NCBI GenBank assembly: GCA_036873755.1
Contig: JAVTVY010012634.1
Location: 248,001 to 312,000 of the forward strand
DNA length: 64,000 nt
Direction of reading: 5' to 3'
DNA from: Hanleya hanleyi
Taxonomy: Eukaryota; Mollusca; Polyplacophora; Lepidopleurida; Hanleyidae
Part shown: positions 1 through 64,000 of the stretch, piece by piece
Position numbering within the stretch: the first letter of the stretch is position 1
How the letters are laid out: the number at the start of each line of letters is the position of its first letter
Notes under the pieces: model-generated
Databases searched by the model: none
Seen by the model: only the letters and a program-made list of their open reading frames with translations
Told to the model about the DNA's origin: nothing
Made by a program: the position numbers and the translations under genes

Positions 1-837
1 CAAGACTTCAGGAACACCAAGCAGTCAAGTGACAAATATACAGATTATGAAAAATTTTGTAATTAGAAATGGTCTCTAAGGTTTCCATCCAATCAGAGAA
101 ACCGGTGTTCATTACATAAGTCTCTTGATGCATTGATGATGTATATCAAATTTTACATAAATTATAGATGGCCGCCCATCCTTCCCGCCACTCAGAGGAA
201 CTGATTTGGTTATACATTGAAGGTCTCTTGATACATCAATGCTGCATACAAGTTTCGCATAGAACACTTGAATGGTATCAGAGATATATATCATTAAAGA
301 CTTTGCATAAATTAAAGATGGCCGCCAAGGTTTCTACCGAATCAGGGAAACTGGTTTGGTCATTCCTTTGAAGTTTCTTGATGCATCGATGATCTATACC
401 AAGTTTCACACTGAACAGTGAAATGGTACCCGAGATACACAAGATTAATGGTTTCGCATAAATTAAATATGGCTGCCAAAGTTTCCAACCAATCAGGTTC
501 AATAGGGTACCGGGTCATGAGCATATAGATGTGCAGTGCAAGTTTGATGTGCCTAGGGTAAGTCATTCTAAAGATATCTTGGTAACGAGAAAGCTGTGAT
601 GGTTTCGCATAAATTAAAGATGGCCGCCAAAGTTTCCAACCAATCAGGTCCATATTCAATAGGGTTCTGGGTCGCGAGCATATGGATGTGCACTGCAAGT
701 TTGGAGTGCCTACGGTAAGTCGTTCTAAAGATATCTTGGTAACGAGAAAGGTGTGACGGACAGACGGACAGACGGACAGAGGGACGTACATGACGACGAC
801 AATACCCTTCGGCCAAATTTTGGCCGAGGGGTAAAAA
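1..837 (+). repeat. Microsatellite-tailed tandem array, family A, copy 1 (5' end outside window)
   Basis: The array holds diverged ~130-150 bp units that repeat phrases such as 'cataaattaaagatggccgcc' parts, 'cttgatgcatcgatgatc' and 'tatcagagatata'. It ends with a GACGGACA-type microsatellite (about 755-790), a short hairpin (ggccaaatttt/tggcc) and GAGGGGTAAAAA. The same 5' sequence as base 1 recurs at about 45705 and 51826, so the true start lies roughly 60 bp upstream of the window. The short open frames here are translation artefacts of the repeat. The architecture resembles Helentron-derived interspersed elements of molluscs; this is inference. Confidence 0.8.
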
Positions 838-1544
838 AGCTCTCAGTTCATTGTGTAAACTATTTCTCTGGATATCTCCGCACAATTTGTAAAGAATGAA
901 AAACAAAATATGTCTGTTTTCGGTTACCGACCGAGTCTAAATAAATCGTGCGAGTCTAAAAAAAATTTCAGCAAATTGCAACGAAATCACGACCACGGTC
1001 GCGTTTTACGACAACAACAACAACCGTAAAGCGCCGCGAGCACTGTCAGCATACTGTAAAGTGTGACTGTAATGCAGCATGGCAATGCAGGTTGGCGATC
1101 TTTTCAGAAAATAAAGTACCCACTTCCAGGTCGGGAATCGAGAAATCAACAACATGATTACGCTTCAGTCGAGCGGATCATGTTTACCAGGAAAATTTTA
1201 AACATATTCTCCATCAACTTCGAAAGAAATCTACTGATTTTTTGGCTTGAAATGGCTTTTGTTGAAGCAGTGTTTCGCGACGATATGTGCAGTCAAAGAC
1301 GCCGCCAAAGTCTAGCCGACGGGGTTCGTCATCTGTTATTATCTTCACACGCGCTCAAGAAATTCAAGAAATGCACAATTATTAATTTCTTATTTAGTAG
1401 CAACCATCACAGAGAACAAAATATTCATGATGACAAATGTTCCCAAATCATCTTTTATTTAATATTAACGGACTAGTAACAATATTTGCGGACTGGTTAC
1501 ATTTTTGGCTCACCAGTCCGGTGGACTGGTTCAATTTTTTTTTA
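838..1544. other. Spacer, no gene recognised
   Basis: Between the end of array A and the first family-B unit I see no recognised coding sequence, although a 137-residue open frame starts near 1063. Near 1480-1535 there is a run of 'ggactggt' phrases with inverted partners (ccagtcc/ggactgg). These may be the 5' terminus of the family-B repeat that follows. Confidence 0.5.
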
Positions 1545-3440
1545 AATTCGAACGCTGAGGTTTCATGGGGAAATCCAAGATGGCTGCCTTGTGGCCATAT
1601 TGGATTTTCGAATCGGACCAGAAAAGGTATCTTGCACAACTAGACCCCAAGGGGAACCTGTGTACCAAATTTGAGAAAGATCCATGCAGCAGTTCCTGAG
1701 AAATCGCGATAAGGTTTCATGGAGAAATCCAAGATGGCTGCCTTGTGGCCATATTGGATTTTCGAATCGGACCCGAAAAGGTATCTTGCACAACTAGACC
1801 CCAAGGGGAACCTGTGTACCAAATTTGAGAAAGATCCATGAAGTAGTTCTTGAGAAATAGCGATAACAAGGTTTCATGGGGAAATCCAAGATGGCTGCCT
1901 GGTGGCCATATTGGATTTTCGTATCGGACCGGAAAAGGTATCCTGCACAACTAGACCCCAAGGGGAACCTGTGTACCAAATTTGAGAAAGATCCATGCAG
2001 TACTTCCTGAGAAATCCCGATAACAAGGTTTCATGGGGAAATCCAAGATGGCTGCCTGGTGGCCATATTGGATTTTCGAATCGGACCGGAAAAGGTATCT
2101 TTCACAACTAGACCCCAAGGGGAACCTGTGTGCCAAATTTGAGAAAGATCCATGCAGTAGTTCCTGAGAAATCGCAATAACAAGGTTTCATGGGGAAATC
2201 CAAGATGGCTGCCTGGTGGCCATATTGGATTTTCGAATCGGATCACAGTGCTTCGGATTTAAGAAGCGCGAGAGCGAAAGCGCTCAATCGCGCACCTGAA
2301 TCAAAATTTAGAGGCTCTTTTTTTCGCGCTTCTTGAATTTATCGTATGGAATAATCTTTATTTACCTCTAATAACTTTCCATGAAAACGCAAGACGTTTC
2401 GATCACGAAATCCGGAAGTGTGCGAGCTCTTCTGGCAAAGGAGTTAAACTTGGTTCGGATTTAATCGAGGACCGAAATGTCCTCGCTTATAATTGGATAA
2501 ATAGTGACCAATCACAGCGGCGGATACAGCTGTGTGTTTATGTGTCGACGGACATATTGTTGTTGGCGCGTTCGTCTGATTTTGGGATTTGTTTGATCGA
2601 TTGTGGCCGCGAATAAGCGAAATGGCTACAAAACTTCCACCAACAGTTAGACTAGAAACATTTAAAAGGCGGAACACTGGTGGTGTTCTATCGTATACGG
2701 CCGATAACGGCATGGTACCGTAACAGAAGTTTGGCGCAAACTGCGCAAAACCTTGACAAAATCAAACATCGCAGAATCCGAGGAAAGGCACAGAAAGAAA
2801 TAAAGGGATAACAATGAAACACATCAGGGATAACTAGGTTCGCTTACGTTTAGTATCAACATTTCATACATGATTGTCAGATAATATTGATGTCGCATTT
2901 CATAATGTTAAGAAGTTCGAAAATAATACTAATACTTTTCTTGCAAGAATCATAAAATGGGAATTACTAGCTACATCCCCATTCTCGTAAATAGCTATAG
3001 TTTTTAGAAGGGTTTTTTTTAGAGGCGTGATCGCTCTTCTTGACAAAATTAGAAGAGCGATTTTTAGCTCTTCTGGATTTTTCAAATCCGAAGCACTGGG
3101 ATCAGAAAAGGTATCTTGCACAACTAGACGCCAAGGGGAACCTGTGTATCAAATTTGAGAAAGATCCATGCAGTACTTCCTGAGAAATCGCGATAAGGTT
3201 TCATGGGGAAATCCAAGATGGCTGCCTGGTGGCCATATTGGATTTTCGAATCGGACCGGAAAAGGTATCTTGCACAACTAGACCCCAAGGGGAACCTGTG
3301 TACCAAATTTGAGAAAGATCCATGAAGCAGTTCCTGAGAAATCGCGATAACAAGAATTGTTTACTGACGGATGGACTGACGACGGACCACGGACGAAAAG
3401 TGATTTGAACAGCCCACCATCTGGTGATGGTGGGCTAACA
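1545..3440 (+). repeat. Microsatellite-tailed tandem array, family B, copy 1
   Basis: Units of 155-158 bp start at about 1558, 1713, 1869, 2026 and 2184, resuming after an inserted transposon at about 3105. Each unit carries 'gtttcatggggaaatccaag' followed by 'ccatattggattttcgaatc'. The array ends with a degenerate GGAC microsatellite (3366-3396) and a perfect hairpin, agcccaccatc (3411-3421) against gatggtgggct (3426-3436). It lies directly against the retrotransposon ORF1 remnant, so it inserted there or upstream of it. A second copy begins near 63630. Confidence 0.85.
2246..3098. mobile_element. 853 bp inverted-repeat transposon with 6 bp target duplication GGATCA
   Basis: The terminal inverted repeats are CAGTGCTTCGGATTT at 2246 and its exact complement ending at 3098. 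The direct duplication GGATCA flanks it at 2240-2245 and 3099-3104. The interrupted family-B unit is otherwise continuous, which confirms both ends. Subterminal 'gaagagcgattttta' and 'gcgcgagagcgaaagcgctc' segments can form hairpins. A 33-codon frame with a good start context begins at 2622, but I do not recognise it. CAG-type ends recall hAT, yet the duplication is 6 bp and not 8, so the superfamily is left open. Probably non-autonomous. Confidence 0.85.
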
Positions 3441-3444
3441 AAAG

Positions 3445-3912
3445 ATACACTCATCATTGGCAGTTCGATCCTACAGAGAATTAAACCAAGAGGCCTAAAA
3501 AAGGGAATTCAGGTCTGCACATTAAGGGGAGGACATATCACAGATGTTGAGAACAAATTGAAACAGATGCACCCACAAACTAAGTTCAACACCATTATTT
3601 TGCAAGTTGGTACCAATGACTGTGCATCTTCAGACTCTAAGGACTGGATAATTATATGACTCGCTACTCCATACAATTTACACTGACTCCCCTACTACAA
3701 CTATCATAGGTTCAGGGATCACACCGAGAATTAATTCCTCTCCAAGATTTCATAACCGAGTGTCTTCTGTGAATGGGAAACTGTATGATCTTGCAGATTA
3801 CTATGGTCTCGGTTATGTTGATAATGAAGCAGCATTCCAGTTGTCAAATGGAAAGATAGACCGTACCTTACTAGTAGGGGATGGAGTTCATCTCAGCTCA
3901 CGCAGAACAGCA
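3445..3912 (+). pseudogene. Non-LTR ORF1, SGNH-hydrolase (esterase) part
   Basis: Two frames are joined by a frameshift near 3660. The first carries block I around the nucleophile (IIGSSIL) and the GxND-like block III (LQVGTND). The second runs from about 3677, through an ITPRIN segment, to block V with the Asp-His pair (VGDGVHLS). SGNH esterase domains are known in ORF1 of CR1/L2-type retrotransposons, where they are thought to act on lipids or membranes during the cycle. The ORF stops abruptly at 3912, where the 12.26 kb transposon enters, and resumes at 16174 in the same frame (codons aca gca | cgc ttg). An ancient, non-functional copy. Confidence 0.8.
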
Positions 3913-3929
3913 TGCCCTTATGAAAATAT

Positions 3930-4336
3930 ACCACACTTTACCACAAAATACTACAGCAAACTTGTGGTAAAGTGAGGTATTTTGTAGTAAACTATAGATG
4001 AGGTATAGTATTTTGTGGTACTCTATAGTTACTACAATTTACTACAGTGTCAGTGTAGTATTTACTACAGCAGTGCTTTAATATACTACAAAAACCAAAG
4101 CATACCACAACTCAAGTGTAGTATTTTGTGGTAATTTGTAGTTTCTACAGTTTACTACAGTATCAGTGTAGTATTTAGTACAGCAGTGTTTTACTGTGAG
4201 ACAGTGTTGTTGAGCTATACTACAAACTGCAACACATCTGTAGTATTTTGTGGTTTCTCTAGTTTACTACAGTGTCAGTGTATTATTCACTACAGCAGTG
4301 TTTTACTGTGCCGGTACTACAGAGTTGTTGAGCTAT
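3930..4336. repeat. Subterminal repeats of the 12.26 kb element (left)
   Basis: Short diverged repeats of 'gtagtattttgtggt', 'ctatag', 'agtttactacagt' and 'cagcagtgttttact' run up to the foldback and continue after it (4970-5100). Comparable CTATAG repeats occur near the right end at 16005-16150, which supports the two ends belonging to one element. Confidence 0.7.
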
Positions 4337-4958
4337 GCACAGTAAAAAATAATTTTCTTACAAATTTCTTGAAATTTCTTAGATTTTCTTGAATTTCTTA
4401 AATAAGAAAAATACATTATTCCCTCTGTGATACAATGTTTAGAAAGTTCCGAACAATAATTATTATGACGTTTTGGGGGATAGTTTCTGGCAGTTATTGG
4501 GCATTTCCAAAGTTTATAAATCTGTTTCAATTTTTGTCTTGTCAGTAAGATATTAATTTTTTCTCAAACGAGAAAAAATAAGAAAAACCTTCCAATTTCT
4601 TGAAATGGGAGACTGACAAGAATTATTTTCTTATAATTTCTTAAAATTTTGAGAAAATTTAAGATAATAATTCTTGTCAGTCTCCCATTTCAAGAAATTG
4701 GAAGGTTTTTCTTATTTTTTCTCATTTGAGAAAAAAATGATATCTTACTGACAAGACAAAAATTGAAACAGATTTATAAACTTTGGAAATGCTTAATAAC
4801 TGTCAGAAACTATCCCCCAAAACTTCATACTAATTATTGTTCGGAACTTTCTAAACATTGTAACACAGAGAGAATAATGTATTTTTCTTATTTAAGAAAT
4901 TCAAGAAAATCTAAGAAATTTCAAGAAATTTGCAAGAAAATTATTTTTTACTATGTGC
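4337..4958. mobile_element. 622 bp foldback (near-perfect palindrome)
   Basis: The left arm starts gcacagtaaaaaataatttt and the right arm ends with its complement at 4958. Arms of about 300 bp mirror each other through a centre near 4647, with few mismatches. Open frames on opposite strands of the two arms are nearly identical peptides, which is a by-product of the symmetry and not evidence of genes. It interrupts the subterminal repeats of the larger element, so it is younger. A hairpin MITE or foldback insertion. Confidence 0.85.
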
Positions 4959-5099
4959 TAAAAAAAACTAGCATACCACAACACAATTGTAGTATTTTGT
5001 GGTTTCTACAATATATACTACAGTGCCAGTATAGTATTCACTATAGCAGTGTTTTACTGTACTAAAGAATCATAACCACAACACAAGTGTAGTATTTTG

Positions 5100-6325
5100 G
5101 ACCCTATACGATCCAGATCTTATAGGATTTGCAATTTTATGTGATCATATACGATTCAATATCAGTTCACAACACCCAAGTAATGTTCTCCATATTTGGC
5201 TGCTCATAGTTGGAGAGAGAGATTTTGTACCACAAATCTCCAATCTGCTGCTCATGAGGCATCAAATATCAATTTTGGTAGTTTCATATGAAATTCATCT
5301 TAAATTTTAACTTCAATTTAATACAAACTCATGATTAATATTTTCAATAACTATACTATATTACAATTGAATTGAATGATTAATTTTATTTTCATATTGT
5401 GTGAATATTCTATCGTTATGCTGATATTTGACTGTGAAGTACTTTGAAATGTCATTTAGGAAATGCTAATAAAAATTTACCAAAAAAATCTAATTGCCAT
5501 CCATCATAGTTCGATATCCAAACAAATGCAATGTCACTGAAAACTAAATTTAAATATTCTAACTCAAATTGAATTCACTAATAATCTTCATCTGAAATTT
5601 ATTAAAATTGGAATAAATGTATGAAGTTTTGAATTTTTGATTGTTTTGAAAGTTTTATTTAAAATTGAATTAAGGATGTCCGTAATTAACTTTTCGAATA
5701 ATGTGTGTTGTTGGATTCATAATTGTGTAATATGAGGAAAAAACAAAGAAAAAATATAGGTCGGTGTACATTGTTTAGCTGTTGACACTGTTAAAAAGTC
5801 GGACCCATGCTCCATTTGATAACCTAGAAAACAAAGGGAACAGCCCAAGTTTTGAATCCTATTCACAAAAAAATTACATAAATAGCATTTAACTTTTTCT
5901 TATATTCTAACTGTTTGAAGACAATCACAATGTCTATCAAAATTTATCAAATTGGATGAATGTTGCTGCACAAAATTCTCGGCTAGATAAGGAAATCTCT
6001 ATCGCTTAATCTAACTGGCAAAAACTGCTGCCAAAGAAAAAATCACCAGCAGACATCCCTTAAACCTTGATTGTCATCACTTCATTATGAAATATGTTTT
6101 GTTATCATTCAACTACTTGAACATTCTCATGAATTGATAAACTTCTGATCAGTTAAAATGGTTTCTCAATCTAAATGGTATTTACAAAATCTCTCTACTC
6201 CAAATGGAGGGGAGGTAACTCTGCTTGTTGACACTAGGTGGCGCTGCACAGAGACAACAAAGATTTTTTTGCAGTTATTTAGCCGAATGATTTGAGGACA
6301 GTAAAAGTCATATTTCCGATTATAT
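5100..6325. other. AT-rich interior of the 12.26 kb element, no gene recognised
   Basis: From 5280 to 6130 the sequence is strongly AT-rich and without coherent coding frames. The last ~200 bases before 6326 could hold the promoter and 5' untranslated region of the spliced gene that follows. I see no clear TATA box that stands out from the AT-rich background. Confidence 0.4.
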
Positions 6326-8669
6326 ATGGCTGATGGAACCGACTCAGATTGATGGTAAGTACATGTACCTTTTGCAACTTGTATGCTAAAATAGCATTCT
6401 AAAGTCTCCATTTGTTAAGTTTGGAATATTTTGGACTAGTTTACAATATATTTTAGTTATATAAGTAACTTTGTCAGGTTTGTATATTACACTGTAAATA
6501 CAACAACCAAAACATTATACTGCCTTGGAAAGATTTATTTATCTCAACGGTTTATGAAGGAAAGGTGGCTTGTTGGTTGATTTTCTCGTCTTCGCTACTC
6601 TATGGGTAGGATAGTTAGGCATGTACTTTTATTAAGCCCATTGTAATTAACCTTAGATATAAAATGCTGTCTAACATATTTTAATGGCAGAGAATTGTAT
6701 TTATTATGACGTTTTCAATAGCTGAACAGACATATATATTTTGTTAATTAAAATAACCGGTCCACCTCACGAGAATAGACCAGTTTGTCTTATTGGTCCA
6801 TTGTGTAAGGGATTAACCATGCTGGGTGACTCTTTGCACAGTTCAATGTGAGAAACCCAGAAGGGGGTGTTTTTACAATCTCATTGTGTCATTTCCTGTA
6901 CTGGTATATTTGTGAACATCTACCTTCAATAGTCAAGCCATTTCAGATGTTTACTTGAAAAAATTGACATAACATATGAATGAATTGATAACAGTTGATT
7001 TGTGATTCTTTTAAGTCCTGGCTTTTATTTCATACTGTCGGTTTCACAGTCTGAGCTTCCTGTCCTGTCAAATTGCATCTCACCCACCATAATGAACAGT
7101 TTATCAATGATGTTTTTATTATGACGTTCACAGCTTCACTGTGGATTCTGGTGAAGAGTACAAATACACTTACAGCACAGCTTTGCCCAGTTCCGGGGGC
7201 ATCGCAGTAAAGGATGCTTCTGCCCAGGTTTACATATTATTATCTTTATAAGTCAAATGTCATTTATTAGAATTCCAGGTTGTCTGGTTACTCAAATGTC
7301 CTGTTGATTGTTGATTACTTTATATGAATAAATAAATAAACAGTCCTACAACAATTTTTTTGGCCATGTCAGTGTTTCAAACACATTTTCGCATTGCTTA
7401 CTTCAATATTTAAAGTTAGTACAGAATTGAGTTGAAAATTGTTGAATTTATTTTCAAAATAAATCACGATATATGTTAATAATTGTTTTCCCCACAGGAG
7501 ATCACACAGCCTACAAAGGAGATGAGCAAGACAGTTTGTGATGCCCGGAAGAATGAGCCAAACTACATCCTTGAGAAGTTAAAAAAGCAGCAACAAGGAA
7601 ACCTTCCAGTGGCACCTGTTCAAGACGAGTCAGATGATGTAAGTATAAATTCAACTATCATGACTATTCAGCTAAATCCCAAGGCTATTATCAAATAATT
7701 CATTATTTTGACTATTGAGAAGATTTCTCATTAATTGTCTCATCTATTTTACTGATCCCTTTTAGATAACTATTTCTAATAATATTAATCTAAATTTCTC
7801 TCAATGTGGACAAAATATGTGCATGTGATAGGCCCTATTGATTTTGGTATTCTTCTTCTTTGTGGGATTCTAGTAGCCGAGCAGACCTGAGGGCTCTGCA
7901 GAAAGAAGTTGAAGAGCTGAGAGTGGAGAAGCAGTCTCTGAAGTTAGAAAACAGCGCCTTAATGGTTAACAAGCGATCACTTGTAAATAATCATTTAATG
8001 TAATTAATCTTAGTAAATAATAATTTAATAAGATTTGAAAGTTATAAAACATTGTTGATCCTTTGTCAACATGATTCTGCAATTTATGACTATTAACATT
8101 CTGACTGAATATTATCAATCCAACTGTCAGTACACATTTTGTATCTTTTATTTCACAGAACTGCCATCCGTATTTGATGACATCAAGGCCTCGGTGAACA
8201 CAATGAAGGAGGTGGCATCACGTCATGCATAGACTCGCCCAGCAGAGCCACGTCGGCTGCCGACACCATCAACATCCGAACCATTGCCACATCATATGCC
8301 ATCACCCTCATCACCAGATCCATCAACTGGATCATCCGATGATTTAATTGGAGAAGGAAGACATTCATTTCAATATTGTTAAGTATTTCTTACCCATCAC
8401 AAGAACACAGTAGTAATCATAATATGTGTTCCTTCATAATAACTTAATTAAATTCAATTAACTGTAATCAAATGCCGTTGTCAACAAGTTCAGACTTGCA
8501 GTAATGTCCATTTGAAGTGTATACTAAATAATTTGCCAACTCAACATTTTTTCTTTCTTTTCTCCTTCCAGTTGAAACTCGTAGAGTATTCGTCGACAAG
8601 AGAGAAGCGGACATCAAAGCCAGTATTCGCCTGAAGCTGAACAATTCTTCGAAGCAATTAAAGAAGTAG
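6326..8669 (+). pseudogene. Spliced gene carried by the 12.26 kb element; coiled-coil protein, decayed
   Basis: Candidate exons: 6326-6354 (start MADGTDSD, donor GTAAGT), 7134-7227, 7498-7638 (acceptor ttccccacag, donor GTAAGT), 7875-~7990, 8159-~8377 (acceptor tttcacag) and 8572-8669 (acceptor cttccag, stop TAG). Phases of exons 1-2-3 agree. Exon 4 encodes a charged heptad-rich stretch (RALQKEVEELRVEKQSLKLE) and exon 5 a Pro/Ser-rich segment. Defects: TGA inside exon 1, a frame mismatch entering exon 4, and TAG in exon 5. An AATAAA lies near 9040. I do not recognise the family; a coiled coil ahead of a proline-rich linker recalls BEN-type proteins, but this is only a guess. Confidence 0.5.
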
Positions 8670-9059
8670 TATTTTTACATTAACGAAGTGTTTGGACATT
8701 AACCGAGTGCATTTTATGATGTTGTATGGAGCGATTCAGTGCTAGTAGAATAAGTATAGTATTATATAAGAAATTATTGTGTTATTTTCATTGTGTTATC
8801 AGGGCGTTGTCATTCTCTGAAATAGATTATGCTACAATGTTGTTCAGTATTGAGGATGTAATATAAATATCCAGTCCAAAGTGAAGCTATCAATCTATAG
8901 TTTTCTACAATGTTGTTCAGTATTGAGGATGTAATATAAATACCCAGTCCAAAGCTCAAAGTCCAAAGTGAAGCTATCAATCTGTAGTTTTCTATCAAAA
9001 TATATATTCTACTATTCAATAACGCCTTTGATTTCCATCAAAATAAAGTAATGAAGCTA
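8670..9059. other. 3' flank of the spliced gene with a ~100 bp direct duplication
   Basis: The phrase 'ctacaatgttgttcagtatt' with its following ~75 bases occurs twice (about 8831 and 8907), ending in an AATAAA-containing stretch near 9040. This looks like the untranslated tail of the upstream gene. No coding sequence seen. Confidence 0.5.
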
Positions 9060-9290
9060 TAGATACTATAAAATTGCATAGAGAGCTATAGTTAATTTAT
9101 GGTAATTAATTTATAGTAAGCTATAGTTCATTTGTAGTAAGCTATAGTTCATTTGTAGTAAACTATAATTCATTTGTAATAAGCTATAGCTCATTTGTAG
9201 TAAGCTATAGTTCATTTGTAGTAAACTATAGTTCATTTGTAGTAAGCTATAGCTCATTTGTAGTAAGCTATAGTTCATTTTCCTACGAAG
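9060..9290. repeat. CTATAG / TTTGTAGTAAG tandem array
   Basis: About ten short units of the form 'agctatagttcatttgtagta' (roughly 21-23 bp) run in tandem. The same unit recurs three times near the right end of the 12.26 kb element (16005-16080). It may be a former subterminal repeat of the element or the end of another copy of the same family. Confidence 0.75.
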
Positions 9291-10916
9291 TAGGCTACAG
9301 ATCGCAAATTGTCCGGTAATGAGTCAGTCAGTCAGTCAGTCAGTCCATCCAAATCCTTTCGTCAGCAAAATAAGGAGAACCGTTGACATTAGAACCTTGA
9401 TTTTTGGCATAAACGTGCATTAGGGCATTGTTACCAGCAAGTTCTGATCTGAAATAATTCTGATTAAAATTAGATTTATAATTAACACCTCAGTATATTG
9501 TTATAGATATACATTGTGTATGTAAACTGTAACCTTTAACGTGTATCCTATTTCACATCCAAACACTTCATCACTGACCACATTCAGGTCAAATTACCCA
9601 CTGCTGCTAAAAATACCCGGTCATTAATCCCCTTTACACTGTATGCCACATCAGTCCACAGAAAATATGCGGCACATTCTTGTACTCCCAGCCTTATCAC
9701 ATTTGATGGCATGTTTAGGGGGCTGTTTAATGTCTTAAGCTAGGAAATGTTCCAGGGTAGTTGACAGGCATGCAATAAGATACTATAGTATCTGCTAAAC
9801 AGGAGGGTTGTGATGGGGGCGAATTAATAATGGGTGATTTGACTTCAATAAAAAACAGCATTGAAACACATCAGTAAAATACATCAAACGTGCACATGGG
9901 AGTTCAACTCAACAGTTTGTTTATGTGTATATTAATATTTCTACATTGCCTAGAAATAACTACAGACTTGTACTACCTGTACTTGGAGGAAATATTAAAA
10001 AACAATGAGGAAATTATTAAAGACTTATATTCACCTGTGACACCCTCATACATGTATGCACTGATGAAGCCAAATATTTAAACACACACACGGGGGGGGG
10101 GGGGGTTAAATGTTCTTGATTTAGCTCTACCAAAAGACACAAGAATACTAGAACATATGTAATAATACCTACTAAAAGTATATTGGGTCATATTTAGCTT
10201 TATCCACCACCTGCAGCATAAACAAGATATCTGAGGGCAATTAGTATGTGTTTCTTCATTGTGCTTGTGCAAAATCTGTATATCTGACACTGTATGCAGT
10301 GTGAAGGGTTACCCTAGAGGACACCGACCACTGTAATTTGATGTGACAAGCAGCAGGAGTAGAAACCAGCCTTATCTCAGTGGGCTTGGATATAAATCAC
10401 TGTTAAAAACCACAAGGCTCGGATAGAGCCTCTCTCTGTGTTTGTTCCAAGGAGTAACATGGCCCTATTAAACAGAGAGTATGCGACTTGGATTCAAGGG
10501 TTAAGACTTTGGAGGGAAATACAATTTTGACAGCAGAAATATGACCCCGCCATTTGCTGATTAGAGCGATAAAACAGGGTAGGCTAAATGGACCCTTTTC
10601 AATACAGTATTTCTTGGCATGGATGTGAAAATATGACATACTTTGGGTTTTTTTTGTACCTCTGGAATATTGACTATATATCACACTTGGATATAATTTG
10701 AACAAAAAATTACATGTGTAAACAAAATATGTCTAAATTTCTCTTGTCATTTCAAATCTTTATCCATTTTGATTCCTTGATTAGGAGTGTGTTGGTATGC
10801 CACAGCAATTCCGATTCACACAACGAAGCTGAGGTGGTTTAACGTTTATCAATGAAGAAAATCACCGATCAACCGCCATAGAATATAATGTGAAACAAGA
10901 AAACCGGAATAGTACA
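9291..10916. other. Interior sequence without recognised genes
   Basis: It contains a GTCA microsatellite at 9319-9345 and a C/G homopolymer tract at about 10090-10106. The phrase 'gcattagggcattgttaccagcaagttctg' is resembled at 15770-15810, so the flanks of the nested element may be partial duplicates. Open frames at 9890-10081 and 10403-10705 lack recognisable domains. Confidence 0.45.
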
Positions 10917-11110
10917 CCCAGCTAACACACAACGTTTTCACAACGTTGTGGTAAAGTTGTGATTTGGTCAGGTCAGAATTAACGTTACCACAACGTTGCA
11001 GTAACGTAAAACACGGACGTTTCAGACTAATGTTCCAGCAACGTTTCGGGTGAACATTGTCAAAACGTTGTGTATAAGTTATTTAGGGACGTTGTTTCAT
11101 TACATTGCTG

Positions 11111-13049
11111 TGACGTTACAAGGCCGTCATGTTTTCCATTAGATCTAATTTAGAAAACAATGGAACTTTTGGATACCCGGTACTTAGATTCTAGCCTATG
11201 TAGGCTTGATAATATTCAGGCAAATTTTCATAGATAATTTGCCCATAAAATCTTTAATTCTGGTTTCGATTTCTAACTTCAACCATTTATCATTTGGATG
11301 CACAAAATGCATAATAATAATAATAGGTTACATGCAATTGATGCAGAACTAAAGGATTGATTTCAGCTACCTATTATTAATTTGTAACCAATGCTTTGGA
11401 ATCTATTCATTGGGATTGATAGGTAAACGAGTCAGTTGCCACTGGTCTGTGCATGGGTGGATGGCTAGATGTCAACTTTGTACTTACACAGGCTTGTATT
11501 TTATGAAGGCAGGCTTAGTTCTTAACTGGACACAAACTATGGCCCCAAGTGTGGCTAAATTTAACCTAATTTGCCCTGTAAGACCAAAAAGGCGGGAGAT
11601 CCAAGATGTCTTTGTGTGGATGATTTCTTCCAGATGGTCAAAAAGCCCTGAAATCAGTAACTTTGGTCTCAGTCTATCGCTGTCTTAGTCAGTGACCAAA
11701 CATATCTCCAATCAGCTCATTTTCCTGCCATCTTTCAACCACCGTTATATTCAAAGATTTGCTTTCTATCTGCTGTTCCTACTACTGAGGGTGAGTATAA
11801 TTTTTTTACGAGTATGTCATTGTGAATTAATAATACAAATTGATAAAGATTCTTGTATTACATTCTACCGGATTGTGTCGGAACTGAATTCAGACTGAAA
11901 TATAATTTCCAATACTGTGAAAACGTGTTTGGGGAGTATGTGAATGGCACTGTAAGTGTTTATGTTACATTTTCCCTTCACATATTTACGGGGTACGGCT
12001 TTCAGAAAGGTTTCATTTCATGCCTTCCTTTAGATTCCAGATGTTAAATAATATTCCTGATGGGGCCTATCTGCGAGATTATGTATGTAGATGTATTAAC
12101 AATGTCGATTTGTGAACGAAGATAATATTTTATCACTCCTGTGAATTTAAATACACTATGCTTAATCCCATTATAAAATTATTACTATATACAGTATAGA
12201 ACCCTTTTATCGCATACTGCTTAATCAAAATTTTGCAAGATATGTTCGCATGCGTACTATTGTCACTTTCATTGAAGGACGAATAGCTAGATCTGTTTTA
12301 TTCAAAGATCCCTCGCAGGCTGGTTTATCAGGTACTTATTTTATGAAAATAAAGAGATGAAACACTAATTAGTATTACATTGTCCGCGGGCGTACTTTAT
12401 CCTAATATGATACTCTCTTGAATAATTAGATTTGAATTGGTGACTATTGGTGAAAACAATTTCAATCGAACGGAAAGATTGACTTTTAAATCTGTGAAGA
12501 TTAGATCTTGTCCCAGGTTCCAATCTTCTCAGGTTAAAATGTCAATCTTCAGTTCAATCTATTAGATTAAAAAAGAACACACTGAATCTAACGTAGACTG
12601 AAAATTCAATCTAATATATCCTGATCAACCGCTGGAATTTTCAATCTAATTGACTAATTCCAATCTAATAATTTAAGAGAGTGATAATTTAAGGAATAGA
12701 TTTGAAATGGCTCACGCGATAATAATTTTTTGTTTTTTTTGTTTTTTAATTGATATTTTATTGATTTTTCAGGCATACACACACACATACAGGCAATACA
12801 AAGCAAAACACAATATTTACCAAAGTACAACAAATTACATGGAAAACATGCAATTTTTCATTGAGTGAGGTCGAGCTATTAATATATTAAATTTAATATA
12901 TAAGTAGAAAAAATTCTTTCCTTAATGGCAGAATTGGCATGAAAAAAATTCAATTATCTGCGATAATAATATAGCATACAAAGTATACTATACCACCATA
13001 TGCATTGAGTACCTTAAGCCTAGCTCAATGTATATCATGAATTCAGGAC
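11111..13049. other. Interior of the AACGTT element, no gene recognised
   Basis: A possible splice donor (ctgagGTGAGT) lies at about 11789 after a T/C-rich stretch, and a few short open frames occur at 11410-12047. None shows a domain I recognise. The block at 12430-12680 repeats the phrase 'caatct' with partial inverted copies. Upstream exons of the 13887-14563 gene may lie here but cannot be placed by eye. Confidence 0.4.
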
Positions 13050-13345
13050 TTGAGTGAGTGAGTGAATAGGGTTTAACGTCGCTTTCAACATTTTTTCAGC
13101 TATATCACGACGGGGAAGGGAAGGGAGGGGAGGGGCAGGGGCAGGGGTACCTACTTGTAACAGAGCAGATCTAATGCTGCCATTTTATAGTGCTGTCCCA
13201 CTGAAATATCATGCCGTAGGCAGACATGACACCCCACTCAGTCACATTATACGGACACCGAGCGAACCAGTCCTTGTTCTATCCTCTTAATGCTGAGCGT
13301 AAGCGAGGGAGCAACAAGTTCCATTTTTCAAGTCAGGACTTGATC
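13050..13345 (+). repeat. Mollusc-type dispersed repeat core
   Basis: The stretch begins 'gagtgagtgagtgaataggg', continues 'tttaacgtcgctttcaacat', then 'agctatatcacgacgggg' and 'cagtcacattatacggacac', and ends with 'aatgctgagcgtaagcgagg'. I recognise this as a very common dispersed repeat of gastropod and bivalve genomes. The 124-residue frame over it is not a gene. It is the best single clue to the source lineage. Confidence 0.6.
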
Positions 13346-13886
13346 GAGTATTCATACCTCATTATAACTCATGCACCGGTGGGTCAATATGCTAAATCAG
13401 TGCCATTTAATCCTCCTAAAATTTACAGACCGTTAGATCATACAGTCCAACACGGACCAATGCACACCGATATACTTACAAAGAGCAGGCCGATACTAAA
13501 AACATTCAGATCTATTCACATAATACTACTCCTATACCTTGAAAAAAATCTGATGAACGTAGCTTCTTACAGCCCAAAACCTGACGGCGCCAGTCGGTGA
13601 CGTTATCGCTGGTTGTGATTGCACGCACGGTATGTTTCTGCGCGAACAGGAAATTATTCAGTGGGATGAAATTATAAATATGACACATTGTGATAACATA
13701 ATAAATGCAAAACACTATTTCAATAATATAGGCCTATAGATCTTGCCCCTAGCGGTCAAATAATTTAAATGTCACCCATTAAAGTATGCAAAATTGTACA
13801 TCAATAGACCGGCTATGTGTGCTCTAGCTGGTCCAGTTTTGCCTTTTACAATTTTGCATCTTTGTGTGTTGTTTTCTATTTTTCAG

Positions 13887-14563
13887 GTTTTCACCTCAGT
13901 ACATTGGGTGGTGTTAATATCGGAGAAAACATCAGAAGAATACTGGGGACCAACACGCTGTGGTCCTTTTATAGCCAAAAGCTCCCTGCAGGATTTGGCC
14001 ATTTACCGGGTGTTAATCAGTAAGTTTACTGTTTGAAGTTGATCAGTAACTCATCTTCGTGTATGCCCACCAGTGCTAGGCCAGAGGTATAGCTTTCAAA
14101 ATGGTGTCATAGTTTGAATATTCTCATAACTGCTTTACAAACAAGAACCATTTATATTATATTTAGCATAGTAATATGCATTTTATTGCCCCTAAAATGT
14201 CTTTCCGTTGTTTTGTTTCCATTGAAATCTAGTTCAGCCTGAATGTGTTAGAGTTTTGAATGGTGGACATAGTTCATAAAGATTTGTATATTATATCTAG
14301 TGTACAGACCTGCAATCCATTACTGAAATAAAATTTGAATTAAATCATATAATATTCATCTTCTTTTCAATAGTTCAGAAGCCTGCATTTTGAAGGTGGA
14401 CGACATAGAGGAAGCGATTGCAAATACACTGAAGTATGCTCCCACAAACAAGGTGGACCAAAATATAAGACACCCGCTGGGAAGAAGAGCAATGACACCA
14501 AGGATCATTTTGAATGAGAACCTGTCCGACCTGTTCGCATCTGATGAAGAACGTCAACGTTAA
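13887..14563 (+). CDS. 3' exons of a spliced gene inside the AACGTT element (unidentified, BEN- or DUF4806-like)
   Basis: Exon 13887-14019 (acceptor tatttttcag, donor CA|GTAAGT) joins exon 14374-14563 (acceptor ttttcaatag) with matching phase 2, giving one open frame of about 107 codons to TAA at 14561-14563; AATAAA follows at about 14704. The protein part reads LSTLGGVNIGENIRRIL early, then an acidic DDIEEAI helix, then IRHPLGRRAM near the end. The GG plus IRRIL pattern followed by helices recalls DUF4806 or BEN domains, neither confirmed. Both exons lack stops, unlike the neighbouring fossils, so this copy could be young or under constraint. Upstream exons are unplaced. Confidence 0.6.
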
Positions 14564-15358
14564 ATACTCTGGACTTCAGTGGATATATAACCCTGAAAAT
14601 TCGTGAAATTCTGACTGGACTTCTGTTTGAAGCTGTATTGTTGTTCGGAGCATACTTAAAGAACTGATAGGGGGAGAAGAGTGCCAGCTTCAAAATTAAT
14701 TACAATAAATCACCTCTTTGCCTAAGAATTGTGTTGCTTCAACTGTCATTCAGTGCTACTTGTTCTATAGAGTTCAAAATTACCTCGCCAATTGAGAATG
14801 TTTCCATACAAATTGAAGGGGTGGGGGTTGGAGGTGTAGAAGAAGAGGAATAAATCCTGGAAAGGTTTTAACCGTACATATACAGAATTTTGGACCTAAA
14901 GTGATTGAAAGGGATTTTTTTTTCTTCAGATTTATGCCTGTTGTACTTTAAGTGGGTGAATCCAAGATACCCTTAAAGTTCCATTGTCAATGTTCCGGGA
15001 AAATGTTATCAAAACGTTCGATCACAACGTTGTGGTAACATCTAGAAAACTCACTCTAGTTGCTGCAACGTTTTCGACAAGGTTGTCACAACCAAAGTGT
15101 CGCAACGTTATCATAACGTTAAATTCCAACGTCCAACCACAACGTTGGGGAACATCTAGAAAACTCCACAAGATCACGTTGCTGCAACGTTTTACCACAA
15201 CGTTGTCACAACAAAAGTGTCACAACGTTATCATAACGTTAAATTCTAACGTCCAACCACAACGTTAGGGAACATCTACAAAACTCCACAAGATCACGTT
15301 GCTACAACGTTTTACCACAACGAAAGTGTAACGTTGTAACGTTAAATTGTTAGCCGGG

Positions 15359-16173
15359 CATTCATCAGATTGCCGATGCCCAAAATGTGTTGTCTCATAT
15401 ATCTAGATAACAACGTGATGTAGAGACGCTATTTATTCGTCCTTGTACCGGTTATGCTAAGGAGAATGACATAGAATCATTATTATCTTGTGCATAGAAG
15501 GTGTTGGTCTTGAGTTGAATTACCGTAAACTACATAAATGCTACCTTTCTACTATAGTACTATATATAAAAATTTGTTGTATTGTTGGGAAAATAATGTG
15601 ATTCAAAAGTTGTTTTGATCCTGTACAAGGGCACTGAAAACCATTAAAGAGATGTAAATGTATTTTCACACGTAAAGCTTGAAATCTACTGAACCTATAT
15701 TATTCAATCTGTTTCCTTTAATTAAAAAATTGTAAAATTAAATCGGCGATCGTTATTTATTTTGGAATGAAGGCGCATTAGGAGACTGTTACCAACAAGT
15801 TCTGAGCTGACCTACTTTTGATGAAAATTTCTGGTGATTTTTGATGAAAATCACTGGCGATTCTGACTTGGGCGGTGCCCATCTTAATATAGGCAGGGTT
15901 TCAACTGGGGGTGGGGATTTCCAAGAGTTCAGTTCGCGTTCGAGTCCTAATGCCTACTGTACTTCGTAGGTCCTGTGACGTTAGTCACACTGCCATGTGT
16001 AGTAATAGCTATAGCTCATTTGTAGTAAGCTATAGTTAATTTGTAGTAAGCTATAGTTAATTTGTAGTAAGCTATAGAATTTCAGCTGTAGTAAATCCGC
16101 AAAAGTACCACAAAATCGATAGTAATCTATAGATTTCAACTATAGATTTTTATGGTAAATTTTCATAAGGGCA
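15359..16173. other. Right flank of the 12.26 kb element
   Basis: It contains an AT-rich stretch, a 'tggtgatttttgatgaaaat' duplication near 15825-15860, then CTATAG/TTTGTAGTAAG repeats (16005-16080) and the right inverted repeat ending at 16173. No coding sequence recognised. Confidence 0.5.
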
Positions 16174-16551
16174 CGCTTGTTGAGGGCTGTGAATGATATT
16201 GTGGATATTCTCCCACACAACAAGCACCAAAGGCGAAGTGATGATCGAACGACACATTGTCATTTGTGTGGAGAGACAAATCACCGAAAGGACACTTGTT
16301 GATACAGCCATCCGGTGACATGCAGAATCTGTGAGGAACTGGGACATAAGGCCAAACATTGTAACCGCAACTGAGACTTTGGTCAGGAATCTCATCCCTT
16401 GCATCAAGATGTGCCCGACAATTCTTTCTGTTGCGAAACACAATGTGGACAGATGCCAATTGCATCTTCCAACCAGGAGCCCGATTCGCGGGTCGTACTA
16501 TTACCTGCCCAGCCAGTGCCCAGCCGTGAAGGCCAGGCCCAGTCGACTTAG
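16174..16551 (+). pseudogene. Non-LTR ORF1, double CCHC zinc-knuckle part
   Basis: The frame resumes directly at the transposon border with RLLRAVNDIVDILPHNK, then a CxxC-type knuckle (CHLCGETNHRKDTC) and a second one (CRICEELGHKAKHC). Such retroviral-type knuckles bind nucleic acid in Gag/ORF1 proteins. In-frame stops follow the first knuckle (TGA) and the second (TGA), so it is a pseudogene. From 16477 onward the frame runs into an inserted inverted-repeat element. It continues the ORF1 that begins at 3445. Confidence 0.8.
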
Positions 16552-17281
16552 TTTTGCTATTTACGGGATTCTTTTGAGAAATTACATCTATTTATGCATT
16601 CTGTTATCATATTTATATGACTAGAATTAGAATTTCATAACAAAATGACCTACCAGTTTGGAACCGACTGATTGAAGGTCAAAAAAAGTGTAATCCAGGC
16701 CGAAAGCAAAGCCCGGATAATGAGAGGGTGTTGTTAGAGTCATCCCGTGGAGAAGCCATGCAGGCTTCTTTCTTCAGAGTTTCTTCTTTGCTAATATATC
16801 TGCTAATATATATATCAGCATGGGTGTAATCCAATAAACCATGTAGTTTGAAAACAAAAGCAAATATCTTCCTACAATATATTCTGTTCCACAAGAACTC
16901 TAGCCATCAGGTGAGAGGATATTACATTGTTCAGTAAAAGGGATTATTTTTATTTATAAGTTTAGATGTGGAACTTGTGTGAACAGACACTAATTCAACA
17001 TTATTTATTCAACGCTGAGTGTATATGTATAGACGGTAGGGTTGATAGTACTGGTGGAAAAAAATCTAAGGGCCTTGCATATTCCGATATATATCTGAAA
17101 ATATACTTGATAAAGACAGAATCGTACAAATATTGAAACAGAATGCATCAACGGTTGTATTTCTTAGAATATTCCCGTAAATATTAAACTATGTTGGCTG
17201 AGCACGGCCGTCACGGCTAGGTAATCAACTGGGCACTGGCTGGGCAGCGGCTGGGTGATATGACGACCCCCGATTCGGCTC
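16477..17281. mobile_element. ~0.8 kb inverted-repeat element
   Basis: The left end GAGCCCGATTCGCGGGTCGT is mirrored by the right end (complement of 17262-17281, two changes). The inverted similarity extends inward through 'cagccagtgcccagcc'. No target duplication is obvious. It interrupts the tail of the zinc-knuckle ORF1. No coding sequence; probably a MITE. Confidence 0.7.
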
Positions 17282-17309
17282 TCCTTGAAAATAATCTAGT
17301 CTTCAGCTA

Positions 17310-19912
17310 CGGTAAGTTCCCTAAGTATTCGCGACCCTAAGTAAATTCGAAAACGGGCATTTTTCGCCAAGTCACTCGACTGTTCCATAAGTAATCGAAA
17401 ACGGCCCATTCGCGAAAAACCGCGGTCCTAACTATTCGAAAATCCCCCATTTATCGTGGTCGCGAGATTGATAATATTATGTAGTTGTGCGATGGGAAAA
17501 CTTCCAGATCAACGATTTTCCTTAGAATTAGTATTTGATAAACCTTGCAAACTTTTGAGCATTTGGAACATGCTTAAGTTTGACCGGACATTTGAACCAC
17601 AGATGTTCTTAGTCACGGGGTAGAGATTTACGATCAACCCCAACCACAAGTTGCATTAATTTTGGCGACTGTATGCCATGTGCGCCTCACCCTAAAACCA
17701 GAAACGCGCTTGTTTGGGTCCGACTTCAGATTTTTTTTCCCGAAGACACGAATGTTGAGATTCCCAGCTATTATACTGAAAACATATTTTGTACTTTTCA
17801 GACAAAAATAATTTAGAAACGTATCATTTCCAATGAACGCGGCGATTGAGAATATTTTACGGCCGTGGAATTCGCGGTGATGCATATACCGAAAGAAGTT
17901 TGCGCTCTTGTATTCAACTTTTCAGGAACAAGCAATAGTACAGACTTATTCTCTTCAATCACCCCTGGATGAAATAGAAACGAGGATATTATTCAGAGAA
18001 TTATCATGAAATGAAAGCTGTGACGTGCAGGATTAACCGTGACATATGGCTGCATCGGCTTCATAGCCGTAAAAAGCGTGGAACGGCGTCATCGTGCACA
18101 GTGTCATTGTTTCGTGGTTCGCATGGGTCATTAAAAGTTTGTAAAAATGCATAATTTTTATATTGAAAATTAATGGCCTTGAAAGTCCTTGAAAATTAGA
18201 ATTTTTGAGTGAGTTTTTTTACACTATTAGTGAAGATATTACTATACTTCTGACTTGATTATTGACACGAAAGTTGAATGTCGGAAGAGACGTTTACGTA
18301 AGACATGTAAGATAGCCGAGATCATAGGCGGTAATTTGATAGCAACTGAAGCGGAGGTCGGAATAGTGGGTTGAGATTAAAAGTTAAAAAAATAAAAAGA
18401 TGGAATAAACTAATAGGTTTTCTGTCTACTTATTCTCTAAATTATACTGTCTGAAATGTGAATTAATTTTGCTGAACCCATGAGGTAATATTACATAAAA
18501 ACATGGTTGTACATTTGGCTGTTTCGTCATCATCATCTATCGATCTGTCTTTCGTCAGAAATATTCCAGAATACATTTACATCTGAAACAGATTGAACCA
18601 TTTTTTTATTTTTCATGAGAGTCGCGATCTCACTGTTACTAAGGCATAATATATTGAGGTTGTGTTGGCTGAATATATTATGAAGCGGGAACCGTATACA
18701 AGCGAAAGTTTGGCCCACGTGCCATGCTATCCAGGTATTGATCACGTGATGTTATTGCAACTCCGTATGGCGGGAAAATGTACAACCAACACGTGGCATG
18801 TTGAAACTTTCATTCTTCCATGTCTACAGACCCCACCTAATTCTATGAAAGTGTTTTCATGCATTTGTTAATAAAGGATCGAAGGAATACAGTGAATTGT
18901 TAGAATGGGCAAGCAATTCATGTCTTTCGTTTAGCCGCTATTCATGGCGGGATGAGCTCGTTCCAGCTGGGAAGATTGTATATCGTCTCAGACGAGTTGG
19001 CCCTGATATGGGTCTCAGTCGAATTGGCCCTGATATGGGTCTTCAGATAGTGTCGGGCGCTTGCTTAATTTGCTGTTCGTTTCATTGACATAAACAGTTT
19101 GAAAAGCCCTTCCACAATATTTCCCTATGAAGAGCAATCAAGAAATTATTAGGTTTGATTCTCAATCTGAAAATGACGTAATCTGTGTTTCTTCATTAGA
19201 TCGTTATATATTTTCACGTAAACATCATTGGCGTCACTGTGATAGTTGTGCCTGGTCTTCTCGGCCGTGAAAAAATTCTGCAAGAGTTCAAGCATGTCCT
19301 GAAGAGAAAATAAAGAAAATATCAGAATGTCTAAGTGACAGAATATGCCCTTGTCCCGTATGTACTAATAAAAGGATATACGCGAATTTGTGATTTTGAA
19401 TTGGTCGGGCGTCCGATGAAACTTATCTCTTCATTGTCAGCCGATCATTGCAGTCAATTATTCGAACCTAATTTAATGGTTAAAGAGCAGAAAGAATGCT
19501 TTATTTATCCCTCGATCAATTGCGAATTATTGCCTGACAAATCTAAACACACAACAAACATTTCCCGGGTTTTGCTTCGGGGTTTCCCCTCGACCACACG
19601 TGTTCGTACCACTGAACTTCGCCGAAGTATATTAGGCGTCATTCTACACACAAAGTACAGTGAATGTCTCCGTGGTTGTCGATCTTATATCATTTAAGAG
19701 TGCTGTCTGGAGTAAATATCACAAAATTAAAGAAACACCAGTCGATGTATTGTGACCTTTCATTGTCGAACAGTATGGGCATTTAATATGGGGACTCTAA
19801 TTTACGAAAACGTCCGTTTTTCTGAACTGACCTGCACAAACTATTCGGAAGTGGTCAGTTTTTCACGACTGCGATATTCACTTCCGGTCACGAATACTTA
19901 GGGAACTTACCG
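17310..19912. mobile_element. 2.6 kb inverted-repeat transposon with TA duplication
   Basis: The terminal repeats begin CGGTAAGTTCCCTAAGTATT and are mirrored exactly over about 26 bases at the other end. TA flanks both sides (17308-17309, 19913-19914). Subterminal 'cgaaaacggg' and 'actattcga' motifs occur near both ends. TA duplication is typical of Tc1/mariner/pogo elements. I see no DDE transposase: frames such as 17634-17885 (minus) and 19335-19697 (plus) are not recognisable. Excision rejoins 'ttc agc tat tta cat', which reads through into the next ORF1 piece. Confidence 0.8.
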
Positions 19913-19914
19913 TA

Positions 19915-20430
19915 TTTACATTCTTCTGACATCAGTAAAGTACTCAGTGTTCTGGACTGTGATACAAATTCTGTTATAACATCTACCTGCAATACTGACC
20001 ACAACTACTGTGCTAATGACTGTCTAGACATCCATCACACTAGTGCTTCATTTAGCGCCTCCAAACAGATATACCGAGAATTTCTCCCAAATACATGTAT
20101 CAATCCAGCATGTAACTGTGCATCCAGCTTAAATAATGTATCACAACATAGTTGTTCTGATAATCATAATGTTAGTACTGCATGTTCACATTGCAGGAGG
20201 CTCCCCTGTAGTAAATTCACGATATATACGTCAAACAAATTTCCTGTACTTCATGATATGCTCCTTTCAGAACATTGTGTCAATGAGGCTGTGATACCAA
20301 ATGCCACATACATTCTGAACACTGTCTCCAATACAAGCAGTGATACATGCAGTTCAAGTACCATGCCAGCTGTTTTAAATGTTATTGTTCCATGTGCAAC
20401 TGCATGTAACTCTTTGGGGACAATCTGAAT
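19915..20430 (+). pseudogene. Non-LTR ORF1 C-terminal part (Cys-rich)
   Basis: An uninterrupted frame without its own start runs from the transposon border to TGA at about 20428. The peptide is rich in Cys, Ser and Asn, with pairs such as CNTDHNYC, CINPACNC and CSHCRRLPC. It sits between the zinc-knuckle piece and ORF2, so position and frame suggest the end of ORF1. The Cys-rich stretches do not match a knuckle consensus I know. Confidence 0.55.
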
Positions 20431-20526
20431 TCTGCTTTTCAAACAAAAACTGTTGATGACCGCACAAACATGTGTAAGCCCAAAGACGGGTGGATAGAAT
20501 TTTTATGTATGTACATGTATAGTTAA

Positions 20527-22013
20527 CTCATTCAGTACCAAGCGTCATTTCTGGCCTCAGTTCCAGTAGCTCCACAGCTGAGTCTCAATGTGTGCAGTGC
20601 ACAAATGACCATCACAGAAGCTGTCGACCAAAAGTTCATTTCAAAAATATTTTGTTTATGAAAGTGAATAAAATTTGAAACTTTATATCTCCATGAAATA
20701 CACAAGCATCAGAAATTGTGTTTGTGTTATTTTTATAATTATATACATGAAATTATGCATGCAAATTTCATGAAAACATGTTTTTATCTGTTTGAAAAAA
20801 ATGCTTCAACAAAAATAACATCGAAATTGTCATGGTCTGGTTTCAGATGTACATGTACGTAATCTCTGGCCGGTGAAATTTATAGCTGATTGTAGTATCC
20901 ATTCCCAGGATAAAGATGATAATTTCCTCAATTTATTTCATCCACATATAACTTATAAATTAACGTTTTTATCTGGTAGAAATTCCGTTGATAGTGATTA
21001 TATTACATGCAAAATAATGAAGCAGAAGTGTGTTTTTTTCTCGTCTGATTCAATCGCGTCCGTGCTCCGTTTCCCTGAACCGATTTCAATGAATGACGTA
21101 TCATTGTAAAGCCCATTCATTCAGCTTTCTTCTCGTAGTAGAATCACCATCGGATGGCCAGTGAAACGAAAGATTTGATTGGATTGAAAACAGTGTTCAC
21201 GAAACGATCTTTCTGATAAGCCCACTGTTTTGGGCAAGTGGATTGGATAAGAGCGTTTACGTCACAAGGCGAGCCAATCGGGTTGCCTCATTCATCGCGG
21301 GTTTGTTTGGAGAAATCAAAACAGAAAAGATGGAGGGAAATTCTGACAAGTTGGTGTCGGACAATAGCGAAACATTTGGGAAATAAATTTACCAAACGTA
21401 TACGATCGTAGGAATTCTCAACAATGGATATATACCTGTACCTTGACAGAAAATTTGACAGAAAATATCTCGTGAATTCGTCAGATTTCTCAAGGAATCG
21501 TATGATTCTTCCAGGTATTTGAACATTTGCAAATGTCTGCCGAAACGGCGCGATGTTCTCACAGATCTCTTCTCGGATTATAGTTTTATTTCGTTATATT
21601 TTTCATTCAATACGAAAATGCTTTATATATAATCGGATAGATAGCGATCTTATCTTTCGATATATGTATGGTTTAAAACGTGATATTTCTTCCTGAACAG
21701 ACCAGGAAAATAAGAATTCCAACGGTGGTGTATACGGCCGACTTCATTTTGGAAATTTTCGTGATTTTATTTTTTATCTGTGTTTTCAAACAACGATCTT
21801 GAAATAATTTCTCTGTTAGTCAAATCCAAATTTCAGAAATTGTTATGTGAGAAAATAAGCTTCGTAAACATATAGGCCTTTAATTACATTTGACAATGCT
21901 TAGATATGAAAATTCTATTTTCCCACGACAGTTATGATTTGCGCCATATGGCGTCATGGGGTTGAAGAGGCCCAAATCTGCGACGCCAAATGGCGCTTAC
22001 GGTACCGAATGAG
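20527..22013. mobile_element. 1.49 kb inverted-repeat element with TTAA duplication
   Basis: TTAA at 20523-20526 and 22014-22017 flanks inverted ends CTCATTCAGTACC / complement of GGTACCGAATGAG. Next to the ends lie 'agcgtcatttctggcc' and 'gacgccaaatggcgctta', which are partly inverted. TTAA targets are used by piggyBac and Kolobok superfamilies. The interior open frame (20873-21109) is unrecognised. It sits in the ORF1-ORF2 junction of the retrotransposon. Confidence 0.85.
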
Positions 22014-22041
22014 TTAACTTTCTCCATATTGTTTACCATTT

Positions 22042-22500
22042 ATGAATATATTTGATTACATTGCTGCATACAAACTGTCAACTGCTAGTAATGGATATCT
22101 TAAGGGAGAGGATCAGACATGTGACTATTTCTTGCCTCCCAAATTTAAATATTTTAGATGCTCCTCAAAATCCAATGTCTTTGGATTACAGTCAAAGGGT
22201 CTATGTATTGGTCACCTAAATGTTCAGCACCTCCTCCCTAAAACGGATGAATTGCGTACTTTACTAGCTTTACCTTCAAATGAATTAGACATATTCGGCT
22301 GTACAGAAACTTTTCTAAACAAGAAAATTCCTAAAAAGCAGATAAATATTGATGGATTCAAGTCTGTCCAAAGGGATAGGAAGGGTAAGGATGGGGGAGG
22401 TGTTATAGCATACATAGGTGAGGATACCCCATATGCTAGAACAGATACAGTGTATCTGGAACCAAATAATATAGAAGTTCTTTGGATTGAAACAACTAGA
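22042..22500 (+). pseudogene. Non-LTR ORF2, N-terminal half of AP endonuclease
   Basis: The frame opens with ATG at 22042 and reads 153 codons. It carries the first endonuclease motif with Asn (IGHLNVQHLL, about residues 55-64) and the second with Glu (DIFGCTETFLN, about 83-93), followed by DGGGVIAYI. These are the metal- and DNA-binding motifs of APE-type retrotransposon endonucleases. It is cut by the family-C array at about 22490-22503 and resumes at about 24374. Confidence 0.85.
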
Positions 22501-22503
22501 GCA

Positions 22504-24373
22504 TAGTCTGAGGGATGCACACATTTGATCAAAATGATCAGTAAGGCTGCTTACAAGATACCCCCCGTAAGGGCATAGATACATGGGGGTGGTTAACGTT
22601 TCACGAGTAAGCTGAATGGGATTGTGGCAGTGGAAATCATCAGTAAGCATGCTTACAAGATACCCCCCGGATGCACATTTGATAGGAATTGACGAGTATT
22701 TGTAGAGGAATATAAGTATACATGTTATGAGTGGCGGCACAGTATGTAACTAGTTGACAATGAGACCTCGCTCGGTTGGAGTGCGGTTAACGGATTGTCT
22801 ATGCATGTGTCGTGACGATACTCAGATGAGTTTAATGGATTGTTCAGAAAATTGATGTTAATAATGATTGTTGAGAATGGGGTTATGCAGGCATATTGTG
22901 TTTTACCTACATGTAACTGTGTTACCATTAGAACCGTGTAGACTTGAAATGGGCTGTTGCAACAGATAGGCGAATTACTGTCATCTGGATAACCATATTG
23001 AGAGGAAAAGGAAGTAAATGGGAAGTGAAATATTAAACTTACTACCTGTAGACGCATATGCAAAATCCTGAGCTAGGTCTCATGGTATGGCAGCTACATA
23101 CAAAATTTGAGAAGAATCTAATCAGCCGTTGTCAAGTTATGCTCCAGAAATGGAATGTTACGGACCAACTGAGAAAATTCTGCCCATAGGTGGCGCCACC
23201 TGTAGACGCACATGCGCCAAACGCAATCCCAAGCAAGGTCTCATGGTAAGGTAGCTACATACCAAATCTGAGAGGAATCCAATTAGCTGTTGTCAAGTTA
23301 TGCTCCGGAAACGAAATGTTATGGACCGACAAGAAAAAGTTTTGACCCTAGGTGGCGCCACCTGTAGATGCACATGCGCCAAACGCAATCCCAAGCGAGG
23401 TCTCATGGTAAGGTAGCTACATACCAAATTTGAGAGGAATCCAAGTAGCGGTTGTCAAGTTATGCTCCGGAAACGAAATGTTACGAACTGACTTGAGAAA
23501 CTTTTGACCCTAGGTGGCGCCACCTGTAGACGCACATGCGCCAAACGCAATCCCAAGCGAGGTCTCATGGTATGGCAGCTGCATACCAAATTTGAAAGGA
23601 ATCCAAGTAGCGGTTGTCAAGTTATGCTCCGGAAACGAAATGTTACGGACTGACATGAGAAACTTTTGACCATAGGTGGCGCCACCTGTAGACGCACATG
23701 CGCCAAACGCAATCCCAAGCGAGGTCTCATGGTAAGGTTGCTACATACCAAATTTGAGAGGAATCCAACTGGCGGTTGTCAAGTTATGCTCCGGAAACGA
23801 AATGTTACGAACTGACTTGAGAAACTTTTGACCCTAGGTGGCGCCACCTGTAGACGCACATGCGACAAACGCAATCCCAAGCAAGGTCTCATGGTATGGC
23901 AGCTGCATACCAAATTTGAAAGGAATCCAAGTAGCAGTTGTCAAGTTATGCTCCGGAAACGAAATGTTACGGACTGACATGAGAAACTTTTGACCATAGG
24001 TGGCGCCACCTATAGACGCACATGCGCCAAACGCAATCCCAAGCGAGGTCTCATGGTAAGGTAGCTACATACCAAATTTGAGAGGAATCCAAGTAGCGGT
24101 TGTCAAGTTATGCTCCGGAAACGAAATGTTACGGAATGACCCTAGGTGGCGCCACCTGTAGACGCACATGCGCCAAACGCAATCCCAAGCAAGGTCTCAT
24201 GGTATGGTAGCTGCATACCAAATTTGAGAGGAATCCAACTGGCGGTTGTCAAGTTATGCTCCGGAAACGAAATGTTACGGACGGACGTATGGACATCCGG
24301 ACGTCCGGACGTCCGGACGGACAAGCTGAAACCAGTATACGCCCCCTACACTACGTGTCGGGGGGTATAAAAA
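22504..24373 (+). repeat. Microsatellite-tailed tandem array, family C
   Basis: The 5' part has two copies of 'agataccccccg' (22557, 22658). The main array has ~161 bp units, each with the perfect palindrome GGTGGCGCCACC (near 23190, 23350, 23512, 23674, 23837, 23998, 24144) and 'cacatgcgccaaacgcaatc'. The tail is a GGACGTCC-type microsatellite (24280-24325), then a stem ending CGGGGGGTATAAAAA, the complement of the 5' ATACCCCCCG. TAGAGCA occurs on both sides (22497-22503, 24374-24380), but treating it as a duplication breaks the frame. Insertion into an A-run without duplication restores it. Confidence 0.8.
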
Positions 24374-24790
24374 TAGAGCACCGAAAACCTATTCTGATCG
24401 CATTCTTGTATCGACCGGAATCTAGAGTAGCCTGGGTTGATGACTTTGAAAAAATGATGGAAACTGTATGTATTGATCAAAAGAAATCATTCTGTTAGGA
24501 AATTTTAATTTTGATCTTCTTGCAGAGAAAAATAAGAAGTGGCTTCAGTCTTCAGAAACTTTTCAACTACATCAAGTAATCAAAGAGCCAACCAGAGTGA
24601 CCAAAAAATAAAAAACACTGATCGACCATATTTATGTCTCCAATCTTGAAAAAGTTCAGAAATCTAATGTTCCTAAATTATCAATGAGCGATCACTATGC
24701 AGTCTGTGTTCTATATAAAAATAAACCCAAAACAAAGTCAAACTCCCAGAAACATACAACAGTCAAATTCAGAAATATGAAAAATTTTGC
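24374..24790 (+). pseudogene. Non-LTR ORF2, C-terminal half of AP endonuclease
   Basis: Across two frames it reads LIAFLYRPE, then GNFNFDLL, IDHIYVSN and MSDHYAV. These are the remaining APE-endonuclease motifs. The usual GDFN motif reads GNFN here, replacing the catalytic Asp by Asn. Stops at about 24496 and 24609 confirm decay. Confidence 0.8.
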
Positions 24791-25174
24791 AGCCGAAAGT
24801 TTTCTATTAGACCTAGCTGAAATTACAACACATATAAGGGAAGTAAAAACCCTGGTCTATAATAAAGATGGCAAATACTCCGAATGAAGCATTGGAGGTA
24901 TTTTCTGACCTGTTTATTGAAGCTATTGACAACCAAGCTCCTTTTTGTGAAAGGAGGGTTAAAAGTAAGAAACTACCACAATGGCTCTTTAATGATACAT
25001 GATTTTGAAAATTCAAAAAAGTGGAGGAACAGAGCTAACTGTCTGATGTACAGAGCCAAGAAAGAACATTTCGAGAATCTGATGAAAGCTAACAAAAGTA
25101 AACCTGACAATATATGGAAAGTACTCAAAGAAATTGAATCAGACAAAGACAACTCTGCCCCCAACCGACTGAAG
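24791..25174 (+). pseudogene. Non-LTR ORF2, linker before RT
   Basis: Frames encode LPQWLFND, then KWRNRANCLMYRAKKEHFEN and DNIWKVLKEIES. This basic, helical linker is typical between endonuclease and RT in CR1-like ORF2. It ends at codon AAG (25172-25174), where the family-D array inserts. Sequence resumes in the same frame with ACT ACT GAT at 26231. Confidence 0.75.
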
Positions 25175-26230
25175 ACATGTGGCTGTCGCCATCGGGACCC
25201 CTCGGGCCGGGCCCAGAGCAATTGTGGAAATATTGTTTCTGACCCCAACAACTCACATATTTGGGGTGGGCATAATTTTACCTGTATGATATAGATCATA
25301 GACAGACAAAACAATATAGCAATAGAGCAGTGATTACCTACATGTGTATATAGATGTAGTCGAACGATTACTGTCTATTCACAGCAATCCACACAGGTTT
25401 GTGTGAACTCCTGAAAAACACATCCCATGGCACCGACTTTCAATAGGCTTCTGGTACTGGCTGTATTAAACAACTGTATGAAGTTTCATTGTTGTGAGTG
25501 AAGGACTTTTTGAGATAATGTGTTTACAAGGATATGGACCAACAGACATGTATAAAGGGCAGAACTCCTGAAAAACACATTCGATTACACCGACTTTCAG
25601 TAGGCTTCTGGTACTGGCTGTATTAAACAACTGTATGAAGTTTCATTGTTGTGAGTGAAGGACTTTTTGAGATAATGTGTTTACAAGGATAAAAACAGAC
25701 AGACATGTATAAAGGGGCATAACTCCTGAAAAACACATCCAATGGCACTGACTTTCAATAGGCTTCTAGTACTGGTTGTATTAAACAACTGTATGAAGTT
25801 TCATTGTTGTGAGTGAAGGACTTTTTGAGATAATGTGTTGTGAGTGAAGGACTTTTTGAGATAATGTGTTTACCTGAAAAACACATCCGATTACACCGAC
25901 TTTGAATAGGCTTCTGGTACTAGCTGCATTAAACAACTGTATGAAGTTTCATTGTTGTGAGTGAAGGACTTTTTGAGATAATGTGTTTAAAAGGATAAAA
26001 ACAGCCAGACATGTATAAAGGGGCATAACTCCTGAAAAACACATCCAATGGCACCGACTTTCAATAGGCTTCTGGTACTGGCTGTATTAAACAACTGTAT
26101 GAAGTTTCATTGTTGTAAGTGAAGGACTTTTTGAGATAATGTGTTTACAATGATATGATGGACGGACGGACGGACAGACGACGGAGGCAACGACAATACC
26201 ACTCGGGCAGAATCTGCCCGAGGGGTAAAA
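25175..26230 (+). repeat. Microsatellite-tailed tandem array, family D
   Basis: The 5' end contains ACCCCTCGGGCC (25197-25208). Units of 149-159 bp repeat 'ctcctgaaaaacacatcc' at about 25408, 25565, 25724, 25873 and 26028. The tail has GGAC/AGAC microsatellite, then a hairpin (cgggcagaatctgcccg) and GAGGGGTAAAA. The 3' GGCCCGAGGGGT-like stem is the complement of the 5' motif. Removing 25175-26230 restores the ORF2 frame exactly, so this copy has no visible target duplication. Confidence 0.85.
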
Positions 26231-27792
26231 ACTACTGATTATCTCCAATTTAAAATGACAAGTGAATACTTGACTGACAAACTTCAAATAGCTAATGAGA
26301 TAAATAGTTTCTTTACAGATATCCCTACTCAACTGCAAAAGCTAATAATCTGGTTCATCATACCCCTACTGCAACACCTCACGAAAAACTGAAAAAACCC
26401 GAAAAACTTGACAAACCTGAATACAAGTAAAAGTACGGGACCTGACCTAATAGGACCCAAATCCTTCAAGTATCTTCTGGGATAATAGCTGAACCCCTCA
26501 CCCACATAATTAACATGAGCATTAAACATGATGAATTCCCAGAAAAATGGAAAATTGCAAAAGTCATTCCACTTTTCAAATCTGGTGATCCTGAGCTAGT
26601 GGAAAACTATAGACCTACAGTATATCTGTGCTTTCAACAGTTTCCAAAATCATTAAACGTCATGTCCATAACCATCTCTATCAGTATCTTTCAATTTTTG
26701 AATTACTATGTGATGCACAATCTGGTTTTCGAGCAAAGCACTCCTGTCAGAGTGCCTTAACGAAAATGGTTGAGTCCTGGTTACATTCAGTCGATAAAGG
26801 CCACTGATGTGCAAAGTTAGATTTTAAGAAGGCATTTGACACAGTAAACCATGATATTATTATAGAAAAATTCAAAATATATAAGCTTTCTGCAAAAACT
26901 ATGAACTGGATACAGTCCTATCTGTACAAAAGACAACAATTTGTGAATATTGAGAGTCACATGTCTGATCCTCTTCCCATTCAAGCTGGTGTTCCCCAGG
27001 GGTCCATCCTTGGACCTCTATTGTTTATTATCTATGCTAATGACATGCTACTATGTGATCTGTCAAGTACGATTGATCTCTATGCAGATGATACAACTAT
27101 TTACAACCATGTTGCCAATACCAAGGAGTTTGAAACACTCTTAGATCATGATGTGAAAGTTATCGAGGGATGGTGTCGTGAAAACAAAATGTACATAAAT
27201 ACGTCCAAATCTTCAATAATGGTTATGACAACAAAACGAAAGTCGAAAGAGAATGATTTAACCCTACATGTAAAAATTGACCAAAATGGACAAAATTTTA
27301 GGCCTCGTTTTTGATCAAAATCTTAGCTGGCATGACCATATTGATTCTGTTTGTCATAAAATTTCTGCCAACTTAGCATCCTATACAACAGACATAGGCA
27401 CCTCCTTAAGAAAGGAGTGAAGCTGTTATTCTACAATGCATATGTTCCCCCAAACATGGATTACTGTCTTACAATTTGGGGAGATGCAACTGCTTCTCAA
27501 ATGGACCGGGTTTATAAATTGCAGAAAAGAGCAGCAAGAATGATATTGAATGCTCACTATCTCACTCCAACCAAGACACTATTTCAAGAACTCAACTGGA
27601 CCAGTGTGCATGATAGACTAACTTACCAAAAGGCTGTCTTTATGTTCAAGATCATTCATAATCTATGCCCACCTTATCTCAACTGTCTTTTTCAATACGT
27701 AAATGATGTAACAAACAAAAACCTCAGATCAGCCGAAAACAACAAACTGTACCTTCCTCGACCAAGAACAAATTATCTAAAACAGAGCTTAA
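26231..27792 (+). pseudogene. Non-LTR ORF2, reverse transcriptase
   Basis: Fragments carry the RT blocks in order: KVIPLFKSGD and ENYRP, SGFRAKHSCQSAL, LDFKKAFDTVNHDII (near 26820), GVPQGSILGPLLF (near 26990), the catalytic LYADDTTIY (near 27080), then AAYVPPNMDYC-like and the LQKRAARMI segment (near 27520). The YADD box is intact. Stops and frameshifts occur near 26430, 26600-26760, 26805, 27310 and 27415. The order and C-terminal motifs match the CR1/L2/Jockey group. Cut at 27792 by a TTAA element. Confidence 0.9.
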
Positions 27793-28282
27793 AGGTGAAA
27801 TGCAAAGGTTTTTAGATTCCCCTTTTCACATTTTATATAGGTTGAATAATGATAGAAATACCGGTCTATCTACTTCACTTGGTTTAATTTGAATTATCTT
27901 GTCTGCTAGAATCTTTTTAAAAGTCGGTACCCCTAGCACAGCTGAATTCAGATTTGCAAAACGTCATCGCTTATCTTTCCTTGCTTGTGACGTCACGTCA
28001 GACCAGCCGCCCGGAGACTGAACGTTACAAGTATTGACGCCTGGCAAGATGGTCTGATGTGACGTCACAATCGAACGTCAAACAAGGGCAGATAAGCGAT
28101 GCGGATTTCATTTCTGAAATCGGCCGGGCTTGAGATGCCAACTTTAAATCACTTTTCAAAAGCTACCAGGAGACAAAATACTTCAAATAAAACCAAACAG
28201 AGTATTTGGGCTGATATGTCCATCATTAACTAGCCCGCGAAGAATATAAATAGGGAAATATGAAAACCTTTGCAGTTCACCT
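27793..28282. mobile_element. 490 bp TTAA element, AGGTGAAATGCAAAGG family, copy 1
   Basis: TTAA at 27789-27792 and 28283-28286 flanks inverted ends AGGTGAAATGCAAAGGTTTT (one change at the right end). Internally, 'cgcttatctttccttg' near 27970 is mirrored near 28090, with a TGACGTCA palindrome near each. Excision restores 'aaa cag agc tta agt', an open ORF2 C-terminus. A non-autonomous element of piggyBac or Kolobok type; a longer copy lies at 30136-30978. Confidence 0.9.
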
Positions 28283-28405
28283 TTAAGTTGTTCAGGAGCC
28301 AAGTTGTGGAATTCTCTTGACAAACATTTCAAGGATGCCCCATCCCTCAATGCTTTCAAGTCAAGACTTATGAACATAATCAGGTGCCAAAATACAGATG
28401 TTTAG
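28283..28405 (+). pseudogene. Non-LTR ORF2 C-terminus
   Basis: It reads SGAKLWNSLDKHFKDAPSLN, then FKSRLMNII to a TAG at 28403-28405. A GAKLWNSL...FK tail is the usual C-terminus of CR1/L2-like ORF2 proteins. It is the direct continuation of the frame ending at 27792. Confidence 0.85.
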
Positions 28406-29443
28406 TGTGATTACTGGAATGTCCCTGCCATATCATTTATTCTAAAGCATCTGCCTGATCTTTAGCATTGAAAGCATAGGGAGATTGCTGTCCTATATTG
28501 GACGATATAGTACCCTTTCTCACGTGACTATTCCAAAATGGACCTATTCCAAATACGATTTGGCCGGGGTGGATAGGTTATCGCACCGTCTGCTCAATAG
28601 TAAATGGCTATAAGTGGGAATTATTCGCGATTTTCCACTTTCAATAGATTATTGACTACAGTATCTGTTTTCACTTAGTTTTGCGACTCGAAAGGCTAAC
28701 AAATGCGAATTATTTCGCATGATTCTTGTCGTCTCGCAGAGTTTGTGTATCCGAGGGCGTGGCAATCGTAGTAAATTTATGAATGACACACGTGAAGAAA
28801 TCGTAACATTGCAATGACGACAGCTGTCACTCAAGATAGATTTCAGTCGGACCGCTGTTCACAGGAGGCGGTGTACCTGTTTTAGCTAAATTATGTTGAT
28901 ATATGGGGCTGTATTAAAATTGCTTGGCACGCCAAAAGAAAATTTCAGGGAGTGTATATCTTATCTCGTGTGATATAAAATCCTCCAGAATTTTCAGAAT
29001 CCGTCACAATCATTCGGTAGTGCTCTTGTGTCGGCTGTAAACTCACGCGCTGCTCGAGGGCGGAGTCAGCAAAACTGTGATGGCAACTGTCTCGAGGTCG
29101 TACAGTTCAACGCCGTAATAGGTGTGAGATAATTATTAGAATCGGTTATAAATGATTCTTCATCGCACATAAGATCGCGTCTAAATGAATTTTTAAAACG
29201 AGAGTAAACATTGTCTATGCACTGAAATACAGGAATATCAATCCCTGAGCTTCATCACCTCCCTCCCCCCTCCACACCCCTCGCCTGAGAGAATAGACCG
29301 GCCCCAGTGGAACATCAGAAAAGATGATCTGGGCGGGTCTATCCGAGTTTGTTGTCAGGGGGAATTGAATTTCAAATGAGTACGAGGACCACATTTATTC
29401 TTTTATTTAGCATTGGTAACATTTATAAATGATGCTTTAGAAT
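28406..29443. other. Insertion(s) in the retrotransposon 3' UTR, no gene recognised
   Basis: 'atttattctaaagcatc' at about 28434 has an inverted partner 'gatgctttagaata' at about 29431, hinting at a ~1 kb inverted-repeat insertion with uncertain ends. A separate hairpin, 'atagaccggccccag' against 'ctgggcgggtctat', lies at 29293-29343. No coding sequence recognised. Confidence 0.45.
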
Positions 29444-29615
29444 AGAAATAAATGTTAGTTTTCCGTCCTCTAACTGCCAAGATAATGGATGGTAAAACGG
29501 AATTGCCTTTATGTTTTAGGACTCAGCCTGCGGCTTCGTCCCAAAACAATAGGCAATTCCGTTTTACCATCCATTATCTGGGCAGTTAGAGGACGGAAAA
29601 CTAACATTTATTTCT
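29444..29615. repeat. 172 bp perfect-arm palindrome
   Basis: The left arm runs agaaataaatgttagttttc... and the right arm is its complement, ending aacatttatttct. Arms are about 80 bp with very few mismatches, around a centre containing 'cagcctgcggcttcg'. The near identity of the arms suggests a recent insertion. A hairpin MITE inside the retrotransposon 3' UTR. Confidence 0.85.
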
Positions 29616-29787
29616 TAACTCATTGTTAAATCTATTCATACATCTGTATATATTCTATTCTGTTATGTATTTTATATTATATTTCATGTGATTTGTTCAT
29701 TATTATCTCTGGAGGGCCTCCGGGAAGAACAGTTTTTGTAACTGATAGATTTACCCTCGATAAATAAAGTTATATATATATATATAA
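29616..29787 (+). other. 3' terminus of the CR1-like element
   Basis: AT-rich sequence leads to 'ctctggagggcctccgggaa', then 'gataaataaagt' and a TA microsatellite (29770-29787). A GGGCCTC-GGGAAGAAC stem and a short terminal microsatellite are the known 3' signature of CR1/L2-like elements, used by their RT for priming. This marks the downstream limit of the fossil. Confidence 0.7.
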
Positions 29788-30135
29788 CGGCTACATCCAA
29801 GCATATATCACAGAAAGGGCATAACTTCGAAAAAAAATAGCCCATTGGGCTTCAATACCCCTCGGCTATCAGTTATTGTTTACACCCAGCAATCATGCAT
29901 TGTATAACATCATCAGAGTATTTTTCGAACTAGATTAACAAAAATGTGATCTAGTAGGGTTGACTGTAGTTCAGCTTTTGCCAAGGCCTGAGGTTCTGGT
30001 AGAGCATGACCGAATTCTTAGCTCTAAATATAAGTAATTTTATCTTGAAAATATAGATCAGTCATCTTCAAAAATTTTCAAGTCAATTCTAACTTAATTG
30101 CATAGGGAACATGAATTTGGAGATCTTAGACTTAA

Positions 30136-30978
30136 AGGTGAAATGCAAAGGTAATAAAAGTAAGAAAAAAGCATTTCCCTTTCCTTTTTATGATGATAAT
30201 AAATTATACAGCCATCAATGAACGAAATCTGGTGATAAGTTTTATTTTTTAAAGAGAAATAAAACATGTGTATGATCAGCGGCTTGAAAACAGTGCATCG
30301 CTTATCTCCCCTTGATTCGGAGCTTTTCCACCAGAGGCTGTGACGTCAGTTGAACCACACTAAAAAAATGGCGGCTAACATGAATGTAGACAGCGATGCG
30401 GAGGAATTTTCTTACACTTCTTCCTCTTCTTCTGAAGAGGAATTCACGGCAATGGTTAGTGCAGGGGTGCCCCTGCCTTACCAACACGAACCTATTGTGA
30501 ACAAAGAACCAGCAGACAACGATAGGATCAGCAACACTGCAGGGGCCGTGGGCGACAGTCATACCGAGAGAATCGGAAATACAGATTGGTAAATTCCGAC
30601 TTTTTCCTTTATCTCCCGTAGCGAATGATGACCAACCTGTTAGTGCGTTTCAGTGAACGTGAATGACACAAGCAAGGGCTTCGTGAGCAATAACCTAGCT
30701 TATCTATGTGAGCTATTTCCATACAATGCAATGCAGCTAAATCATGTTGTGCAGACTGTGCTGGTTCCACTGCTACGTCACGTATCGCAGCGCCCCCAGG
30801 GGGAGGTAATCATGTACGGATCAAAAATTCGTAAATAATACAGCGTTGCATTTTTTAGTTTTTAACTTTATTAGGCTTAAGCAAATGTTTTAAAACTGAA
30901 ATGAAATTAATATACACATTATTTATCCAAACTTACTGCAAATATCAAGTGATTTAGACAAACCTTTGCATTTCACCT
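30136..30978. mobile_element. 843 bp TTAA element, AGGTGAAATGCAAAGG family, copy 2
   Basis: TTAA at 30132-30135 and 30979-30982 flanks a perfect 16 bp inverted repeat AGGTGAAATGCAAAGG. It shares the subterminal 'gcatcgcttatct' and TGACGTCA with copy 1 at 27793-28282. Unlike copy 1 it carries a gene-like open frame (30368-30588). Confidence 0.9.
30368..30588 (+). CDS. First-exon fragment of a P2X7 C-terminal (ballast)-domain-like protein
   Basis: An ATG at 30368 in good context (aaaaaaATGG) opens 73 codons, ending at a donor-like G|GTAAAT at 30589. The peptide is acidic and Ser-rich at the start (residues 8-25), then PYQHEP (37-42) and RIGNTDW (68-74). An acidic leader, a PYQ-EP motif and an R-x-GNTDW followed by a Cys cluster is the layout I know from invertebrate proteins sharing the Zn-binding C-terminal domain of P2X7. 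The Cys part would lie in a following exon; I cannot find it before 30978. Probably gene capture or an internally deleted transposon gene. Identification is inference. Confidence 0.45.
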
Positions 30979-33807
30979 TTAACATATAGAACTTAACCTT
31001 TTAAAAATCGGTCAAGGTCATTGATATTCTTCATTAGACTTTAGGTCCAGCCATAAGTGATATAAATTTGGACAATGTAGATATAATCTTTCATGGAATA
31101 TTGTACTAAATAAAATCTGTCCTGGATAAAATAGGTCAAGGTCAGCCATCTTCAGCATACCTTTGAAGCATCACCAGATGTACATATGGTATTAATTTGG
31201 AAAGCCTAGCTATATTCTTCATGTTAGACCATAATAAAGAGTATATGACCTTGAAAATATAGGTCAAGGTCAGTCAACTGGGATAGGCTTCTAGTCAATC
31301 ATGAGTTGCATAAGTAATATGAATTTGGAGACCCCAGCTTCAATCCTTAAAAAAATATAGCAAATACTATAATTTGACCTTGATAAAATAGGTCAAGGTC
31401 AGTCATCTTCACTACACCTCTGGACCATCGCCAGATGTATACATAGTATTAATTTGGAAAGCCTAGCTTTATTTCTTCATCTTATATCACAATAAACAGT
31501 ATATGACCTATAAAAAATAGGTCAAGGTCAGTCAACTGGGATAGACTTCTAGTCAACCACGAGTTGCATATATAATATGAATTTGCAGACCCTAGCTTCA
31601 ATCCTTCAAAAAATATAGCAAATACTAGAACTTGACCTTGATAAAATAGGTCAAGGTCAGTCATTTTTAATAGGCTTCTGACCCTTATCAATTCACAATG
31701 CCTGGCTATAATTCTTCTTGAGATATCGTGTTCACAAGAAAGATGGACAGACAGACAGACAGACAGACAGACGGACAGACGACGACAATACCCTTCGGGC
31801 AAAATTTGCCCGAGAGGTAATAAGAGCCCAAGGGGCTTCAATATACGCCCGTATATCTGTAATTACATTGGTCCGAATTTCAAGGTTGTTTAATAGCATG
31901 ATTCCAATTGGATGGTAGCTAGCAATCCAGAGAAAGGTCTACGAGTTTGTGCTTCTGAGAATGTAACATATATATTACATCTTATATTGAATGATAAACT
32001 AAAATGGGCTTAACTCTTGGTAACTGGTTGACCTTGAAACAAGAACCGAGAGCTCACATATCCCACATTGAAATCGACAATAGTCAAACACAAGAAAATA
32101 GTTTTCCTCCAAATGGATTCCTTTCAGGCAAGAGAATTTTTCATGAAGGAAGAAAAATGTGAAGAAAGTGATGAAGTAAACCTTTGTTCTGGAGTTAATA
32201 AACCATCTTCACAAGTTCAGGCAAATCCTAAATCCTCGCAGAGGGTTTAGCTGGACATTTTTGTTGATTCGAATGAGTTCTTGAGTCGATGCCTCTATTA
32301 TACAATCTCGTACATTTCATCCCCCATGCTTGTTTTGAATTAGCATGTTGGTATCCCAAGCCTGCTATTTTGCTTTGACTTGGTATGTCTATTTCATCCC
32401 TACATCAAAGCAGTTTGGCCCATGATGAAATCCAAACCAGTCACATCTCATACCTCGCAGTGGATTGGCATAATCAGCTGGTTTAGCACGTTCATTGATT
32501 GGTTTGATTTAAGGGAAACCCCTTGACCTATTCATATCCAGAACTAGTATGGGTAACTAACCAAGCCAGTGTATCGATCATAACAGATCGATTGATACAC
32601 TGGCTCGCAAGGAAACAGGTTCCCCGCGTTAAATTAGTAAATGTATGGTTTTCATTTCACAACAGTTTAACCAAATGTAGCATGTATCAAATATGGGAGA
32701 CAACTCCACAGGACAAATGCCATATACATGTAGGGAAGTCAACTCTGAATATTCCAACCTAACACATATAGTCAGCTATTAAACTTGATTCAGTTTTGGG
32801 AGACTGCAGCGACTCAGCTAGCGACCCATCTGCCCGTCAATTTGGATGGGTGACTTTTTCAAACAATCAAAAATGACGGGCAGGCGGGCGAGAACTCGTG
32901 ACGGGCGGAATAATCAGATTAATTCAATAAAATAGACGGGCAATATATTCAAATAGCCCCTTTAATCAGCATAAGCTAATTCTTCGTTTCATTATTAACA
33001 TCGTTGGCTTGTTTCACGTCTCCGCTTGTCGGGCAGCATGGCTAACATGCGTAGAATTTCCCCCAACTCGTGCTCCATGTTGATGGTGTTTAATACCGCT
33101 CCATTGCTCGCACCCGAGGGCTCCCGAATCGAGAATGAACTCGCGCAAGAGAACGCGAGACGCTATCAATCACCACTGGCACCGCGCCTTGCTAATGGCA
33201 GATGACAGCGACAGGAGCGGTTGGATGGGCACTTTCTGAATTCTGGCTAACACCCTGGGGGACTCTGACCTTGACCTTTGACAAATTGATCTCAAAGTGA
33301 ATATGGCTTCTCTTTGCCATGCGAGTAAGGTATACCCAAAGTTTGGTACCGATCCATACCTTGAAACTAGACATCGCATGGACAACAAATGTTAAAGTAT
33401 TAATGGACAGAACACAACATCCTATTACACGACCTCGTCTTCGACAGGCATGTGACTTTTAATGTGACTTTTAATGATTTCTTGATTTTGGGGTCACAGT
33501 GACCTTGACCATGTCCCTCTAATGTATCTACTGGCACAAAAAAAAAGTTTTTTTTAGTGATTTACTGATTTTGGGGTCACACTGACCTTGACCTTAACTT
33601 GACCTAAATTTTGGTACATGACACATCGTCTTCCTTCAATGGACACAAAAAAATCATGATTTTTATCAATTTCATGATTTTGGGGGTCACAGTGACCTCA
33701 ACCTTCAGCCTTGACCTACTTTTTGGTACGTGATGCCTCATGGCCCCCTAATGTATCTACTGACACAAAAAAAAAAAAATTTACAAGTAAATTTTCTGTT
33801 ATTAAGC

Positions 33808-33943
33808 TAAAACTTACCTCACTTCCACTCTTTGCATTTCTTGTCTACATGAAATATCACAGTAAGAATTTAAATGACACAGTTATCTCCCCTGCTAGTC
33901 ACCTGATTGCATAGCTACCCACAATTCTACTTCCTTCTTGTTC
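33808..33943 (+). repeat. DIRS terminal inverted repeat (3' side of element)
   Basis: About 135 bp starting 'aacttacctcacttccactc', the near-exact complement of 40066-40200. The outer 28 bases (33780-33807) are not shared with the other end, but have a partner in the internal complementary region. Confidence 0.9.
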
Positions 33944-33995
33944 CACTGCGATACATGGTCTGGATGTATCATAGCGGGGAGGTTGGGTGGGCATC

Positions 33996-34095
33996 ACTGG
34001 AAGTGAGGTAAGTTTTAGCTTAATAACAGAAAATTTACTTGTAAAATTTTTTTGTTATTTGCGCTGAAAACTTACCTCACTTCCACTCTTTGCAT
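33996..34095. repeat. DIRS internal complementary region
   Basis: The first half (aagtgaggtaagttttagct and onward to 34042) is the complement of the left extremity 33781-33830. The second half (gttatttgcgctgaaaactt and onward) is the complement of the right extremity 40160-40213. The two halves meet at a T-run around 34046-34052. In DIRS elements this region is thought to template completion of the ends and circle formation. Confidence 0.88.
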
Positions 34096-34392
34096 AGAAT
34101 GCCACCGTAAGGTAGGTGGGCAAACTGATACAATCCGTGGTAGTGATAAATGCCATACATAGTGACTAGTTCAAAGTAGAAATCATAGATCTTCTACCCC
34201 ACAGAGGATCCATGAAATCATACAACAGTAATAACCTGTATGCCTATGGTACACAGGGAACCTCTGTTGCTACTCTGACTTCAAGGCTGAGATGCAATAT
34301 ACGCCCCCCCCCCCTTTTTTTCGAAAGGGGCCGAGAGAAAAAATGCACTCACCCGCAAGCAGGGTTACAACTGTACGCCCGGACTTTTGTAG

Positions 34393-35646
34393 CTATATTG
34401 CTGGCCTCGGTCCCCCTGACACCCGCTGTGCGGTCACAAGTGGGCCGATAGAATAGAGGTCGTTACATGCCAACGTCATGTCCCGGAGATAGTAGGAGGC
34501 AAATGTCGTGTTTGACCTCCAGTAGCACGCCCTCATAATGTCAGTCACCGATCTGTTGGTCCATAGAGGCCATGATGCCGCTAATGCCCTAATCTCGTGA
34601 CCCGAAACGTTTACAAGCGCGGCTTGCCTATCAGTAGCCGTGGAGTACGCTAGCCGAATCGTATTTTTGAGCCAACTCGAGATAGTGTTTTTACTTATTT
34701 CTTGTTTGGCTTTGGGATCGAAAGGGATAAACAAACGCCTCCTTCCCGCTCTGATCTCCTCTGTACGATTCAGGTAACACGCAAGTGCCCGAACCGGACA
34801 CATTAACATGTCTGATTCAAGACCGGACGAAAGGAAATCAGATAAGGCTGGAATTGTGAACTCTCGAGATATGGAATCGTAGAGGGCTTGATTCTTGGCC
34901 ACAAACTCAGGAACCGTTGTGAGAACTACCTTGCTCCAGTTTCTAGAGTGTCTGATGTTCCTTTTATCGAGCGCATGCAGCTCTGACACCCTAGCTGCTG
35001 AAGCAAGAGCCAACAAAAACGAAGTTTTGTATGATAAATATTTTAGCTCAATAGCTTCTATTGGCTCGAAAGGTGGCTCTCCCAATTGCCGAAGTACTAA
35101 GGCTAAGTCCCACTTAGGTAATTTCGGAACAGCCGACTGACCAGTTATCTTGTATGACTTGATTAGTGCAGATAAGTTTGGATCAGTCGAGGGATTAATC
35201 CCAGTACCCAGTAGAATAGGTTGAGCAATGGCCGCTCTATAACCTTCTACCGTAGCAGGCACAAGGCCCCTATCCCTGAACAGGTACAATAGAAACTCTG
35301 CTATCTCAGGGATAGTTGCGCAGGATGGATTAATATCCCTCTCTCCACACCAAAGATCGAAGATTGCCCACTTTGAGTTGTATACAGCGGAAGAGGACGG
35401 TCGAATAGATTGTGCCATTCGGCGCCCAACCTCCGCTGAAAATCCCGCCTGAGCGAAGTGCTGCTTGAGCACTTGCACACGTGGTAGTGGAACAGTCCTG
35501 GTTGGCTGTGGAATGTCGACGTTCCGGGCTGGCGCAGTAGATTGTGCCATACCGGAAGCTGTCTTGGTACATCTACCAGAAGATCCAATAGTTCCGGGAA
35601 CCACGGCCTTGCTGGCCACCACGGAACAATCAGGTAAACGACACAC
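34393..35646 (-). CDS. Tyrosine recombinase of the DIRS element
   Basis: A 417-codon frame. The catalytic signature of the phage-integrase/tyrosine-recombinase fold is visible: Arg in ASAARVSELHAL (R219), HEIR with His350 and Arg353, and Tyr385/Tyr386 in TFASYYLRD as nucleophile candidates. The N-terminal ~55 residues overlap the Dam-like frame and may be untranslated; Met33 or Met77 are alternative starts. The enzyme would insert the circular DNA copy by site-specific-type recombination. It overlaps the upstream frame by ~346 nt. The frame is intact with a full catalytic set, so activity is possible as far as this ORF shows. Confidence 0.92.
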   Translation of the reverse strand: MCRLPDCSVVASKAVVPGTIGSSGRCTKTASGMAQSTAPARNVDIPQPTRTVPLPRVQVLKQHFAQAGFSAEVGRRMAQSIRPSSSAVYNSKWAIFDLWCGERDINPSCATIPEIAEFLLYLFRDRGLVPATVEGYRAAIAQPILLGTGINPSTDPNLSALIKSYKITGQSAVPKLPKWDLALVLRQLGEPPFEPIEAIELKYLSYKTSFLLALASAARVSELHALDKRNIRHSRNWSKVVLTTVPEFVAKNQALYDSISREFTIPALSDFLSSGLESDMLMCPVRALACYLNRTEEIRAGRRRLFIPFDPKAKQEISKNTISSWLKNTIRLAYSTATDRQAALVNVSGHEIRALAASWPLWTNRSVTDIMRACYWRSNTTFASYYLRDMTLACNDLYSIGPLVTAQRVSGGPRPAI

Positions 35647-36113
35647 ATGTGTTCGCGGATCTTCTTAAGTACCTTCGCTAGGATAGCTGGAGGAGGGAAC
35701 GCATATGCTACCATCCTTGACCAGTCCTGCGATAGTGCGTCCACTGCATATGCCGTCGGATCCGGAACCGGCGACATGAACAGGGGCAGTAGATTGTTGC
35801 GCCGAGTGGCAAACAGATCTATGTGTGGCATCTCCCAGACATGAGCTATTTGTTTTAGTATGTCTGGGTGAAGTTGCCACTCCGTGGGAATTATCTGATT
35901 CCGTCGAGAAAGCGAATCCGCTAAAACGTTCAGTACCCCCGGGATGTGCCTGGCCAACACCGATATGTTGTTGTCCCAACACAGACCGAAAAAGATTTCC
36001 GCTTGGCTTTGTAATAGCGGAGATCTCGTCCCCCCTGCTTGTTGATATAGGACACGACTGTTGTGTTGTCCGTCGCAACTAGCAGGTTCTTGTCGGTCAA
36101 TACGCTCACCCAC
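35301..36113 (-). CDS. RNase H C-terminus plus Dam-like domain of the DIRS element (-1 frame)
   Basis: Sense coding begins about residue 26, where this frame continues the RNase H/connection region (HIPGVLN at 56-62, ADSLSR at 65-70). It proceeds to the segment with DLFATR (99-104), YAFPPP (137-142) and WFPELL (171-176). That segment is characteristic of DIRS polyproteins and has been related to phage DNA adenine methyltransferases, with FPP in place of the usual DPPY/NPPY. It is offset by -1 from the RT frame at a run of six G (36029-36034). Its downstream end overlaps the recombinase. I treat it as part of the same polyprotein, separated by a frameshift. Confidence 0.8.
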   Translation of the reverse strand: MGERIDRQEPASCDGQHNSRVLYQQAGGTRSPLLQSQAEIFFGLCWDNNISVLARHIPGVLNVLADSLSRRNQIIPTEWQLHPDILKQIAHVWEMPHIDLFATRRNNLLPLFMSPVPDPTAYAVDALSQDWSRMVAYAFPPPAILAKVLKKIREHMCVVYLIVPWWPARPWFPELLDLLVDVPRQLPVWHNLLRQPGTSTFHSQPGLFHYHVCKCSSSTSLRRDFQRRLGAEWHNLFDRPLPLYTTQSGQSSIFGVERGILIHPAQLSLR

Positions 36114-37486
36114 GTGCGGATGGCATGTGTCACTGCCATAAACTCCAACACGTTTATATGGTACGAGCGTTCCTCAATTGTCCATAACCCGGATGTCGAC
36201 TTGGACTCAAGGTGGGCTCCCCATCCTTCCATAGATGTGTGCGTGAACAGGTGATGTGACGGACGAAACGGAAGTAGGGACACACCTGGCATAACGTTGA
36301 GTGGATCCAGCCACCATTGGAGGCATTGTTTGACTAGCGGTGTTACAGGTATCCACGGATTCAACTGCCTTTCGACCCATTGATGATTGAAGTAAATCAT
36401 TAAGGGACGAAGCTGCAACCGCCCTCTTGGTGTTACGTCCTGTGTTGACGTCAAGAGGCCGATTATCGCAGCAAAGTGTAAAGCCCTGGCCTGAGACAAC
36501 TTGAGGAACTGAGGTATCTTCGTCGTTATCTTTAGCCATCGATCTTCTGGGGGTTTGGCGAGAGCTCGTAGCGTATCGTATTCCACCCCCAGAAATTTGC
36601 GCCTTTGCGAAGGAGTCAGCTCTGATTTCTCTTCGTGTGGGATGTATCCCACAGAAGTCAATATCCTTAAGACAAACTGGGTGTCTAGGATTAACTGCTC
36701 CTTGCAGGCATTCCTTAGCAGGGAGTCGTCGATATAAAAGTGGTACTTTATACCTAGACTGTGCAGGAATTGTGCCACTGGTGTAAACACTCGTGTGAAC
36801 ACCCAAGGGGAAGTGGATAGGCCGAACGGAAGCACTTGAATTTGGAAGCGTCGTTTGCCGACCATGAATCTCAAGTACTTCCTGTCCCCCGGATGTATCG
36901 GGATATGCAGGTATGCATCCCTTAAATCCAGAGAAGTCAGCCATTCCCCTTGTCCGAGTACCGACCGTATAGACCGGAAGGACTCCATGCGGAAGTGTGG
37001 CGGTGGAGTGAGGTAGTCCTTGTTGAGGCGCTTTAGGTTTATAACCATGCGCATCTCGGACGTGTCTTTCTTGGGGACCAGAAAGACCGGCGAATAGAAC
37101 CCGGGTGACGTGTCCGAAACCGGAAGCTCTATTACAGCTGCCTTCTCTATCAGCTTGTCCACAGAGGACTGTATCGCTGATAGATGACCCGTTCGTAATG
37201 GTATACGAGACGGAAGGGGATGAGCAGTCAAGGGAGGAAGCGTGTCGAACAATAGGCGATAGCCGTATCTGATCGTTCGAATGACCCACGCTTCCGTCCC
37301 GATCCTTATCCAGTTCCTCCAAAACAACTGCAGCCTTCCCCCTACCGGAAGGTCTAGTTGCTGGGGAACTGGAAACGTTATGTCTCGGTGTTCCCGCCAT
37401 ACCGGAAGCCACCCGGTACGGCCCGAGACATCAGGAATCCTTCTTTGACTGCTTAGATTTCCCCTTACCCTGCTTCTTATGGCCAT
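35930..37486 (-). CDS. Reverse transcriptase and RNase H of the DIRS element
   Basis: A 518-codon frame. RT: LDLRDAY with the first catalytic Asp (186-192), LPFGL (219-223) and the YIDD box (251-254). RNase H: the position normally occupied by the first catalytic Asp (TDAS) reads THTS, with His416 (codon at 36239-36241); Glu448 (NVLEF) and Asp473 (ATDNT) are present. The frame leaves sense at residues 484-486 (G-run) and the last ~32 residues are off-frame; the correct continuation is in the -1 frame. The start lies inside the Gag-like ORF (56 nt overlap). It copies element RNA into DNA in the host cell. Confidence 0.92.
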   Translation of the reverse strand: MAIRSRVRGNLSSQRRIPDVSGRTGWLPVWREHRDITFPVPQQLDLPVGGRLQLFWRNWIRIGTEAWVIRTIRYGYRLLFDTLPPLTAHPLPSRIPLRTGHLSAIQSSVDKLIEKAAVIELPVSDTSPGFYSPVFLVPKKDTSEMRMVINLKRLNKDYLTPPPHFRMESFRSIRSVLGQGEWLTSLDLRDAYLHIPIHPGDRKYLRFMVGKRRFQIQVLPFGLSTSPWVFTRVFTPVAQFLHSLGIKYHFYIDDSLLRNACKEQLILDTQFVLRILTSVGYIPHEEKSELTPSQRRKFLGVEYDTLRALAKPPEDRWLKITTKIPQFLKLSQARALHFAAIIGLLTSTQDVTPRGRLQLRPLMIYFNHQWVERQLNPWIPVTPLVKQCLQWWLDPLNVMPGVSLLPFRPSHHLFTHTSMEGWGAHLESKSTSGLWTIEERSYHINVLEFMAVTHAIRTWVSVLTDKNLLVATDNTTVVSYINKQGGRDLRYYKAKRKSFSVCVGTTTYRCWPGTSRGY

Positions 37487-39188
37487 AGGTCGATACTCTT
37501 GGCTCTAAAGAAGTAGGCGCTTGGTTATGCTGTTGGCCGGAAGCACCCTTATTAGCCTTGGAACTAGGCGGGTTCTTCTTAGCCTTCTTCGCCTTTGGAC
37601 CCGACCCGGAAGCCATAGGTCTTTTAGACGAAGCACCGGAAGCAACTGACCTGTCATGCTCTATACGATCCATTTCAGGTCGAACTTCGGCAACAGCATC
37701 ACCAAACAGTAAAGAAGGAGCCGTAGATGTCTCTAGTAGACTCCTCTTTACAGCTTCCGGTGTGTAACTATGCATAAAAGGAATGAAGGCCTTTCTCCTT
37801 AAATACACTAGCATAGAAGATAGATAGGCATTGTGTACCAGTAAATCTTCTACAGCACCGGAAGCAATCTTCTGGTAGTCAAGAACGAGGTTTATACCCT
37901 CCTGTAACTGTTCTTGACTCTCCGCGCCCGACAGCGAAAATAAACCATCCTTTATGGCTTTAAGAAACCAGTCAAGGTGATTCGTAATCGCCACTCCTTG
38001 TCGAGCAGTTTCCTCAAGTACTGCGGCCTGTTTGTTCGTGCAAGGAACATCCGGATTACTAGGCACTTTAGTATTGCTAGAGCATAAATACTGAAAGTCG
38101 CCGTTCACCTCTGCAGACCGGAAGCTAAACGGTGAGTTATGTACGCCGTAACTTCGTGTGTTTGGCTTCTGTACTGGGAACGGACCAGAAGATCCTGCAG
38201 GGCGGAAGCGAGCTTTTGGTCTCAACCTTATAGCACGTTCCTCTTGCGTAGTGGGTTCTGCTAACGTTCTATGGAATAAATGGCAGATAGAATGAATAGC
38301 AGTTGAGGCCGGAAGCGTGGTAGCCGACCTCGTAACCCGGTTTGACTCTCCTGATTCAGTTTCAATATCCCCCGCATGTGGGACCGGAAGCTGCATATCA
38401 GGAATTAAGTCATAGATGCCGGAAATAAGTTCATAATATTTCCTAGCATCCGGATCAGTATTGGTAGGTTCATTCAATTCAGATCTACCGTACTGGTCCC
38501 TATCCACTTCCATAGCTTCCGGGGCTTCCTGCCAGGAGGGAGTATTGGAAGGGATAGTCCTCGACAAATTAGCTTCCGGTTTCCTAGACTGTTCAGTCAA
38601 AACCGGAAGCAGTGGCGTACTACTTCGGAATTGACTGGTCATCATCTCTCTCAATTCCTTCATTTCCTCACGTTGCTGTTCCATACCGCGCAGTATGGCA
38701 GCCAAAGTGGGATCAGTCACTTGAGAGTGGACCGGAAGCAAGGCCTGACGAGGTGTGTTCACACTCAAGGACCCTCCAGCTGGACGTGAGCACGGCCACT
38801 GTAAAGGTCGGTGAACAGGCATACGAGGTCGTAAACCGGAAGCACGTATAGGAGGACGCATCATACGATAAATTCCCGGTCCCGTACCTCGAACACCACC
38901 GGAAGCAGATATCTGACCTAAGCCACGCAAGGGCGAAGGTAGACCAGCAACCGGATGCCGCATAATTTGAACTGGTCTGATTGAGGGTTCTTGATAACGC
39001 AACTCAGACACAGGCAAAAAATTTGACATATTATGGGTACCTGAATACATACCATACTGCCGTTGTTGCGGGAACCTTAATCTCTGGTGGCCCAGAAGGC
39101 TCGTAGACACAAACGTCTCGGCAAGGGAACGAGGAAGGCCACCAGAGTAACCGGAAGCAGGTTGAGAAAATTCAGACAAACCGGAAGC
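37402..39188. promoter_or_regulatory. Cluster of 17 CCGGAAGC octamers
   Basis: Exact copies start at 37402, 37537, 37606, 37636, 37753(r), 37858, 38118, 38309, 38384, 38515(r), 38572(r), 38603, 38732, 38836, 38899, 39151 and 39181 (r = complement). Two more lie at 37120 and 35552. Fifteen of the 19 are preceded by A, giving ACCGGAAGC, an ETS/GABP-type core. Codons covered differ (ASG, LPV, FRS, and PEA in reverse), so the repetition is at the nucleotide level. Function unknown; it may be a protein-binding or RNA-recognition site. Confidence 0.75.
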
Positions 39189-39917
39189 AGCAGTTAAAGG
39201 CGTAACTGAGCGACCGGGAAGTCCAGGCCTCGACAGCGTCGAGGAAGGTATTTTCCCAACCCCGGACCCAAATGAAAATTTAACATTAGGCTCCTCACTG
39301 GTGCTGCCCAAGTTTTCATAATCATAAGTTGACTCCGATCGAGCGATCGGAGTCCCCTGGCTTTCCCACGCTAAGCCTGGGTCCGTCACCGATTTCCCTT
39401 CATCGTCACATCCAGGCGTCCGCTCAATAGGAATCTCCACTTCCACAGTTGTCGTAGTACCAGATTCCATATCTTCGATTACTCCTTCCACTTGTACCAA
39501 CCGGGTCGATCCCTTACCTGATTGACCCTTCACCTGGCCTGAAATGGAAGTATCGTGAGCGGAGGGGGGCGTTTGTTTATCTTTATTTACATCCAATAGG
39601 CTGACTAATGAAGACCCAGCTACTGAACTAACAAACCCCCTAGACTCCTCGCCTACATTAGTACGAGGAGACTGTGCTACATATGTCTCGTTTGCGAGAT
39701 TGGCAGGCATAACAACATTATTTCCTTCGTTAGCTGCCAGAGAACCGGCCAGATACACCTGGAATATGCCGGGCGCCCACACAATACACTCTTCACAGGC
39801 CGTGTCCCATGTACAGATTCTACCCTGGCGGCATGGCGGACACACTGAGTGAAGGTCATAACTAGGCTTGTCACCTCCACAAGAAATGCATGACATTTGA
39901 GACATATTTTGAGCCAT
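37431..39917 (-). CDS. Gag-like protein of the DIRS element
   Basis: An 828-codon frame starting at ATG 39917. The N-terminus is a compact Cys cluster (C10, C13, C26, C29, C35, C41, C44, H23) that could bind zinc. The middle is Pro/Ser/Gly-rich and probably disordered. The region 500-720 is helical, with a long conserved-looking stretch (LVHNAYLSSMLVYLRRK). The C-terminus is Lys-rich (PKAKKAKK, KKQGKGKSKQSKK), suitable for RNA binding. Position and size fit the DIRS ORF1 capsid-like protein. The coding DNA is studded with the octamer CCGGAAGC in all frames. No stop or frameshift. Confidence 0.85.
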   Translation of the reverse strand: MAQNMSQMSCISCGGDKPSYDLHSVCPPCRQGRICTWDTACEECIVWAPGIFQVYLAGSLAANEGNNVVMPANLANETYVAQSPRTNVGEESRGFVSSVAGSSLVSLLDVNKDKQTPPSAHDTSISGQVKGQSGKGSTRLVQVEGVIEDMESGTTTTVEVEIPIERTPGCDDEGKSVTDPGLAWESQGTPIARSESTYDYENLGSTSEEPNVKFSFGSGVGKIPSSTLSRPGLPGRSVTPLTAASGLSEFSQPASGYSGGLPRSLAETFVSTSLLGHQRLRFPQQRQYGMYSGTHNMSNFLPVSELRYQEPSIRPVQIMRHPVAGLPSPLRGLGQISASGGVRGTGPGIYRMMRPPIRASGLRPRMPVHRPLQWPCSRPAGGSLSVNTPRQALLPVHSQVTDPTLAAILRGMEQQREEMKELREMMTSQFRSSTPLLPVLTEQSRKPEANLSRTIPSNTPSWQEAPEAMEVDRDQYGRSELNEPTNTDPDARKYYELISGIYDLIPDMQLPVPHAGDIETESGESNRVTRSATTLPASTAIHSICHLFHRTLAEPTTQEERAIRLRPKARFRPAGSSGPFPVQKPNTRSYGVHNSPFSFRSAEVNGDFQYLCSSNTKVPSNPDVPCTNKQAAVLEETARQGVAITNHLDWFLKAIKDGLFSLSGAESQEQLQEGINLVLDYQKIASGAVEDLLVHNAYLSSMLVYLRRKAFIPFMHSYTPEAVKRSLLETSTAPSLLFGDAVAEVRPEMDRIEHDRSVASGASSKRPMASGSGPKAKKAKKNPPSSKANKGASGQQHNQAPTSLEPRVSTYGHKKQGKGKSKQSKKDS

Positions 39918-40065
39918 TTTTACGCTGATAACTTAGAGAATACTTCCCAAAGGACTTCTTGCAGAAAATCAGACGTCTGAGGTAATCCAACTGTGAGTAG
40001 TTTCGCTAGAAAAGGCACTTTTTCACGGAGTTGACAATGTTTACTTCCAGCCCTACGAAGCAGTA
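39918..40065 (-). other. DIRS 5' leader
   Basis: Between the inverted repeat and the Gag start lie ~150 bases without a clear TATA box. DIRS transcription is expected to start in or near the terminal repeat. Nothing further can be read from sequence. Confidence 0.4.
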
Positions 40066-40200
40066 GAACAAGAAGGAAGTAGAATTGTGGGTAGCTATGC
40101 AATCAGGTGACTAGCAGGGGAGATAACTGTGTCATTTAAATTCTTACTGTGATATTTCATGTAGACAAGAAATGCAAAGAGTGGAAGTGAGGTAAGTTTT
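40066..40200 (-). repeat. DIRS terminal inverted repeat (5' side of element)
   Basis: Complement of 33808-33943 with at most a few changes. The outer bases 40201-40213 (cagcgcaaataac) have their partner in the internal complementary region, which places the element's 5' border at about 40213. Confidence 0.9.
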
Positions 40201-40432
40201 CAGCGCAAATAACAGTGCTTTTTAAAGATTTCTTGATTCTGGAGTCACAGTGACCTTGACCTAAATTTTTGTACATGCAAAATCGTCTCTCTCCTTAATA
40301 TATCAATGGATGCAAAAAATCATGATTTTTAACAATTTCATGATTTGGGGGTCACAGTGACCTTGACCTTTGACCTTGATCTACATTTTGGTATGTGACA
40401 ATTCATTTCCCCCTATTGAATCCACTCACAAA

Positions 40433-42173
40433 CAAGGGCCCAAGGGGCTTCAATATACGCCCGTATATCTGAAATTACATTGGTTCGAATTTCAAGGTTG
40501 TTTAATAGCCTTGATTCCAATTGATCTAGCAATCCAGAGAAAGGTCTACAATTTTTTGCTTATGAGAATGTAACATATATCACATCTTATATTGAATGAT
40601 AAACTAAAGTGAGCTTAACTCTTGGTAACTAGTTGACCTTGAAGCAAGAGCTGAGAGCTCACATATCCCACACTGAAATCAACAATAGTCAAACACAAGA
40701 AAATAGTAGTTTTCCTGCAAATGGATTCCTTTCAGAGGAGAGAATTTTTCATGAAGGAAGAAAAAAGTGATGAAGTAAACCTTTGTTCTTGAGTTAATAA
40801 ACAGGTGTGAAGCTCATAAAGGACTCCTCTCCCCATTAAATTAGTAAATGTATGGTTTTTATTTCACAACAGTTTAACTAAATGAAGCGTTTCAAACATG
40901 GGAGACAACTCCACAGGACAATACCATATAAGAACCTCGAATATTCCAACAATATTCCAACACAAATGTGTTGGAATATTGTTGGAATAATTGTCAGCTA
41001 AGCTTGATTCAGTTTTGGGGGACTGCGACATAGAGCTTTGACAAATTGATCTCATATGTGTGGCTCCACTTCGCCATGCGAGTAAGGTATACTCAAAGTT
41101 TGGTACCAATCCATACCTTGAAACTAGAGCTATCGCATGGACAACAAATGTTAATGGATGAATGACCAGAACGCAACATCGCATTACACGACCTCGTCTT
41201 CGACAGGCATATGAAAATGTGACTTTTAATGATTTCTCACAGTGACTTTGACCTTGACCTCATTTTGGTACACAACACATCGTCTTCCCTCAATCTATCA
41301 ATGCACACAAAAAATCATGATTTTTAATGATTTCCTGATTTTGGGGTCAGTGACCTTGACCTTTGACCTTGGCCTAAATTTTGGTACATGACAAACCGTC
41401 TCCCCTCAATTTCTCAATGGACACAAAAAATCATGATTTTTAACAATTTCACGATTTTGGGGTCACAGTGACCTTGACCTTTGACCTTGACCTACATTTT
41501 GGTATGTGACACATTGTGTCCCCCTAATGTTTATACTGACACAAAAAATGTTATTTTTAATAATTTCCTAATTTTGGGGTCAGTGACCTTTGACCTTGAC
41601 CTAATTTTGGTATGCATCACTTCACTTCCGTCTATTGAATCCACTCACAAAAAATTAGAAATTTTTAACGATTTCCTGATTTTTCGATCACACTGACCTT
41701 TGACCTCTGACCTTGACCTACATTTAATATGCAACACATCGTTCCCCCCAGGGCATCCACTCACCAAAAATTAGAACTGTAGATAGAAAACTGTCAACGA
41801 TCAATGATTTCCTGATTTTTGGCAACAGTGACCTTTGACCTCTGACCTCGACCTCAATTTTGGTACGCGACACATCGTCTCCACCTGGCGTATCCACTCA
41901 CAAAAAATTGCAACTGTGGATAGAAAACGTTCACAGATATAGACCAGACACGAACACTTGATTTCCTATTTTTTAGGCCAGTGACCTTTGACCTGTGACC
42001 TCGACCTTCATTTTGGTATGCGACACATCGTCTCCCCGTAGGGTATCCACTCACCAAAAATTGGAGCTGTGGATAGGAAACTGTCCCAGATATAGACCGG
42101 ACACGAGAACCGGACAGACGGACGGACGGAAACCGCCATCATATAATACGTCCGCCTTTTGGGCGGGCGTATA
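40433..42173 (+). repeat. Microsatellite-tailed tandem array, family F, inner copy
   Basis: It starts 'caagggcccaaggggcttca' with ATACGCCCG and ends with GGAC microsatellite, then cgtccgccttttgggcgggc and GTATAAA. The host unit reads 'ccactcacaaa' before and 'aattagaaattttta' after, matching the intact unit at 41640 ('cactcacaaaaaattagaaa'). The insertion point is therefore an A-run in a sister copy of the same family. Units contain TGACCTTTGACCT direct repeats (41583 and later). Confidence 0.85.
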
Positions 42174-42694
42174 AAAATTAGAAATTTTTAGTGATTTCTT
42201 GATTTTTTGGTCACACTGACCATTGACCTCCGACCTCGACCTACATTTGGTATGCAACACATCGTTCCCCCCTAGGGTATCCACTCACTAAAATTAGAAC
42301 TGTAGATAGAAAACTGTCACTGATCAATGATTTTCTGATTTTTAGTCAACAGTGACCTTTGACCTCGACCTCAATTTCGGTACGCGACACATCGTCTTCA
42401 CCTGGTTAACCACTCACAAAAAATTGCAACTGTGGATAGAAAACGATCACCGATATAGACCAGACACGAACACTTCAGTGATTTCTGTTTTTCAGGCCAG
42501 TGACCTTTGACCTCTGACCTCGACCTTCATTTTGGTATGCGACACATCGTCTCCCCGTAGGGTATCCACTCACCAAAAATTGAAACTGTAGATAGAAAAC
42601 TGTCCCAGATACAGGCCGGATATGAGGGACGGACAAGACACACGGACAGAAACCGCCATCACATAATACGTCCGCCTTTTGGCGGGTGTATAAT

Positions 42695-43527
42695 AAGGCC
42701 CAAGGGGAATAAAAAAATGTTGGCGTCTACAATACAAGTAGATAAATAATTTGGTCGCTGTACGTATCGAATACATTCAAGCATATCCAAGATCATTACA
42801 CCCAGAAAGGGGCATAACTCCATAAAATAAAGGCAGAGATGATGAAGTTTTTGTACGCATCTAGAATACAACTACATAAGTTTCCAAAATTTAGCAGATG
42901 TACCGAACACCGATCTACAGATATAACTTGTACACTATATATCACAAAATAATCAGGGATTATATATTAGATCCGAAAAGGGGCATAACTCCATAAAATA
43001 TGGGCTAAGAGAACTAATTTCTTTGTAGGCATTTAGAATACAACTAAAAAAAAAAGTTTCATCTTAATTTGCAAGCTGTACCAAACACAGTTAATTAGAT
43101 ATAACTGGTTACAGCCAAGCATGCATCATAAAATTGAAAATTATTGCACCTGAAAGGGGCGTAACTCCATAAAATAAGGGCTGAGGTGACTAATTTTCTG
43201 TTGGCTTCTAGAATACAACTATTAAAGTAAGTTTCCAAAATGTAGTAGCTGTATCAAACACAGTTCTACAGATATAGTTAATTACATTCAAGTATATATC
43301 ACAAAATATGAAATTAATACATCTGTGAAGGGGCATAACTCTGTAAAATATGGACTGAGAAAAGCCATTTTCGATAGGCGTCGGACTTATAGATACATGT
43401 AAACAAGTTCCCAAAATTTGGTCACTGTATCTCGAACAGTTTTTCCTAAAATGATGTAACGGACGGACGTATGGACGGACGGACATACATCGCGACGACA
43501 AGGCCAAAATGGCCGAGGGGTAAAAAA
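42695..43527 (+). repeat. Microsatellite-tailed tandem array, family G
   Basis: It begins 'aaggcccaaggggaataaaa' directly after the outer family-F end. Units of ~160-175 bp repeat 'aaggggcataactccataaa' (about 42816, 42975, 43155, 43327). The tail is GGACGGAC microsatellite, hairpin ggccaaaatggcc and GAGGGGTAAAAAAA. No coding sequence. Confidence 0.8.
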
Positions 43528-45639
43528 AGCAGGTCAAATTTTTGCATTTGCAGGTCATCTCAGATTTGACCGGCACATTTTTTTACGGGATTTTTTTGCA
43601 GGTCATCCCTTCTACTCTAAAGGTACCAGACCACTATTTAAAATAGTGCCGATCCGTTAACCCCTTTAGGCAACCTCTGCCAGAGAAGTGAATTGTTTTC
43701 AATATTTTTCCCAGTCTCTGTTGCGAGGAATAATTGAAGGCCAGTGGTAGGTGATTGGAGTATGGTATGTGTTTGGTTCCGCTGTGAGTTTGATTTTAAC
43801 TCAAGGCCTAATAAGGAGTTGCTAAGAGGGATTATTTGGGCACCGCTTTCTGAAAGCAGAGAAAAAAGCCAAAATTATGACGTCATTTGTAGGAGCGCGC
43901 ATAACTCAAAATATGGGCGACCCCCGTCAAGAAGTCTGTCCGGTTGTAGTACTTGAATTAAAGTACTTCTGGCCGAAATATGGAAGTCGAGACTTAATTA
44001 ATGAATCGAGGAGATGCAATTACGTTAACAGTTTTTATCTTTCAGAAATGGATTTGGATGAACACAGATGTCAAAATTCAAAGTCACTGTTTTTCAGCAA
44101 AACACAAAGGAGCACTTACCACATTCTTGGTAAAAAAAAAAGTCAGTTCTCCTCGCACAGCATACATGTACAAAAGAGCTCGGCAGCATAACAGTTAATT
44201 TGCTAGGGTTTCCGGGAATTCAAAATTTTGACAAACGAAAACTCAATTTTTTTTCTGAATTGAGTTTTTTCGGGGGTCAGATTGAGTTTTCAAAAAAATG
44301 ACCGCCGCTTTACATACTTTAATTGAGTTTTCGATTATTTTGACCACCACTGTATATTTGATGCAAACAAAAAAGAGTATATGCCATTGGAATCAATCTT
44401 TGAGTTTTCTTTTAATTCAGTTTTTTTTAAATGTCCAAAATGACATTTCTGGTGAGACTTGACATCAAGTGATATCGTCCTCATCATTGTTGGGCGGGGG
44501 GGGGGGGGGTACTACTTTTGGAAAACTCATGGGATTAACAACATTTATTTGGTGGTGGAGGTGGGGGGGGGGGGGAAGGGGTGCATTGTATTCTAGGAAG
44601 AAGTGGAAAAATCACATAAATAATTTAATTAACTAAATTTTAAAAAAAAACAAAGAATCATTCTTGTTTACTTATCATGTGCATGTGTGAAAGGGAGAGG
44701 GTTATTATCCATGGGAGAAGAAAAAACAGAATATTGTGATAATATGGGAGATAATTCATAGGTGGTATATATTTATTATTATATAGAACATGCCCAGAAA
44801 TATTTGTTTGTGTATGTTACTTTTGGAAAAACCCAATCGCGAATAAAACCAAAGCCAAATGCAATGGTTTCATTATGACTTCCAACAACAACACACGACG
44901 TGAGGCAGATAGCACAAAGCTCCTACGGAGTACCAAGCAAAGAAGTTGAATAATTATCAGTATTAAAGCAAGAAATTTAAATAAAATTAGTGGAATTGTA
45001 ATTGCCTGTGCTTGTGCGTTGAATGTTTCTCGCACTGCTGTAAAAAAAATTCTGTGCGAAGACAGCTAGCCGCCGGGAACTCGCCACACAAGGTCCGATA
45101 TGGTTGAATGCGATAGACGTGAAGAAAACGTGGTCCCACGTGGTCCCTGTGGTACAAGTTGTCTCCCTTCCGTAGGGGCTCGGCAATCAGCAGACTTCGA
45201 GAGAAAAATATCTCGGCCTCCGCGGGTTACATTTTCATTGGATGACGAATGAGAAGCGATGTCTAAAGCTTACAAAGCCACAAGTACGGAAACAAACGAA
45301 GTGGCAGAGATAACCTGGTACATACATGTGTACTCCAACCCATGACATATGAAACATTGTAGGATGGGAGAGTGCCGATCGAGATACAACAACAACGGCT
45401 CATCCGGTCAGAATTTCTTTCATTTTTATGTTCACTTTTCTGGATTTTCAGTTTATATACATTAAATTGAGTATCCTGTCTCGTTAACAGCACTCCTGAA
45501 GTTGAGTTTTTTTTTCATTGAATTGGGTATTTGGCCCTTGAAACCCAGGAACTTGAGATTTTTATCGTTGGTATTCAGTTTTCAGCATTTTTTTTCAGAC
45601 GTTTTTTTCCCCCGGAGACGGCGGACTTTAAAAAAATAA
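43528..45639. other. Low-complexity region, no gene recognised
   Basis: It contains G-runs (about 44495-44508 and 44564-44576), A/T runs, and repeated 'aattgagttttt'/'aaaactcaattt' phrases at 44245-44340 and 45500-45560 that are partly inverted to each other. These may be the ends of a ~1.3 kb inverted-repeat element (about 44210-45560) whose borders I cannot fix. Open frames 43744-44198 lack domains. Confidence 0.4.
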
Positions 45640-47187
45640 TATGAAGCTGCGCATCTGAAAACCCCTCAGCTCTGGGTACATTCATATGTATTCAATTTGA
45701 ACCAAGATGTCAGGAACACCAAGCAGTCAAGTCACAAATATACAGATTATCAAAAAATTTGCAATTAGAAATGACCCCTAAGGTTTCCGTTGAATCAGAG
45801 AAACCGGTATTCATTACATAAGTTTCTTGGTGCATCAATGATGTATACCAAATTTTACATTGAGAGCATTTGAACGGTATCAGAGATAGAGATCATTAAT
45901 GATTTCGCATAAATTAAAGATGGCCGCTCATCCTTCCCGCCACTCAGAGGAACTGATGTGGTTATTCATTGAAAGTCTCTTGATACATTGATGCTGTATA
46001 CCAAGTTTCGTATAGAACACTGAAATAGTATCAGAGATATACATCATTAAAGATTTTGTATAAATTAAAGATGGCAGGGGTCGAAATATTCAAAATAATT
46101 TACCTGTCATACGAGACAGGTGACCAAAATGTTTACCTGTCACCTTTAAGAATTATCTGAACATGCAATCGTTGAAATTGTCACATACATGTAACTCGAG
46201 ATTACTGACAAATTTAGATGTTGCAAGACACTAATAAATGAATGACACCTTGTTTACTTGCACTTATTAGCAGGTGTTTTGAATGAATTTTGTTGAAGAT
46301 ATATTTTGAGCACCAAAACAAAATTATTGGCTACCTGTCAATAGAGACAGGTACATTATTTCTCTACTTGTCTCTTTCAAAAATTACCTGTCAGAGACAG
46401 GTAGACAGGTGTAAATTTCGACCCCTGAGATGGCCACCATGGTTTCCGCCCAATCAGAGAAACCAGAACTGTCATTTGTCGTAAGTCTCTTGATACATCG
46501 ATGATGTATACCAAATTTTACATCGAGCACTTGAACGGTATCATGGTATCAGAGAACGAGATCATTAATGATTTTGCATAAATTAAAGATGGCCGCCCAT
46601 CCTTCCCCCCACTCAGAGGAACTGATGTGGTTATTCAATGCAAGTCTCTTGATACATCGATGCTGTATACCAAGTTTGGTATAGAACACTTAAATGGTAT
46701 CAGAGATAATGTTTTTGCATAAATTAAAGATGGCCACCACAGTTTTCGGTCAATCACGTCTCGATTTAAAGTATCTGGATGTATCGATGATGTTTACCAA
46801 CTCTCATATTAAACAATTGAATGGTAACAGAGATATGTATCATTATCGATTTCGCATAAATTAAAATGGCCTCCAGGATTTCCAGCTAATCAGAAATGCC
46901 GGTTTGGTAATTCATTGAAAGTTGCTTGATGTATCGATGATGTATACCAACTTTCGTATTGAACAGTTGAATGGTTTCCGAGATATGGATCATTATCCAT
47001 TTTGCATAAAATTAAAGATGGCCGCCAAGGTTTCCACTCAATCAGGTCCTAGGTAAATAAGCATACTAAATTTGGAATTCGTCAGTGGAACCGTTTTTCA
47101 GCTATCTCGCTCACGTACGGACGTACGGACAGACGGACGTACAAGACGACAATACCCCATAGCCAAAATTGGCCGAGGGGTAAAAAC
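45640..47187 (+). repeat. Microsatellite-tailed tandem array, family A, copy 2
   Basis: The 5' end has 'tatgaagctgcgcatctgaa' and AACCCCTCAGCTC. Diverged units recur with 'taaattaaagatggccgc' phrases. The tail is acggacgtacggacagacgg, then 'agccaaaattggccgagggg' and TAAAAA. A 353 bp transposon interrupts it at 46075-46427. Confidence 0.85.
46075..46427. mobile_element. 353 bp inverted-repeat transposon with 6 bp duplication AGATGG
   Basis: The ends CAGGGGTCGAAAT are mirrored exactly at 46415-46427. AGATGG flanks both sides (46069-46074, 46428-46433). The interior repeats ACCTGTC and GACAGGT several times as inverted pairs. It interrupts a family-A unit, so it is younger. CAG ends and a 6 bp duplication are also seen at 2246-3098, although the rest of the two elements is unlike. 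Confidence 0.88.
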
Positions 47188-47560
47188 AGAGGTTGTCAAT
47201 TTTTTTATTTTTTTTCTACTTTCCAAAAATTCGGGTCGGCGGTGCCCGTAAACCAAGAAATAAAAAAAAACTCGCACTGTAACATATATTTACAAAGGGT
47301 ACATCACTATTAATTTGACACTATTCAGACAGAAAGTATTAACGAATATGATAACATCAACATAATTGAACTATTTAAATTGAACGTAAACCCTCAAGTA
47401 AAGTTTCCATCGAATGAAAGACCATTGCAAAGTGTTGTTACACAGAATAAACTCAAATAAAGCATGGTATTCTATGGTGGTCTGTTGCAATCATATTTAG
47501 GTCCAGTGACGTCACACTGCCTTAATACTTATATTTCAAACTGTGTATGCAATTTTCAAT

Positions 47561-47775
47561 GCTTGATTCAAGCTTAAGGTGTGTATACTTTGAGTTTCAA
47601 CATAGACTCACTGTTCCAGTGTGCATGTTTCACCAAAATCGAGGAAATTAAATGGAAGATTCAAATTGACTTTTATTATGAGTTACCATCTCCCCGATGT
47701 TGGTGAAACATGCACACTAGAACAGCGAGTCTGCGTTGAAACTCAAAGTATACACACCTTAAGCTTGAATCAAGT
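47561..47775. repeat. 215 bp palindromic insertion in the left arm
   Basis: gcttgattcaagcttaaggt at the left is mirrored at the right end (ccttaagcttgaatcaag). Arms of about 75 bp surround a ~65 bp loop. The corresponding place in the right arm (about 53375) lacks it, so it is a later insertion. The open frame 47621-47872 across it is not a gene. Confidence 0.85.
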
Positions 47776-49299
47776 ATTGGAAAGTAGTCCAGTCAAATTG
47801 AGGTTTGACCCACCACAAATTGCAACAGAATTGTTTTTGCTGCAGGGCATTTCCGAAAGGTCTCTAGAATAACATACTAAAAGTCTACAAACAGATATGC
47901 ATGGGAAATATATTAAATTTCAAGTTGAAATTTGAGGTATTTTTCACGAAATTTCAGTGTTTACCTGTCTCTTGCTCCTATAAGATAACCTTGTACTTGG
48001 TACTAAGCGTGAAAGAAATGGGTCATTACTTACACTCATTCCATTCGTTATCATATCAAGGTTATACTCAGCCTAAAATAATACCCTTGCACGAAAATAT
48101 TTATGGAGAAATTCAAAATGGCGGATGTATGGGGTCATTCTAAATCTGAACTTTTTACTATTTTCATGACAGTCCAGGCAATCTACATGTATCTGCTTTT
48201 TTTAGCTGGACCCAAAACAAATTGCAACAGAATTTTTTCACTGGTATGTATTTCTAATAGGTTCTCAGAACAACATACTAAAAGTCTATCAAAATCTATT
48301 TGGTGGAGACACGACTTTTTTTGAAAACAAAGATACACCATTTTATAATACATAACAGGCCATTATGCCTCATATAAGCAAGGTAGAATATTGTTTTTTT
48401 CCGTGAATAAGGACAGTTTATCATCCAGAAATCCAATTAATACATGACCCAGGGTACAGTATGCCATGGTGGTGAAAACATTTGTCTTCCCGGTGGATTT
48501 GCTCATAAGCGTAGATAGCAAACTGATAGTTCAGCATCAGGCTATATGAATTATACATGGTCATATTCAGTCAGTTAACATTTTTGCCATTAGCATAATC
48601 ATCTGAAAGAGGAATTCTCTCCCAAAATAAATAAACTGACAAGCTGTGATATATTTTCCTTCAACCGATAACTGTCACAGACAATATTTCCACAAACCCA
48701 CTCATGGAGATATCTCTCTATTATCAGAGCATGTGCCTTGTTGAAAAATACAGCTCTGCAAACCATTAATGATCTATCGCAATTGTGTGTCATATGTTTT
48801 GACGAAAGAAGAATAATTATGCAGATCCTATCATCTAATTATCAACAAATAATAATCTAGATTATAGGCAAACTTGATGTTCTACCATGACGTTCTACCA
48901 TGCCATTTACCATGTTTCATTTTACATTTTCAGCAATATAGGCCATGCTCCTACAGATGCATCTTCTTCAGCTGCAATCTTTCTTGCAGTTGCACCTGAT
49001 AACCTCAAAGAGTGCCAGTGGAACTGGTTGCAGTTCAGTTTTCATAGAGAGAAGCCGTCCACCCTCATTCTTGTGACTGCAATGGATGGTCTTCCCCTTT
49101 CCACTCTAAACACGCGAACCTTGATACTTAGCTGACGCTGATGTTGGTGGAAGGTTTTGAATGTCAGTATGTCGGCACCTCTTCCCACTTCCCTTATATG
49201 TGTTGTAATTGTACCTGCACATATATGGTTCGTTTTTGTCACAGAAACGCTTGTACCTCATGCAGCCAATTGCTTCGTCAGGGTTATCATTGTATAAAC

Positions 49300-49535
49300 A
49301 CACAAGCACCTGCAATAGATAACCTCAATCGGGACTCTCAATGGCCTGGTTGAACACTTCAGCTTGTTGGCGAAATAGCTCATTGAGCGTTGTTTTCTTT
49401 ACGGCCGCACATTTGCCAATGCCATATTGTCAGTATACTGTGTCACAGCCCTGAATGGCATGCACAAACAGCATATTTGTGCAGACTTACATTCCCAGCA
49501 CAGCCTTTGTCTTCTTGACATTCCAAACTATCCGT
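49300..49535 (-). pseudogene. GCDT/GIGK protein fragment, left-arm copy (broken)
   Basis: On the minus strand the peptide runs VWNVKKTK...VLGM, a stop, then NMLFVHAIQGCDTVY, a stop, then QYGIGKCAAVKKTT and ELFRQQA. It is clearly the same protein as the right-arm copy in opposite orientation, with at least two nonsense changes. See the right-arm entry for interpretation. Confidence 0.7.
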
Positions 49536-49801
49536 TTCTTTGCATTCTCTCTTGGCTGAAAGTAGATGTCATTGTCATCCATGTCTGCATGAAAACAGAG
49601 CAGAACTAACAGGTCAATATCATAACCAACCAAAGTTTTGATGCTTTCAGTCGATTAAACGGCAGTTTTTACAATAAAAACATCAGCATACGAAACATTC
49701 CGCCCTTTCCAACTGGTCACTCATAAGAGTAATGAACTGCTACTTGTTGACGTTGTTTGCTAGGAATTCGTCTTTCTTTGACTGAATGACCATGTCACTA
49801 A

Positions 49802-50065
49802 CGAGGCCGGAGAGTTTGGAATGTCAAGAAGACAAAGACTGTGCTGGGAATGCAAGTCTGTACAAATATGTTGCTTGTGCATGCCATTCTGGGCTGTGAC
49901 ACAGTATTCCGACCATATGGCATTGGCAAAAGTGCTGCCTTGAAGAAGACAACTGTCACTGAGCTATTTCGCCAACAAGCTGGAGTGTTTATCCAGGTCA
50001 TGGGTGTCCCGACCAAGGTCATTTATTACAGCAGCATAGAAAACGCTTATATGTTTATACAGTAG
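49802..50065 (+). pseudogene. GCDT/GIGK protein fragment, right-arm copy (FEN1/XPG helix-two-turn-helix-like)
   Basis: An open frame of 87 codons to TAG without a clear start. It reads VWNVKKTKTVLGMQVCTNML, then HAILGCDTVFRPYGIGK, then AALKK and ELFRQQAGVF. The LGCD...GIGxxxAL pattern resembles the helix-two-turn-helix of FEN1/XPG nucleases (LGCDY...GIGPKRA). I also recall HAxxGCDT-type proteins as common, often transposon-associated, sequences in marine invertebrates. Only a fragment is present, so no function is claimed. It is intact while the left-arm copy has stops. Confidence 0.55.
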
Positions 50066-50850
50066 TAATCCAAACGAAGGAATTGACTTGAGGGGAAGAC
50101 CTCCATTGCAGCCACAAAAATGGGAGTGGACAATTCAATCGGTTTCTCCCTGCGAAAACTGATCTGCCACCAGCTTCAGGGGTTACTTGAGGTTATCAGG
50201 TGGAACTGCAAGAAGGATTGCAGCTGAAGCAAATGCGCCTGTAAGAATCATGGCCTGGATTGTTCAAGTATGTGTGGAGAATGCAAACGACTGAGCTGTG
50301 CAAACTCATCAAACCCAGACCTTTGAAAATGACATTGGCTACTGGTATTGGGATTGGTAGTGCTGTGACATATTCCTCAACTTATGGCAGTGTTCATGAG
50401 GAATAACATTAAAAGACATCAACTATATGTATGAGAAGTCACTTCCCCTAATAATGTTACCATGAACCAGAATGTAAAATGAAACTTGATAAGTTACATG
50501 TATGCCGTCAACTTTGCCTATAATTCAAAGTATTATTTGTTTGAGAATTAAATGATATATTAGGATCTGCATAATTATTCTTCTTTCATCAACAACATTT
50601 GTCTTACAAATAATTGTGATGGATCATAAATGTTTGGTAGATTGTCGTTATATATCTGAACTATTGCTAAACGCGACGTTGAATCTAATTCTCTCTCTCT
50701 AATGATTGGCAAGGCTGCAATTTTTTCAACAAGGTACAAACACTATTGAATGTCGGACCTGACACTTGCTTGTGATAATAGAGTTATATCTTTATAAGTG
50801 ATTGTCAAAGGTTGAAAGAAAATATATCACAGCTTGTCAGTTCCCTTTAA

Positions 50851-51364
50851 AGGTTATACCAAATGACTCTATACTACTTTGCATTAAAACATACCCAGTA
50901 GTGTTCCAAACAACAAATTAGTATTTTTTTCTTGAATAATGTTGTCGAAGTGGGTTTTAGGACACGAATAACACACATGTGGGAGAAAACGTATTGGAGC
51001 CATGACCTCTGGTGCATGACGTCACAACCTGATTACGACTGCGCCGTAAACGTCATAGTCTATGACGTCGGGCGTTGTTACGAAAGATTCGCCCAACTGT
51101 GGGAGTTCTAGCGTGATGTCGCTGACATTTTGACGTCACAACAGGCATTTGAGCGAAATCGTAATCAGGTTGTGACGTCACAGGTCAAGCGGTCACAGCT
51201 TTCGCCGTTTTGAAAGGGGTGTGAAACTGTTGCACTTTACTGCTGCTATTTCCAACCTTGGGCAGTTTGAAAACATACAAAAATGTAAAACAAGTCTATA
51301 TAATCACCTCTACAACAATTTAGAACAAAAAAGTTGCAGATTTTGAGACCATTTTGTATAACCT
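50851..51364. mobile_element. 514 bp TTAA element, AGGTTATAC family
   Basis: TTAA (50847-50850, 51365-51368) flanks inverted ends AGGTTATACCAAATG / complement of CATTTTGTATAACCT. The interior has long inverted segments ('gacgtcacaacctgattacg' near 51018 mirrored near 51160) and three TGACGTCA palindromes. It interrupts the right arm of the giant palindrome. Confidence 0.9.
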
Positions 51365-51753
51365 TTAAGATAACAATGCTAATGGAAATAATGCCAACTG
51401 GCAGGATATAACCATGTATGATTATATACCCTGGTGCTGAACTATCGTTTTGCTATCTACTTTTATGAGCAAATCCATTGGGAATGCAAATGTTTTCACC
51501 ACCATAGAATAATGTATCCTAGATCATCATGTATTGATTGGATTTCTGGATGATAAACTGTCCTTATTCAGAGACAAACCAATATTTTCTACCTTCTTGT
51601 ATGAAGCATGATGGTGTATCTTTGTTTTAGAAAAAGTCGTATCTCCACCAAATAGACTTTGGTAGACTTTTAGTATGTTGTTCTGTGGGCCTATTAGAAA
51701 TGCATATCAGTGAACAAAATTCTGTTGCAATTTGTTTTGGGTCCAGCTAAAAA

Positions 51754-52984
51754 TACGAAGCTGCGCATCTGAAAACCCCTCGGCTCCGGACGCCAGCCAT
51801 TCATAATGTATTCAATTTGAATCACGACTTCAGGAACACTAAGCAGTCAAGTGACAAATATACAGATTATGAAAAATTTTGCAATTAGGAATGGCCCCTA
51901 AGGTTTCCGTCCAATCAGAGAAACCGGTATTCATTACATAATTCTCTTGTGGTATTCATTACCAAATTTTACATCGAGCATTTGAAAGTTATCAGAGATA
52001 GAGATCATTAATGATTTTGCATAAATTAAAGATGGCAAAGGAACTGCCAGAGGAACTTTTGTGGTTATTCATTGCAAGTCTCTTGATACATCGATGCTGG
52101 ATACCAAGTTTCATATAGAACACTGAAATGGTATCAAAGATATACATCATTAAAGATTTTGCACAAATTAAAGATGGCCACCAAGGTTTCCGCCCAATCA
52201 GAAATGCCAGAACTGCCATTTATCGTAAGTCTATTGATGCATCGATGATATATACCAAATTTTACATCAATCACTCGAACAGTATCAGAGATAGAGATCA
52301 TTAATGATTTTGCATAAATTAAAGATGGCAGCCCATCCTTCCCGCCACTCAGAGGAACTGATGTGGCTATACATTGCAGATCTCTTGATACATCGATGCT
52401 GTATACCAAGTTTCGTATAGAACACTTGAATGGTATCAGAGATATATATCATTAAAGATTTTGCATAAATTAAAGATGGCCGCCAAGGTTTTAACCGAAT
52501 CAGGGAAACTGGTTTGGTCATTCCTTTGAAGTTTCTTGATGCATCGATGATCTATACCAAGTTTCACACAGAGAAATGGTACCTAAGATACACAAGATTA
52601 ATGATTCCGCATAAATTAAATATGGCCGCCAAAGTTTCCAACCAATCTGGTCCAGATTCAATAGGGTTCTGGGTCATGAGCATATGGATGTGCAGTGCAA
52701 GTTTGGGGTGCCTAGATTAAGTCATTCTAAAGATATCTTGGTAACAAGAAAGCTGTGATGGTTTCGCATAAATTAAAGATGGCCGCCAAAGTTTCCAACC
52801 AATCAGGTCTGGTGAGGTGGTTCTGGGTCACAAGCATACGGATGCGCACTGCAAGTTTGGTGTGCCTAGGGTAAGTCGTTCTAAAGATATCTTGGTAACG
52901 AGAAAGGTGTGACGGACGGACGGACAGACGGACAGACGTACATGACGACGACAATACCCTTCGGCCAAATTTTGGCCGAGGGGT
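51754..52984 (+). repeat. Microsatellite-tailed tandem array, family A, copy 3
   Basis: It starts 'tacgaagctgcgcatctgaa' with ACCCCTCGGCTCC and ends with GGAC/AGAC microsatellite, then ggccaaattttggccgagggg and TAAAAA. The left arm of the palindrome (48180-48215) preserves the uninterrupted site as a run of seven T, so this copy inserted into an A-run without a target duplication beyond A residues. Confidence 0.88.
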
Positions 52985-53615
52985 AAAAACAGATAGATTG
53001 CCTGGACTGTCATGAAAATGGTAAAAAGTTCAGATTTAGAATGACCCCATACATCCGCCATTTTGAATTTCTCCATAAATATTTTCGTGCAAGGGTATTA
53101 TTTTAGGCTGAGTATAACCTTGATATGATAACGAATGGAATGAGTGTAAGTAATGACCCATTTCTTTCACGCTTAGTACCAAGTACAAGGTTTTCTTATA
53201 GGAGCAAGAGACAGGTAAACACTGAAATTTCGTGAAAAATACCTCATATGGGATTGTAGACTTTTAGTATGTTAGTCTGGGGACCTTTCTGAAATGCATA
53301 GCAGTGAAATAAATTCTGTTGCAATTTGCGGTGGGTTGAGCCCAAAAATGCGCTAGATTTACTGGACTAAAGTGCATACAAAGTTTGAAATATATGTATT
53401 AAGGCAGTGCGACGTCACTGGACCTAAATATGATTGCAACAGACCACCATAGAATACCATGCTTTATTTACAGTTTACTCTGTGTAATAAAATCATAAAA
53501 AATTACAATAAATATTTTTCCACACTGTTTGCAATGGTCTTTCATTTGATCGAAACTTTACGTTTACGATCACTTTAAATACAGTGTGATTCATCAATAA
53601 TTTTATAATATTAAT

Positions 53616-54114
53616 GACAGTTGATAAGTCAAGAAACATTATCCATTCAATAGACTTCAGGTCCAGTCATATGTGGAATTAATTTGGACAATATAGATTG
53701 TCCCTTCGTGAAATATCATACCAAATAGAATATGACCTAGATAAAATAGGTCAGGGACAGTCATCTTCAGTACACCTCACCAGATGTATACGTAGTATTA
53801 ACATGGAAAGCCTAGCTATATTTCTTCATGTTATATCATAATAACAGTATGACCTTAAAAACATAGGTCAAGATCAGTCAACTGGGACAGGCTTCTAGTC
53901 AATCATCATGTAATATGAATTTGGAGACCCTAGCTATAATCCTACAAAAATTATAGCAAATACTAGAATATGACCTTGATAAAATAGGTCAAGGTCGGTC
54001 ATTTTCATTAGGCTTCTGGTATGAATTTACAATGCCTGCCTATAATCTTTCTTGAGATATCGTGTTCACAAGAAAGATGGACGGACAGACAGACAACAGT
54101 GACTTCTGAGGGGT
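53616..54114 (+). repeat. Family E array, partial copy 2
   Basis: Sequence similar to 31010-31820: 'gacttcaggtccagtcatat', 'aaaataggtcaaggtcggtc', 'gatatcgtgttcacaagaaa', then a short GGAC/AGAC tract and GAGGGGTAA. Truncated at the 5' side, and its 3' hairpin is eroded. Confidence 0.75.
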
Positions 54115-54575
54115 AACAAATGATTTGGTTTGTGTGGTCGGCTGATAAAGTGAGACCTGCGTAAACTGATCATGCTTGGGACTATATTGTCAGGTTTGAC
54201 AGATTTATCAAAGTTCAAAATAACTTAAATTTCTGTATCGATACCCAAGATAATGTCAGTATTTAGACGCTGATCGGTTTACCCAAGTGTCGGTATTCAC
54301 AGTTTTCATTGCAGTTTCTCGTGTGAATTTCTGGTAAGTATATATTTACTTTGGCCTATGCTTCAACATGGAGGATATATTTAAGTAGTGATCACTGTCA
54401 TAATATAGTTAATATGCATATCTCTCAATATTGAAGCACAGGTCGGAACAATGTACTATCCAGGCATTTACACAAGAAGCTAATTAGCTGATCACGTGAC
54501 GGTTTTCTATTGTTCAAAAGTTGTATCCAAAAAGACCACCGACAATGGTAATGCACAGGATAGAACAGTTTTCAC
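54115..54575. other. Presumed intron of the CCAR1-like gene, no gene recognised
   Basis: Non-repetitive, moderately AT-rich sequence downstream (minus strand) of the exon ending at 54576. No further exon was found by eye. Confidence 0.4.
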
Positions 54576-54740
54576 CTTCTTATCTTTGACCTTCTCCTTT
54601 TCTTTGTCTTTATCCTTTTCTTTGTCTTTATCCTTTTCTTTGTCTTTATTATCCTTTTCTTTGTCTTTAGTATCTTTTTCTTGGTCTTTACCCTCTTTGA
54701 TATCAGAATCATCCATTTTCTGTTTTTTGACACTCGGTTC
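54576..54740 (-). CDS. CCAR1-like gene, Lys/Glu-rich exon
   Basis: A 165 bp phase-0 exon: acceptor tttgtacag|GAA at 54740 and donor AAG|GTGAAA after 54576. It encodes EPSVKKQKMDDSDIKEGKDQ followed by a KEKD/KDKE repeat (about 25 residues in runs of four) and VKDKKVK. In human CCAR1 an acidic/basic Lys-Glu-Asp linker follows the ELFNEML...IYKAL segment. The exon at 57798-57965, upstream on the same strand, encodes that segment, so order and phase fit. CCAR proteins are nuclear coactivators. The tandem KEKD codons may vary in copy number. Confidence 0.55.
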
Positions 54741-56199
54741 CTGTACAAAGACAAAACACTTCATTCATTCTCCAGCACATGTGCAAAAAAAAAATAACAA
54801 AAAAAACATGAATTGCAGGCAAGCACCTAAAAGGTGCGTGGACCCCTCAGCCTGTTTTTTTTTTAGTCAAGTAGGATCAGGGCTGCATCTAGAGCCAATT
54901 TAGTTCCGGAAAACGTATGGGTGCCCAAAACTCAAATGAAACAAAAAATGAAAGTGTTGTTCAATTTGAAAGGAAATACTCCAAGAAAAAGCTTCTGGGA
55001 GCCTCAATATCGATCCGATTGCATAGAGGGTATTAAATTTCATGTTGATGAGCCTGCTGTTTGCGCCGAAATTCACTAAAAAAATTGGACCCTCAATAAC
55101 GAATTACGAAAAGTAACTGGAAGTTTGGGATTGGAACCTGCAAAAAATCCCTGAATACAGCCCTGCGGATACAGTTTGTGTGATTTCTGTACCGTACATA
55201 ATAGACTTCATTTTCACATGAGTGCATGGTGTGCTGGGATTGACACAGGCCCACCATTATCATTATTTTTTTTGGGGGGGGGGGGCATATAAGCTCCAGG
55301 TATGCAAACTGGTTCAAAATTGCCCAAAGTCAGGCTGAAAATGGGCTCTCCTAATCACTCATTTTAAATAATTTCCAAGGTACATACATGTACAGGAAGC
55401 TGTTTGGTGACAGAAATTGAAGCATTATGTTGTACCAGTTAAATGTGTGGACACAAATATGATTCATGCAAAAGTTTCAGGAGAAATCATATGATGTGGA
55501 ATAGAATGATTTAACAGCAAAATTGAAGAAAAATGTTGTCCTTCATTTAACCCCCCACCGGTTATTTCCTCTTGTACTTCAGAAATAAATAATGTCACCA
55601 ACCTGTTAGTTATTTTACTATAAAGAAATACATTTTCGGTGATTCAGCATGTGACTGTGTGTGTGTGAAAAAACAACATACAATGCATCTCATACATATC
55701 ACATGAGGTTGACAAGCTGTGGATAGGAAAAAGTCCCAAACTTTAACATTTAGTGCCCCAGGGGTGGGGAAATCCTCCTGAGGGTGGTGCATAGGTGAAC
55801 AAGTGTAGCATCATGTAAACTCCCAGAATATATGAAAATTGGGGGGGGGGTCCATCCAATGATTTTCTTGAATCTTGAATGGACCAGGCTTTCTTGTATC
55901 AGGGAACCTTCAAAAGTCACAATGAAACATGCAACCAAGGGTTCCCGATGGGCATAGATAACAGTGCAAAAGCTAAGCCATCAATAAATAATAAAAAATA
56001 ATAATTAAAAATCAGGAAATCATCACAGTCATCTGGAAATCTAATCATTTCATCAGGCAACATTCAGGAAGCTCTCACCAAAGTTTGGTCAGGCCCAACT
56101 TGATAGATCTGCAGATATTCAGCGGACAAGAACATGTTGATGGGCATAGATAACAGTGCAAAATCTGAACCATCAATAAATAATAAAAAAAAACACAGG
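54741..56199. other. Intron of the CCAR1-like gene
   Basis: Contains T/A/G homopolymers (for example 55266-55286, 55842-55850) and a 'gcatagataacagtgcaaaa' duplication (55951 and 56145). No exon or element with definable ends was seen. Confidence 0.5.
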
Positions 56200-57772
56200 A
56201 AGGAAGCAATCAGAGATTGCTCAATTGTATGCCCCCCCTTCCGCTTTAATCCGACACTGCCCATTGTTCTGTTGTTTATTGGTTGGTGGAGGCCTAATTT
56301 GGATAATTATAAAAATTCTGTTTCAGTCACTTTTTTTGCCATGCCTCACACAATACATATTCCAAGTATCAACCAACAAGTGATAATACGATGTTTCGAT
56401 GCAAGATGGTCACCAGGGCTTTCGCCAAATGATGGATAATCTGCAAGACTTTGGACCATTCTTTCCACTTTATTCATTCCAATAAACTGGATCACCACTC
56501 ATTCTATGTTTGGAAATTTCACTTTCTGTGATTGAATTTTTAGAGAAATCATTGTAAGGCCACACCAATTTTATTTTTTGTTTCAAGGGCGAATACATTT
56601 ATTTTATTTAGTTCGCTCCTTTCTTTAAGGAGGTAAGTGAGTTTCCACTCGTCTGGTCCAGTTAAACTTAAATTTTGAAAAATTATTGCCTCCAATCTTG
56701 AAAAAGAATAAATCCACTCATGAAAAAAAACACAGGGATATATCCCATTCACTTAGGTTTAAACAAAGGGCAATAACTCTTGAAAATATAACCGAAAACA
56801 GAGAAACTTCACGCTGCACACCTATGGGTCACTGACCACATATCATGCAAATTTCATACGTGTTCATACAATATTAACCGAGATCCAGCCCTACAAATCC
56901 CAATTCACAAAGATTTGAAGAAAAAAGTGCCATAACTCTTGAAAATATAGGCGAAATGAGGAGAAACTTCACGGTGCTCAACTAGAGGGCACTGACCACA
57001 TATCCTGCAAATTTCATACTTGTTCATACAATATTAGCGAGACCCAGCCCTACAAATCCCAATTCACAAAGATTTGAAGATAAAAGGGCCATAACTCTTG
57101 AAAATATAGGCGAAATGTGGAGAAACTTCACGCTGCACAACTACAGGGCACTGACCACATATCCTGCAGATTTCATAATTGTCCATACAATATTAACCGA
57201 GATGCAGCCCGGACAAGTTCCAATTCACAAAGATTTGAAGAAAAAAGGGCCATAACTCTTGATTATATATGCGAAACGCGAAGAAACTTCACGCTGCACA
57301 ACTACAGGGCACTGACCACACATCCTGCAAATTTCATAATTGTCCATACAATATTAACCGACATCCAGCCCGGACAAGTCCCAATTCACGGAGAATTCAG
57401 GAACAAAGGGCCATAACTCTGGAAAATATAAGCGAAACGTGGAGAAACTTTACGCTGCACAACTGTGCGTCACTGACCACATATCATGCAAATTTCATAC
57501 TTGTCCATACAATATTAACCAAGATCCAGCCCGGACAAATCCCATTCACAGAGATTTCAGAAAAAGGGCCATAACTCTTGAAAATTATACCGGAACTCGG
57601 AAAAAACTCTACGCTGCACAACTACGAGCCACTGGCCACATTCCATGCAAGTTTCAATCCTGTCCATCAAATATTAACCGAGATATTGCCCGGACAAGAA
57701 ATTCGGACGGAAGGACAAAGCGTTCGCTATATGCCCCCCCTCTAGTTAGAGGGGGGGCATAACTAAAATTGA
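56200..57772 (+). repeat. Microsatellite-tailed tandem array, family H, copy 1
   Basis: The 5' end has a hairpin, gcaatcagagattgc, followed by TATGCCCCCC. The body has ~160-175 bp units with 'gggccataactcttgaaaat' and 'ctgcacaactacagggcact'. The 3' end is 'tatgccccccctctagttag', a perfect stem closing with GGGGGGGCATAA. It begins 25 nt after the donor site of the CCAR1-like exon at 57798 (minus-strand sense), so it lies inside the intron right beside the splice site. Confidence 0.85.
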
Positions 57773-57797
57773 TGTGATTAAATGTGAAAAAACACAC

Positions 57798-57965
57798 CTT
57801 GATGGTATCTTTGGAACTGTCTTTGTCATGACTCTCACCCTTCTTCTTCTCCTTCTTGTCCTCTTCCTTCTCCTTCTTCTCCGGTGCCATCACCAGAGCC
57901 TTGTATATACAGTAACCCAGGTCTCTCATCAACATCTCATTGAACAACTCCGCAAATAGAGACAC
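57798..57965 (-). CDS. CCAR1-like gene, ELFNEML exon
   Basis: A 168 bp phase-0 exon: acceptor actttacag|GTG at 57965 and donor AAG|GTGTGT after 57798. It encodes VSLFAELFNEMLMRDLGYCI, then YKALVMAPEKKEKEEDKKEK and KDSSKDTIK. FAELF-EML-RD-GY-IYKAL followed by a charged Lys/Glu run is the signature I associate with CCAR1/CCAR2 (cell cycle and apoptosis regulators). Clean splice sites, matching phases with the next exon and no stops argue for a live host gene. The identification is from memory of the family and should be tested. Confidence 0.6.
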
Positions 57966-57995
57966 CTGTAAAGTACAACACATCTCAATGCATTA

Positions 57996-58306
57996 GGGAG
58001 CTTCTTGAAATTGGGGCATGCTAGGAACTGGCTTATGCATTGGCATTCCAAACAGAGGGTCATGGTGTGCTGAGTTGGAACTCATAGGAGCTCCATGGCA
58101 TACTTTTTGGAACACATTAAACAAAGGATGAATGGCTTATGCCATACCATGCAATGGCATGAGGGGAATGACAATGCCATTCTAATTGGAACTCTAATCC
58201 ATCCGGATCAGAACACCAAACTGGGCACAGTGTATCCCATTTGGACAACCAGCATATGCCATCCCTATCAAGGAACTCATGCCCTACCTAATTTCAAGAA
58301 GCGCCC
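57996..58306. mobile_element. 311 bp Harbinger-like MITE with TTA duplication
   Basis: The ends GGGAGCTTCTTGAAATT / complement of AATTTCAAGAAGCGCCC are inverted. TTA flanks both sides (57993-57995, 58307-58309). GGG termini and a TTA target are the PIF/Harbinger habit. The interior holds many 'ggcat(n)atgcc' pairs. It lies 30 bp upstream of the CCAR1-like exon acceptor. Confidence 0.82.
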
Positions 58307-58309
58307 TTA

Positions 58310-59122
58310 TACAGGCTTCACAAACCTCTCCACGCACACACCTCAGTTCCTTTTCTATCCATCCATTTTAGTATGTTCGAGTCCATCATCGTGCTGGACC
58401 AGAAATCCTGGTGCTCGCCCCTTCCAATCCTTGCACCCCTGAAGTATTCAATGACCACAGACTTACTTAGCTCCAATCCATGAACTTGCATCAGCTCTCC
58501 CTCAAAGTCAGTTTGGACTTACAATACTGACTCTTCTATAAGACGTGATGGTGTATAAATTAGTGGAGAAGAACAGACTCTCTCCTCTTTGCCGTGCAAT
58601 GTAGGGCAAACTTTTCATGTACAGGTGTACATGTAAATTTTTGCCCAACAAGTCCAAACCATGATAATTTGGACAAAAATTAATATTTCATGTCACAAAT
58701 AGCACATGCACATCCTCAAATCATATCAAACATGTGTAGCAAGTGTCAAAATCATCCAATGAAAGCTGACGGCTTCAGCAAATTTCCATATACAAATGTA
58801 CATGTATGTACATCATCATTGGCAAATTACTAAGTTGAAATCCACATATGATTAGTCCAAACCATGATAATTTGGACAAAAATGAAAGCTCGTGTGAATC
58901 ACGGGCGAAGAGCATTTCCCCAGATAATTTTGTAACACATAATTTGGTACTCACAGGGCTTTAGATCTCCCCAATTCGGGCACAACCCCTATTAGTGGTG
59001 GCAATTTTTTTTAGGATGGGACAGAGGGTGGGGCACATACCCCTGGAGGATGAGCAATCAGGAATCATCCCTGATAGAAGTGCCTCTGAGAAGGGATTTC
59101 TTCACCAATGGGCAAAACCCAG
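58310..59122. other. Presumed intron, no gene recognised
   Basis: Contains a partial duplication of 'agtccaaaccatgataattt' (58649 and 58856). No exon recognised. Confidence 0.45.
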
Positions 59123-59127
59123 TGCAG

Positions 59128-60521
59128 GCCTTATTTTTTCAAAATCTGGCGCGAACGATTCACCGTTCGCGTGATTTTTAGCGTACGTAACCGATCGTTC
59201 GGTTACGCACCAACTTCGTTGCGTAACCGATCGGTTACGTGAAAGGTTACGTAAATTTTCGAAACAATTTGGAGCCACGTGTGGAAAAATCAAACCAGAC
59301 ACGGCTTACTCCAACTAAAACATATTATTCCATTAATTATTTCACGTGAGTTCGGTGTTTATTACTAAAAAATACGCTTAGTTATGTAAAGATCGTCTAC
59401 AAATGTAAAACAGAGCGTCATTTATTCAGAAAAGCTTGTTGAAACGCGTAAAACGCACCTTGTTTACAAGCTTCTGCAACGAAATCCCGGAAGCCCCTCC
59501 CCACGTTAAAGATATCAAATTGAAGGGCAACAACTCTGCTTTCATTTCAACACAACCTTATTTCATGTTAGTAAAAATGCATCGATTTTATTGGGTGAAA
59601 ATGGTCATGTGTTTCGAATCCTTCTCATTCAACCCCAATAAACCCGCGAAAATGCTGATCACCTGACGTAACCCGACTTCCTGATTGGTCAAGCTGCTCC
59701 AACTGCTCATTAACATAAAATATCGTTGAGTTACGAATTCGACGGAGTCAAAATGTTGATTGGTTTCGCTGAGGGAAGCCACATGTCGCGTAAACAAAAG
59801 GATTTTTACCGATTCACTTGGAATGTTTAATAAATATTCAATATTCGTTATGCTACGAGTAACCAGGAATACATACCGTGACATCTATAAGAATTTAGAC
59901 GAGTTATTTAGTCGAGATGAAGCAAAACAGACCGGGCATCTGTAGTATTCTGAACGTGATAAAATTCCTTACGTGAGTTTTACGGTACACTATTTTTGCC
60001 GAAATGCTATTCCTAAATATTTCTAAAGCTGTAAAATGCCAAATATGTTCTGAATGTATGTTCAGGGTTTCAAAATGATTTATTGTGCATCAAATAACAT
60101 CCATTATTTCAATTTATTGGTCAATTCCAACGACCAGACAGTCGCCACTTCTCGGCAAATAGTTTTCAGTGCTGACCTATTTCCATCTGGGCATGCGTAA
60201 TTGTCTGGCCAGTGAAAACGAAACCACTCCGACACAAACAATTTAACTAGGCCATAAGCAATTCATGATTTATCAAACAACCACGGCCATGTAAATTAGC
60301 CTGCCAGTCGACAAAAGGAGAAAGAGAAAGTGGACGGTATACGCGGAAATATCGCTGTCGTCACTTTTTATTTTATTTTCACTTTGTGCAGACAGACAAT
60401 GCCGACTTGTGACTTGCTGGCAGATAAAATTCGCCCCACGTGAACGGTGACCGTTCGCGTAAAATATGATTTGCGTAACCTTCACGTAACCTGAACGAGC
60501 GTTCGCGTCAAAAAATAAGGC
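59128..60521. mobile_element. 1.39 kb inverted-repeat transposon with 5 bp duplication TGCAG
   Basis: GCCTTATTTTTT at 59128 is mirrored by AAAAAATAAGGC ending at 60521, and CGCGAACG follows on both sides. TGCAG flanks both ends (59123-59127, 60522-60526). Subterminal 'gtaaccgatcg' and 'gttcgcgt' repeats form hairpins near both ends. Internal frames at 59436-59945 and 60273-60560 are not recognised. Probably non-autonomous. Confidence 0.82.
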
Positions 60522-60526
60522 TGCAG

Positions 60527-60731
60527 TGTGAGGCAACACCAACTTTATTTTGCGCTTCATGGGCCCACCGACATTAAAAAATCGAATAAAAATAAAATGT
60601 CAAATTGCCACTTTTATATTTCCTATGAAAGTTTGAACCCCCTTTTTATTCCCGATTGTATGAATTAGGCTGCTGTATTCTATCTGAAACAATGCCAGCA
60701 AATAAAAATGCCAAACAACAAAAAACGCAGC
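60527..60731. other. Short spacer
   Basis: AT-rich sequence between the 59128-60521 transposon and the second family-H array. Nothing recognised. Confidence 0.4.
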
Positions 60732-61981
60732 AAGGAAGCAATCAGAGATTGCTCAATTGTATGCCCCCCTTCCGCTTTAATCCGACACTGCTCCACCATT
60801 GTTCTGTTTTGTATTGGTCTGTGGAGGCCTAATTTGGCTAATTATAAAAATTCTGTTTCAGTCACTTTTTTCGGCATGCCTCGCATAATACATGTACATA
60901 TTCCACCCGGGACTTTCGCCAAATTCAAAAATGTGACCTGGTTATGAGACCTACATTCCTTGGGAGTATATTGCGGTGAAATTATGAAGCGATCGTGAAC
61001 TTTGAATTTTGCATCCAATTCACTCTTTTTGGGGCAATTTCATACTTCAGGACCTATGTGATCTACTTTGGAATGTGCTTTGGACAAATAAATATATCCC
61101 ATTCATTTAGGTTTGATGAACAAAAGGCCATATCTCTTGAAAATATAACCGAAAGCAGAGAAACTTCATGCTGCACACCTATGGGGTACTGACCACATAT
61201 CATGCAAATTCCATAATTGTCCATACAATATTAACCGAGATCCAGCCCGGACAAGTCCCAATTCACAAAGATTTCAAGAACAAAAGGGCCATAACTCTTG
61301 AAATATACGCGAAACGCGGAGAAACTTCACACTGCACAACTACAGGGCACTCACCACATATCCTGCAAATTCCATACTTGTCCATACAATATTAACCGAG
61401 ATCCAGCCTGGACAAGTCCCAATTCACAAAGACTTGATGAACAAAGGGCCATAACTCTTGAAAATATATGCGAAACGCGAAGAAACTTCACGCTGCACAA
61501 CTACAGGGCACTGACCACATACCCTGCAAATTTCATAATTGTCCCTACAATATTAACCAAGATCCAGCCCGGACAAGTCCCAATTCATGGAGATTTCAGG
61601 AACAAAGGGCCATAACTCTTGAAAATATAGGCGGAACGGGGAGAAACTTTACGCTGCACAACTGTGGGGCACTGACCACATGTCATGCAAATTTCATACT
61701 TGTTCATACAATATTAACCAAGATCCAGCCCGGACAAGTCCCATTCACAGAGATTTCAGAAAAAGGGCCATAACTCTTGAAAATGATACCGGAACTCGGA
61801 AAAAACTCTACGCTGCACAACTATGAGCCACTGGCCACATTCCATGCAAGTTTCAATCCTGTCCATCAATTATTAACCGAGATATCGCGCGGACAAGAAA
61901 TTCGGACGGACAGACGGACGGACAGACGGACGGACAAAGCGATCGCTATATGCCCCCCCTCTAGTTAGAGGGGGGGCATAA
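60732..61981 (+). repeat. Microsatellite-tailed tandem array, family H, copy 2
   Basis: Same 5' hairpin (gcaatcagagattgc) and TATGCCCCCC, the same ~165 bp units, a longer GGAC microsatellite (61905-61935), and the closing stem with GGGGGGGCATAA. Same orientation as copy 1. Confidence 0.87.
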
Positions 61982-62796
61982 TAAATACCTTTCACTATAA
62001 TTTTTCACTATAATTCAGCGAATTGTTGTTGTTGTAATATGCTGCTAATACTACTTTGGCAATAATGACATTCAATGTAAATCAGGAACCTTCACTGGCT
62101 GTGCGATCTATCACTCTGTCATGGTACCCATATTTCGACAGTTATAGCTAGGAAATGAGCTAGGAGCTAGGAAATGGAGGGTGTTTTAACAGCTCAGCCT
62201 ATACAGCATAATTTAAGTTACTGTTGAAGCATGAGGCTGTTGGAACACATGTATGCAAAATTCGCTAGATTTTCCTGAAAGACAACCACAGCCACAACAA
62301 ATAGATTTGAAGTGTATCTTGGCAATTAACATGTGACTTAACATAGTTTTTGACCTTGAGAAAATAGGTCAATGTCAGTTCTATTCATCATCAGTTGTAT
62401 ACATGTATGTGGTATCAATTTAGAATGCCTAGCTATATTTCATGTTATATCATAATATAAAGTATATAACCTTGAGAAAATAGGTTCAGTCAAATGGGAC
62501 AGGCTTCTAGTCAGTCACCAATTGCATAAGTATGATGAATTTGGAGAGTCCATCTTCACTCCTTTCTAATAATAAATTTGACCTCTATACGAGAGATCCT
62601 GAAGGATCTTGGCGCCCACCATTGTCCGATAATTGTAAGCTAATGACTAGAGGATCTTTTTGTCCATTGTTACTATTACTGTTAAAGATCAAACGACTGA
62701 TTTGTAATTTTGTTTACAGAATTTCGAATCTGAGCGAAAAAGATCGAAAAAGGGAATTTGGCTTAATGTCACACTCAAGTTTGTTTCACTCATATG
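61982..62796. other. Spacer with a family-E fragment
   Basis: About 62340-62530 resembles family-E units ('tgaccttgagaaaataggtc', 'gcctagctatatttcatg'). The rest shows no gene. The longest frame (62532-62951) runs from spacer into the following repeat core and is not a gene. Confidence 0.5.
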
Positions 62797-62945
62797 GTGA
62801 CAGTCAGTTTGGTTGGTGGAGGAAGCCGGAGTTCCCGGAGAGAATCACCGCCCTTCGGCAAGTAACTGACAAACTTTCACGCATGGACCAGCTGGGCTCG
62901 AACCCGTGCCGGTTCAGTGGTGTGAGGCTAGCGGTCACCAGCGAT
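62797..62945 (+). repeat. Mollusc-type dispersed repeat core, second type
   Basis: 'atggtgacagtcagtttggt', then 'ggaggaagccggagttcccg', 'agaatcaccgcccttcggca' and 'ctcgaacccgtgccgg'. I recognise this phrase order from dispersed repeats of mollusc genomes. The 'tcgaaccc' resembles a tRNA B-box, but no A-box or tRNA fold is evident. Confidence 0.55.
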
Positions 62946-63629
62946 TTCTAGAAACTGTACTTATGTCGGTTGTTATAATAGAAGAGAAATGAGCAAAGTT
63001 AGTCTGAAAGTGAATGTACATGCACGGAGGATCCTTCGCCTTTGTTTTGTAGTATTTTTTTTATTGATGTTTTTGCACGTGTCATCATTGGGTACTGGAA
63101 GCGAAGACCAATCTCTTTGACACTTTGAAACATGAAACATAGTTAAGATTTTATTATTAGGAACGAATGCTAATTACGTTCTGTTTACTGGGCTAGTTTG
63201 AGATATCTCTTTTAAGATACCATGCTCGAAAATAGTACAATTCTTAATACTGAAGGGATCCGGTCCGCGCAGTAATGTTGAAACTTCGAAAGTGCCTGAA
63301 TCCTGATTATCTCCCTTGGATCGAAACATACAGTAGTCTACAGTTGTCGAGTTGTGACGTTGAGTCACAAGAGTGACGTCCCTTCATGTAGCCGACCCGC
63401 CGGCAGACGAAAGGGTGGAGCAGTTCACTTGCTACTGCATGGACTAAAGAAAACTGATTTAAAATTTGAAGAAATACATTTTAATTCCGAATTATTTGAA
63501 CTCCTTGATATGGAAGGTGAAGGTATGGATATTCTCTATAGTCAATATATAGAATATGCCCTACCGTTTGATCCGCCGACCCTTGTGAAGCAACGTCACA
63601 ACTCGAGAATACCGTCTTTATTTGAAGCA
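62946..63629. other. Spacer with a 256 bp inverted-repeat segment
   Basis: GAGTTGTGACGTTG at 63349-63362 is exactly mirrored at 63591-63604. The 256 bp between carry an open frame with an acidic peptide (SELFELLDMEGEGMD). It may be a small MITE or an exon; evidence is thin. The rest shows no gene. Confidence 0.45.
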
Positions 63630-64000
63630 TAACTTGGATTTTCGAATCGGACCAAAAAACTTATCTTGCACTACTAGGCCCCATGTGGGACATGTGTACC
63701 AAATTTCAGAAAGATCCATGAAATATTTCCTGAGAATTCAAGATAACAATGTTTCAAGGGGAAATTCAAGATGGCCGCCTTGTGGCCATATTGGATTTTC
63801 GATTCGGACGGGAAAAGGTATCTTGCACAACTAGACCATAAGGGGAACCTGTGTACCAAATTTGAGAAAGATCCATGCAGTACTTCCTGAGAAATCCTGA
63901 TAACAAAGTTGCATGGGAAAATCCAAGATGGCCGCCTGTTGGCCATATTGGATTTTCGAATCGGACCAGAAAAGGTATCTTGCACAACTAGACGACAGGG
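63630..64000 (+). repeat. Family B array, copy 2 (runs off window)
   Basis: Units with 'tggattttcgaatcggacc' at about 63632, 63792 and 63951 and 'gatggccgcc' phrases match 1558-2240. The right end lies beyond 64000. Confidence 0.85.

What the first reader, a model, noticed from the sequence alone, without database searches (positions are those of the whole stretch)
37402..39188. Octamer CCGGAAGC recurs 17 times in 1.8 kb of a DIRS gag gene, independent of reading frame
Seen directly: exact copies at the 17 listed starts (three in reverse orientation), plus 37120 and 35552. Fifteen of 19 are ACCGGAAGC. An 8-mer on either strand is expected about 0.05 times in this span. The copies encode ASG, LPV, FRS or (reverse) PEA, so protein selection cannot explain them. 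Spacing is irregular (30-260 bp), so tandem duplication is also unlikely. ACCGGAAGC is close to the ETS/GABP binding core. Inference: the element carries an internal array of binding sites, as an enhancer for a host ETS factor or a recognition site for its own Gag or RNP.
Basis: partly seen in the sequence, partly recalled or inferred. Interest (0 to 1): 0.82.

Follow-up and report, generated by a model that had tools for sequence, protein, structure and literature searches.

The report
DNA-motif array inside retrotransposon coding sequence
A mobile element, probably of a mollusc, carries about 20 copies of one short DNA word hidden inside its protein-coding genes; a distant sister family in the same genome has such an array too, mostly at other places, and the word looks like a docking site for a common class of animal gene-control proteins.

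Summary
Confirmed: 19 exact CCGGAAGC in a DIRS element (about 33780-40214, minus strand), 17 of them in 37402-39188. Codon-preserving shuffles of gag give mean 1.4, at most 6 of 3000, against 16. All 27 further copies examined keep 17 or 18 of 18 sites; near copies and 85-89% relatives keep octamers more often than control windows (196/203 and 27/41). Sister family B in the same genome (gag 32.5% identical) also has ACCGGAAG as its outstanding word (12 in 4 kb, expected 0.13), in gag mostly at other positions and most often ending in T, the ETS consensus. Four other DIRS families of this genome and four distant DIRS loci lack the array. Variants that ETS proteins tolerate are enriched (8 vs 1.1; 9 vs 0.8); untolerated ones are not. 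Best reading: an overlapping code, a dispersed array of host ETS/GABP-type sites written into gag-pol, probably an internal enhancer or chromatin-opening region. Shown: array, DNA-level nature, inheritance with turnover. Inferred: reader and effect. Against: strand bias 28:5, no CCGGAAGT in the window copy, no excess conservation at fourfold sites among young copies.

The parts
33780..40214 (-). DIRS-type retrotransposon, family A (outer ends approximate)
   Evidence: inverted terminal repeats, RT and weak recombinase matches, frames
33809..33949 (.). terminal inverted repeat at the 3' end of the element
   Evidence: 99% complementary to 40060-40200
33998..34095 (.). internal complementary region: 33998-34061 complements 33764-33827 (94%), 34053-34095 complements 40172-40214 (100%)
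40060..40214 (.). terminal inverted repeat at the 5' end of the element
37431..39932 (-). gag frame (stop to stop, 833 codons) with 16 octamers
   Evidence: no Pfam match
35930..37504 (-). pol frame (RT, part of RNase H); continues in another frame at 35301-36173
34393..35664 (-). tyrosine recombinase frame
   Evidence: weak PF00589 match, E 0.0083, below cut-off
37120..39188 (.). the dense array: 18 exact CCGGAAGC and 1 CCGGAAGG
39181..39188 (+). octamer
39151..39158 (+). octamer
38899..38906 (+). octamer
38836..38843 (+). octamer
38732..38739 (+). octamer
38603..38610 (+). octamer
38572..38579 (-). octamer, reversed
38515..38522 (-). octamer, reversed
38384..38391 (+). octamer
38309..38316 (+). 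octamer; 8 of 28 rows carry a synonymous one-base variant that lacks it
38118..38125 (+). octamer
37858..37865 (+). octamer
37753..37760 (-). octamer, reversed
37636..37643 (+). octamer
37606..37613 (+). octamer
37537..37544 (+). octamer
37402..37409 (+). octamer in the pol frame; present in A', absent in B
37369..37376 (+). no site here, but A' (5 of 5 loci) and B (2 of 2 loci aligned) have one at this place
37345..37352 (+). CCGGAAGG variant; present in A', absent in B, which spells the same amino acids otherwise
37120..37127 (+). octamer in pol, shared with A' and B (B ends in T)
36974..36981 (+). CCGGAAGG variant in pol, shared with A' and B
35552..35559 (+). isolated octamer in the recombinase frame

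Best explanation
Two DIRS families of this genome (A, the window's, and B) carry a second code inside gag and the start of pol: a dispersed array of ACCGGAAG[C/T/G] sites that suits the double-stranded DNA-binding consensus of class I ETS factors (GABP-like). SHOWN: the array exceeds what protein and codon usage give, is inherited, is kept above control windows, and has changed positions between families. INFERRED: a host ETS factor binds the sites and opens or enhances transcription of the element from its ITR promoter, as Ste12/Tec1 sites inside the Ty1 coding region do. NOT SHOWN: binding, transcription, direction of effect. The number below is for an ETS-type DNA-binding array acting on transcription or chromatin; that the array is real and selected at nucleic-acid level I hold at about 0.95.
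For: 16 octamers in gag against codon-shuffle maximum 6 (or 8) of 3000. Three frames, both strands. Near copies keep 196/203 non-ascertained octamers against 84% for frame-matched gag windows (6 of 3000 simulations reach it); A' keeps 27/41 against 33% (33 of 3000). Sister family B: ACCGGAAG 12 in 4 kb of L067 against 0.13, last base T7 C3 G2; gag of B 7 against codon-shuffle mean 0.43, 0 of 1000. ETS tolerance: tolerated neighbours 8 vs 1.13 (A), 9 vs 0.79 and 11 vs 0.77 (B), others at background (2 vs 2.85; 4 vs 1.86; 2 vs 1.85) (table from PMC2787013). GGAAGT is still the top shared 6-mer of A and B once CCGGAAG is masked. Genome has 16 Ets-domain matches over cut-off. Antisense sites kept 58/59 in near copies.
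Against: Window copy has 0 CCGGAAGT though it is the strongest ETS word. 28 of 33 CCGGAAG sites are sense-oriented (P 7e-5 vs 1:1; 0.017 vs the 2:1 that coding alone gives in gag A). In 28 rows octamer columns at fourfold sites vary as much as others (3/30 vs 37/409). In gag A alone ETS-tolerated variants are not in excess (2 vs 1.04). Antisense sites are kept in only 4 of 9 cases in A'. The tolerance table is human and would also suit another reader centred on CGGAA.
Confidence: 0.5

Rival explanations
1. RNA-level motif: the sense transcript carries CUUCCGGU many times, read by an RNA-binding protein for Gag packaging, nuclear export of an unspliced RNA, or translation.
For: Sense bias 28:5; A and B share exactly CUUCCGGU in sense while the base before it varies.
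Against: Antisense copies exceed codon shuffles in gag A (3 vs mean 0.48, 11 of 3000 reach it) and are kept 58/59 in near copies. Octamers are not exposed in predicted folds (mean unpaired 0.25 vs 0.36). The enriched variants follow a DNA-binding tolerance table.
Confidence: 0.2
2. Recognition sites for an element-encoded protein (the cysteine-rich Gag N-terminus or the recombinase) on the element's own DNA, RNA or replication intermediate.
For: The array belongs to the element and is inherited with it; Gag begins with a cysteine-pair cluster.
Against: DIRS families C1, C2 and the loci L074, L075 have a similar N-terminal cysteine cluster but no array. The terminal repeats, where a recombinase would act, have no octamer. 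The match to a known host-factor consensus would be a coincidence.
Confidence: 0.13
3. A chromatin boundary, silencer or antisense/internal promoter read by some other host factor rather than an ETS activator.
For: Known designs: a silencing and insulator region in Ty1 GAG (PMC11258251, abstract), an antisense promoter in mouse L1 ORF1 (PMC3985663, abstract), 12 Su(Hw) sites in gypsy (PMC7168160, passages). Orientation bias suits a directional device.
Against: The word and its tolerated variants fit ETS; nothing here shows silencing or transcription.
Confidence: 0.14
4. No function for a reader: spread of a 9-bp unit by repeated small insertions, or a codon and tripeptide habit in a disordered protein.
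For: ACCGGAAGC has no stop in any frame on either strand, so insertion would be tolerated; ASG is the commonest reading (8 of 16).
Against: Three frames and both strands, codon shuffles, little flank information; pol sites lie in ungapped alignment and neighbouring states differ by substitution; one gag site is polymorphic by one synonymous base (8 of 28 rows).
Confidence: 0.03

Closest known systems
Ty1 Ste12/Tec1 sites downstream of the ATG (Saccharomyces)
   Same: Host-factor binding sites inside the coding region of a retrotransposon, acting on its transcription (PMC4619828, passages)
   Different: A few sites (two Tec1 sites in the elements named there), an LTR element, another factor; here 18-21 near-exact sites in all frames with turnover between families
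gypsy Su(Hw) insulator (Drosophila)
   Same: Array of some 12 host-factor sites carried by a retrotransposon (PMC7168160, passages)
   Different: 350 bp in the 5' UTR, degenerate sites; here 2 kb of coding sequence, near-exact sites, another word
Ty1 GAG silencing/insulator region and mouse L1 ORF1 antisense promoter
   Same: Regulatory DNA inside a retrotransposon gene (PMC11258251 and PMC3985663, abstracts)
   Different: The abstracts describe an inverted repeat and a promoter, not an array of one word
DIRS1-like elements, with Dictyostelium DIRS-1 promoters in both ITRs
   Same: Same superfamily and architecture (PMC3266345, section read; PMC4482531, abstract)
   Different: No internal motif array in what I read of them
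ETS/GABP redundant promoter sites
   Same: Same word family; CCGGAAGc is second to CCGGAAGT (PMC2787013 Table 2, passages)
   Different: Those are host promoters; here a mobile element's genes, with C (family A) or mostly T (family B) last

Membership tests
DIRS1-like retrotransposon | reverse transcriptase (and RNase H) frame | tested here: met
   RVT_1 E 9.7e-24; RT_RNaseH E 4.2e-05, just below its cut-off
DIRS1-like retrotransposon | tyrosine recombinase frame | tested here: inconclusive
   PF00589 E 0.0083, below cut-off; catalytic residues not checked
[quoted passage not shown]
   I1, I2, I3; definition as in PMC3266345
ETS-type binding-site array | CCGGAA core with a following G and preferred preceding A | tested here: met
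   A before the octamer in 15 of 19 (A) and before CCGGAAG in 12 of 12 (L067)
ETS-type binding-site array | T preferred at the last position (CCGGAAGT) | tested here: inconclusive
   window copy 0 of 21 (not met); L067 7 of 12 (met)
ETS-type binding-site array | variants follow ETS tolerance | tested here: met
   with the exception of gag A alone (2 vs 1.04)
ETS-type binding-site array | host has ETS-domain genes | tested here: met
   16 PF00178 matches on 15 contigs
ETS-type binding-site array | binding and effect on transcription | not testable with these tools
   needs a bench assay
gypsy-type Su(Hw) insulator | Su(Hw) motif and enhancer blocking | not tested
   compared by anatomy only

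The most novel reading that the evidence does not exclude
A clade of DIRS retrotransposons keeps an overlapping code: some 12-21 ETS-type sites written through gag and the start of pol in every frame and on both strands, held in number while positions turn over between families with 32% gag identity, so that the element carries its own host-factor-responsive control region inside its genes. Shared pol sites suggest that the array is older than the A-B split.
Probability: 0.5. Interest if true: 0.8.

Novelty: new variant of a known kind. Interest (0 to 1): 0.7.

Why it matters
Little that I found tells how DIRS elements are switched on; the one study met describes ITR promoters in an amoeba (PMC4482531, abstract). 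If this array drives transcription, it gives a direct handle on DIRS activity in animals, a case of a dense regulatory code overlapping a protein code with visible turnover, and a test of how a genomic parasite ties itself to one host factor. Families A, B and C of one genome are a natural comparison set.

Tried and rejected
Protein repeat or codon habit: rejected. Tandem or insertion origin: little flank information, substitution states seen. RNA structure: many windows of the element fold better than shuffles on both strands, with or without octamers, and octamers are not exposed. Helical phasing: none seen. A general DIRS feature: not found in C1 and C2, L074 and L075 (partial gag) or four distant loci in prokaryote bins, L001-L004; L003 has a weak 6-copy CGACAAGC, looked at only. 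Gag homologues in the protein collection: none among 7987 and 2122 candidates. Viral contigs: none. Pairing with 18S rRNA: considered from memory only; as recalled, the sense motif has the same sense as the rRNA, so dropped untested. Clusters of ACCGGAAGT and a search with P0001 in the own genome did not complete.

Limits: close copies are not independent; control windows are matched for frame only, not for composition or protein constraint. One search used 27 copies plus the window (self copy L005 and gapped L021 and L029 left out). One search included sites by which loci had been found; removes them and is the one relied on. Family B was reached through a locus (L036) picked by the octamer pattern; L067-L070 came from a protein search, and 2 of the 12 sites of L067 correspond to the pair in L036. 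The C families are represented by one locus each.

Full report
What is there. [quoted passage not shown] Its RT has 1617 hits among 7996 scored candidates; of the 120 listed, the animal names given are Haliotis and Gigantopelta, so the host is probably a mollusc; the 2.48 Gb genome itself is unnamed. 54 gag copies at 97-100% protein identity were scored out of 6738 candidates, 52 of 54 without internal stop: a young, abundant family, here called A.

The observation. CCGGAAGC occurs 20 times in the window, 19 of them in the element; chance mean 0.55 for the whole window. 15 of 19 have A in front (0.91 bit); other flanking positions carry at most 0.30 bit. 16 copies lie in gag, 13 sense and 3 antisense, encoding ASG (8), LP (4), FR (1) and PEA (3). 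All 8 ASG and all 3 PEA of gag are spelled with the octamer, and 4 of 8 LP. Permuting synonymous codons gives mean 1.44 and at most 6 of 3000; a version that keeps the codon-junction dinucleotide gives mean 2.64 and at most 8. One-mismatch neighbours number 10 against 4.2 expected, so the word is sharp. None lies in the first 744 nt of gag (P 0.0035 under uniform placement); the array runs into the start of pol.

Copies and relatives in the same genome. In 27 further A copies, 17 have all 18 sites of the stretch and 10 have 17. Including the window, 3 of 128 octamer columns in gag vary against 118 of 2374 others; at fourfold sites there is no difference (3/30 against 37/409), which speaks against strong recent constraint. 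The spaced pattern ACCGGAAGC-N0-30-ACCGGAAGC occurs 778 times in the genome against 26 for its reversed control, some of it in GC-rich repeats that are not DIRS; several spacers show octamers where the window has none. Loci found that way include near copies (about 95-99%) and 85-89% relatives (A'). After removing sites by which loci could have been selected, octamers are kept in 196 of 203 cases in 23 near copies against 84% for frame-matched gag windows (6 of 3000 simulations reach it) and in 27 of 41 cases in five A' loci against 33% (33 of 3000). Antisense sites are kept in 58 of 59 cases in the near copies and 4 of 9 in A'.

A sister family. Family B (L067-L070; gag of L067 32.5% identical to A over 784 aligned residues) also has ACCGGAAG as its outstanding word: 12 in the 4 kb of L067 against 0.13 expected, ending T7, C3, G2. 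In gag of L067 it occurs 7 times against a codon-shuffle mean of 0.43, reached by 0 of 1000. In the gag alignment none of the 7 B sites falls in the same column as an A site; one or two lie close enough to correspond. In pol, 37120 and 36974 are shared by A, A' and B; 37369 is in A' and B but not in A; 37402 is in A and A' but not in B; 37345 is in A and A' but not in B, where the same amino acids are spelled otherwise. So the array seems older than the A-B split and its sites come and go. Other DIRS families of this genome show no array: C1 0 and C2 2 CCGGAAGN, L074 and L075 0 CCGGAAG (partial gag). The distant loci L001-L004 have 2, 2, 2 and 3 CCGGAAGN at 0.9-1.7 expected.

What reads it. 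CCGGAAGT is the ETS consensus, and CCGGAAGc is the next most enriched octamer in ETS-bound promoters (33 and 23; PMC2787013 Table 2, passages); a study of GABP alpha also treats the T-to-C variant (PMC4555227, passages). I used that table as a test. Neighbours of CCGGAAGT with enrichment of 4 or more (other than CCGGAAGN) are in excess in A (8 vs 1.13), A' (6 vs 0.82; 5 vs 0.58) and B (9 vs 0.79; 11 vs 0.77), while neighbours below 4 are not (2 vs 2.85; 1 vs 1.98; 0 vs 1.40; 4 vs 1.86; 2 vs 1.85); C families, distant loci and the rest of the window show nothing significant, L003 being nearest with 4 vs 1.37, P 0.051. Within gag A alone the tolerated class is not significant (2 vs 1.04, 281 of 1000), in gag B it is (7 vs 0.89, 0 of 1000). 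With CCGGAAG masked, ACTTCC (GGAAGT) is the top shared 6-mer of A and B (10 and 10 against 2.5 and 2.2), and not in excess in C1 (2) or clearly in C2 (4 against 2.1). The genome has 16 Ets-domain matches over the cut-off on 15 contigs. Two facts do not fit simply: the window copy has no CCGGAAGT, and 28 of 33 CCGGAAG sites in A and L067 are in sense orientation (P 7e-5 against 1:1; P 0.017 against the 2:1 that synonymous shuffles of gag A give). An RNA reader would explain the bias but not the kept antisense copies or the tolerance profile; octamers are also not exposed in predicted RNA folds.

How it most likely works. ITRs of DIRS-1 act as promoters in Dictyostelium (PMC4482531, abstract). 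Retrotransposon control regions inside genes exist: Ste12/Tec1 sites downstream of the ATG of Ty1 (PMC4619828, passages), a silencing and insulator region in Ty1 GAG (PMC11258251, abstract), an antisense promoter in mouse L1 ORF1 (PMC3985663, abstract); and arrays of host-factor sites exist, such as the 12 Su(Hw) sites of gypsy (PMC7168160, passages). I infer that the A/B array recruits an ETS factor to the first kilobases of the transcription unit and keeps it open or enhances it. Binding, effect and direction remain untested.

Novelty. Host-factor site arrays in retrotransposons are known. A dense array of near-exact sites written into coding sequence in all frames, with turnover between families, in DIRS elements, was not met in the listings of my paper searches, which cover open-licence papers only and were seen as listings except for the papers named.

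Noticed in passing
37200-37500: Strong predicted RNA structure at the gag-pol junction (z -8.5 sense, -7.7 antisense), where pol lies in another frame than gag.
   Followed up: no
35301-36173 and 35930-37504: The pol frame of this copy breaks within RNase H and goes on in another frame.
   Followed up: no
32000-33455 and 40605-41214: Stretches on the two sides of the element are about 90% alike in the same orientation, as if it lay between or within two copies of a repeat.
   Followed up: no
33809-34085 and 40183: The ITR and the internal complementary region hold GGAAGTGAGG four times, in a GGAAGTGAGGTAAGTTTT context that also resembles a 5' splice site (recalled).
   Followed up: no
26808-27314: Remnant of another retroelement with an RT match (E 1.2e-24) on the plus strand.
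   Followed up: no
own genome, contigs C1218 and C4079 (L049-L051): Closely spaced ACCGGAAGC pairs in GC-rich repeats; the three C1218 loci show no DIRS match.
   Followed up: partly
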